Shown: positions 1-64,000 of the stretch, in pieces | Layout of the letters: every line of letters starts with the position of its first letter | How positions within the stretch are numbered: position 1 is the first letter of the stretch | Assembly: GCA_021777105.1 (NCBI GenBank) | Contig: JAIQZQ010000095.1 | Span: forward strand, 1 to 64,000 | From: Candidatus Anammoxibacter sp. | Lineage (GTDB): Bacteria > Planctomycetota > Brocadiia > Brocadiales > Anammoxibacteraceae | Direction of reading: 5' to 3' | Length of the DNA stretch: 64,000 nt | Position numbers and translations under genes: made by a program | The notes under the pieces: model-generated | Told to the model about the DNA's origin: nothing | The model's input: only the letters and a program-made list of their open reading frames with translations | Database searches by the model: none

Positions 1-87
1 GTGCTTAAGGAAGAATTTCCACCAGTTGCCTTTATCTAAGAGAATATCTTTTATTTTGATACCACTTACAATTTCCATTAACTGCAT
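1..87 (-). CDS. N-terminus of a gene truncated by the window edge; possibly an IS91-like/zinc-binding transposase
   Basis: Reverse complement from the CAT at 85-87 reads MQLMEIVSGIKIKDILLDKGNWWKFFLKH, open to the window edge; the ILLDKxNWWKF stretch resembles N-termini of IS91-type transposases, from memory only. Confidence 0.35.
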   Translation of the reverse strand, partial: MQLMEIVSGIKIKDILLDKGNWWKFFLKH

Positions 88-232
88 AGTATACAATTTT
101 AAAGCCGGAAGTTAAAGGTGTGTTGCCGAAGGCTTAATTTAGAGGTTTATTAAATTATTATTAATATGCTGGGTTCTCGGCTTATTAATATATGCGATAT
201 TTTATAATTTATAAGTTAGAAGGAGCTACGCA

Positions 233-1804
233 ATGACAGCTTTTCGAATAAACGCAAATAACAGAATACGACTATTGATCCTGTTTACGGCAATGGCTTC
301 TGTTTCATTTTTTAGCGCCGGCGCTTTTGCCCAACTTGACGAAACATGGACTATAACCGTTAACGGCCAGTCGGTTCAGGTCAATCCGGATGGTTCTTTT
401 AAAATTTCAAACATTTCAGCGGCTGATCTGTTTGGCCCAGGAGGCCCCGGCACCCTTGCGGACTTTTTAAGCGACGATTTCCTTAGGGCTGTTGCCGTCA
501 GAACTTTTAACGGAGTTACGCAGTACGCGTTTAGCGAGCCGTTTCAGATTACAAACGGCGAGACTTTTGTTATAGGCCCAATGACATTCACTGATTTCCC
601 TCCGCCGTTTCCTGATTCGCTAAATATACAGGTTTCCGAGCCCGTTCTTGCCGAAATAGGACAAACTACACAATTGGCCGTAACCGGCATTTTAGCGGAC
701 GGAGGCGCAATTGATGTTACTTTACGCTCGAAATGGACGGTATACCGCACAAGCAACCCGGATATTGCAACGGTCGGACAAGACGGCCTTGTAACCGCGG
801 AAGGTCCAGGAACAGCCTTTATAACAGCTGTTAATGAGGGAGCTACTTCAGTGACAAAAATAACGGTTGTGCCCGGCGATCCCCTGACTACAATTGAAGG
901 TTTTGTCATGGCTGAGGACGGGACGCCTGTTGACGGCGCTGATGTAAATATACAGCCTATGGATTTATCAGCTGTAACCGGCTTTGACGGATCCTTTCAG
1001 ATTTCAGATGTTCCAACGGAACTGGGAGCGCTATCAGTTGATGTTACAAAATCTTCATCAGGCGGTTTACTTATTGGCGTCGGCTCTAGAGATATCACAA
1101 CATTTGCGCCGGGAATGGTTACCGACATCGGCATAATCACAATGAAACAGGTTCTTAACATCCTTCTTTTTGGAGACAGAGTAGGTGAACGTGGCATACT
1201 GGAAGGAAAGCTTGCATCTCTTGGCCATATCGTTGTCAACCAGGCGGTTTTGCCCACAGACATCTCGCTATTTGACGCCATCTGGCATGTAAGTTCCGAC
1301 ACCCCACTTAGTTCATCAGAACAATTGCGATTGGCTGATTTTGTAAGCTCCGGGAAAGGACTTTATTTAACCGGTGAAAAACCAGGGTGTTGCCAGAGTA
1401 TGAATGATACTGTTGAAACTTTATTAAACTTGATACTCATAGAGCCGGGTATCATTATTGGCGTTAATAGTTACCAAGTGCCGGGCCCATATCCTTTTAA
1501 CCAGAATGCAATGGACGGCGCAATAACCACGGATCCGAATAACATATCCTTTTGGTCGCCAATAGTTGCCGGAGGAATTGGAGGTCTTGGGCTCTTGCCG
1601 GATCGTAACATATTAGTCACTGGGGCCGTAGAGGGTAACGAAGTTCCTGTTGGCGGCGTATGGGATTGTAATGATCTTATAAGCGGAGCCGGCAGGGTAG
1701 TTCTTTTGATGGATGTCAACTGGTTCCCTAACGGCAACTCGGTATTTGAAATTATAGAAAATATCCAGAAATTTCTAAGCAAGGCCGGCGAGTGCGGTCC
1801 GTAG
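233..1804 (+). CDS. Secreted protein with signal peptide, Big2-like Ig domain and carboxypeptidase-regulatory-like domain
   Basis: 523 aa ORF; hydrophobic N-terminal signal (LLILFTAMASVSFFSAGAFAQ); Big2-like pattern (WTVYRTSNPDIATVGQDGLVTAEGPGTAFITA); CarboxypepD_reg-like 'IEGFVMAEDGTPVDGADVNIQ'. Confidence 0.75.
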   Translation: MTAFRINANNRIRLLILFTAMASVSFFSAGAFAQLDETWTITVNGQSVQVNPDGSFKISNISAADLFGPGGPGTLADFLSDDFLRAVAVRTFNGVTQYAFSEPFQITNGETFVIGPMTFTDFPPPFPDSLNIQVSEPVLAEIGQTTQLAVTGILADGGAIDVTLRSKWTVYRTSNPDIATVGQDGLVTAEGPGTAFITAVNEGATSVTKITVVPGDPLTTIEGFVMAEDGTPVDGADVNIQPMDLSAVTGFDGSFQISDVPTELGALSVDVTKSSSGGLLIGVGSRDITTFAPGMVTDIGIITMKQVLNILLFGDRVGERGILEGKLASLGHIVVNQAVLPTDISLFDAIWHVSSDTPLSSSEQLRLADFVSSGKGLYLTGEKPGCCQSMNDTVETLLNLILIEPGIIIGVNSYQVPGPYPFNQNAMDGAITTDPNNISFWSPIVAGGIGGLGLLPDRNILVTGAVEGNEVPVGGVWDCNDLISGAGRVVLLMDVNWFPNGNSVFEIIENIQKFLSKAGECGP

Positions 1805-1937
1805 CCTTTATAAGTAAAAAGTATAAAGGCAAAAGTAAAAAGGTTGGTAAAAATCCAGGATTTTTGACGAAATTTCAAAAACAATTTTCAAAGTATCCTG
1901 AAGGGCATAAATTATACTAGATGAGAATTGAGATTAC

Positions 1938-2157
1938 TTGACGAGCAAGACACTTTAAAACAAAAAAACATGATTGATTAAAGAAGGATATTGAAAATGG
2001 CCTGAAAGGTGAATCTACTCTGTTTGATATGGAAAAAATTATTAGCGAAGTAAATGAAGCGTGGACAAAACAACAATCCCTTAAAAATTGATGATGCGGA
2101 TTATTAAAAAACCATAGGCCAAAGCGGATCTTAAAGAAATTGGACTTTATAATTAAT
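1938..2157 (+). pseudogene. Degraded ParD/ParE-type toxin-antitoxin remnant
   Basis: Frame 1 'DEQDTLKQKNMID*', then shifted frame 'KKDIENGLKGESTLFDMEKIISEVNEAWTKQQSLKN*' resembling an antitoxin C-terminus; overlapping ATG (2091) reads 'MMRIIKKP*AKADLKEIGLYN*', resembling a ParE N-terminus with an internal stop. Confidence 0.5.
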
Positions 2158-2166
2158 CTCTATTTT

Positions 2167-3261
2167 TTAACGCCGCGATTCCATATTCTCAAGATCGTTT
2201 ATCAGCGACTTTAATTTATCGTCATTTATATTGTATTTCTTTGCTAACTCTTTGAGTTTTGCTATATCGCCGGCCCTTTCTTCGCCGGTATCTTTTATAG
2301 GTTTTGGGCCGGTGGGCGTCCATCTGTTTTCAGCAATGTTTAGGCTTAGTATGTCCCATCTGGCATAGTGGCCCATTGTGTCAAAATAGGCCTTTGCCAT
2401 CATACGCTCATCCATATCAATCTCAGCGCAGATTATATCCTCTTTATTAAACACCGGTTCCCGCACAAACACCCCTGCTGGGTTTACTACGCATGCGCCG
2501 CCTACCCCGAGGTTGTATTGCATTTCGCTCTTTAGATTATCAGGGACTTCTTCCGGCGGCAAATATCCGCTTGAGCTAATCACAAACGTTTGAGTTTCAA
2601 TTGCGTGCTGCCTTATTGCCGGCTCAATGTCGCATGATCTTGCTCCGGGCTCAGCCGTTTTATCTCCCCCGTGTTTTTCCATACGCCACCATCCCGGCCA
2701 GACAGCGCAATGTATCTCCTCCCCTTTTACCGCCATTGCGTACCTCAAAAGGGTCATGTGGTGTTCGTAACAAATCGCTCCGCCGATGCGGCCTATATCC
2801 GTGTCAAACACGGCAATATCCGAAGCGTCGCCCATGCCCCAATACACCCGCTCGGAATGCGTGGGCATTATCTTCCTGTGCTTGCCGAGTATTATCCCGT
2901 CGTTATTTATAAATAGAAGTGTGTTATACAATGTGCCGCTGCCCGTAATGTCGCTAAGCTCGTTGCAACCAATAACGCAAATCAGATCCGCCGCTTTGGC
3001 CGCGTCCGCCAATATCTCAGTATCTTCTCCTGGTATCCTGATAGCGTTTTTCTGCATCTCAAATATCAGCTCCGTAGACCTGCGAACTGACACGCAGCCC
3101 CGCCAATACGGAAACGCGGCAATAAATGTTTCAGGAAACACTAAAAGTTGAACCCCTTTTTTGCCCGCCTCCCCAATAACCTTGCAGGCCTTTTCAACAG
3201 TCCCCTTTTTGTCCAGAAATTTTGGCGCAACTTGCGCGACACCTACTTTGATTTTGCTCAT
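2167..3261 (-). CDS. Nitrilase / carbon-nitrogen hydrolase family protein
   Basis: 364 aa; Glu-Lys-Cys catalytic motifs FPETF, KHRKIMPTHSER, GGAICYEH. Confidence 0.9.
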   Translation of the reverse strand: MSKIKVGVAQVAPKFLDKKGTVEKACKVIGEAGKKGVQLLVFPETFIAAFPYWRGCVSVRRSTELIFEMQKNAIRIPGEDTEILADAAKAADLICVIGCNELSDITGSGTLYNTLLFINNDGIILGKHRKIMPTHSERVYWGMGDASDIAVFDTDIGRIGGAICYEHHMTLLRYAMAVKGEEIHCAVWPGWWRMEKHGGDKTAEPGARSCDIEPAIRQHAIETQTFVISSSGYLPPEEVPDNLKSEMQYNLGVGGACVVNPAGVFVREPVFNKEDIICAEIDMDERMMAKAYFDTMGHYARWDILSLNIAENRWTPTGPKPIKDTGEERAGDIAKLKELAKKYNINDDKLKSLINDLENMESRR

Positions 3262-3303
3262 TTTAATATGACCTAAATTGAGTGATTCTAAAATTTATAT
3301 AAA

Positions 3304-3366
3304 TAGTGGCACAGGCATCCTTGCCTGTGTTTCAATTGATCACAGGCAAGGATGCCTGTGCCACTA
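3304..3366. repeat. REP-like palindrome: perfect 26-bp arms, 11-nt loop
   Basis: tagtggcacaggcatccttgcctgtg / cacaggcaaggatgcctgtgccacta; each arm is itself a small hairpin (CACAGGCA-TCCT-TGCCTGTG). Related copy at 5844-5906. Confidence 0.9.
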
Positions 3367-3456
3367 TCAATCACCCTATAGGTGATTTTAAAGTATTTAT
3401 ATTTCTTATTTCTACAATAGTTTAAGGGAGTTTAGATTAAAGAATAGCTCTATTCA

Positions 3457-5811
3457 TCATAACCATTTATAGCTCTGTAACAATTTTTCCCATCCGTCCC
3501 GGTATTCAAGTTTCTGAATTAGCTCCTTTGTTTTCGGTTTCATCTCTTTTTTCAGGATTGAAACCGTTTTGCTGAACTCCTTATTACCTTCAGCCGCTAT
3601 TTCAAACCACAAAAGTATGGCAAAAAACAATCTAATCTCTATTCCATCAGGCAATGGAACGCTGCGAATCCATTTTAAAATATCATCATATGCCGGGTCG
3701 TGTTTTTCATCAAGCAATTGTGAAGCATAAGCAGCTTTTTCATAAAATGCATCCTCTTTTTTAAATCTTTCATGAAACTCCTTAACAGCCTTGTCCCGTT
3801 TGCAATCAACCGCCATTAAAAGCAGATCGCAATGCCTAAGGTCTTCATCATCGTAAAACTCCATTATAGTTTCATATGCTTCCGGCTTGCCTGTTGCTGT
3901 TGCAAGATCTGTTATTTCGTAATTCGGGAATTGGCGGGTTTTTATTTTTTTTAGGTATTTTTCCCATATTTGGCCCTGGTCTTTGCGCGCATTAATATCT
4001 TGGTAAATTGAAATAAAACTGAACGTGTTTATCAAACATAATTGAAGGTATCTCATGTATATCATGTCTCTCATGTATCTCAGGTCTATCATGTCTCTCA
4101 GGTATCTCAGGTCTCCCAGATAACTCATGTCTATCATGTCTATCATTTCTATCATGTCTCTCATGTCTCTCATGTCTTTCAGGTATCTCATGTCTCTCAT
4201 GTCTCTTAAATCTGATTTCTTATAAAAATGAAAAACCGGAAACATTTTGTAAAAATCCAGCACGGGTTTTATAGCTTCAACAAAGAAACGCTTACGTATT
4301 TCAGTGCCGCAAGGTGGCTGGCCCTGCAATGCTTTTAAAACAGTTTGTTTGCGTCCACCTTTCCAAAGCTCTTCAAGGAAACGTCCGGCTTCATTCATTA
4401 GAGATAGGGCCATAATGAACACCTCTTCCCAATCGTTTGAATTTTTGCGTTTTTTTAGAGCTTTCATAGCAAGCTGTTCGTCTTTTGAGATATATTCAGC
4501 GGCAAGAAATTCCTGTAAGGTCAAGTGCGAGAATGAGATCCACCCTTCGGCCTGCTCTGTCAGCAGGCCGGAAGTCTCTTCTATCTGTTTGATTGATTTG
4601 CCGGCGTCTTCATACTCTTGCCCAAGCCTGTCCATTTCGTTTTTAAAGAAATCTACAGCATCCTTTTTGGGGAAAATCTTCAACCCTTTTTCAAGAAACG
4701 TCCAGGCCATCTTTGCCAACAGGCGTCGCAGGCTCTGGTAGACCATCTTTTCAATATACAGTTTGGGGGCAAGCCCCTGATCTACCCTCCAATCTTTTAT
4801 TAACAGGTCGATTATCTTGTCGTAAGTGTCTACGCGCGAGTCAGGTATGTCAAGGTTTCGCTCCAGCGTCATGCAAATGAAAGCGCAAAGTAAAGGTGTG
4901 CGCCCAAGCTCGTTTATGCCATGGTTTGATTCAAAACTCTTCTTTAATTCGTTTTGCATATCCAGCCGGTCAAAAAACCAGTTTTCAATAAAGGCCGTCA
5001 TCTCTTCCGTTGTAAAATTGTCAATTACCATAATCCTGAAACCGTCAAAAACATCTTTTTCGTCAAAAGCCGCAGGTCGGCTTGTTATTAAAAACAAGTT
5101 GTTGGAAAATTTTTTAACAAACTGTTTTAATTTTTCGCGAAGTTTTGAGCGGAGTTCGGGTCTTGCTTCGTCAAATGCGTCAAACGCTATAAACCCCTTG
5201 CCATTTTTTAAAATAAATTTTAAAAAAGGCAAGGCCAAGCCCTCATCAATTCCCTGCTCGGCAAGATATATTGAAATTAGCCGGTCAATATCATAGTCGG
5301 CTCTGGGTCCGACACTCTTTAATATATCCTTAAATGGAAGAAAAAGCGGAAGGGTTGACGATAATGAAGGGTTATCCTTAAAACCATTCTCTATAAAACG
5401 TTTAACCAGAAAACGGCTGAACGTTGTCTTGCCAAAGCCGGGGCCTCCTAATGCCACTGCGTGTTTGCATTTTATAAAGGCGTCAACAGCGTTTAACTGG
5501 TCGCCGGACTCTTTCTCTTCGTTGAATTTTGCTATAAGTTCCTCAATATCTTCAGGTTTGCTTTTTTTCAGAATTGCGGGGTCGATATCAAATTTTTCAG
5601 GATATATTCTGGTGTTGATGTAGAGCTGTGTAAGGGGCATCTCCCGGGCCATTTTTAGAATGCGCACGGTGGAAACGGATTTGTAGATATTTTTGTAAAC
5701 ATCTATAAGATTTTGCTCAATCTCTTTTTTTGAAAGATTTAAGTCTGGATTCTGTTTCGCCAATCCTGTGGCAACTTGTGAAATGGTGTGTTCTATTGCA
5801 AAAGACGGCAT
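3457..5811 (-). CDS. NACHT-family NTPase (STAND) with internal tripeptide repeat region
   Basis: 784 aa; Walker A 'ALGGPGFGKTTFSRFL', Walker B-like 'GFIAFDAFDE', sensor-like 'FLITSRPAAF'; low-complexity repeat in the C-terminal half. Confidence 0.85.
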   Translation of the reverse strand: MPSFAIEHTISQVATGLAKQNPDLNLSKKEIEQNLIDVYKNIYKSVSTVRILKMAREMPLTQLYINTRIYPEKFDIDPAILKKSKPEDIEELIAKFNEEKESGDQLNAVDAFIKCKHAVALGGPGFGKTTFSRFLVKRFIENGFKDNPSLSSTLPLFLPFKDILKSVGPRADYDIDRLISIYLAEQGIDEGLALPFLKFILKNGKGFIAFDAFDEARPELRSKLREKLKQFVKKFSNNLFLITSRPAAFDEKDVFDGFRIMVIDNFTTEEMTAFIENWFFDRLDMQNELKKSFESNHGINELGRTPLLCAFICMTLERNLDIPDSRVDTYDKIIDLLIKDWRVDQGLAPKLYIEKMVYQSLRRLLAKMAWTFLEKGLKIFPKKDAVDFFKNEMDRLGQEYEDAGKSIKQIEETSGLLTEQAEGWISFSHLTLQEFLAAEYISKDEQLAMKALKKRKNSNDWEEVFIMALSLMNEAGRFLEELWKGGRKQTVLKALQGQPPCGTEIRKRFFVEAIKPVLDFYKMFPVFHFYKKSDLRDMRDMRYLKDMRDMRDMIEMIDMIDMSYLGDLRYLRDMIDLRYMRDMIYMRYLQLCLINTFSFISIYQDINARKDQGQIWEKYLKKIKTRQFPNYEITDLATATGKPEAYETIMEFYDDEDLRHCDLLLMAVDCKRDKAVKEFHERFKKEDAFYEKAAYASQLLDEKHDPAYDDILKWIRSVPLPDGIEIRLFFAILLWFEIAAEGNKEFSKTVSILKKEMKPKTKELIQKLEYRDGWEKLLQSYKWL
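4042..4212 (-). repeat. 9-bp coding minisatellite, about 19 units, inside the NACHT gene
   Basis: Translates as DLR-DMR-DMR-YLK-DMR-DMR-DMI-EMI-DMI-DMS-YLG-DLR-YLR-DMI-DLR-YMR-DMI-YMR-YLQ; + strand shows repeated atctcatgt/ctatcatgt units. Confidence 0.95.
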
Positions 5812-5843
5812 TGGTTATGCTGCTCCATTTTTTTGTTTTAAAT

Positions 5844-5906
5844 AAGTGGCACAGGCATACAGCCTTTGGTCAATTGAAACACAGGCAAGGATGCCTGTGC
5901 CACTAT
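5844..5906. repeat. Diverged second copy of the REP-like palindrome
   Basis: aagtggcacaggcat...cacaggcaaggatgcctgtgccactatt; right arm intact, left arm partly degenerate relative to 3304-3366. Confidence 0.85.
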
Positions 5907-5944
5907 TTATACGAATTTTCAAAATTATTCAATTTTGGCGTTAA

Positions 5945-6385
5945 TTAAATATACGCGCGAAGCGGAATAGGTTCGTCTGTTAAACCCTGTTTTAAATCCT
6001 GCTTTAAATATACTTCATCAAGGCCGGCCCATAACTCTTTAATTATCGCTATTGAGTATTTAGGGCCGTCTTTTGGGTAGTATCTGTAGAGTAGTTTTGC
6101 GGCGTTGTCATAATCCTCCGCTTTCAAATAACAAGAAATTGCGCTAATAAGGTTGATGTGCATTTTGTCGCATTTTGCTTCCCGCTCAAGAATTGCGGCA
6201 ATGTTAACTTCAAGGTCGCCGGCCTGGCTGTAAAGAAAAATCATATCTTTACGGATTTCTGTTCTGCGTTCACTGTTATTGCCTGGATTTAGCGACTCAT
6301 GTTCCGCAAGCTCGGCTTTGCAAAGAATATCGCTCTTTATTTTTTGCATCTTGTGCCGTTCAGTTGTCAATTTGATTTTTTTCAT
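5945..6385 (-). CDS. Hypothetical alpha-helical (TPR-like) protein
   Basis: 146 aa, helix-rich with a TPR-like stretch (INLISAISCYLKAEDYDNAAKLLYRYYPKDG); begins 2 nt from the stop of the next gene, implying coupling. Confidence 0.55.
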   Translation of the reverse strand: MKKIKLTTERHKMQKIKSDILCKAELAEHESLNPGNNSERRTEIRKDMIFLYSQAGDLEVNIAAILEREAKCDKMHINLISAISCYLKAEDYDNAAKLLYRYYPKDGPKYSIAIIKELWAGLDEVYLKQDLKQGLTDEPIPLRAYI

Positions 6386-6386
6386 T

Positions 6387-6932
6387 TCAAATTCCAGGTA
6401 TATATTTAAGTATGGATTTTTTGTTTTTAAAATGGGTTACGGAGACGTATCCGTCTACCCTGGCAATTTCTCCATTATAATATGGGCTCTTTTTTAATTG
6501 TATCTCTTTTTTCCTGACGCGCGTTTTGGCGGTTTCTTTGGATTTGTATAATCCGGATACTTCTAAAAGGGTCTCCCCTTCGTCTCCTATCCAGTAATCG
6601 GCTCTATCTCCAAATTTGGCTCGTTCGCCTATTTTAATGCCGGTTATTTCAGGGAATATAATATGTGCGCCTCCTAATGCGGCTAACTCAGTTTCAACAT
6701 GCTCTTCAATGGAAGTTTCCGGCGGAATAGGTTTTTCATCGCTCCAGCTCAAATTTAGGACATTTTTGTCCTCTTTCCCTGAAGGTTTAATCCATTTAAA
6801 ATCAAGCTTGCAGCTCTTTTTGCCTGATTCGGCAAACTCTGCGCATCTTCTTATGGTTGGGATAAGGAACATTTCGCCCGCGCTTCTGCCGCGATAGTTC
6901 TTTTTTATGCTTTTTAGTTCAAAGGTTTTCAA
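6387..6932 (-). CDS. Hypothetical protein, possibly nuclease-fold-like
   Basis: 181 aa; 'GDRADYWIGDEGETLLEVSG' could be a degenerate PD-(D/E)XK core, not confirmable by eye. Confidence 0.5.
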   Translation of the reverse strand: MKTFELKSIKKNYRGRSAGEMFLIPTIRRCAEFAESGKKSCKLDFKWIKPSGKEDKNVLNLSWSDEKPIPPETSIEEHVETELAALGGAHIIFPEITGIKIGERAKFGDRADYWIGDEGETLLEVSGLYKSKETAKTRVRKKEIQLKKSPYYNGEIARVDGYVSVTHFKNKKSILKYIPGI

Positions 6933-6945
6933 TTTTTTATTATTT

Positions 6946-7038
6946 AACCCTTTTCAGGGTAAATTGGGGGTTGTTGTTCGTTACCCAGGGTGGCGCTGTC
7001 GCTTACCTTGGGCTAGTATATTTTTGCCTTTTCAGGGC
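6946..7038. repeat. Diverged tripartite palindromic module related to those around the transposase at 48070
   Basis: aacccttttcagggt ... acccaggg...ccttgggct ... gccttttcagggc; same order as the modules at 47561-47641 and 48534-48612. Confidence 0.65.
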
Positions 7039-7061
7039 GTTTTAGTTGAATATTCATTTTT

Positions 7062-7201
7062 AATACTGTTTAGTAATTATTGTATTAAAGATTGTGTCTA
7101 TTTCAATTGTTGAATTTGAGGCGGAGCCTCTTGGGACATTGCGTTACAAGGCGGGAGCCTTGTAACGAGTCGTCGAAATACTGTTTAGTAATTATTGTAT
7201 T
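7062..7201. repeat. 25-bp perfect direct repeats flanking a 90-bp hairpin-rich insert
   Basis: aatactgtttagtaattattgtatt at 7062-7086 and 7177-7201; insert contains GAGGC-GGA-GCCTC and CGTTACAAGGC-GGGA-GCCTTGTAACG (7142-7167, perfect 11-bp stem). Confidence 0.9.
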
Positions 7202-7286
7202 TTGGTTTCGTATGTGTCGATTATGAAGTTATGATTCATTAGGGGAATCCTCTTTTGGTTAGGAATTAAATATTTCTAATCCAACG

Positions 7287-7859
7287 TTAAAACAGCGATT
7301 TTTGTTCGCCGTATTCAATGTCTTTGGATAAGGTTCCGTTTTCGGTGAGTATTTTTATAGCTTTTTCTGTGACAACTTCGCTGTTTGTGTAAAAGCCGTC
7401 GTATTTGTGAGCATTTGGGGCTGCGCATTCTTCAGCTATAAGCGCGGAGTGCATGTTGCCGTCGGTTACTATTGATATCCAGTTATCTCTGACTGTGTAA
7501 GCGTTTTTTGTCACTATGTGGACATTGTCGGCGATATGGCCGATTTTAGTGTCCGCGACGCCTATTATATAAATCTCTTTGGCGTATTTTGCAAGGCGCG
7601 CGTATCTTTCAATGTAATCTGTAAAATGGCTTAGCACCTGAAAGCCTGAGTACAATACGCTCCTGTGTTTGTGCGCTTTCAGGGAGTTTTCTATTGTTCG
7701 GCTGACAAGATGCAGGGTTTGTAAGGAAGTTGTAAACTGGTAATCGGCGTCAAGCGCGTCAATATGCAGGTCGTTAAAAAGCGGCAATGGATTGTGGTTT
7801 TGTTTAAGCGCGCGCACTTCGCTTATTAGCGATTTAAAAGAGTTTGTTTTTTGTTTCAT
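7287..7859 (-). CDS. DICT-like sensory domain protein
   Basis: 190 aa; 'LHLVSRTIENSL...', 'SGFQVLSHFTDYIERYARLAKYAKEIYIIGVAD' resembles stand-alone DICT sensory domains. Confidence 0.45.
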   Translation of the reverse strand: MKQKTNSFKSLISEVRALKQNHNPLPLFNDLHIDALDADYQFTTSLQTLHLVSRTIENSLKAHKHRSVLYSGFQVLSHFTDYIERYARLAKYAKEIYIIGVADTKIGHIADNVHIVTKNAYTVRDNWISIVTDGNMHSALIAEECAAPNAHKYDGFYTNSEVVTEKAIKILTENGTLSKDIEYGEQKSLF

Positions 7860-7915
7860 TTTTCAAACTATAAGAAAACTGGTTTTGCAATGCGCATTTT
7901 TCTTTTTAAAAGCGG

Positions 7916-9154
7916 TTATTTGGCTCTCTCTTTGGCCGTAATATTGTAAATCTCTCTATATAGATTCCGCTCCGTTAGTGTAAGGGTCATGTTTCGCCTC
8001 TGCATAACTTTTTCAGCAATTTCAATAAAGCCTTCGAAATCTATAGGAACTATTCCCCTGTCAATGCACCAGGTAAACGAGGGTATATATTTGTTTGGAT
8101 ATCCGGAGGTGACAATGTTGGCCCCAAACCCCACAACGGTTCCAGTCATAAACACGGTGTTAATCGCGGATTTTGCGTGGTCGCCAATTGCCACGCCAAG
8201 AAACATCTGACCGGTGTTTACAACCCCTTCGTTGAGTTTAATAGTAATATCAGCGTATGTGTTTTTTAGATTGCTGTTAATAGTGTCGGCTCCCAGGTTT
8301 ACCCACGAACCCAGGCAAGCGTTGCCCAGGAAGCCGTCATGCTGTTTATTGCTATAGTCGTGTATAATGGAATGCTCAATTTCGCCGCCGATTTTGCAAA
8401 CCTTGCCGATATTTGAGCCCGAACGTATTCTGGTAAGCGGATTGATTATAGAGCCGTCGCCTATATATACAGGTCCCTCTATAACGCTGTTTGAGGAGAT
8501 AGTGACATTCTTGCCGATATAAATCGGTCCCTCATCAGCGTCAAGCGCGCAGCCGGGTTTGATCATTGAGCCGGCTCCGATGAAAACTTTCTCCTTTTTG
8601 ACAAAATGCACGCCGTCGCACAACGTCCCTTCAACTCTTCCTTCTTTAATATGCGTCTGAAAATCAAGCTCCATCATTGCGTTGTTGTGGTTTATAAGAT
8701 CCCAAAAGTAGTCTATTAGTTCAACTTTAAGCTCCACAACGTTTCTTATCTTTTGAGCAAGCGCGGCTTTTGCCCCTTTATCCAGAAATGCGGCGGAGGT
8801 GATATCCTTAAAAGTCTCTTTTTTTAGACGGGCGTAAACAATTACATCTCCTTTTACGCCGAGTTCTTCTTCGCCGTCAATGGACACATGATCAAGCATT
8901 AAAAGCCGGCCGTTTATAAAAAGGCATGTCTCTTCCCCCGCAGGCAATTTATTGACGTCATTTTCTCTTTTTTCAGTTAAAAAGTCTTTCAGGTATTCCC
9001 TGCAAAATAGGGAAACGCCGGCTCCCGGGTAATAGTTTGTTATCCTCTCAAACAGGCTAAACATTCCGCAATGGATATCGTAAACAGGCCTGATATAAAC
9101 AAGCGGCTGCAATGATTCGCATTTATAATCTTCAAAAACGCACAAACTGTTCAC
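7916..9154 (-). CDS. GlmU-like putative sugar nucleotidyltransferase with left-handed beta-helix acyltransferase C-terminus
   Basis: 412 aa; N-terminal 'LCVFEDYKCESLQPLVYIRPVYDIHCGMFSLFERI', C-terminal hexapeptide repeats. Confidence 0.75.
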   Translation of the reverse strand: MNSLCVFEDYKCESLQPLVYIRPVYDIHCGMFSLFERITNYYPGAGVSLFCREYLKDFLTEKRENDVNKLPAGEETCLFINGRLLMLDHVSIDGEEELGVKGDVIVYARLKKETFKDITSAAFLDKGAKAALAQKIRNVVELKVELIDYFWDLINHNNAMMELDFQTHIKEGRVEGTLCDGVHFVKKEKVFIGAGSMIKPGCALDADEGPIYIGKNVTISSNSVIEGPVYIGDGSIINPLTRIRSGSNIGKVCKIGGEIEHSIIHDYSNKQHDGFLGNACLGSWVNLGADTINSNLKNTYADITIKLNEGVVNTGQMFLGVAIGDHAKSAINTVFMTGTVVGFGANIVTSGYPNKYIPSFTWCIDRGIVPIDFEGFIEIAEKVMQRRNMTLTLTERNLYREIYNITAKERAK

Positions 9155-9322
9155 GGTTTAAACCTCTCAATCTAAGCGCACAAAATTAAAAAACAGGCTT
9201 ACATCCTACCTGAATTTGAATTTATAGTCGAGATTTTTTTGATCAATTGAGGCGAGAAAGTACCTTAATTAGAGTTCAATGCGTTCCAGGCCATAAAATT
9301 AAAAATTTATTGAAATAAGGGG

Positions 9323-9350
9323 TTGACAAAAAACAATTATCGTTTATAAT
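9323..9350 (+). promoter_or_regulatory. Predicted sigma70-type promoter for the glycan operon
   Basis: TTGACA (9323-9328), 16-bp spacer, TATAAT (9345-9350): both hexamers match consensus. Confidence 0.7.
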
Positions 9351-9430
9351 ATAAACATTAGCAAAACTAAACATTTCTTTTGGTAAACATTTAAGTTTTA
9401 AACAAAATATAGTGTAAAGGTTCGTATTTG

Positions 9431-9581
9431 TACGGGCTGTTGCGCAAATATTAAAGTTAAACATAAAAAAGTGGAAAATCCTTAAAAATTATCCAGTCTT
9501 GGAGTGGAGGGTCGCGCCGCTTTTTACCATACGACAAAGAATCTAAATATTTGCTGATTTAGGCCCTTGCAGCAGCCCGTA
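9431..9581 (+). promoter_or_regulatory. Structured 5' leader with long-range stem
   Basis: tacgggctgttgc (9431-9443) pairs with gcagcagcccgta (9569-9581) over 13 bp with one U-G wobble. Confidence 0.45.
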
Positions 9582-9668
9582 TATTTCGGCCTTAAACGGA
9601 AAGATATCTTTTAAAAATTAAAACTAATTAGCAGTCAAATTTAATACCATATTGCGCTGTTTTATTTA

Positions 9669-10280
9669 GTGATAGCTATGACTATATACGAAAAAGAGGA
9701 ATTAACTAATTATCACATCCTGTCAAACATCCATGAGGATGAAAATGTTTCCCAACGCAAGCTCTCAAGCCAGATCGGCGTCAATGTTGCTTCAGTTAAT
9801 TTTGCGCTCAAACGTTTAATAACAAAAGGTTTTGTCAAGATGATAGGCGTAAACGCCAGGCGCATAAAGTATATAATAACTCCTACCGGAATAAAGGAGA
9901 AAAGCGAGCTGGCGTACAAGTTTTTTGACCGCAACTTTCACTTCTATAAAGATGTCAGAATTGATATAGAGGCGCGTATACATGAGGTTAGCAACGGCGA
10001 AAACATGAAGGTGGCCATTTCCGGCGTTAATAAATTGTCCGAGCTGACATTTTTGGCTATTCAGAACATGGAGCTGGAGTTGATAGGCGTTTTTTCCGTA
10101 AAGCCATGCAAAAATGACGAAAAATTTCTAGGTCAAAAGGTGTTTGGGCTGGAAAGTATTGAAAAAATTAAGCCAAACATTGTTTTACTTACGGAATCTG
10201 AAGAGAGTGATATAGTGGCTGAGGCTGCGGAAAAAGCAGGTGTGAATGTTATTGATCTTACAGGGTATTATAAAGTGTAA
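9669..10280 (+). CDS. EPS-associated MarR-type winged-helix regulator
   Basis: 203 aa; N-terminal wHTH 'NVSQRKLSSQIGVNVASVNFALKRLITKGFVKM', located upstream of a NusG-type antiterminator. Confidence 0.7.
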   Translation: MIAMTIYEKEELTNYHILSNIHEDENVSQRKLSSQIGVNVASVNFALKRLITKGFVKMIGVNARRIKYIITPTGIKEKSELAYKFFDRNFHFYKDVRIDIEARIHEVSNGENMKVAISGVNKLSELTFLAIQNMELELIGVFSVKPCKNDEKFLGQKVFGLESIEKIKPNIVLLTESEESDIVAEAAEKAGVNVIDLTGYYKV

Positions 10281-10337
10281 AATTCGCAGGTTTTATTTCT
10301 AAAAACCGTAAGTTTGCATAGAATTGTTAGTTAAAGA

Positions 10338-10859
10338 TTGGGCGTTAATAATATGGACGTTGTTGCTGAATGGTATGCCGTTAAGACAAAGTCTAGGCAT
10401 GAAAAAAAAGTAACCGAAACGCTTATGCAAAACAAAATTGAGGTGTACTACCCAACGACCGAGGTGTGGAGCAAGCGAAAGGATAGGCGCAAGAAAATTC
10501 AGGCGTCTCTTTTTCCGGGTTATTTATTTGTTAAATGCATTTTAACGGATGACAATTGGTACGCGATTAACAATATTAGGGGTGTGGCGAATATGGTGGG
10601 CGTGTTTAGCAGGCCAACGCCAATCCCTGGTGAGCAAATAGAATCTATCCATCTTGTTTTAGAAGCAGGTTTGCCGGTAAATCCGCACCCGTATTTAAAT
10701 GAAGGCGAAAGAGTCGAAGTTACTGCCGGGCCGTTAAAAGGCGCTAGGGGCATTTATGTTAAGCCGGATCAGGAAAAAGGGAAGCTGATAGTCTCTATCG
10801 ACACCCTTGGCCGTTCAATAGAGGTGGACGTAGAGCCTTGCTTTGTTGAGAAAGATTAA
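10338..10859 (+). CDS. NusG/RfaH/UpxY-type transcription antiterminator
   Basis: 173 aa; 'EWYAVKTKSRHEKKV', 'SLFPGYLFVKC', KOW 'GERVEVTAGPLKGARGIYV'. Confidence 0.9.
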   Translation: MGVNNMDVVAEWYAVKTKSRHEKKVTETLMQNKIEVYYPTTEVWSKRKDRRKKIQASLFPGYLFVKCILTDDNWYAINNIRGVANMVGVFSRPTPIPGEQIESIHLVLEAGLPVNPHPYLNEGERVEVTAGPLKGARGIYVKPDQEKGKLIVSIDTLGRSIEVDVEPCFVEKD

Positions 10860-11009
10860 GTATTCCGTTTCGCGCCGTAATTAAATACTTAATTCAGTTG
10901 TAAATAAATTAATATTTTTTGAAATACAGTTTTATGTAACTGACGGGGCGAAGCTGTGTCCGGGATTAATTGCGCGCCTGGGTTTATCCCTGTTGCGAAG
11001 GCTAAAAAG

Positions 11010-11981
11010 ATGAGCATAAACACGCTATCAGAAATAAAAAAGATTATAGATGTAGAAATATCAGGCCTTCAGACTTTTAAAGAGTTGTTAAATAAGGAGT
11101 GCGAGTGCGCTATAAATGAGATATTCAATTGCAAAGGCAAGGTAGTGCTGACCGGTATGGGTAAGTCGGGGCTTATTGCAAAAAAAATAGCCTCAACAAT
11201 GGCCAGCACGGGAACATTGGCAATGTATATGCACCCTGGAGAAGGCATGCATGGCGACCTGGGTATGGTGCGGAAGGAAGATATAATAATGGCGTTAAGC
11301 AATAGCGGGGAAAGTTACGAGCTTAACGTTGTTTTGTCAATTGTAAAAAGAATAGGCGCAAAAATAATAGCAATAACCGGAAAGGAAAATTCAACTCTCG
11401 CCAAATTTGCGGACATTGTTTTATGTTATGGCGAAGTTAAAGAGGCGTGCCCGCTTAATGTGGCGCCGACAACCAGCACAACTATTTCATTAGTGTTGGG
11501 CGACGCTATTGCTTTAACGCTAATGAAGATGAAAGATTTCAAAATTGACGATTTTGCGCTCTATCATCCGGGTGGGCGGCTTGGGAAACAATTGATAATG
11601 AAGGTGTCGGATATAATGCTGTCTGATGAAAACAATCCGGCAATAGAAGAAACGAGCTCTATTAAAGATATGCTGCTAAAAATAACTGAGAAACAGTCAG
11701 GGGCTATTTCTATAACAGACAAAGATGGGAAGTTGGCCGGAATTATTACGGACTATAATATAAGGAATGTGTTGCAGCGCGAGAAGGATATTTTTTCCAT
11801 GCAAATCTCTCAAATAATGACCAAATCGCCGGTTTATGTTTATGACGACGAGAAGGCGATTAAGGCTTTAGAGATGATGAAAGACAGAGGGAAGCCGATT
11901 ACCGTCTTGCCGGTTGTAAATAGAGAGTCGGTGGTTGTGGGCATGTTGAGAATGCATGACATTATAAGAGCGGGGCTGTAA
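11010..11981 (+). CDS. kdsD: Arabinose-5-phosphate isomerase (SIS + CBS), KdsD/GutQ family
   Basis: 'GKVVLTGMGKSGLIAKKIASTMASTGT', 'HGDLGMVRKEDIIMALSNSGES', 'ALYHPGGRLGKQL', CBS pair. ORF opens at 10956 but the ATG at 11010 fits the family start better. Confidence 0.9.
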   Translation: MSINTLSEIKKIIDVEISGLQTFKELLNKECECAINEIFNCKGKVVLTGMGKSGLIAKKIASTMASTGTLAMYMHPGEGMHGDLGMVRKEDIIMALSNSGESYELNVVLSIVKRIGAKIIAITGKENSTLAKFADIVLCYGEVKEACPLNVAPTTSTTISLVLGDAIALTLMKMKDFKIDDFALYHPGGRLGKQLIMKVSDIMLSDENNPAIEETSSIKDMLLKITEKQSGAISITDKDGKLAGIITDYNIRNVLQREKDIFSMQISQIMTKSPVYVYDDEKAIKALEMMKDRGKPITVLPVVNRESVVVGMLRMHDIIRAGL

Positions 11982-12001
11982 TTGCCGCTCGCAAAGTTGT
12001 T

Positions 12002-12127
12002 AACAGCAAAACGCAAAGAGCTTAGGTGGAGAAACCGGTGGAACGGAGAATTGAGGTTAATGTCTCCTTTCCTTGATTTTTCGGTTCACCGGTTACAATT
12101 TATTTGAGTTTTTTGCGTTTTGCTGTT
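12002..12127. repeat. Long imperfect hairpin (MITE-like)
   Basis: Perfect 16-bp terminal inverted repeats aacagcaaaacgcaaa / tttgcgttttgctgtt; inner arms also complementary (gaaaccggtggaacgg / ttcggttcaccggttac). Confidence 0.8.
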
Positions 12128-12163
12128 TAAGCGGGTTTAAACGGCGGCATTAAGAAATTTAGA

Positions 12164-13213
12164 ATGCAATTTAATAAAGAGATTATAATTGGAAACAAGA
12201 AAATAGGGAAAGGTTACCCTGCGTTTGTAATTGCCGAGGCTGGTGTTAATCATAACGGGGACATGAAGTTGGCAAAAAAGATGATTGATGCCGCTGTTCA
12301 CGCAAATGCGGACGCTGTAAAGTTTCAGGCCTTTCGGTCGGATAAGTTAATACTGAAAAACGTTAAAAAGGCCCCATACCAAACCAAGACCACGGATTCC
12401 GACGAAGCTCAGTTTGAGATGTTAAAGAGGTTGGAGCTTTCAAAAGAGCAAAATCTTGAACTAAAACAGTACTGCGAAAAAAAAGAGATAATTTTTCTCA
12501 CCACGCCGTTTGACGAGTTTAGTCTTAAAGAGCTTGACGATTTCAATCTTCCCGCTTATAAAATCGCTTCCACGGACACAACCAACCTGCCATTTTTAAT
12601 AGAGATAGCAAAGAGAAAAAAATGTATTGTTTTCTCAACAGGCATGGCGTATCTTTCTGAAATCGAGATTGCGTTAAAAGAGATATTTCCATTTAACAAT
12701 GATGTTATTTTGTTGCAATGCACGGCCAATTATCCGATAGAGGATAATGAAGCAAACTTAAACGTTATTAATACGTTTAAAGATCGTTTTGACATTCTTG
12801 TTGGTTATTCAGACCATTCACAAGGGATTGGAGCCGCTCCTTACGCTGTTGCAATGGGAGCCCTGGTTGTGGAGAAACACTTCACTCTTGATAAGTCGTT
12901 TGTCGGTCCCGATCATAAGGCGTCTTTAACGCCGGATGAGTTGGCCCGGTTAGTAGGTGAAATAAGGAAGGTTGAAAAATATTTGGGATCGGGCGTGAAA
13001 ATACCGGCAATGTCGGAACAGAATACAAGGAACTCATTGCAAAAATGTTTTGTCGCCGTTAAACCCATAAAAAAAGGCGAGAAACTTTCATATGATAATG
13101 TTGTCGCCAAAAGAACAGGCGGGGTGGGAATATCTCCGATCTATTATAAAAATATTATCGGCTCGACTGCGGATAGAGATTACGAAGCCGATGGGATAAT
13201 TTGCCGGAGTTAA
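12164..13213 (+). CDS. neuB: NeuB-family nonulosonic acid synthase with C-terminal SAF domain
   Basis: 349 aa; 'AEAGVNHNGDMKLAKKMIDAAVHANADAVKFQAF', 'VGYSDHSQGIGAAPYAVAMGALVVEKHFTLD', SAF-like tail. Confidence 0.92.
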   Translation: MQFNKEIIIGNKKIGKGYPAFVIAEAGVNHNGDMKLAKKMIDAAVHANADAVKFQAFRSDKLILKNVKKAPYQTKTTDSDEAQFEMLKRLELSKEQNLELKQYCEKKEIIFLTTPFDEFSLKELDDFNLPAYKIASTDTTNLPFLIEIAKRKKCIVFSTGMAYLSEIEIALKEIFPFNNDVILLQCTANYPIEDNEANLNVINTFKDRFDILVGYSDHSQGIGAAPYAVAMGALVVEKHFTLDKSFVGPDHKASLTPDELARLVGEIRKVEKYLGSGVKIPAMSEQNTRNSLQKCFVAVKPIKKGEKLSYDNVVAKRTGGVGISPIYYKNIIGSTADRDYEADGIICRS

Positions 13214-13220
13214 GCAAGAA

Positions 13221-13829
13221 ATGCGCAAGTCGGTTTATCTGGTGGGGGCCGGCGGGCATGCCCGATCGGCAATTAACATTCTGGAGTTAAACGGAATAGC
13301 GATCCGTGGCGTTTATGATGATGATTATAATAAAGGTGAAGTTATTAACGGTTATAGGATGGCCGGCGTATTGAGCGATATTAAAGCTGACGATGCTCTG
13401 GCTCTTGGTGTTGGCGATAACAATAATAGGGAGCGTTTGTTTAACAAATTTTTTGACCAGATTTTAAAAGATAATTTTAAGCATGCAAGCTCAATTATTG
13501 AAAAAAACACGAAATTCGGCTTTAGCAATTTGTTGTTCGCCGGCTCTTACGTAAACTCTAATTCAAAAATTGGCGACAACAACATTTTAAACACAAAAAG
13601 CGTTGTTGAACATGAAGTTGTAATAGGAAGCCATAATCACATTTCCGTTGGCTCCATTCTGTGCGGCAGGGTTAAGGTTGGAAACAACTGCTTTATCGGA
13701 GCGGGCGCGGTTGTTATAGACAGCATAAACATAACTGACAATGTTATAGTCGGTGCTAATTCAGTTGTTGTTAAAGACATTCCGGAACCAGGAGTTTATG
13801 TTGGCAATCCTGCGCGAAAAGTAAAATGA
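13221..13829 (+). CDS. NeuD/PglD-family sugar O/N-acyltransferase
   Basis: 202 aa; 'YLVGAGGHARSAINILELNG', hexapeptide repeats, C-terminal 'VYVGNPARKVK'. Confidence 0.88.
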   Translation: MRKSVYLVGAGGHARSAINILELNGIAIRGVYDDDYNKGEVINGYRMAGVLSDIKADDALALGVGDNNNRERLFNKFFDQILKDNFKHASSIIEKNTKFGFSNLLFAGSYVNSNSKIGDNNILNTKSVVEHEVVIGSHNHISVGSILCGRVKVGNNCFIGAGAVVIDSINITDNVIVGANSVVVKDIPEPGVYVGNPARKVK

Positions 13830-14686
13830 TCTATATATCCACGGCGTGTTTAGAAAATGTCTCAACCGTTGAAGCAGTGGAACTTCTTGGCGCAAACGGA
13901 TTTGATAATATTGAGTTGTCTGGAGGGCGCGGCTGTTTTGAGAAATTTGAAAAAGAGTTAATTGGCATTAAGCGCCGGTATGATCTTAATTTCATATGCC
14001 ATAACTATTTTTTCAGGCCAAAAGAGCCGTTTGTGCTAAATATGGCTTCTCTAAACAATGATCATTACCACAAATCGCTGAGTTATTTAAAAGAAGCTTT
14101 ACGATTGGCAAATAGGTTGGGTTCTCCAGTGTACGGCTTCCATGCCGGTTTTTTTATCGATATAGACGTTAAAAAAATCGGAAACGATTTAAATAACAGC
14201 GAGATGTTTGACAAAGAGGCGGCAACGCAAAAGTTTTGCGCCGGCTATGATGAACTGAAAAAAGAGGTCGGCGATGTGGCTCTGTATATAGAAAATAATG
14301 TCATTTCATTCGCGAATCTGAAAGCTTTTAATGGCATGGATCCGTTCATGTTGACCGACTATAAAGGCTATAAAGAGCTGCGTGGTCTAATTGATTATAA
14401 ATTGATGTTAGACATAGGCCACCTGAAAGTCAGCGCTCATTCATTAAACCTGGATTTTGAAGACCAACTAAATAATTTTTTGCCTGTTTCCGACTATCTG
14501 CATATCAGCGATAATGACGGCTTTTCTGATCAAAATAAAGATTTTTCAAAAACCGGTCGTTTATACAATATTTTAAAAAATCACAACTTAAAAAATAAAA
14601 TCATCACATTGGAAGTTTATGAAGGCATGGAAATCATTAAAGATTCATACAATTTAATGATGGATGCTGTTGGACACGGCAATTAG
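13826..14686 (+). CDS. Sugar phosphate isomerase/epimerase (TIM barrel, AP-endonuclease-2-like)
   Basis: 286 aa; 'YISTACLENVSTVEAVELLGANGFDNIELSGG', 'LMLDIGHLKVSAHS', 'LHISDNDG'. Confidence 0.75.
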   Translation: MIYISTACLENVSTVEAVELLGANGFDNIELSGGRGCFEKFEKELIGIKRRYDLNFICHNYFFRPKEPFVLNMASLNNDHYHKSLSYLKEALRLANRLGSPVYGFHAGFFIDIDVKKIGNDLNNSEMFDKEAATQKFCAGYDELKKEVGDVALYIENNVISFANLKAFNGMDPFMLTDYKGYKELRGLIDYKLMLDIGHLKVSAHSLNLDFEDQLNNFLPVSDYLHISDNDGFSDQNKDFSKTGRLYNILKNHNLKNKIITLEVYEGMEIIKDSYNLMMDAVGHGN

Positions 14687-14694
14687 AGCTGGAA

Positions 14695-16008
14695 ATGTAT
14701 AAAGAAAATCTAAACAAATTCATATTAAATCAAGACCAAAAGATTAGCGAGGCCTTGCAGGCGACTAACATGTTGGGCATCGCTTTTGTCACTGCCGACA
14801 ACGGCAAGTTGATAGGGGTCATAACAGATGGCGATATTCGCAGAGCAGGGCTGAGGGGCCGTTCGCTTGATTCTGAAGTGAGCCACATAATGAATAAAGA
14901 TTTTTTTTACGCGATTGATGAAACAGAAGATGCCGACATATTAAAAAAGATACCCAAAAGGGTTCATTGCATTCCGGTGGTTGATTGTGAAGGGCTGCTT
15001 ATTGGATACAAATTTTTCTCGGAACTAACCGGCAAGAACGCGTTAATCACGGGAATCACAGGGCAAGACGGCGCCTATTTGGCGGAATTTCTCTTGGCAA
15101 AAGGCTACACTGTTTATGGGGCGTACAGGCGAACAAGTAATTTAACTTTTAGTAGGCTGGAGTATCTGGAGATAAAAGACAAAATCAATTTGATCCCGCT
15201 TGATTTGACTGATCCATGGTCTGTGTATAATGCGTTAAAAATTTCTTCGCCTTCAGAGGTGTACAATTTGGCGGCGCAAAGTTTTGTGCAAACCTCATTT
15301 AATCAGCCGCAATTGACTCTAAATATAAACACGATTGGAACCGCCAATGTATTGGAGGCTATAAGATACTCTTCTCCGTCTACAAAATACTATCAGGCTT
15401 CCACTAGTGAATTATACGGCAAAGTTCATGAAATACCGCAAAATGAAAAGACCCCATTTTATCCACGGAGCCCTTATGCCATATCAAAGCTTGCCGCATA
15501 TTGGTTGACGGTTAATTACAGAGAGGCGTACGGCATATTTGCCTGCAACGGCATACTTTTTAATCATGAATCACCGATTCGCGGTTATGAATTTGTCACA
15601 AGAAAGATCACTCAAGGCGTAGCCGCAATAAAAACCGGTCGTGATACCGAGCTGCATTTGGGCAATCTGGACGCGAAAAGGGATTGGGGATATGCAAAAG
15701 ATTATGTAGAGTCGATGTGGCTTATGCTACAGCATGGCGAACCGGAGGACTTTGTTATAGCAACCGGCAAGACTCATACCGTGCGCGACTTTGCTGAAAA
15801 AGCCTTTGAAAAAGCCGGACTTGATTATCGTGAATATGTAAAGGTGGATGAGAAATTTTATCGTCCGACTGAAGTTGACTTGCTGATTGGGGATCCGTCA
15901 AAAGCTAAAAATAAGCTCGAATGGAATCCTGACCAAAAAACTACGTTTGCTGAATTGGTTGACATGATGGTTGTAAATGATTTGAAGCTTTTGGAGAATA
16001 ACGCATAA
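14695..16008 (+). CDS. CBS-domain fused GDP-sugar 4,6-dehydratase (Gmd-like SDR)
   Basis: 437 aa; CBS 'GVITDGDIRRAGL', then 'ALITGITGQDGAYLAEFLLAKGYTVYG', 'FYPRSPYAISKLAAYW', 'LGNLDAKRDWGYAKDYV'. Confidence 0.88.
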   Translation: MYKENLNKFILNQDQKISEALQATNMLGIAFVTADNGKLIGVITDGDIRRAGLRGRSLDSEVSHIMNKDFFYAIDETEDADILKKIPKRVHCIPVVDCEGLLIGYKFFSELTGKNALITGITGQDGAYLAEFLLAKGYTVYGAYRRTSNLTFSRLEYLEIKDKINLIPLDLTDPWSVYNALKISSPSEVYNLAAQSFVQTSFNQPQLTLNINTIGTANVLEAIRYSSPSTKYYQASTSELYGKVHEIPQNEKTPFYPRSPYAISKLAAYWLTVNYREAYGIFACNGILFNHESPIRGYEFVTRKITQGVAAIKTGRDTELHLGNLDAKRDWGYAKDYVESMWLMLQHGEPEDFVIATGKTHTVRDFAEKAFEKAGLDYREYVKVDEKFYRPTEVDLLIGDPSKAKNKLEWNPDQKTTFAELVDMMVVNDLKLLENNA

Positions 16009-16009
16009 A

Positions 16010-17452
16010 ATGAATTCAAAATTGGAAAATATTGTAATCGCTGAAGATCGCAACGTTTATGACGTGCTGGAGCTAATAGATAAAAATGCTAAAGGGGTCG
16101 TGTTTGTTGTTGATAAAGATAATAAAATTTGCGGCGTAATTACCGATGGCGATATAAGAAGAGGTCTGCTAAATAACATTACTATAAATGACAAATTGAC
16201 GACTGTTATGAACAGGAGTTTTGTCGCTGTGCAGGAAAACACATCGTTTGATGAAGTGATGGAAAGGATCGGGTATAAGTATAAGAGCATTCCGATAGTT
16301 AATTCAGAAGGTGAAATAGTTGATTATTATTCTCTGGATTTAGATTGCAATATCCCTATATCAAAACCTCTTTTTATAGGGAATGAACTTAAATATGTAA
16401 CGGAATGCATAGCTACAAACTGGATATCGTCAAAAGGAAAATTCGTTAATATGTTTGAGTCTAAATTCGCCGAATATATAGGCTCTGAATATGCGGCGGC
16501 CACTTCAAACGGCACTACTGCGTTGCATCTAGCTCTTGAGGCGTTGGGGATAAAGGCCGGTGATGAGGTTATTGTTCCGGCTCTAACGTTTATCGCCACG
16601 GCAAACGCAGTCACATACACCGGCGCGAAACCAGTATTTGCTGATTCCGAAATGGATACATGGAACATTGATCCCAAATCTATTGAAGCGAAAATTACCG
16701 ATAAAACAAAAGCCATAATCCCTGTCCACATTTATGGTCAACCTGCCAAAATGGACGAGATAATGGAGATAGCAAAAAGAAACAACCTTTATGTTGTTGA
16801 AGACGCGGCTGAAGCGCATGGGGCTGAATATAAAGGGAAAAAGGTCGGCGGCATCGGGCATATAGGTGTTTTTAGTTTTTATGGCAACAAGATTATCACT
16901 TCAGGCGAAGGCGGCATGTTGGTGACGAATGACGCTGAAATTTTCAGGAAATCAAAAATCCTGAGAGACCATGGCATGAACCCGGAGAAGAAATATTGGC
17001 ACGATTATATTGGGTTTAATTATAGAATGACTAACCTTCAGGCCGCTGTTGGATGCGCGCAACTGGAAAACATCGATTATTTCCTGAAAAAGAAACAGGA
17101 TATCGTGGAAACCTACAAGCAATGTTTGTCCGGTGTTCAAAAAATAACACCACCGCCGGAAAATAGCTGGTCGATAAATGTATCTTGGTTGTATTCCGTG
17201 GTTTTTAAAGGAAAATCAGGCGCCAAAAGTATCCGTGACAGGATTATCGAACGTTTAGAAGAGGGCAATATAGAGTGCAGACCATTTTTTTATCCCATCC
17301 ATAAACTACCTCCATATTTTTCCGAAGAGATCTTGGAGACCGCGGAATATCTTTCCGCAAACGGAATCAACATGCCGTCATATATTGATATAGAGACGGA
17401 TAACGTAAAGAAAGTTTGCAATAAATTAAAGGAGCTGTTGGATGAGTGTTAA
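16010..17452 (+). CDS. CBS-domain fused DegT/DnrJ/EryC1 sugar aminotransferase
   Basis: 480 aa; CBS 'GVITDGDIRRGLL', then 'SNGTTALHLALEALGIKAGDEVIVPALTFIATANAV', 'VVEDAAEAHGAEYKGKKVG', 'SFYGNKIITSGEGGM'. Confidence 0.9.
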   Translation: MNSKLENIVIAEDRNVYDVLELIDKNAKGVVFVVDKDNKICGVITDGDIRRGLLNNITINDKLTTVMNRSFVAVQENTSFDEVMERIGYKYKSIPIVNSEGEIVDYYSLDLDCNIPISKPLFIGNELKYVTECIATNWISSKGKFVNMFESKFAEYIGSEYAAATSNGTTALHLALEALGIKAGDEVIVPALTFIATANAVTYTGAKPVFADSEMDTWNIDPKSIEAKITDKTKAIIPVHIYGQPAKMDEIMEIAKRNNLYVVEDAAEAHGAEYKGKKVGGIGHIGVFSFYGNKIITSGEGGMLVTNDAEIFRKSKILRDHGMNPEKKYWHDYIGFNYRMTNLQAAVGCAQLENIDYFLKKKQDIVETYKQCLSGVQKITPPPENSWSINVSWLYSVVFKGKSGAKSIRDRIIERLEEGNIECRPFFYPIHKLPPYFSEEILETAEYLSANGINMPSYIDIETDNVKKVCNKLKELLDEC

Positions 17453-18740
17453 TTATAGCAAAAAATTGCATGCCCTTATACCAGGGGGCGCGCATACATA
17501 CAGCCGAGGGGACGACCAGTTTCCTGGGAACGCGCCTCAAATCCTGTCGCATGGAAAGGGGTGTCGTGTTTGGGACGCTGATGGAAATGAGTTTCTTGAT
17601 TACGGCATGGGGTTGCGTTCCGTAACCGTGGGATATGCGTATGATCCCATTGCCGAGGCAGCTATAAAAGAGATAAGGAACGGGAACAATCTAACCAGGG
17701 CGTCTTTAACGGAATTAAAAGCCGCTGAAACCATAACGGACCTAATACAATGCGCCGATATGGTAAAGTTTGCAAAGAACGGGTCTACCGTTACGACCGC
17801 GGCTGTTAAACTCTCCAGGGCTTACACCGGGCGCAACTATGTAGCCATATGCGCCGACCATCCTTTCTTCTCATATGATGATTGGTTTATAGGCAAAACT
17901 AAGATGGATAAAGGGATACCGGATGATTACAAAAGGTTGACTTTATCTTTTAAATATAATGACATCAATTCGGTAAAGGCTCTGTTTGACAACTATCCGC
18001 AAGATATAGCCGCGTTAATTATGGAGCCCGCGACCACCGTCGCGCCCGCTGATAATTTCCTGCATAAAGTTAGGGATTTGTGCAATGCGAACGGGACGGT
18101 TTTTATTCTGGACGAGATGATAACCGGTTTCAGGTGGAACATTCGCGGCGCTCAGGAATATTTCAAGGTAGAGCCCGATCTTGCAACGTTCGGCAAAGGG
18201 ATGGCGAACGGTTTTTCTGTAGCCGCGCTGGTAGGCAAACGAGAGATAATGGAGATGGGCTCTATATTAAAAAAGGATGAAGAAAGGATGTTCCTTATAT
18301 CCACAACACATGGGCCGGAGTTAAACGGCCTTGGAGCGTTTATAAAAACCGTGGAGATTTATAAAGAGCTTAATGTTGTTGATCACATTTGGAGTTACGG
18401 CGAGAAGTTGATAAAAGGAGCGAACAGCATAGCTAAAGAGTTTGGCGTAAACGATTATTTCTATTTCGAAGGGTTTCCATGTTCGCCGAATTATGTGGCA
18501 AAAGATAAAGAGGGCAACATCTCCATGGAGTTTCGGACGCTTTTTTCACAGTGTTTGGTGGAGAATAAAATATTAATGCCCTGGGTTGCGCTTAGTTATT
18601 CGCATAACGAAAATGAATTGGAAATCACACTAAACGCAATAAGGCAGGCCTTAAAGATTTATTCAGCGGCCCTGGATAAGGGAGTGGATAAATTCCTTAA
18701 AGGCGAGCCGGTGAAGCCTGTTTTTCGAAAAAGAAACTAA
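17442..18740 (+). CDS. Class III aminotransferase (glutamate-1-semialdehyde-aminomutase-like)
   Basis: 432 aa; 'LIPGGAHTYSRGDDQFPGNAPQILSHGKGCRVWDADGNEFLDYGMG', 'FILDEMITGFRW', 'FGKGMANGFSVAALVG'. Confidence 0.88.
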   Translation: MSVNYSKKLHALIPGGAHTYSRGDDQFPGNAPQILSHGKGCRVWDADGNEFLDYGMGLRSVTVGYAYDPIAEAAIKEIRNGNNLTRASLTELKAAETITDLIQCADMVKFAKNGSTVTTAAVKLSRAYTGRNYVAICADHPFFSYDDWFIGKTKMDKGIPDDYKRLTLSFKYNDINSVKALFDNYPQDIAALIMEPATTVAPADNFLHKVRDLCNANGTVFILDEMITGFRWNIRGAQEYFKVEPDLATFGKGMANGFSVAALVGKREIMEMGSILKKDEERMFLISTTHGPELNGLGAFIKTVEIYKELNVVDHIWSYGEKLIKGANSIAKEFGVNDYFYFEGFPCSPNYVAKDKEGNISMEFRTLFSQCLVENKILMPWVALSYSHNENELEITLNAIRQALKIYSAALDKGVDKFLKGEPVKPVFRKRN

Positions 18741-18768
18741 TGAAGATTTATAAGGCCTGGGTTTAAAG

Positions 18769-19494
18769 TTGGAGCAATACAAAAAAATATTGTGGTTAAT
18801 CGCCGCGAGATCAGGGTCAAAAAGCATACCTGATAAAAATATTAAACCGCTTGGCGGTGTTCCTTTGCTTTGTTACAGAATAAAAACCGTCCTAAAGTTT
18901 GCCAATCCTGAAGATGTGTGGATATCAACCGACAGCCGTAAATACGCCGATATCGCGGAAAAATGCGGAGCTGTCGCGCCGTTTTTGCGCCCGCCTGAGT
19001 TGGCTTCCGACAATGCGTTGCCAATGGGAATAGTTGCCCATGCAATGCAATGGGCCGACGATCATAAAGGTCATTATGACGCCGTCGGTTTGTTGGAGCC
19101 TACATCGCCTTTTGTAAAATCCTCAACTTTAATAAAAGCAGTAAACAATCTTTTTAATGATAATAATGCCGATAGCATAATAGCCGTTCGCTCTGTGAGA
19201 CCAGGCACGTTTTATATTCAGGACGACTCAAAATATCTTTCAAAGATTGCGAAAAATATTGCCTCGGCAAAGTTCCTGCGGAGACAGGATGAAAAGAGTG
19301 AAATAACCCCGAGTGGCGGGTTTTATATATCAAAATGGGAAAGCTTTAAGAAAAAAGGGGCCTATTACACCGATAAAGCGTTGTCATACCGTGTTTCCGA
19401 TCTGGAAGGGCTTGAGATTGACGAGCCGATTGATTGGGACTGGGCTGAATTTTTAATAGAAAAAAAGAAAATTGATCTTAAGGATATAATATGA
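18769..19494 (+). CDS. neuA: CMP-nonulosonate (acylneuraminate) cytidylyltransferase-like, TTG start
   Basis: 241 aa; 'LIAARSGSKSIPDKNIKPLGGVPLLCYRI', 'LLEPTSPF', 'EIDEPIDWDWAE'. Confidence 0.82.
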   Translation: MEQYKKILWLIAARSGSKSIPDKNIKPLGGVPLLCYRIKTVLKFANPEDVWISTDSRKYADIAEKCGAVAPFLRPPELASDNALPMGIVAHAMQWADDHKGHYDAVGLLEPTSPFVKSSTLIKAVNNLFNDNNADSIIAVRSVRPGTFYIQDDSKYLSKIAKNIASAKFLRRQDEKSEITPSGGFYISKWESFKKKGAYYTDKALSYRVSDLEGLEIDEPIDWDWAEFLIEKKKIDLKDII

Positions 19495-20141
19495 AAATGT
19501 CGATTGCCGGCGATGATTTGCAAGCCTATATTATAGCCCAACTCAACGCATTTTTCCCGGATAAACATAAAGTGTCCCGATCTGATATGGCGGGTAATTT
19601 TGACATTGCATTGCAACGTCTTGAAAACTGTTTTTCAAAAATTAACAAAAAATATTTCAAAGAAAACGGTTCCGCGGTTTTTAATCATCTTAACGCAGAT
19701 CAGTATGCCATGCTGCTCTATTTTTTAGCCAACACCCTTTACCGGGACAACAGGGATGTAAACATGTGCGCAAAGATTTTTCACCTCAATAGATATCTTC
19801 ATGGCTTAGACGCGTTTTATGAAGTAGAATTGCCCGATATATTTCTATTTATACATCCGCTGGGGACGGTTTTAGGCAGGGCTACTTATTCCGACTATCT
19901 ATTGGTATACCAGCGTTGCGGAGTCGGCAGCCATAATGACATCTTTCCCGAGTTAAAAGAATATGTCAGCCTTCATCCCGGTTCTTCAATATTGGGAAAT
20001 TGCGTTATTGAAGATAACTGCAAGATCTCTGCCGGCTCAACAATAATGGATATGAGTCTTGAGAAAAACAGCGTTTATATCGGCAATACAATCAACTTTG
20101 TTATTAAAAAATCATTAAAAAAAAATAACGTATGGTTGTAA
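19491..20141 (+). CDS. Serine-acetyltransferase-like hexapeptide acyltransferase
   Basis: 216 aa; 'IFLFIHPLGTVLGRATYSDYLLVYQRCGVGSHN...LHPGSSILGNCVIEDNCKISAGS'. Confidence 0.65.
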   Translation: MKMSIAGDDLQAYIIAQLNAFFPDKHKVSRSDMAGNFDIALQRLENCFSKINKKYFKENGSAVFNHLNADQYAMLLYFLANTLYRDNRDVNMCAKIFHLNRYLHGLDAFYEVELPDIFLFIHPLGTVLGRATYSDYLLVYQRCGVGSHNDIFPELKEYVSLHPGSSILGNCVIEDNCKISAGSTIMDMSLEKNSVYIGNTINFVIKKSLKKNNVWL

Positions 20142-20175
20142 ATACTATGGGTGGATCAGCAGGGCAAATACAAAA

Positions 20176-20937
20176 ATGGAATCAAATCTGAAAAATAAAA
20201 CCGCTTTGATCATTGGCGGAAACGGCCTGATCGGCAAGGCTCTTTGCAATGCATTGGAGGGTGAAGGCGCAAACGTCGTTAATGGAGATATTTCCAATGA
20301 AAGTAAAATTACAAAAACGGAATCCAATATTTATAATATAAAGATTGATAGTTTATCTGAAGAGAGCGTGGAACGCGCTATTGATCAGATTGAAAAAGAT
20401 GTTGGGCCGATAAATACGCTTATAAACAGTTCATATCCAAAAAACAGTAAATTTATGGAAGATTTTCTTGAAGCGGAATGTGAATCGTGGGTCGATAATA
20501 TTGCTATACAAATCAAAGCGTGTTTTTTAACGACTCAACGCGTTGCCCGGCGGATGGTTTATAACAATAACGGCGGCTCCATTATAAACATTGGCTCCAT
20601 TTACGGCATTGTAGGCCCTGATTTTTCAATATATAAAGACACATCAATGACAAACCCTTCGTCATATTCAGTTATAAAAGGCGGCATAATATCCTTCTCA
20701 CGTTATCTTGCTGTATATCTTGCTCCATATGGAATACGAGTAAACACAATTTCGCCCGGCGGAGTGTTTAATAAACAGTCTGAAGGCTTTGTAAAGGAGT
20801 ACAGCAAAAAGACGCCGGCAAAAAGAATGGCGGTTCCAGAGGATATTGCCGGAGCTGCGATATTTTTAGCGTCTGACTTGTCGGGATATGTCACTGGACA
20901 CAATCTAGTGGTCGATGGCGGTTGGACTATAACTTAA
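20176..20937 (+). CDS. Short-chain dehydrogenase/reductase
   Basis: 253 aa; 'ALIIGGNGLIGKALCNALEGEGANVV', 'SSYSVIKGGIISFSRYLAVYLAPYGIRVNTISPGG'. Confidence 0.88.
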   Translation: MESNLKNKTALIIGGNGLIGKALCNALEGEGANVVNGDISNESKITKTESNIYNIKIDSLSEESVERAIDQIEKDVGPINTLINSSYPKNSKFMEDFLEAECESWVDNIAIQIKACFLTTQRVARRMVYNNNGGSIINIGSIYGIVGPDFSIYKDTSMTNPSSYSVIKGGIISFSRYLAVYLAPYGIRVNTISPGGVFNKQSEGFVKEYSKKTPAKRMAVPEDIAGAAIFLASDLSGYVTGHNLVVDGGWTIT

Positions 20938-20967
20938 TTTATAAATGTCAAATAACAATTATTATTC

Positions 20968-22005
20968 ATGCAAAAACAAGACCAGTTATTAAATATATTA
21001 GCCTGTCCAAAATGCCATACCGGGCTGTCATTTTCAGAAACCGGAGCTTATTGTGGTTCCTGTAACATAAATTTTGAACGGGAAGACGGGAAGGTGATAT
21101 CTTTTATTTGCAAGGAACTATACGAGCCTGCGGAAAACTTTTCAAAAATAAAAGAGATTATCGGTTTTTGGGGAAACGGCTGGAAAAAAAGACTGAAAGA
21201 ACCTGATCATGCTTTTTTGTACGAAAAAGACTCTGAAGAATTGCGCAAATTTGCGGATGAAAAAGTTGACAATGTTTTAAGTAAAATTGATCATCCTATT
21301 CTGCATCCTAAACGTGAAATGGGTTCTTTGACGGACAAAATCGGATTAAACATCGGATGCGGGTGCGGCGAGGAGAGCCTTCATTTTGCGTATCAGGGAG
21401 CCTCTACAATTGCCATGGATCTTACCCGGCCGGCCGCCGAGGCGGGGAACTATTTAATTAACAAGATTGAGGGGGACGGATTCGGCATACAGGCGGACAG
21501 CAGATTTATACCGCTAAAAGACAATTCCGTTGATTTTGTTTTTTCGTTAGGAGTTCTTCATCATTCCCCTGACATTCAGCGGTCTATAAATGAAATACAC
21601 CGCGTCTTAAAGGAGAACGGAAAGGCGTTTATAATATTGTACACTACATGGTCGATGGCGTTTGGCGTGCAGATTATATTAAAAGGAATATTATCCGGCA
21701 ATATTACAAAAGATAAATTAAAGCGGCATGTTAATAAAAACACTGAAGGCGCATGGAAGACTGAATCACGGGAGAACCCGCTTACAGACACTTTCACTGG
21801 AAACGAGGCCCGCCGGCTGTTTAAATCCTTTAAAAAGATAAATCTAAGAAAAACTGATTTTAGGCCCACTAATATACCAGGTTTGAGCAAACTGGCCGGG
21901 CTGCCTGGGCTGAATTTATTATTGACTAAAGAGTTCCTTGAAAAACGCATTCAATGGTTATCGCCTATTATCGGGTCCGCGTTAAATATAACGGCGGAAA
22001 AATAG
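20968..22005 (+). CDS. SAM-dependent methyltransferase with N-terminal zinc-ribbon-like motif
   Basis: 345 aa; 'LACPKCHTGLSFSETGAYCGSC', 'IGLNIGCGCGEESLHFA', 'VDFVFSLGVLHHSPD'. Confidence 0.85.
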   Translation: MQKQDQLLNILACPKCHTGLSFSETGAYCGSCNINFEREDGKVISFICKELYEPAENFSKIKEIIGFWGNGWKKRLKEPDHAFLYEKDSEELRKFADEKVDNVLSKIDHPILHPKREMGSLTDKIGLNIGCGCGEESLHFAYQGASTIAMDLTRPAAEAGNYLINKIEGDGFGIQADSRFIPLKDNSVDFVFSLGVLHHSPDIQRSINEIHRVLKENGKAFIILYTTWSMAFGVQIILKGILSGNITKDKLKRHVNKNTEGAWKTESRENPLTDTFTGNEARRLFKSFKKINLRKTDFRPTNIPGLSKLAGLPGLNLLLTKEFLEKRIQWLSPIIGSALNITAEK

Positions 22006-22059
22006 ATATTTATAGTTTCCTTATATTCAAAAAAAAGAAATTTTAACGAAAGTAAAATA

Positions 22060-23517
22060 ATGACAAAACAAGGCAAAGTTCTTTTTATCGTCCATGACAA
22101 TTATCAAGATGACAATGTGTTTCCATTAGGCGCGGCCTATCTTGTCGCAGCCCTTAGAGAGAAAGGGGCCGAGGTGGACGCATATTGCATGGATGTTTTT
22201 CATTACTCTAACGAAGATCTGGCTGAGTATTTGTCGCAAAATGAGTTTGATTTAATAGGGCTGGGTTTCATGGCCCCAAGGTTTAAACGAACAGTTGAAG
22301 GGTTATGCAAAGTTATAAACGAAAATAAGAAAAACGCATGGCTTGTGCTTGGCGGGCACGGCCCAACGCCAATACCGGAATATATGCTAAAGACAACAGG
22401 GGCCGACGCGGTAATTGTCGGTGAAGGAGAGCTTATAATAACCGATTTGCTTGAATGCAAACTAACAGCCCCCAATAGAATTACGGATATTACAGGCGTT
22501 GCAAGCTCTGTTGACGGCAAGTATATTGTCAATGAAAGGCGCAAGCCAATTATGGATTTAGACAGCATATCGTTTCCCGCATGGGACGCTTTTCCCATGG
22601 ACAAGTACACAGCGTCCTTAAAATATACTGGGATGAAAGAGGGTGATAAATCACTAGCCATGATCACAACACGGGGCTGCGTAAACAAATGCAGTTTTTG
22701 CCATAGGATGGAAAAAGGGATTAGGGCCAGATCCGTCAATAATATTATAGATGAAATTAAGATTTTAAACAAAACGTATGGCGTTAATTATTTCTTCTTT
22801 GCAGACGAATTATCCATTATTTCAGAAAAGAAAATATTGGAATTTACAGATGCGATAAAAACTAACAAACTGGATATCATGTACCGCATGGATTGTCGAG
22901 TTGATCTGTTTAATGAGAAGATAGCAAAGGCGTTAAAAGATTCAGGATGTCTGTTCTTAAACATAGGTTTTGAGTCCACAGATCAATGGGTTTTGGATTC
23001 AATGAATAAAAATGTCACTGTAGAGCAAAATATTAGAGCCGCTGAAATTGCCAACAAATACGGAATAGGCGTTGGGCTGAATTTGATCTGGGGGTTGCCG
23101 GGCGATAACGAGAAAACGTTGAGACGCAACGCTGAATTTATAAAAAGGTACAATCTTTATGATTATGTAAGAACGATTAGGCCGGTAACTCCATTTCCCG
23201 GGAGTCCTCTATATTATGACGCTTTGGAAAAAGGTTTGTTAAAAGGACCGGATGATTTCTTTGACAGATTTAGAAACACTGATTTATATGTGGTTAATTT
23301 CATGGGAATGCCGGAAAAGGATATATACCAGGCCCTTTACGAAGTAAATAAAGATCTAATATTAGACCATTTTCAACACACCAATAACGACATGGATACG
23401 GCTAATGAATTGATAGAAGGATTTTATAATCTTTATTTTAAGAATGAATTTGCTTTTAGAGGCGCCAGACGCCTGAATACTAATGAAGGCATGAGGGAAA
23501 AAAATGAAATCGTTTGA
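22060..23517 (+). CDS. B12-binding-domain radical SAM protein
   Basis: 485 aa; N-terminal B12-like fold, 'TRGCVNKCSFCHR' CxxxCxxC. Confidence 0.9.
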   Translation: MTKQGKVLFIVHDNYQDDNVFPLGAAYLVAALREKGAEVDAYCMDVFHYSNEDLAEYLSQNEFDLIGLGFMAPRFKRTVEGLCKVINENKKNAWLVLGGHGPTPIPEYMLKTTGADAVIVGEGELIITDLLECKLTAPNRITDITGVASSVDGKYIVNERRKPIMDLDSISFPAWDAFPMDKYTASLKYTGMKEGDKSLAMITTRGCVNKCSFCHRMEKGIRARSVNNIIDEIKILNKTYGVNYFFFADELSIISEKKILEFTDAIKTNKLDIMYRMDCRVDLFNEKIAKALKDSGCLFLNIGFESTDQWVLDSMNKNVTVEQNIRAAEIANKYGIGVGLNLIWGLPGDNEKTLRRNAEFIKRYNLYDYVRTIRPVTPFPGSPLYYDALEKGLLKGPDDFFDRFRNTDLYVVNFMGMPEKDIYQALYEVNKDLILDHFQHTNNDMDTANELIEGFYNLYFKNEFAFRGARRLNTNEGMREKNEIV

Positions 23518-23588
23518 TGATTATTTAGAAAAAAACAGTATGATTTTAAAGCTATTTAATGTGGGCTTATACATATGAACGGCAAGAT

Positions 23589-25469
23589 ATGGACAATATA
23601 CTTCTAATTGGACGCGACGTTCAAAAAGTAAAGTTAAACGTTGCAAAGTATAAAACTATTTATTGTTTTGAATCTGAAAAAGTCCTGATAAAACCTGGAA
23701 AGGCTAACAACATTGTTGTCATACCTGAAGATTTCTACACAGCGATTGATTTCTTAACAGCGAATTTGCGCGCGTCTATTCAAATAGATAAAATATTTGA
23801 CTTAATGGTTGCAAACAGGGATGTCGCCGCCTTTAACTTTTTAGTAAACAAAACCAAATATGCTGAAATTCTGATTAAAAATGCGTTAGTGACCGAGGTG
23901 GCAAGGGTTTTTCGTCTTTTTTTGTTTGCTGAAAAAGTCATAACACATTATGAAATAAAGAGCGAAATAGATTTTATACTTGGAAATATACCCGGCGCTC
24001 TTTATAAATGTCTGCGCGCCAATCAGTTTTTACCACCCAATATAAAAATACCAATCCGAACTGTCCTGCAATTTACAGTTTGGACTATGGTAAAAGATGG
24101 ATACTTTAAGCTAAAATTAATGTTTTTTCCGGAACTCCTGCTTCTAAAGATGCGGGGAAGACGGAATAGGGAGGAAAACAAAAAACAATTTAAAATTGGC
24201 GTGCATCTGCATGACGGCAGAGGTTTTGATGAAAACAGAGGAAGCATGTCATTTGTTATTGACGACAAAACGATTAAACGTGAAGATGCGCTGTTTGTGA
24301 TTGATGAAAAACCCGGCATCGCAGATTTTATTAGAAAGACTAAAGCGGAAGCCGCGCAAAAAGGCTATAACTTAGTTAATTTCCATAATGATCTGATTGT
24401 TAATTTTAACCGATTTGCATATTTAAAAAAATATTATTTCAAAGCCTGCAAAATAAGGTTTGAATTGCTCTTTTTAAGCCTTAGGTTGCCAATATTATCA
24501 CAACTGTGTTTTTATGCATTAAACGATTACATTTTGTGGGAGCTGTTTTATGATAACTACAATGTTGAAAAATTTTTCTGCATTCAGCATCCAGGCAGGC
24601 CGATCAGGGTTTTTTGTGTTAGAAATCATGGATCGCAAAGCATATTACTCCATTCCTCAATAGTTTTTGGCCGATTAAAGAGAGATAAGGAGCCTGCAAA
24701 AAACAAATCCGAACAAACCGAATACTCATTTTTGGTTTATGATAAATCCTGTTCTGATAAATTTACAAACCAATGGCTTAAAACAAACCAAAATGATATT
24801 AAGGAGTTTATAGACATAGGATCGGTTTTTTCCGACTTAGTCTATAATATTAAACATTTCAGGCGAAAAGATTTAAGAAAAAGCATCGGAGTCGCAAATT
24901 CGCAAACATTAATCACTGTTTTTGACAGCACTGTTGGGCATATTGGGGTGTTAACATTTAAGGAAGAATCAATTTTAGCAAATTCAATGTTAAGATTGCT
25001 TAATGAGAATAGCGATTATCTTCTTGTTTTTAAATTTAAAAAAGGCACAGGCATAAAACAATTTCCAGAAACAAGCCGCTTAACAAAACAGTTTGAAAAT
25101 CTTTTTAGACATCCCAGATGTATTTACGGCAATGAGTTAGAACTGGCCCATTTTGAACTTATGGGCATTGCGGATTTAATTGTAACCACACCGTTGTCTT
25201 CCGTGATATTCGAAGGTCTTGTTGGGGGAGTAAAAACGTTTTGTTACGACCCTTTGGGCAGGTACGATCAAGATCATTATGTTATTGAAAATTTCCCTAA
25301 TTTTTCAGCTCATAGCTATGACGAATTAAATGCATATGCCCGTTACTGGCTTAAAGAACTCTGTGAAAATGAATTTGAAGAGTTCAAGGATAAATATATA
25401 AAGAAATATGTGGATGGTTTTTGCGACGGCAATGCGATGCAGAGATTTAGGGATGCGCTTCTTTCATAA
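23589..25469 (+). CDS. Large GT-B-like surface-carbohydrate protein, uncharacterised
   Basis: ORF opens at 23559 (GTG); the ATG at 23589 is a likelier start. C-terminal 'GIADLIVTTPLSSVIFEGLVGGVKTFCYDPLGRY' resembles capsule/CDP-glycerol-type transferase ends. Confidence 0.55.
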   Translation: MDNILLIGRDVQKVKLNVAKYKTIYCFESEKVLIKPGKANNIVVIPEDFYTAIDFLTANLRASIQIDKIFDLMVANRDVAAFNFLVNKTKYAEILIKNALVTEVARVFRLFLFAEKVITHYEIKSEIDFILGNIPGALYKCLRANQFLPPNIKIPIRTVLQFTVWTMVKDGYFKLKLMFFPELLLLKMRGRRNREENKKQFKIGVHLHDGRGFDENRGSMSFVIDDKTIKREDALFVIDEKPGIADFIRKTKAEAAQKGYNLVNFHNDLIVNFNRFAYLKKYYFKACKIRFELLFLSLRLPILSQLCFYALNDYILWELFYDNYNVEKFFCIQHPGRPIRVFCVRNHGSQSILLHSSIVFGRLKRDKEPAKNKSEQTEYSFLVYDKSCSDKFTNQWLKTNQNDIKEFIDIGSVFSDLVYNIKHFRRKDLRKSIGVANSQTLITVFDSTVGHIGVLTFKEESILANSMLRLLNENSDYLLVFKFKKGTGIKQFPETSRLTKQFENLFRHPRCIYGNELELAHFELMGIADLIVTTPLSSVIFEGLVGGVKTFCYDPLGRYDQDHYVIENFPNFSAHSYDELNAYARYWLKELCENEFEEFKDKYIKKYVDGFCDGNAMQRFRDALLS

Positions 25470-25496
25470 ATTTTTTTTATTTTAAAGGCAGAAAAT

Positions 25497-25997
25497 ATTA
25501 ATAATAAATTTAAACCGCCAATTCCTCTTGAGTTAATCGTTTTTGACTTTGACGGTGTTTTTACGGATAACAAGGTTTACGTCTCAGAAACCGGCGTTGA
25601 AATGGTGTCTTGCGACCGCCGTGATGGTTTAGGCATTAAAATGCTGAAGGATGCCGGCTTTCCAATGTTTATATTGTCAACTGAAACAAATGCAGTTGTA
25701 GACGCCAGAGCCAAAAAATTAAAGATGGTCGCTCATTCAGGATGTGAAAATAAAAAACGTTTTCTGGAAGAATATTTCAATGATAACAATGTTAATTCTG
25801 AAAACGTTGTTTACATTGGAAACGATCTAAACGATCTTGAGGCTATGGAGCTGGTTGGCTATTCAGTTTGCCCAAACGATTCACACTTGAAAATTCGAGA
25901 GATATCTTCGTATGCCTTAAAATCAAACGGGGGCGACGGAGCCGTAAGGGAATTGGCGGAGTTGTTGATAGATTTCAATGGGTGTTTTAATATATAG
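25497..25997 (+). CDS. KdsC-type HAD phosphatase, apparent non-canonical start (ATT at 25497)
   Basis: The ORF track starts at the ATG at 25602, but the same frame upstream encodes INNKFKPPIPLELIVFDFDGVFTDNKVYVSETGVE, containing HAD motif I; no in-frame ATG/GTG/TTG precedes the motif after the stop at 25467-25469. Confidence 0.7.
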   Translation: MNNKFKPPIPLELIVFDFDGVFTDNKVYVSETGVEMVSCDRRDGLGIKMLKDAGFPMFILSTETNAVVDARAKKLKMVAHSGCENKKRFLEEYFNDNNVNSENVVYIGNDLNDLEAMELVGYSVCPNDSHLKIREISSYALKSNGGDGAVRELAELLIDFNGCFNI

Positions 25998-26045
25998 ACA
26001 CAGATTAATTAAGATATTAATCATATATAATCTGTGTCTTATTTT
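25995..26045 (+). terminator. Hairpin followed by T-rich tract
   Basis: gacacagatta (25997-26007) / taatctgtgtc (26028-26038), followed by ttattttttg. Confidence 0.5.
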
Positions 26046-26063
26046 TTGTAAAGGAGAATAAAT

Positions 26064-26888
26064 ATGTCCATATTTATTATAGCGGAAATAGGAATTAACC
26101 ATAACGGCGATCTTGATATAACAAAAAAATTAATAGACACCGCCGCATTGGCCGGCGCTGACGCCGTTAAATTTCAGAAAAGAACGCTTAGCTCTGTTTA
26201 TACCGATGCGGAGCTTGACAAACCCCGGGAAAGCCCTTGGGGAACCACTAACAGAGAGCTTAAAGAACGGCTTGAATTTGGTTATGATGAATACAAAAAG
26301 ATTGACGAATATTGCAAAGAGAAAAAGATTGGATGGTTTGCTTCAGCATGGGATTTGGAAAGCCAAAAATTTTTGCGCCAATTTGATTTAAAATACAATA
26401 AAGTGGCTTCCGCTATGTTGACAAACACAGATCTGCTTAACCTTATAGCTGATGAGGGTCGTTACACTTTTATTTCCACGGGGATGTCGGACTTTGATGA
26501 AATAGACGCCGCTGTAGAGGTATTCAAGAAAAAAAATTGTCCTTTTGAGCTGATGCACTGCACAAGCACTTACCCCACTAAGGATGAAGAAGCAAATCTA
26601 AAAGTGATTCAGACATTAAAAGATCGTTATAAATGCAATGTTGGTTACAGCGGGCATGAGATTGGTTTGGCGGTTTCATATGGGGCCGCGGCGCTTGGGA
26701 TAACATCAATTGAAAGGCATATTACTCTTAATAGAGTAATGTTCGGCACTGATCAGGCTGCGTCTGTTGAGCCAATGGGATTTATGCAATTGTGCGGCGC
26801 GGTGCGTAAAATTGAAAAAGCCTTGGGCGACGGTGTAAAACGCATAACCGATGATGAATTGAAAATACGGGAAAAACTTAGAAAATAA
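26064..26888 (+). CDS. Second NeuB-family synthase, short form without SAF domain
   Basis: 274 aa; 'IIAEIGINHNGDLDITKKLIDTAALAGADAVKFQKR', 'VGYSGHEIGLAVSYGAAALGITSIERHITLN'; ends after the TIM barrel. Confidence 0.9.
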   Translation: MSIFIIAEIGINHNGDLDITKKLIDTAALAGADAVKFQKRTLSSVYTDAELDKPRESPWGTTNRELKERLEFGYDEYKKIDEYCKEKKIGWFASAWDLESQKFLRQFDLKYNKVASAMLTNTDLLNLIADEGRYTFISTGMSDFDEIDAAVEVFKKKNCPFELMHCTSTYPTKDEEANLKVIQTLKDRYKCNVGYSGHEIGLAVSYGAAALGITSIERHITLNRVMFGTDQAASVEPMGFMQLCGAVRKIEKALGDGVKRITDDELKIREKLRK

Positions 26889-26939
26889 TAATTATTTCAT
26901 CCGCGAAATTAACTGTCCATAAAACCTTATCATTATTGT

Positions 26940-27503
26940 ATGAAATTTAAAGACCTGAGCGGCAATCGTATAACTTTAATTGATTTAGTTGAAAACGGTT
27001 ACAAGAGCCTAAATGACATGCATGAATATTCCAGGGAGCCTTTGTTTTATGAGTTCATGGAATATGCGCCTCATAAAACCATTGATGAAACTAAACAGTA
27101 TTTAGATAAATTGATTAACCGTGCAAGCTCGCCTGTAAATCACTATTGGTGCATTTTTTTAAAAGAGCAGGATAAATTAATAGGAACTTTTGGAGTTATT
27201 AATATAGATGAAAGAAAAGGTCATGCGGAAATCGGGTATGGTTTGTCCCCAAATTATTGGGGATGCGGCTATTTTAATGAAACGTTAGACGTGGTTTTAA
27301 ACCATCTGTTTAATGAACGCGGTTTTTGCCGTGTATCGGCGATTACGCAGACGAACAATGTGCCGTCGATAAATGCCCTTAAAAAAGCCGGATTTAAAAT
27401 AGAGGGAGTTTTAAGGCATTATTATTTGTCGCTTAAAGATAATAAACGCTATGACGCCGCATTAATGGGTTTGTTAAAAGAAGAATTTCTTAATCCAAAT
27501 TAA
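26940..27503 (+). CDS. GNAT N-acetyltransferase (RimJ/RimL-like)
   Basis: 187 aa; 'LIGTFGVINIDERKGHAEIGYGLSPNYWGCGYFNETL', 'NVPSINALKKAGFKIEGVLRHYY'. Confidence 0.88.
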   Translation: MKFKDLSGNRITLIDLVENGYKSLNDMHEYSREPLFYEFMEYAPHKTIDETKQYLDKLINRASSPVNHYWCIFLKEQDKLIGTFGVINIDERKGHAEIGYGLSPNYWGCGYFNETLDVVLNHLFNERGFCRVSAITQTNNVPSINALKKAGFKIEGVLRHYYLSLKDNKRYDAALMGLLKEEFLNPN

Positions 27504-27523
27504 TTGAATAGATAATTATCGGC

Positions 27524-36848: not shown

Positions 36849-38063
36849 ATGAGTAAAATTATAAAGTGGATCTTAAGGTCTGCTATTTGGAAGTTAACAT
36901 CTATTTTGGCCTTTCCCATTCGTTTGCTTTTTAGAAAGCGCGATGTCATCATTATACAAACCCATTCCCCCTTCAGGTATGGTGGAAATCCCAAGTATTT
37001 ATTTGAATACCTTTCGCAACATACACAGTACAATGTTTATTGGGTTACAGAGTCTGAAGAGATAAAAAACTATCTCAAAAGTAATAACTTTAAGTATATT
37101 TCATCTTCTTCGTTGATTAATAAGATTTATATCACGTGGTCGGCAAAAGTGGTTATTGACTCTGGGTCTGCATTTTATAATTACTTTAATTTGCTTCCAT
37201 CAGACGCCATAAAAATCTGCACTATGCATGGAAGTGGCCCTAAGTTAACTGCTCAAAAAAAAGAAAAACTTAAAGACACTTTAAAGTATATAAAAGAGAT
37301 ACATAAATTTAACTATTTTAGCTTTTGTACTAAGCACGCCGCAAAGATGGTTGGTAGGGAACAATTTTTGCTTCACTCTAACAAGACGGCGCTTCTGGGC
37401 GCTCCTAAGAGTGACCAATTTTTTAACCATGATTTTGTTGCCGGAAGAAAAAAGAGCAGACCCTTATTAAATGAATTAATACCGCAACTGGATAAAGGGA
37501 CAAAGGTGATATACTATGTGCCCACATTCAGGCCTTACGATTACCCCTTCCCTTTGAGAAAATTAGAAGGTTTTGATCTTGAAGACCTGATTTCCTTCCT
37601 GGAACAGAATAATTTAATTTTTTTATATTCCTTTCACTCAATTGGAAAATTATCATTACTTCCATCAAAGTGTGATAGATTCCGTTTTTTTTCCTTTGAA
37701 AAGACCCCTTTAATAGATAATAATCAGCTTTTGCTGGAGGTAGATTTATTGATAGGTGATTACAGCACAATTTCAACTGATTTTGCCATTTTAAAAAGAC
37801 CGCAACTTTTTGTGATGCCGGATTATAATGAGATGGATGAAACCAAAGGTTTTGCTGAAGATTACAGGCAACTTATTCCCGGGCCGGATGTGACCAAATA
37901 TAGCGAATTTAAACGATTAATTAAATATTTTATAGAGGAACCAAATAAATATACCGATGAATATGGCGCCAAAGTCGAAAAACTGCTTAATCTATATATG
38001 AACCCTAATCTTCATAATTCTTGTGAAAGATTCAAACAATTTATCCACCGATTTATGAAATAA
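36849..38063 (+). CDS. CDP-glycerol glycerophosphotransferase-like (TagB/TagF family)
   Basis: 404 aa; 'ICTMHGSGPK', 'VDLLIGDYSTISTDFAILKRPQLFVMPDYNE'. Confidence 0.8.
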   Translation: MSKIIKWILRSAIWKLTSILAFPIRLLFRKRDVIIIQTHSPFRYGGNPKYLFEYLSQHTQYNVYWVTESEEIKNYLKSNNFKYISSSSLINKIYITWSAKVVIDSGSAFYNYFNLLPSDAIKICTMHGSGPKLTAQKKEKLKDTLKYIKEIHKFNYFSFCTKHAAKMVGREQFLLHSNKTALLGAPKSDQFFNHDFVAGRKKSRPLLNELIPQLDKGTKVIYYVPTFRPYDYPFPLRKLEGFDLEDLISFLEQNNLIFLYSFHSIGKLSLLPSKCDRFRFFSFEKTPLIDNNQLLLEVDLLIGDYSTISTDFAILKRPQLFVMPDYNEMDETKGFAEDYRQLIPGPDVTKYSEFKRLIKYFIEEPNKYTDEYGAKVEKLLNLYMNPNLHNSCERFKQFIHRFMK

Positions 38064-38264
38064 AAACAATTATGGATAATAGTTGCAAATATTATCCATG
38101 TAAAGAAACTAAGAGAATTTTAAAAAATAACAATGTTATAGTAAGGACGAGCTGGAGCATTAGTTAGGGCTGATTTTCGTTGTGAGGAAAATTCATCGCG
38201 CCCTAAAGAATAAAGGCTACTTACTTTTTCTGGTACCCAACAATTTTTATATTTTATTCGAATA

Positions 38265-39152
38265 ATGACATTGCCAAATTTTTTGTGCGTAGGAACCCAA
38301 AAGTCTGGAACTACAACTTTACATGATATATTAAAGCAGCATCCCGATATATATATTCCGTTTTTTAAAGAATCGAATTTTTTTAGTGAAGACGAAATAT
38401 ATAAAAAAGGAATTAATTGGTATGAACATGAATCATTTGGCAAGCATAAAGATCAAAAAATAATTGGTGAAATATCACCAGACTATATGTTTCTGGATTT
38501 TGTGCCTGAAAGAATTTCCATTCATTTAGGAAAAGAAATAAAACTTTTATTTATATTACGCAACCCTGTTGATCGCGCTTATTCGCATTATACGATGAAC
38601 TCCACCCATTTTTTTGACAACGAGACCTTTGAAAGAGCCATTCAACTGGAAGACGATAGAACGGCAAAAGGATTGTATGAAAAGAGGGTGTATAGCTATA
38701 TAAGCAGAGGGTTTTACGCCAGGCAGATTAAGAATTACATGAAATATTTTCCTAAAGATAATATGATGTTTGTAATTTTTGAAGATGATTTTTTAAAAGA
38801 GATGGATAAGACCATAAACAATCTTTTAAGGTTTTTAAATGTTGAAGACGCTCCATTAAACACCAATATAAAAAGCAACCCGGCAAGCGTAGTTAAATCC
38901 AAAATGCTAAGAGACGCTATTAATAAACCTACTCTTTTAAAGAAAATATGCAAATTTCTTTTACCGTCGACAACGTTAAGACGTGAACTTTTGTTTTTTA
39001 TAGATAAAAAGAACAAAAAGGCTGTTAAATTTCAAGATTTGGATGACAATATTAAAACGGAAATGCTTAAAAGATATTTCATTGACGATATCAATGAATT
39101 AGAAAATATACTGGGACGTGATTTGAGTATATGGCGTGAGTTTCAGCGTTAA
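38265..39152 (+). CDS. PAPS-dependent sulfotransferase
   Basis: 295 aa; 5'-PSB 'LCVGTQKSGTTTLHDIL'; 3'-PB 'LLFILRNPVDRAYSHY'. Confidence 0.92.
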   Translation: MTLPNFLCVGTQKSGTTTLHDILKQHPDIYIPFFKESNFFSEDEIYKKGINWYEHESFGKHKDQKIIGEISPDYMFLDFVPERISIHLGKEIKLLFILRNPVDRAYSHYTMNSTHFFDNETFERAIQLEDDRTAKGLYEKRVYSYISRGFYARQIKNYMKYFPKDNMMFVIFEDDFLKEMDKTINNLLRFLNVEDAPLNTNIKSNPASVVKSKMLRDAINKPTLLKKICKFLLPSTTLRRELLFFIDKKNKKAVKFQDLDDNIKTEMLKRYFIDDINELENILGRDLSIWREFQR

Positions 39153-39203
39153 ATGCCCGGCGTAAGTAGTTGATTAAAAGTTAAAAAAGGGAAAAAGTTA
39201 AAA

Positions 39204-40985
39204 ATGAATATTTTAGGAATTCATGACGGCCATAACAGCAGCGCTTGCATTTTATCCTCAGGCAAGATAATTTGCGCAATACAGGAAGAGCGTTTGCGAA
39301 AAATTAAAAACTATTGGGCTGTTCCAACCGAGAGTATAGAAAACTGCCTTAAATTTTCCGGCTTAAAGTTTGAAGATATTGATTGCGTTGCAATTGCTAC
39401 ATTTGAACAGTTTACAAAATTGAACGGTTACGTAAGCAGAGATGATTATATGGGGTCTATGAAAAGAATTTACGACTCTAATTTTTCTTTTAAGGAACGT
39501 TTGACTGTTTTGCGTGATCGTTTGTCTTATAAATTTAAGAAAAAAGAGTGGCAACGTAACCGGCAGAACCAATGCGTGTCGATGAGGAAAAAGATATACG
39601 CGAGTTATTTGCCGGTTGCGTTAAAAAAGAAGACCCATTTCATTGAGCACCATATCGCGCATTATGCGACCGCCGCCTTTGGAGCCAAATATTATGGAAA
39701 CAAAAGATATATGGCTTTCACCTGCGACGGCCAGGGCGATGGACGCTGCGCGACAGTTCACCTTATTGAAAAAAATGGCGAGATAAAATTCATAGACGAC
39801 ATTGAGGACAACAACTCAATAGCAAATCTATACGCATTAATTACCTGCGTAATGGGTTTTGTTGTTTTAGAGCACGAATACAAATTAATGGGAATGGCGC
39901 CTTACGCTAATGAAACAAGAAGCAAAGAGGTCGCTAAAATGTTTCTGGATCTGTTCAGGTGGAAGGACGGCAAATGGTTCCTCAAACCAGGGATAAACCG
40001 TATACGCGACACTTATGAGAAACCTATTATAAAAAAGATCTATGAAATCTGTAAATATAAACGGTTTGATGAAATATGCGGGGGTATTCAATACGCGTTT
40101 GAAACCGTTTTATTAAAATGGATAGGCTATTACACTGAAAAATACGAAGTAGACACAATTGCGTTGGCCGGCGGAGCGTTTATGAATGTTAAAACCAATA
40201 TGCTCATTTCGCAACTTCCGCAAATAAACGACATGTTTGTTTTCCCCTCATGCGGGGACGAGACGCTTTCAATCGGCGCCGCAATGCAACAACATTACAA
40301 TCAAACCGAAGAAAACCCCAAACCATTGGACAACATGTATTTGGGCCTGAATTATGATCAGAACGATATTGAAAAATCATTAGAAAATTTTAAACAAAAA
40401 GGATGTGAATTCTCCGTTAAAAAATCAGAAAATATTGAAAAAGATATAGCCCTCTTGTTGTCGCAAAAGAATGTAGTTGCCCGCTTTAAAGGCCGAAGCG
40501 AATTTGGAGCGCGAGCATTGGGCAATAGATCAATACTATCCCATCCAACAGAATCCCGAAACATCATTACAATTAACAAAATGATAAAAAAGAGAGATTT
40601 CTGGATGCCGTTTGCCTCGTCAGTTCTTGACACCAGGGCGGATGATTATCTGGTTAATCCAAAAGGGATAGGTACGCCCTATATGATTATGGCATTCCCG
40701 GGCGGAGATAAAGTTGAGGACATTTACGCAGGCTCCCATCCTCAAGACCATACGGTAAGGCCGCAGATTGTCACGCAGGAGAGCAACCCTTCCTATTACA
40801 ATCTAATTAAACATTTTGAAGATCTAACCGGCGTGGGCGGTATCCTTAATACGTCTTTTAATTTGCATGGATACCCCTTAGTAGAATCTCCGGACGACGC
40901 CCTTGATGTATTTTTTAAATCAGGTCTAAAGTTTTTAGCGATTGAAGATTATTTAGTAAATAAACCAATTTTAGAGGGTAAGTAG
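39204..40985 (+). CDS. Carbamoyltransferase, NodU/CmcH/TobZ family
   Basis: 593 aa; 'ILGIHDGHNSSACIL', 'IEHHIAHYATAAFGA', 'ARFKGRSEFGARALGNRSIL', 'ILNTSFNLHGYPLVESPDDAL'. Confidence 0.93.
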   Translation: MNILGIHDGHNSSACILSSGKIICAIQEERLRKIKNYWAVPTESIENCLKFSGLKFEDIDCVAIATFEQFTKLNGYVSRDDYMGSMKRIYDSNFSFKERLTVLRDRLSYKFKKKEWQRNRQNQCVSMRKKIYASYLPVALKKKTHFIEHHIAHYATAAFGAKYYGNKRYMAFTCDGQGDGRCATVHLIEKNGEIKFIDDIEDNNSIANLYALITCVMGFVVLEHEYKLMGMAPYANETRSKEVAKMFLDLFRWKDGKWFLKPGINRIRDTYEKPIIKKIYEICKYKRFDEICGGIQYAFETVLLKWIGYYTEKYEVDTIALAGGAFMNVKTNMLISQLPQINDMFVFPSCGDETLSIGAAMQQHYNQTEENPKPLDNMYLGLNYDQNDIEKSLENFKQKGCEFSVKKSENIEKDIALLLSQKNVVARFKGRSEFGARALGNRSILSHPTESRNIITINKMIKKRDFWMPFASSVLDTRADDYLVNPKGIGTPYMIMAFPGGDKVEDIYAGSHPQDHTVRPQIVTQESNPSYYNLIKHFEDLTGVGGILNTSFNLHGYPLVESPDDALDVFFKSGLKFLAIEDYLVNKPILEGK

Positions 40986-42436
40986 TGGCAAAAGAGAGCA
41001 TATTATTAGTTAAACTGCCTTATAAGGATTCATATTATAGTTTTTATGTAGACTTTCCGGCTGGGTTAGGGATCTTGTCGGAGGCTCTTTCGTTTAACGG
41101 CATTGAGCATGACGTTTATGACATGCAGGCGAACAATTCGTTTGACGATTTTTGCGCGGAGGTTGATCGGTTAAAACCTTCATATATTGGTTTTAGCATG
41201 ATGACATTTAAATATCTTCACAACTATGAATTTATTGGCTCTGTGAAAGAGAAATTTCCTGATATTCGTATAGTTGTCGGCGGCCCTCACGCTTCAACGT
41301 TTAAAGAGAAGATACTTGAAGAGTGCGCGGCGGTTGATATAGTTGTTAATCTTGAGGGGGAGGATGTCCTTGTCGAGTTATGCAATGGAGCGCCGCTTAA
41401 CGAAATTAGAGGGATAATTTATAGAGAAAATAACAATATAGTTCAAACCGAACGCAGGGAATATATTAAAGAGCTTGATAAATTCCCATTCCCTAAACTT
41501 AACAAATTCAACATGGAGAATTACCGGGAAATACCTGTTATTACTTCGCGAGGATGTCCTTACGGCTGCATATATTGTCCGATTTCCGTTACTATAGGGA
41601 AACAGTGGCGTTACAGGCATCCTGAAAAAATAGTTGACGAGCTTGAACATTGGGTAAACCAGGGTTGGCATAAACTTCAGATTGTAGATGATAATTTCAC
41701 ATTCAACCGGGAGCGGGTAGTTAAAATATGCGAAGGGATTAAAGAACGGGGTATTGGAGATAAACTTCAGATTACATTGACCAACGGCATACGCGCCGAC
41801 AAGGTGGATTACGAGCTATTAAAACTTATGCGCGAATGCGGTTTTTTTAAAGTCGCGTTCGGCGTTGAGTCCGGCAGCGAGAGAATATTAAAAGTTTTAA
41901 ACAAAGGCGAGGATTTAGCGACAATTGAAAAAGCGATAAAGCTTGCGTGCGACCTTGATTTTGAAGTCGAGCTGTTTTTTGTGTTAGGTGCTCCCACTGA
42001 AACAGAGAAAGACGTTAGGATGTCAATAGAGCTTGCCGTTAAATATTCTGTAATTGATGCGCCTTTTTACCATTTAATACCATTCCCAGGCACTGAACTT
42101 TCAAAATGGGTGACGGAGAATAATAAGTTCAGATTTAAGTCTCCTGAGTTTCTTAATGACGCTTCACATTGGGTTAACGAACCACTATTTACAACCGATG
42201 AGCTTGATTTAGCGGCAAGAAAAAGGCTTTATCATCTGGCTAACAAAAAGAGCCGCGAACATACGCAAAAAGTTTTAAATCGAAGAATGGCGCGCGAACT
42301 TTCAAAAAAGTTCAACGTCCCATCATCGCTGCTTTATCTGGTTATAGCATTTCTTAAAAATGACGCTGTTAAGGAATTTTTAAACAAAACCCATATCTGG
42401 GATTTGCTTAAAAAAGTAAAGAACAGAGGCTCTTAA
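40985..42436 (+). CDS. B12-binding-domain radical SAM protein
   Basis: 483 aa; 'IVVGGPHAS', 'TSRGCPYGCIYCP'. Confidence 0.92.
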   Translation: MAKESILLVKLPYKDSYYSFYVDFPAGLGILSEALSFNGIEHDVYDMQANNSFDDFCAEVDRLKPSYIGFSMMTFKYLHNYEFIGSVKEKFPDIRIVVGGPHASTFKEKILEECAAVDIVVNLEGEDVLVELCNGAPLNEIRGIIYRENNNIVQTERREYIKELDKFPFPKLNKFNMENYREIPVITSRGCPYGCIYCPISVTIGKQWRYRHPEKIVDELEHWVNQGWHKLQIVDDNFTFNRERVVKICEGIKERGIGDKLQITLTNGIRADKVDYELLKLMRECGFFKVAFGVESGSERILKVLNKGEDLATIEKAIKLACDLDFEVELFFVLGAPTETEKDVRMSIELAVKYSVIDAPFYHLIPFPGTELSKWVTENNKFRFKSPEFLNDASHWVNEPLFTTDELDLAARKRLYHLANKKSREHTQKVLNRRMARELSKKFNVPSSLLYLVIAFLKNDAVKEFLNKTHIWDLLKKVKNRGS

Positions 42437-42470
42437 AGCCAATTTGATAATAAACTTCAACGAAGTTTAA

Positions 42471-45400
42471 ATGAAAACACTCCTGTTTACAGAAAATTTT
42501 TACGCCGGTGGTATGGATTCGTTTATTGTTAATCTGATAAACTACTGGCCTTCTGATGATGAATTTATTTTAATGTGCAACCATGATCATCCCGGGCTGG
42601 AAATTATCGAGAAGCGGTTAACAAGGCCGTGCCGCATTATAAGGCACAAGGTTATAATAGAGAGCCAGTTAGACAGAAAGTTTTCACACTCCTATTTTCT
42701 AAACTTAGTAAGAAAGTTTTCAATGCTTCCCGGGCAGTATTTATTGCTGCTCTATCATATCCTCTATTTTAACCGGGCCATAAAAAAACTTGGCCCTGAC
42801 CGCCTTCTTGTGGTGGCAGGCAATTATCCCGGCGGTAATACATGCAGATCCGTTTCATTAACCGGCTTGTTTAATCAAAAATGGGGAAAGCCGCTTCTGG
42901 TCTACCACAATCAGCCCGTCCCTATCCGCAAAGTATTGCTGTTACCTGAGAGCTTAATTGATTTCTACATTGAAAAAAGCGTGGCGTCATTAATAACTGT
43001 ATCACATTTTACTCAACGCCATTTATCCAACCGCCCCGGCATAGGGTTTTCGAAAAAAAAGAAGGTTATTTATAACGGCATAGAGATTCCGCCTGAAACA
43101 GAGAACGATAAACAGTCAATTCGAAGCGAGTTGAATATCAGTTCTGATGCGCCGATATTGTTAATGCTTGGCACATATGAGAAACGCAAAGGGCATGAAT
43201 TTCTTTTGCAATCATTTCTTAAAGTAAAAAAGGCTTGCCCTGAATCTCAACTTATTATCGCAGGTTATGGATATCAATCGGAATATGACCATGTTGTAAA
43301 TCTGGTGGAGGAACGCAAGCTTGAGTCATGCGTTCATTTGCTGCGTTTTAGAAATGATGTCGCAAACCTAATCAAAGAGTGCGATATTATGGTTGCTCCA
43401 TCGCAAAAAGATGAAAGTTTCGGCCTGACAATTATAGAAGCCATGGCGCTTCAAACACCGGTAATTGCGGCGAATGTCGGAGGCATGCCTGAAGTCCTTG
43501 AAAATGGAAAAGGCGGTTTTGTTATAGAGTTAAACACAGATTCGTTTGCCGATAAAATTATTGAACTGTTTAAAGATGCTGAATTGCGAAAAGAGATTGG
43601 CGAGGAAGGCAGACGCGTTTTCCTTAAGAAATTTTACGCAAAACGCATGGCTGAGGATTATTTAAGCTCTCTCTCTAATCGTGATAATCTGGAATCCGAT
43701 CTTAACTTTTTACAGGCTATTACAGGCGGCGTTGAGTTTGAAAATTTTCTTAAATACAGCCTCAACAATTCTATGGATGGTTTTATTTCTTATGTAATTA
43801 AAAGAGTTAAATTAAAATTAATTAATAAAAAAGCTAAACAAGGTTATTGGTATCCAGCAGAGTTAAAAGCAATAATTAATTCTAAAAACAAACCTGATCA
43901 AGTTGAATGGAAATTGCCATGTACAGAAAAGACTGAAGACCGGGCCGAAAACAATAACGAATTTTCTGTTAAAAGTCTAAAGCTCGCAGGTTGTGAACTA
44001 CAAATAAACGAAAATATTCCATGGAATCAAAATTTTGCGGACGATGAAGACTTTGAAAGCTTGCACAGGTGGAATTGGCTTTTAACCGCTCTCTCTCAAC
44101 ATGAAGGAACAAATTATTCTAATATATCAAAATGGGGCGAAAACCAAATTACTGATTGGTTTGATCAGGGGTATGAAGAGGGCGATGGGTTAATTTGGGA
44201 AAGTTACACGGCTGGGGAACGTATTTCCAACGCGGTCTTGTTTTTCTATCTGACTGGTTATAAACCTTCAGCTAAAATACAAAACGGTTTGATGGAATTT
44301 GCCGCATACCTTATAAACAATTTGGAATATATGGGGCCGCATACCGGAAATCATGTTTTAAATAACGGCAGGGCTCTTTTTTTAGCCGGTTGCGCATTTG
44401 ACGACGAAAATTTGCTTTATACGGGCAAAATAATAATACTGCGCGAAATCAGAAATCTTGTGACCTCTGACGGTTTTTTGCGTGAAGGCTCTAGTCACTA
44501 TCATTTTCTATTTACACGCTGGGTATTGGAGTTCTGCCTGTTTGCAGAAATTACCGGTCAGGATAAACTAAAAGATGAATTAGCCGGCTTTGCAAAAAAA
44601 TTGCTGAAAAATTGCTGGTTTTTCCTTGTTTACAACGAGAAAGAGAAAGATTGGGATATGCCTTTGATTGGAGATATTTCTCCAGATTTTTCGCCTTCCT
44701 GGTTAATAGACTTGCCATGGTCCCGTCCCGCAGTTTCAATTTATACACCTAAAGATTTGCCTGCTAATCCAAAGGCGGGAGGATATGGCTCTTTATTTAG
44801 AGAGTTAGCGGAATCTTCAGGCGAAAATATCGCGCTATTATCAAATAGAGATAAAATTCAAAGTTATACTCATAGCGGTTGGCATAGGGTTGATAAATGT
44901 GGCTCAACGCTCATATGGCGAGCGGAACAAACGGCAACGCCTAAACATGTGGGACATGGGCATTGCGATATTGGGGCTTTTTGCCTTTATATTAACGGCT
45001 ATCCTTTTCTGACAGATTGCGGGCGCCTTAATTATAAGCAGGACGAATGGGGCAGTTTTGGGAGTTCGGCAAAAGCGCACAATAGCGTTTGTATAGACGG
45101 GTTTGAACCGGCGCCAATTCCATGGAATAGATACCCCGCTTATTATTCGCAATCAAAACTGGATGTCGAATTAACAAACAGTGAAAATGGAACTGATATC
45201 GAATTGTCTCTTAGAGGTTACCGACGATTGCCGCAACCGGTTGAGATAAAGCGGAAACTGTTATTAAGAGAAAAGTCATTTGCTATAGAAGACGAGATTT
45301 TAGGAAAAGGAACCCGAAATGTTTCGGTGTTTTTTCATTTTGCTTCCGGCGCGACAGTTAATAGCAGGGAAATGTTAAATAAGTATGGAGTTGCCGGGCG

Positions 45401-45590
45401 GTTTGGAAATGCTGAAATATTTTTTGAAACCGGCAATAAGGAGTTTAACATTGATTGTTTTGACGGTGGAGACTCTCCATTGGGATGGAGAGTAAACGAA
45501 TACGGGATGAAAATTCCCGGGGCGACATTGCGTTTGCAGAATGAAGCGAAAATACCTTTAAAACTAAAAAGCATGATAACATGGGATTAA
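42471..45590 (+). CDS. Fusion of GT4-type glycosyltransferase and heparinase II/III-like lyase domain
   Basis: 1039 aa; GT part 'VIYNGIEIP...LGTYEKRKGHEFLLQSF...DESFGLTIIEAMALQTPVIAANVGGMPE'; C-terminal 'EGSSHYHFLFTRWVLEF', 'PKHVGHGHCDIGAFCLYINGYPFLTDCGRLNY', 'SSAKAHNSVCIDG' typical of Hepar_II_III proteins. Confidence 0.9.
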   Translation: MKTLLFTENFYAGGMDSFIVNLINYWPSDDEFILMCNHDHPGLEIIEKRLTRPCRIIRHKVIIESQLDRKFSHSYFLNLVRKFSMLPGQYLLLLYHILYFNRAIKKLGPDRLLVVAGNYPGGNTCRSVSLTGLFNQKWGKPLLVYHNQPVPIRKVLLLPESLIDFYIEKSVASLITVSHFTQRHLSNRPGIGFSKKKKVIYNGIEIPPETENDKQSIRSELNISSDAPILLMLGTYEKRKGHEFLLQSFLKVKKACPESQLIIAGYGYQSEYDHVVNLVEERKLESCVHLLRFRNDVANLIKECDIMVAPSQKDESFGLTIIEAMALQTPVIAANVGGMPEVLENGKGGFVIELNTDSFADKIIELFKDAELRKEIGEEGRRVFLKKFYAKRMAEDYLSSLSNRDNLESDLNFLQAITGGVEFENFLKYSLNNSMDGFISYVIKRVKLKLINKKAKQGYWYPAELKAIINSKNKPDQVEWKLPCTEKTEDRAENNNEFSVKSLKLAGCELQINENIPWNQNFADDEDFESLHRWNWLLTALSQHEGTNYSNISKWGENQITDWFDQGYEEGDGLIWESYTAGERISNAVLFFYLTGYKPSAKIQNGLMEFAAYLINNLEYMGPHTGNHVLNNGRALFLAGCAFDDENLLYTGKIIILREIRNLVTSDGFLREGSSHYHFLFTRWVLEFCLFAEITGQDKLKDELAGFAKKLLKNCWFFLVYNEKEKDWDMPLIGDISPDFSPSWLIDLPWSRPAVSIYTPKDLPANPKAGGYGSLFRELAESSGENIALLSNRDKIQSYTHSGWHRVDKCGSTLIWRAEQTATPKHVGHGHCDIGAFCLYINGYPFLTDCGRLNYKQDEWGSFGSSAKAHNSVCIDGFEPAPIPWNRYPAYYSQSKLDVELTNSENGTDIELSLRGYRRLPQPVEIKRKLLLREKSFAIEDEILGKGTRNVSVFFHFASGATVNSREMLNKYGVAGRFGNAEIFFETGNKEFNIDCFDGGDSPLGWRVNEYGMKIPGATLRLQNEAKIPLKLKSMITWD

Positions 45591-45599
45591 TAAAATAAT

Positions 45600-47468
45600 A
45601 TGTGCGGTATTTGCGGTATTTTTAATTTTAACGGCTCTAACGCGAATCGTGATACTGTTGTTGATATGAATAACCGTATGATTCATAGAGGGCCTGATGA
45701 TGACGGCTATTATTTTGAAGGCGAGATTGGTTTGGGCATGCGGCGGCTCTCTATTATTGATCTTGAAAAAGGGCGCCAACCTATTTCAAATGAGGACGGC
45801 AGATATACTGTTATTCAAAACGGCGAAATATATAACTATACGGAATTAAAAAATGATCTTGTTAAAAGGGGTCATTCGTTAAAGACCAATAGTGATACTG
45901 AAACTATTGTTCATTTGTTTGAGGAGAAAGGGGTTGATTGTGTAGCTGAATTAAATGGCATGTTTGCAATTGCTATATGGGATAATGCTAAAAAAGAGCT
46001 TTTCCTGTTTAGAGACAGAATGGGCGTTAAACCACTTTTTTACGCCGTAACCGCTGAATCTTTTCTGTTTAGCTCTGATCTTTCTAGTCTTACCGGCGGC
46101 CTTAAAACTAAAAACGATATAAATTACAACGCGTTTCTCAGTTATATAGGCATGTCTTACGTCTCATATCCTGAAACAATTTTTAAGAATATAAATAAGC
46201 TTGAGCCCGGCTATTTCTTAAAAATCTCTGCGGCTTATAAAGTCGAAAAAAAGAGATATTGGGATGTTAATGATTTTGCCACACAGAAAAGCTTGTCTAT
46301 TGAAGAGTATAAGGAACAGACGTTAGCCGCATTGCGGGATTCAATACGAATTCAATTGCGTAGCGATGTTCCTGTTGGAACGTTTCTTTCAGGCGGCATT
46401 GACAGCTCGGCGATTGTCGCATTGTTGTCCGAGCAAATTGATCAGCCTGTCAGAACTTTTTCAGCCGGTTTTGAAAATGGCTTAAACGAGCTGCCATATG
46501 CAAGGATAGTAGCAAACAAATTTAAGACAAACCATACGGAATTGACTATATCAGGCAATGAGCTACCTTCCATTCTGCCGGAGATAATTGATAAGATGGA
46601 CGAGCCTGTTTCAGACAATTCAATAATCCCCACATTTATGCTCTCAAAGCTGGCAATTGAAAACGGGATAAAGGTTATACTAAACGGAACCGGCGGTGAT
46701 GAGCTTTTTGGAGGTTATGATAGATACCTCCCTCAAAACCAGCCATGGAAAATGATTAACTCCTTATCGTTAAATATGCGAAAGCTGGGCGGAAGCCTAT
46801 TTAAATATAAGGACTTTAATAAAGGGACGCAAATTGCTAATCCTGAACTCTATTTTGCTTCTTCAATTTCAGGCGTTAATTTTGCCATAGCCAGAAGCTT
46901 GTTTAAAAATGAAAAGGATTACCAATCATTGATTAGTAATGTGATTGCAGGATATAAAAAATTTGTCCCATATAGTTATAAAGACACAAATAAATCTCGG
47001 TTAATGTATTGCGATCTTAAAGATTACCTCGTAAACGACGTGCTGGCGTTGCTTGATAAAATGGCAATGGCTGTCTCATTGGAAGGCCGGGTTCCTTTGC
47101 TTGATCATCGCGTGGTTGAAATGTGTTTCAGGATTCCGGACAGCATAAAATTTAAAAACGGAACGCTTAAATGGCTCTTAAAAAATACGTTAAAAGATAT
47201 TTTGCCTCCTGAAATTCACAATCTCCCCAAAGCAGGCTTTGCCGGCCCCACATGGTTTTGGGTAAATAATTTGCTCAAGGATTCCATGCGTAAGTGTCTT
47301 GTAAATAACCCCATAACATTTTTTAAAGAAAACCTGAATATATCCGTTTTAAAAGAGGCGTTGGATAACGCCAAATTAACCAGACTCTACTCTGAAACAC
47401 TTTTTTCATTATACATTTTCAGCCTATGGTATAAACGCCATGTTGATGGTGAAGAAATAGTGATATAG
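45600..47468 (+). CDS. asnB: Asparagine synthase (glutamine-hydrolysing)
   Basis: 622 aa; 'MCGICGIFNF', 'RMIHRGPDDDGYY', 'VPVGTFLSGGIDSSAIVALL'. Confidence 0.95.
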   Translation: MCGICGIFNFNGSNANRDTVVDMNNRMIHRGPDDDGYYFEGEIGLGMRRLSIIDLEKGRQPISNEDGRYTVIQNGEIYNYTELKNDLVKRGHSLKTNSDTETIVHLFEEKGVDCVAELNGMFAIAIWDNAKKELFLFRDRMGVKPLFYAVTAESFLFSSDLSSLTGGLKTKNDINYNAFLSYIGMSYVSYPETIFKNINKLEPGYFLKISAAYKVEKKRYWDVNDFATQKSLSIEEYKEQTLAALRDSIRIQLRSDVPVGTFLSGGIDSSAIVALLSEQIDQPVRTFSAGFENGLNELPYARIVANKFKTNHTELTISGNELPSILPEIIDKMDEPVSDNSIIPTFMLSKLAIENGIKVILNGTGGDELFGGYDRYLPQNQPWKMINSLSLNMRKLGGSLFKYKDFNKGTQIANPELYFASSISGVNFAIARSLFKNEKDYQSLISNVIAGYKKFVPYSYKDTNKSRLMYCDLKDYLVNDVLALLDKMAMAVSLEGRVPLLDHRVVEMCFRIPDSIKFKNGTLKWLLKNTLKDILPPEIHNLPKAGFAGPTWFWVNNLLKDSMRKCLVNNPITFFKENLNISVLKEALDNAKLTRLYSETLFSLYIFSLWYKRHVDGEEIVI

Positions 47469-47560
47469 TTAGCCCGATTAGATTTTAGAAATTTGTATAT
47501 GAATAAAAAAATGAAACCGTAATGTTAACAGCTATACTTTATCAGTACGTTCTTTAAATC

Positions 47561-47641
47561 GCCCTTTCAGGGCTGTACTATGTTTATACGCTAACCCAGG
47601 CCTTGCAAGCCTAGGCTTTAATAAATTACCCTTTCAGGGCT
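47561..47641. repeat. Tripartite palindromic module, forward orientation
   Basis: gccctttcagggct / cccaggccttgcaagcctaggct / ccctttcagggct. Confidence 0.85.
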
Positions 47642-48110
47642 GAATAATGTAAATAACTATTTTAATTACAGCGTGGTTCATCATTATTTCAATGATATTA
47701 TCTAGTTTTGGTGGGCATAAGCTTTTAGCTGGAAAAAAGCCCGAAGGGCTGACTTATTAAAGCCCAGGGCAACGCCCTGGGTATGGTATGTATACGAATT
47801 TTAGCCCTGAAAGGGCGATTTAAAAAAATCGCATGCCGCAATCATTAACGAATATTCTGGTTCACATAATTTTCAGGGCTAAATAATGTAAATAGATTTT
47901 TTAATTACAATGCTGCCCATCATTATTTCAATGACACTGCATATTATTGGTGGACATAGATTTTTAGTTAGACATAAAGCCGGAAAGGCTGACTTAATAT
48001 AGCCCAAAGCAACGCCCTAGGTAGAAGAGATTCCTTATTCTAGCCCTGTAAGGGCGATTTAAAAACCACATGCCCCAATCACTAACTAATATTCTGGTGC
48101 ACATAATTTT
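47635..48110 (+). repeat. Two adjacent diverged copies (47635-47873 and 47874-48110) of a ~238-bp element ending in a transposase 5' end
   Basis: Both begin cagggct(g/a)aataatgtaaata and end ...atgcc(g/c)caatca(t/c)taac(g/t)aatattctggt(t/g)cacataatttt; ATGs at 47833 and 48070. Confidence 0.92.
47833..47886 (+). pseudogene. Truncated 5' end of a second IS200-like transposase copy
   Basis: Reads MPQSLTNILVHIIFRAK*; the first 14 codons give the same peptide as the full-length transposase at 48070. Confidence 0.85.
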
Positions 48111-48522
48111 CAGCACAAAGATTCGCGCTCCCTTAATTACTTCAAAAATAGACACAGAGCTTTATGCTTACATTGCTTCAATATTAAAAGATTGCGATTG
48201 CTCACCAATAATTATTGGCGGGCCGCAAGATCATGTTCATATATTATGTAAATTATCCAAAACCATAACCATTAGTTCCATTATAGAGGATATAAAAAAG
48301 AAATCGTCAAAATGGGTTAAAACCAAAGGCGAGGAATATAAAGATTTTTATTGGCAAAGCGGATATGGCTCTTTTTCTATAGGGCAATCTCAAGTTGATG
48401 CGTTAAAACAATATATTCAAAACCAAAAAGAACATCACAAAAAGAGAACTTTTAAAGAGGAGTTGCTTGAAATATTAAAACGGTATGAAATTAAATACGA
48501 CGAGCGTTATCTTTGGGAGTGA
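48070..48522 (+). mobile_element. IS200/IS605-type Y1 (HUH) transposase, TnpA/REP-associated-like
   Basis: 150 aa; 'MPQSLTNILVHIIFSTK', HUH-type 'GGPQDHVHILCKL', catalytic Tyr context 'LKQYIQNQKEHHKKRTF'; flanked by palindromic modules. Confidence 0.9.
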
Positions 48523-48533
48523 AAGATTAAATC

Positions 48534-48612
48534 CCCCTTTCAGGGCTGCAACAATTTAAATCTGATTCCCAGGGCGTTGCCCTAGGCTATATTAAATCAC
48601 CCCTTTGGGGTT
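48534..48612. repeat. Tripartite palindromic module downstream of the transposase
   Basis: cccctttcagggct / cccagggcgttgccctaggct / acccctttggggtt. Confidence 0.85.
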
Positions 48613-48647
48613 AAATACGTTTTGTTTAAATAAAGGAATGCCTTCAA

Positions 48648-49538
48648 ATGTCATCTATATTTATCTCAATTGTTATCCCAACGCACAACTCTGAGGAGTT
48701 TATTGAAAGAACTTTAAACTCCGTATTTGATCAAACCTATACTGATTATGAAGTTATAATTTCAGATGACGGCTCGACGGACGGCACATTGGAAATAGTT
48801 AAAGACGTTTTTGATAAACATGCCGGCAAAAAGACGGTTATTCTAAACGGAAATCATGAGGGGCCCGGCGCGGCAAGGAATAAAGGGATAAACGCGTCAA
48901 ACGGAAAGTGGGTGTCGTTTCTTGATTCGGATGATGAATGGATGCCTGAAAAATTAAGCAGGGTTGCATGTTGCATTCAGGATAATGATAAAATTAGTCT
49001 GGTTTGCCATAGCGAAATATGGAAAAATGGGGAAAATGAAATTCTGTTAAACTATCAGGAAATGTTTGACAATAGCGTTGAGCCTTTTCTCTCTCTTTAT
49101 CGGAAGAACACTTTATCAACTTCCGCTGTTACGGTAAAAAAAGAGCTTTTGTTAAAAGCCGGTCTGTTTGATGTTGCATTGCCGGCAGCGCAGGATTATG
49201 ATCTCTGGTTGCGTTTGAGTTTGTTGGAAGATTTCAGAGTTGGCTTTATAGAAACGCCTTTGGGTCGATATATAACCCGAGCGGGAAATATAAGTTCGCG
49301 GCCTGAAAGACGGCTGGATTGCATGTTGCAAATAGCCGGAAAGTATTATAAAGGTTTAGAGCGCGCGACCAATTTTCCGGGAATTGAATGGAGAAAGTTT
49401 GAAGGCCGCGCTTATGGCTCGGCGGCCATGGATTTGCTGGCAGCGAGAAACTTAAAGAAAGGTTTTCTTTTTATGTGCCTAAGCTTGGCTAAATGGCCTT
49501 TTAGGTTGGACTGGATTAGAAAATTATTGCGGAGATAG
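48648..49538 (+). CDS. Glycosyltransferase family 2
   Basis: 296 aa; 'SIVIPTHNSEEFIERTLNSVFDQTYTDYEVIISDDGSTDGT', 'SFLDSDDEW'. Confidence 0.93.
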   Translation: MSSIFISIVIPTHNSEEFIERTLNSVFDQTYTDYEVIISDDGSTDGTLEIVKDVFDKHAGKKTVILNGNHEGPGAARNKGINASNGKWVSFLDSDDEWMPEKLSRVACCIQDNDKISLVCHSEIWKNGENEILLNYQEMFDNSVEPFLSLYRKNTLSTSAVTVKKELLLKAGLFDVALPAAQDYDLWLRLSLLEDFRVGFIETPLGRYITRAGNISSRPERRLDCMLQIAGKYYKGLERATNFPGIEWRKFEGRAYGSAAMDLLAARNLKKGFLFMCLSLAKWPFRLDWIRKLLRR

Positions 49539-50393
49539 ATGTTAAAGAGTAATTTGCGATATAAACTAGGCGCGCTTGCGCCTCTGTTTAAAGTGGCTCG
49601 AACGATTTCCACTGGGAATAAGGGGGTTGTTAAAGTTCTGCTGTTTCATGATATTCCTGAAGATAAACTAGATGTTTTTAAGTCTCAGATTAACTATTTA
49701 AGGAATAATTACAAATTTATTTGCCCTGTTGATTTCCACGCCTTTTTGCGCGGGCAAAAAGAGCTTTGCGGTTTAAATATATTAATATCCTTTGACGACG
49801 GTTTTCTAAGCAGCAAACGCGCAATAGAGTATGCGCTTGAACCAAACGGCATTAAAGCGATTTTTTTTATTACCGCCGGTTTTATTGGTTTGAAAGATGG
49901 TTGGAAGGAGTTTGCGGCAAAAAAAATACTTGATGGTTCTTGCTCTGAAGACCAATTATGCCCTGAACACGCCCCAATGGATTGGGATGACGTAAACCGG
50001 TTGATTGAACGCGGGCATACAATTGGCTCTCATAGCGTTAACCATTTTCGCCTATCTTGTTTAGAGAAAGAGGAGCTTGAGTATGAGATAAATGAAAGCT
50101 CTGAGATATTAGAAAAAGGAACCGGCGTTCTTCCAGAAACATTTGCCTTTCCTTTTGGTGATATTGGAAGCATAGATGAGAACGTTCTCGTAGCAATACA
50201 AAAACGTTATAAATACTGTTATTCCGGCATTCGCGGGCTTAACAAGAAATCAATTTCGTCGTTCGCAATATTAAGAGATGAGGTTTCCCTTAGTTATCCA
50301 CATGATTATGTTGAGTTTATTGTTGAAAATGGATTAGGCACGCGTTACGCTAAAAATGTGAAACAGTTAAACAACGCGGTTCTGTCTGTTTAA
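49539..50393 (+). CDS. Polysaccharide deacetylase family protein
   Basis: 284 aa; 'ILISFDDGFLSSKR', 'HTIGSHSVNHFRLS', 'FAFPFGDIGS'. Confidence 0.9.
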   Translation: MLKSNLRYKLGALAPLFKVARTISTGNKGVVKVLLFHDIPEDKLDVFKSQINYLRNNYKFICPVDFHAFLRGQKELCGLNILISFDDGFLSSKRAIEYALEPNGIKAIFFITAGFIGLKDGWKEFAAKKILDGSCSEDQLCPEHAPMDWDDVNRLIERGHTIGSHSVNHFRLSCLEKEELEYEINESSEILEKGTGVLPETFAFPFGDIGSIDENVLVAIQKRYKYCYSGIRGLNKKSISSFAILRDEVSLSYPHDYVEFIVENGLGTRYAKNVKQLNNAVLSV

Positions 50394-50398
50394 GCTAA

Positions 50399-52552
50399 AT
50401 GATTATACCTATAACTCCTTTTCCGACTCTACGTCAGTTTCTGTATTTTGGTTTTAACAAAAAAACTCCTTGGAATGCGTTTTCCAGGCAGGCAAGTTAT
50501 TTCCCAAGAGGCGGGGTTGCATTGGCCGCAGTTGTCAGGAGGCTTATTAAGGAGCGGGGCGGCAAGCAGGTGGTTGTGTACGTTCCTGATTATTTTTGCA
50601 ATCAATCCCTAAGCTGGATGCGCGGTGAGAATTGTAAAATAATTTTTTATCCTGTTACCCTTGAATGCAAACCGGATTGGGAAAAAGTTGATGAGCTTGT
50701 AAAAAATGACCATCCTCCTGATTTGTTCATCCTCGTCCACTACTTTGGATTTTGCAATGATATTGAAAACGCGGTTGATTTTTGTGAAAAGCACGGGGCG
50801 AAACTTCTGGAAGACGCGGCTCATGCGCTTAGGCCAACTTCACAAATAGGGAATCGCGGCTGGGCTACATTGTTTAGCCCTCATAAATTATTGCCTTTTC
50901 CTCCGGTTGGGATTTTAACATATAAAGAGAATGTTGAAGATTATTTTTCAGCTCCTCCTTTAGGGTCTTTTTGCAAAAAAAGCGATATTGTCTGGTTTTT
51001 AAAGCGAAGTTTGCAATCGTTTCTGACAGACGCGAATATTAATTACAAGTCATTCAAGTCTATGCCGGAGTTTGATTATAACGGCGAAGACGAGGCGGAA
51101 AACAATTTGTCCGGTTCATATGAAACGGTTTCAAAAACTACAATTCGATGGGTTTTAAGCCTAAAAGATAGCCTGAATGATATAGCAAAAAAAAGAAAAG
51201 CTAATTATCAAAAACTGGAACATGTTTTATCCAGATTTAATAATGTAAAACCCGCGTTTGATAATGATAAGAATGAAACTATTCCTTATTTGTTTGCTTT
51301 TCGTTCAGAAGAAAAAACGGCGTATGATATATTTAAACAGTTGCGGTTAAGAAGAGTACCGGTTCAAACGTGGCCTGATATTGCGCCGGAAGTATTAAAA
51401 AAACCTGAAAACCATTGCGCGGCTCTGACGCTTCGCAAAACAATCCTGACTTTGCCGATACATCAGGATGTGTCAAATCAACAAATAGCGTATATGGGCG
51501 ATGTTTTATCTGATCTGCTATCCACCGCCAATTCCTCCGGCGTAATAAATAATAATTTCGCCGGACGGTTTAAAAAAAATAGCAAACATGGCAATGCGCC
51601 GTGCCTGGAAAGAGTTGAAAGGGTTAAATGGAACGAGCTTTCTAAAAAATGCAATCGGTTTAATATGATGCAAAGCTGGGAGTATGGGGATGCAAAGAGA
51701 TTATCGCAACGTTGGAGGCCTCAAAGGTTTGCGCTTTTAGATGAAAATGCCGAGCCGTTTGGCGTTTTGCAGGCTCTAACCATTTCGTTGCCGTTAATTG
51801 GCGGGGCTGTCAGGATTAATAGAGGCCCTTTGTTGTTTGATGATATTTGGGGCGCAAACGATTGCGAGGAGACGATTGAGAAAGCTATACAAGCGGTTGC
51901 CTGCGGGATTAAAAAGCGCAGATGGCGATATCTTAATATTAGCTTTGAATTCCCGGAAAACATTAAGACTGCGGAAGCTCTTAAAAAATATGGATTCAGG
52001 CAAAAAGGCGGCTCGGCCTGGGGGTCGACTCTCTTGTCGTTGGAAAAGAGCGTTGAGGAAATAAGGGCTTCATTTCACGGCAAATGGCGCAATCTTTTAA
52101 AAAAAGCGGAGAAGTCGGAGCTTGAGCTTGAGCATGCCGAGGCGGATGATGACTTAAATTTTTTGATAAACAATTATCTACAGTTACAACAGGATAAAAA
52201 TTTTTCTGGAATACCTGAAAAACTTTTTCGTACAATGGGGAGCGTTACCGGCGGATCGTGGGACTTTTGCCCGATTTTTGCGCTTAAAAATCAGGAACGC
52301 GTGGGCGGTGTCTTGTTTGTTGGACATGGCGACACCTCCACTTATATGGTGGGGTGGACGTCTTTAGAGGGCAGGGATTTGATGGCTAATTATTTTCTGC
52401 TTTGGCAGGCTATTCTTTATTTTAAAGGCCTTGGGTACAAATGGTTTGATGTTGGCGGGTTGAACGAGGACACTCCAAAAGGGATAGCTCATTTTAAACA
52501 GGGTTTAAAAGGCGCGCCCTATCGGCTTGTTGGCAATTGGGCGAAATATTAA
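50399..52552 (+). CDS. Fusion of DegT-like PLP aminotransferase and FemAB/GNAT-type acyltransferase domain
   Basis: 717 aa; N-term 'LLEDAAHALRPTSQIGNRGWATLFSPHKLLPFPPVG'; C-term 'MMQSWEYGDAKRLSQRWRP...SFHGKWRNLLKKAEKSELELE...YMVGWTSLEGRDLMANYFLLWQAILYFKGLGYKWFDVGG'. Confidence 0.85.
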   Translation: MIIPITPFPTLRQFLYFGFNKKTPWNAFSRQASYFPRGGVALAAVVRRLIKERGGKQVVVYVPDYFCNQSLSWMRGENCKIIFYPVTLECKPDWEKVDELVKNDHPPDLFILVHYFGFCNDIENAVDFCEKHGAKLLEDAAHALRPTSQIGNRGWATLFSPHKLLPFPPVGILTYKENVEDYFSAPPLGSFCKKSDIVWFLKRSLQSFLTDANINYKSFKSMPEFDYNGEDEAENNLSGSYETVSKTTIRWVLSLKDSLNDIAKKRKANYQKLEHVLSRFNNVKPAFDNDKNETIPYLFAFRSEEKTAYDIFKQLRLRRVPVQTWPDIAPEVLKKPENHCAALTLRKTILTLPIHQDVSNQQIAYMGDVLSDLLSTANSSGVINNNFAGRFKKNSKHGNAPCLERVERVKWNELSKKCNRFNMMQSWEYGDAKRLSQRWRPQRFALLDENAEPFGVLQALTISLPLIGGAVRINRGPLLFDDIWGANDCEETIEKAIQAVACGIKKRRWRYLNISFEFPENIKTAEALKKYGFRQKGGSAWGSTLLSLEKSVEEIRASFHGKWRNLLKKAEKSELELEHAEADDDLNFLINNYLQLQQDKNFSGIPEKLFRTMGSVTGGSWDFCPIFALKNQERVGGVLFVGHGDTSTYMVGWTSLEGRDLMANYFLLWQAILYFKGLGYKWFDVGGLNEDTPKGIAHFKQGLKGAPYRLVGNWAKY

Positions 52553-52574
52553 TAACTTTTTTTAGGCTAAAAAA

Positions 52575-53504
52575 ATGCGTAAGGAAAAAGTTTTAATCAT
52601 AAAATTAGGATATTCAGAGACATTAGACGGCGAAATTGGCAAGATAACAAGTCTTGGCGATGTGCTGCGAAGCACTGTGTTGCTTCATAGATACAAGGAA
52701 GCGGATGTTACCTGGCTGGTTGATGAAAAAGCGTTTCCATTGCTCAAGGAGAATCCTTATATTGATAGAATACTTGGATACGACCTTACAACCGTTTTGC
52801 AATTAAGGGCTGAGCAATTTGACACGGTTATAAACCTTGAAAAAGTGCCCGGCTTGTGCGCTTTTTCCGATTCAATTAACGCCTGGCGCAGATATGGCTT
52901 TAGATTTGACGCTGAACACGGCGTTGCTCTCGCCTATGACGGCTCACAGCATGTTTTAGAGATTTGTCTGGATCCTGAGTTTAAAAAAAATAAAAACAAA
53001 TGCTGGGAAGAGACTTTGTATGAGATGATTGGCGAAAAGTGGGACGGGGAAGGGTGTATCCTTGGATATAAGCCACAATCAAAGATCGCTTACGATATAG
53101 GTTTTAATTATGACGTTGGCAAAAAATGGCCGAACAAGGCCTGGCCAAAGGAGTATTGGGAAGAGCTTGAAAAACTTATAGGCGGCAAATGGACTATATC
53201 GTGGCAAAAAGGCCTTAAAAATATTGAGGAGTATTTTGAGTGGATAAATTCATGCCGCATGTTAGTCACAAATGACAGTCTCGGCTTGCACATAGCTTGC
53301 GCGTTAAACAAAAGGGTTGTTGCCCTTTTTGGCCCCACTGTAGCTTCGGAAATTTATATACAAAACGGCGAAACGCTTTTGCCTAAAACGGATTATGATT
53401 GTATACCATGTTTAAAACCAAAATGCGTTCATGATAAATCATGCATGACGTTTATTAAACCTGAAACCGTTTACAAATCCGTGCAAGAGGCGTTAAAACA
53501 ATAA
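52575..53504 (+). CDS. GT9 heptosyltransferase-like glycosyltransferase
   Basis: 309 aa; 'LGDVLRSTVLLHRYKEADVTWLVDEKAFPLLKENPYIDRIL', 'LVTNDSLGLHIACALNKRVVALFGPT'. Confidence 0.9.
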   Translation: MRKEKVLIIKLGYSETLDGEIGKITSLGDVLRSTVLLHRYKEADVTWLVDEKAFPLLKENPYIDRILGYDLTTVLQLRAEQFDTVINLEKVPGLCAFSDSINAWRRYGFRFDAEHGVALAYDGSQHVLEICLDPEFKKNKNKCWEETLYEMIGEKWDGEGCILGYKPQSKIAYDIGFNYDVGKKWPNKAWPKEYWEELEKLIGGKWTISWQKGLKNIEEYFEWINSCRMLVTNDSLGLHIACALNKRVVALFGPTVASEIYIQNGETLLPKTDYDCIPCLKPKCVHDKSCMTFIKPETVYKSVQEALKQ

Positions 53505-53523
53505 GAATAAAAGCTCCGGCTTT

Positions 53524-54603
53524 ATGTTAAATTATATGGATAAATTTAAAATTGACTCCCATAAGCTGATGTACCATGTCCCCAGGACGAATGACTGGTT
53601 AAACGGCAAAAATGTTTATCCCGTATACGCGGAAATCTCTCCTTCAGGAACCTGCAATCATCGTTGTGTGTTTTGCGCTCTTGATTTTATGGAATACCAA
53701 AAACGTTTTTTAGAAACATCTCTTTTTAAAAAGCGATTGACTGAGATGGGCAAACTGGGTCTAAAAAGCATTATGTATGCTGGCGAGGGCGAGCCTTTTC
53801 TTCATAAGGATATTGTTGAAATAATAAATCACACAAAACAAGCCGGCATTGATGTTGCTTTTACAACAAACGCGACTTTATTAAAAAGCGATATTGTTGA
53901 TAAAACGCTTGAAAATATATCATGGATAAAGGTAAGCATCAACGCGGGCACAGAGGAGACATACGCTAAGATACACCGGGCAAAGCCTGACAATTTTAAG
54001 AAGGTAATGGATAATATGGAGTACGCCTCAAAGGCCAGGCGAGCTAAAGGCTATAGTTGCGCATTGGGCATGCAGACAATACTGTTGCCTGAGAACGCAA
54101 ATGAAGTTGCCGATCTTGCAAAACTTGCTAAAAATATAGGCATGGATTATCTGGTAGTTAAACCATATTCGCAACATCCGACGAGCGTTACTGAAAAGTA
54201 TAAGGATATTAAATATAGAGACTATATAGATTTGGCCGGGGAATTGACTCAATTTAATGACGACAACTTTAACATTGTGTTCCGTCTTAACACAATGGAG
54301 AAATGGGATGAAAGCGCTCGTTATTACAAAACCTGCCAGGCCTTGCCGTTCTGGACTTATATCGACGCCGGGGGAACGGTGTGGGGTTGCAGTGTTTATC
54401 TGGGAGATGAGCGTTTCAGCTATGGGAATATATATGAAAACACTTTCAAGGAGATATGGGAAGGCCGGAAAAGGATGGATTCGCTTAAATGGGTTGAGGA
54501 TGAGCTTGACACCGGCCAATGCAGGGTTAACTGCCGAATGGATGAGGTTAACCGTTATCTCTGGGACTTAAAACATCCAAAAGAGCATGTTAATTTTATT
54601 TAA
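53524..54603 (+). CDS. Radical SAM protein with SPASM-like C-terminus
   Basis: 359 aa; 'SPSGTCNHRCVFCALD', C-terminal Cys cluster, ends 'EHVNFI'. Confidence 0.9.
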   Translation: MLNYMDKFKIDSHKLMYHVPRTNDWLNGKNVYPVYAEISPSGTCNHRCVFCALDFMEYQKRFLETSLFKKRLTEMGKLGLKSIMYAGEGEPFLHKDIVEIINHTKQAGIDVAFTTNATLLKSDIVDKTLENISWIKVSINAGTEETYAKIHRAKPDNFKKVMDNMEYASKARRAKGYSCALGMQTILLPENANEVADLAKLAKNIGMDYLVVKPYSQHPTSVTEKYKDIKYRDYIDLAGELTQFNDDNFNIVFRLNTMEKWDESARYYKTCQALPFWTYIDAGGTVWGCSVYLGDERFSYGNIYENTFKEIWEGRKRMDSLKWVEDELDTGQCRVNCRMDEVNRYLWDLKHPKEHVNFI

Positions 54604-54618
54604 GGAGCATTTGAGGTT

Positions 54619-55599
54619 TTGGAAAACATTTCAGATGAAATAAAAAAGCGCCTTCTTTATTTAATGATAAAGATTCGCCATTTTGAAGAGAAGATAATCT
54701 CTGTTTATCACTTTCAGGATATGAAAACGCCTGTGCATTTGTATATTGGCGAAGAGGCGGTTGCCGCCGCTGTTTGCGCAAACCTGCGCAAGGATGATTA
54801 TGCGCTCAGCACGCATAGAAATCATGGGCATTATATTGCGAAAGGTGTAGATATTAATGTGTTAATGGCGGAGCTATACGGAAAAGAAGCCGGCTGTTCA
54901 AAAGGCAAAGGCGGCTCAATGCATCCAGTGTTTCCAGAGTTTGGCATTTTAGGGACGTCGGCTATAGTTGGAGGCAGCGTGCCTATAGCTGTTGGAGCGG
55001 CGCTTGCTTCTAAGTTGCGAAATGAGAATAAGGTGTCGGTTGCTTTTTTTGGAGACGGTTCGACGGAAGAAGGAAGTTTTCATGAAAGCATGAATTTTGC
55101 GTCTTTAAAAAAATTGCCGATGGTTTTTATTTGCGAAAATAACTTTTACGCAACCAACTCGCATTTATCAGCCAGGCAGCCGCATGATAATATCGCGAAA
55201 CGCGCGGAGTCGTACAATATGCCCGGCATTCAGGTTAACGGCAATAACGTGCTTGGGATTTATAATGTGGCGCAAGGCGCTATTGACAACGCGCGAGACG
55301 GCAACGGGCCGTCGTTGATAGAGTGCCGAACGTACCGCTGGAAAGGGCATGTTGGGCCTGAATGCGATTATGAAAAAGGGTGCAGGCCAAAAAAAGAGCT
55401 TGAAGACTGGATGGAAAAATGCCCCATTGAATCATTTTCAGAGTATTTATTGCGGCATCAGGTTGTGACTTACAAAGAGTTGCAAAATATAAGGGATGAG
55501 ATCGACCGGGATATAGAAACCGCCTGGAAATTCGGCAGGGAAAGCGCATACCCTGAAAGCAAAGAGGTTTTTAATCATGTGTATTTTAAACGAGGTTAA
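54619..55599 (+). CDS. TPP-dependent E1 alpha subunit (2-oxoacid/acetoin dehydrogenase-like), TTG start
   Basis: 326 aa; 'DYALSTHRNHGHYIAKG', TPP motif 'FFGDGSTEEGSFHESMNFASLKKLPMVFICENN'. Confidence 0.92.
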   Translation: MENISDEIKKRLLYLMIKIRHFEEKIISVYHFQDMKTPVHLYIGEEAVAAAVCANLRKDDYALSTHRNHGHYIAKGVDINVLMAELYGKEAGCSKGKGGSMHPVFPEFGILGTSAIVGGSVPIAVGAALASKLRNENKVSVAFFGDGSTEEGSFHESMNFASLKKLPMVFICENNFYATNSHLSARQPHDNIAKRAESYNMPGIQVNGNNVLGIYNVAQGAIDNARDGNGPSLIECRTYRWKGHVGPECDYEKGCRPKKELEDWMEKCPIESFSEYLLRHQVVTYKELQNIRDEIDRDIETAWKFGRESAYPESKEVFNHVYFKRG

Positions 55600-55601
55600 T
55601 T

Positions 55602-56645
55602 GTGCCCTGGACTAAAGTTTATATAGATAAAAACGAATTTGAAAACACTCTGGCTAAAGACGGGTTAAGGGGCGTTAGTTATAAGGCCGCTTTAAACGAG
55701 GCGCATACTCAGCTCTTGGAACAGGATAGCAATGTTTTTGTTATCGGCGAAGGAGTTGACGATCCGGGCGGCGTTTTTGGATCCACTTCCGGGTTATGTG
55801 AACGCTTCGGCAAGGATAGGGTGATGGATATACCTATTGCGGAAAATGGATTAACAGGCATTGCCATGGGGGCGGCGGTTGTCGGGATGAAGCCTATCTT
55901 TGTTCATATGAGGATGGACTTTTTGCCTATGTGCATGGATCAGATAGTGAATCATGCGGCAAAGTGGCATTATATGACGGGCGGCAATGTAAACGTCCCT
56001 CTTGTTATTAGAAGCATAATCGGAAGGGGCTGGGGGTCGGCGGCTCAACATTCTCAGGCGTTGCATTCTCTTTTTATCCAGATACCCGGCCTGAAAGTAG
56101 TAATGCCGTCCACTCCATACGACGTTAAGGGGCTTTTGATTTCATCAGTTAACGACGGCAATCCTGTTATGTTTATTGAGCATAGGTGGATTTACGATTA
56201 TATTGGATATGTGCCTGAAGAGGTTTATGAAGTGCCTATAGGCGAAGGCATTGTTAGAAGAAAGGGCAATGACGTTACGGTTGTCGCTCTGTCGCAAATG
56301 GTTTATGAGACAATTAAAGCGGCTAAATCTCTTGAAACTAAAGGAGTTGACGTTGAGATAGTTGATCCCAGGACAATAAAACCTCTTGATATGGATTTAA
56401 TTTTAGAATCAGTGGAAAAGACCGGACGGTTGGTGATAGCTGATGTCGGCGGCGGTTTTGGAGGCATCAGCGCGGAAATCGGCGCGTCAATTTTAGAAAA
56501 ATCGCATACACTTTTAAAAGCTCCTTTGCAACGCGTTTGTTTGCCGGACACACCAACACCGGCAAGCCCCGTTCTTGAAGCGGCGTATTACCATGGCGAG
56601 GATCAGATTGTGGAAGCTGTGATGAAAACAATGAATGCGGGTTAA
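55602..56645 (+). CDS. TPP-dependent E1 beta subunit, GTG start
   Basis: 347 aa; 'FVIGEGVDDPGGVFGSTSGLCERFGKDRVMDIPIAENGLTGIAMGAAVVGMKPI', 'VEIVDPRTIKPLD'. Confidence 0.92.
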   Translation: MPWTKVYIDKNEFENTLAKDGLRGVSYKAALNEAHTQLLEQDSNVFVIGEGVDDPGGVFGSTSGLCERFGKDRVMDIPIAENGLTGIAMGAAVVGMKPIFVHMRMDFLPMCMDQIVNHAAKWHYMTGGNVNVPLVIRSIIGRGWGSAAQHSQALHSLFIQIPGLKVVMPSTPYDVKGLLISSVNDGNPVMFIEHRWIYDYIGYVPEEVYEVPIGEGIVRRKGNDVTVVALSQMVYETIKAAKSLETKGVDVEIVDPRTIKPLDMDLILESVEKTGRLVIADVGGGFGGISAEIGASILEKSHTLLKAPLQRVCLPDTPTPASPVLEAAYYHGEDQIVEAVMKTMNAG

Positions 56646-56695
56646 AATTATTTAAGAATTTATATCATTTGTAAGAAACAGAAAAAGAGGATTTA

Positions 56696-64000: not shown

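Follow-up and report, generated by a model that had tools for sequence, protein, structure and literature searches.

Hepar_II_III enzymes abstract the C5 proton of a uronic acid, and the next step is either elimination, as in a lyase, or reprotonation, as in an epimerase. To our knowledge, no characterised bacterial Hepar_II_III protein is an epimerase. It has been argued that lyases and C5-epimerases have the fold and the catalytic residues in common and that small changes convert one to the other (PMC8006597); the lyase fold and catalytic apparatus also serve C5-epimerases including DS-epi1 (PMC8006597, PMC11848413). A set of Asn/His, Tyr and His residues has been tabulated for PL12, PL15, PL17, PL21 and PL39 (PMC12088678), and PL33 has a second tyrosine (PMC11848413). 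We found no paper on the role of Hepar_II_III proteins without a signal peptide, and no literature on Hepar proteins in polysaccharide clusters with an AsnB-type amidotransferase or an ADH-GFO oxidoreductase.

Here, we describe a GT4 glycosyltransferase joined to a Hepar_II_III protein, encoded in a stretch of 64,000 nucleotides (the window) from a planctomycete of the same order as Ca. Scalindua. Separate Hepar_II_III proteins of Ca. Scalindua rubra (L031) and an Ignavibacteriae MAG (L032) have the same catalytic residues, 30-32% identity over the heparinase half and, as beside the fusion, an AsnB neighbour, but they are encoded by separate genes, comprise 637-646 aa and carry no GT4 domain. 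Heparinase III/HepC (PL12; 4mmh, 4fnv, BT4657) has the same Asn/Tyr/His set and matches the fold of a low-confidence model of the heparinase half (Foldseek E 6e-16), whereas its identity is ~17% and these enzymes are stand-alone lyases studied on heparan sulfate. DS-epi1 (6hzn), which acts during synthesis as the heparinase half may do, resembles the low-confidence model in fold (Foldseek E 7.5e-9) and appears to have the same Tyr-His-Tyr arrangement with an adjacent metal site, although it is a remote (12% identity), eukaryotic luminal enzyme without a GT4 domain. The BshA-like GT4s (2jjm, 3mbo) share the GT-B nucleotide-sugar domain and the EX7E motif with the GT half; however, they are unfused and the GT half is not a BshA, as its score lies below the NCBIfam cut-off.

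Reading frame and domain organization

An earlier note on this DNA had placed a GT4-type domain of ~400 aa and a Hepar_II_III-type half in one ORF. The region is indeed one uninterrupted, ATG-started frame with zero internal stops, and Pfam recognised both halves. A complete GT4 protein (~residues 1-400) is followed by a linker of ~20 residues and a complete Hepar_II_III protein (~420-1039), as listed below.

42471..45590, forward strand: GT4-Hepar_II_III fusion gene, 1039 aa (single frame and Pfam)
42471..43670, forward strand: GT4 glycosyltransferase part, residues 1-400 (PF00534, 1.9e-39; PF13692; phmmer to 2jjm/3mbo)
43413..43439, forward strand: GT4 EX7E motif, E315 to E323 (sequence)
43671..43727, forward strand: linker, residues 401-419, no internal start with a ribosome-binding motif (start-codon scan)
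43728..45587, forward strand: Hepar_II_III part, residues 420-1039, helical toroid then beta sandwich (PF16889, PF07940; alignment; Foldseek with a low-confidence model)

Glycos_transf_1 matched residues 213-382 (E=1.9e-39) with 135.4 bits against a curated cut-off of 26.4, which places the first half in the GT4 family. In the second half, Hepar_II_III_N at residues 508-698 (E=2.5e-7; 30.8 bits, cut-off 22) and Hepar_II_III_C at residues 797-967 (E=3e-26; 92.8 bits, cut-off 24) indicate membership of the superfamily. The motifs that had been quoted for the two halves are present: DESFGLTIIEAM is the GT4 EX7E donor-binding motif, which reads E315-SFGLTII-E323, and those of the heparinase half hold catalytic residues. 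By phmmer, the GT half was nearest to the BshA-type GT4 structures 2jjm/3mbo and the heparinase half to heparinase III (4fnv). The NCBIfam equivalog scores were 112 against a cut-off of 274 for BshA and 38.4 bits against a cut-off of 600 for HepC (NF045572, PL12); as both are far under their cut-offs, neither name is transferable to the fusion halves. Judged from these matches, both halves are homologous to known proteins and lie in the same frame, and glycosyl transfer is the predicted activity of the GT4 half.

The separate relatives align to the heparinase half from ~residue 420, which corresponds to their native N-termini (ENFLKYSL vs VNLLKYLL), and GT4 proteins terminate near residue 400, so that the joint unites two complete proteins. 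The earlier note had advised looking for a start between the domains. Within codons 380-480, the in-frame starts are ATG 393 and ATG 435, and a Shine-Dalgarno-like motif is absent at both. We detected no signal peptide or transmembrane segment, as no 19-residue window reached transmembrane-like hydropathy. With the Hepar domain lying behind a presumably cytoplasmic GT4 domain and carrying neither signal peptide nor membrane anchor, the protein does not look like a secreted lyase. Considering that export signals and a usable internal start are both lacking, the two halves should be cytoplasmic, as had been expected of the lyase half unless it were exported.

Active site and fold of the heparinase half

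The catalytic set of the lyase superfamily is intact in the heparinase half (N627-H628, Y677, H829 and the second tyrosine Y855), and H831/D849/H870 are the metal ligands.

44349..44354, forward strand: Asn627-His628, carboxylate-neutralising pair (conserved in A1-A3; counterparts in the table of PMC12088678)
44499..44501, forward strand: Tyr677, catalytic acid/base tyrosine (invariant in 9 divergent members)
44955..44963, forward strand: His829 (catalytic) and His831 (metal ligand), HGHCD motif (invariant in 9 divergent members)
45015..45035, forward strand: Asp849 (metal ligand) and Tyr855 (second tyrosine) (invariant in 9 divergent members)
45078..45080, forward strand: His870, metal ligand, AHNS motif (invariant in 9 divergent members)

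Conservation of the lyase His and Tyr residues had been named as a check on the earlier reading. When nine divergent Hepar_II_III proteins, 18-35% identical to the window sequence, were aligned, His628, Tyr677, His829, His831, Asp849, Tyr855 and His870 were invariant, and Asn627 was kept in most of them. The Asn/His, Tyr and His residues match those tabulated for PL12/15/17/21/39 (PMC12088678), and Tyr855 is the counterpart of the second tyrosine of PL33. The correspondence of the metal ligands to those of heparinase II and DS-epi1 is read from spacing, not from structural superposition. Two AF2 models, calculated from tiny alignments (4 and 6 sequences), were of low confidence (mean pLDDT 52 and 50) and were used for fold assignment only. 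Structure prediction had also been recommended in the earlier note. Even with the low-confidence model of the heparinase half, Foldseek returned HepC/heparinase III first (6e-16) and then PL17, PL15 and PL33 lyases, and human DS-epi1 (6hzn, 7.5e-9) was among the matches. Residues of the DS-epi1-type Tyr-His-Tyr arrangement align in the heparinase half, and lyases share these residues too. Beta-elimination, leaving an unsaturated uronosyl end, would be one possible activity of this half.

Relatives and the search for further fusions

The closest relatives of the heparinase half are 30-37% identical and come from Ca. Scalindua rubra (L031, 32%), the Ignavibacteriae MAG (L032, 30%) and a Planctomycetota MAG (L030/L033, 36%). 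L031 and L032 are complete separate Hepar genes, and L030/L033 are cut by the contig end upstream. A search of 392 phylum genomes at E <= 1e-45 recovered no further subfamily member except in G304, the source of L030. Many Hepar_II_III proteins were found by family scan in 294 Planctomycetota genomes, but the same family search yielded no second GT4-Hepar fusion, nor did a non-exhaustive scan of 85k species. Long frames (>850 aa) around PF07940 matches in the 294 genomes had no GT4 domain in those checked, and L064, L068, L071 and L074 were rejected as fusions, as their upstream parts resemble stop-free high-G+C sequence, not protein. Viral contigs held no relative of either half, and plasmids no match to the heparinase half. 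Derivation of the GT half from one of the GT4s that neighbour Hepar genes is not supported either, as its best matches are GT4 genes without a Hepar gene in the short stretch fetched. Within the searches made, the joining of GT4 and Hepar_II_III is a new, unique domain architecture, observed in one genome; the constituent families and the cluster setting are already familiar.

Gene neighbourhood and the surrounding polysaccharide cluster

Sampling bears out the statement of the earlier note that the two families often adjoin in exopolysaccharide clusters. In 44 fetched stretches, a GT4 gene lies within 6 kb of 40 of the 45 Hepar genes and a two-domain ADH-GFO oxidoreductase near 24 of the 45, fractions that are not unbiased rates as the stretches were picked mostly from the best family matches. 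An AsnB-type amidotransferase gene comes immediately after the Hepar gene in both L031 and L032, with a GT2 gene next, and the window keeps this order; a GT4 gene is not directly upstream of the Hepar gene in either relative.

45600..47468, forward strand: AsnB-type amidotransferase, conserved downstream partner (PF00733/PF13537; identity to the AsnB of L031/L032)
48648..49538, forward strand: GT2 glycosyltransferase, third gene of the Hepar-AsnB-GT2 order (28-29% identity to the GT2 of L031/L032)

Compared with the Hepar-adjacent AsnB of L031 and L032, the AsnB encoded here shows 43% and 45% identity, respectively, versus 37% to the other AsnB on the same contig, so Hepar and AsnB look like a conserved pair. 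In other bacteria, uronic acids are amidated by amidotransferases of this type. In the window, an IS200-type (Y1_Tnp) transposase gene (48070-48522, +) separates the AsnB gene from the GT2 gene. A second, unfused Hepar_II_III protein of 712 aa is encoded 25 kb downstream on the same contig (C137:70165-72303; L028:8165-10300, +), after GT4 and ADH-GFO oxidoreductase genes and before a UDP-GlcNAc 2-epimerase gene.

The contig also encodes a Wzx flippase, a Bac_transf initiating transferase and a Wzy_C protein, together with two NeuB-type proteins, CTP transferases, DegT aminotransferases, radical SAM proteins and a polysaccharide deacetylase.

31079..32548, forward strand: Wzx-type flippase (PF01943/PF13440; 9 membrane-like segments)
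34550..36745, forward strand: pyruvate kinase barrel-ATP sulfurylase fusion (731-aa frame; full-length counterpart in G004)
38265..39152, forward strand: sulfotransferase (PF00685)
39204..40985, forward strand: carbamoyltransferase (PF02543/PF16861)

The cluster looks Wzx/Wzy-like, and Pfam scans of the window showed no synthase or ABC export genes. With Wzx, Bac_transf and Wzy_C present, the polymer is probably made outside the cytoplasm, beyond the reach of the fusion protein. Judging from the sulfotransferase, ATP sulfurylase and carbamoyltransferase, the glycan may carry many modifications, and it is probably sulfated. The pyruvate kinase-ATP sulfurylase fusion lies near the sulfotransferase gene and also occurs in another genome (G004:C140:89-2224, 39% identity over 4-723); in most relatives the two are separate proteins. 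As regards the uronate that the earlier note ascribed to the polymer, we saw no gene for a UDP-glucose/GDP-mannose dehydrogenase within the window, although two are on other contigs of the genome.

Proposed function and alternative explanations

We propose that the fusion is a two-domain cytoplasmic enzyme of surface-polysaccharide synthesis in which GT4 adds a sugar and the heparinase half modifies a uronosyl residue at C5, more likely by epimerising than by cleaving; we assign this reading a probability of about 0.4. The fusion would have arisen from two gene families that are usually adjacent. At the inner membrane, its GT4 half would attach a sugar to a repeat unit carried on undecaprenyl, and its Hepar_II_III half would then remove the C5 proton from a uronosyl of that unit, in all likelihood for epimerisation rather than chain cleavage; the neighbouring AsnB-type protein would probably amidate a carboxyl group of the same glycan. 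We infer a uronosyl substrate, a lipid-linked acceptor and epimerisation instead of elimination, and between epimerisation and cleavage we regard the former as somewhat more likely. As the fold and residues are common to lyases and epimerases, C5 modification of a repeat-unit uronosyl is favoured, and the opposition in the earlier note between one half that builds and one that cleaves glycans need not be a contradiction (PMC8006597, PMC11848413). Several points weigh against this reading: epimerases and lyases are not told apart by any residue of the heparinase half, its closest matches among solved structures are lyases (phmmer, Foldseek), the AF2 models are poor, no characterised bacterial member of the family is known to be an epimerase, a uronate-forming gene was not seen in the window and the fusion occurs in one genome only.

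The earlier note had instead proposed coupled synthesis and length control, the lyase half trimming a uronate polymer during assembly. A synthetic family fused to a degradative one, and GT4 and Hepar genes that adjoin, would fit this idea. However, a polymer of the Wzx/Wzy type is made outside, so that a cytoplasmic enzyme meets only lipid-linked repeat units; together with the missing export signals and synthase or ABC export genes, this makes length control quite improbable. A cytoplasmic lyase could act on those same units, beta-eliminating misbuilt or stalled lipid-linked repeat units so that GT and lyase proof-read together. The full catalytic set, the top fold and sequence matches to true lyases and the lack of an export signal all agree with such editing, but it would be wasteful for a lyase to act on what its own GT partner has made, and the repeat units are short, with no evident need for a stable fusion; we regard editing as possible but doubtful.

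The joint itself could also be without mechanistic meaning, if two independent enzymes were connected by loss of a stop codon and kept for co-expression only. Adjacency of the two families is common, no other fusion was found in the searches, and the GT half is not closest to Hepar-adjacent GT4s, but the heparinase has lost its own start with both halves intact, which fits, though does not prove, a fusion that has been kept, and we consider this explanation unlikely. Finally, an assembly or indel error in the short linker could have joined two overlapping genes whose frames differ. The draft genome comprises 142 contigs, its contamination is put at 5.5%, and the fusion is known from this single genome with no relative fused. 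Nevertheless, no in-frame start with a ribosome-binding motif lies near the native N-terminus of the heparinase, both halves resemble the neighbouring genes in codon-position G+C, and beyond the junction the AsnB and GT2 genes follow in the order found in the relatives. An indel in the linker is therefore unlikely, and an artefact as a whole very unlikely.

In the polysaccharide clusters of planctomycetes, GT4 genes are recurrent neighbours of Hepar_II_III genes. A natural fusion to a GT suggests that at least one Hepar_II_III protein works in the cytoplasm and shares its pathway with a GT; this speaks against the default annotation as a secreted, glycan-degrading lyase. More speculatively, and with considerable doubt, cytoplasmic Hepar_II_III proteins of bacterial polysaccharide clusters may be uronosyl C5-epimerases on lipid-linked repeat units, the fusion coupling such an epimerase to the GT of the same step, with AsnB as partner. 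If true, this would be the bacterial counterpart of the epimerisation that takes place when glycosaminoglycans are made. In any case, the fusion offers a single protein for testing lyase versus epimerase activity.

Other proteins encoded in the window

GDP-mannose dehydratase-like and DegT aminotransferase-like proteins of the NeuB-containing sugar pathway (14695-16008 and 16010-17452, +) carry CBS-domain N-terminal segments. A 717-aa protein (50399-52552, +) combines a partial DegT match (residues 90-162) with a FemAB/acetyltransferase-like match close to the C-terminus, and is possibly another fusion. Three large cluster proteins (23559-25469, 32548-34395 and 59741-61789, +) have no Pfam match; with its roughly 12 membrane-like segments, the last of them may be a polymerase. 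Outside the sugar cluster, near the start of the window, a 784-aa protein with a NACHT NTPase domain is encoded at 3457-5811 (-).
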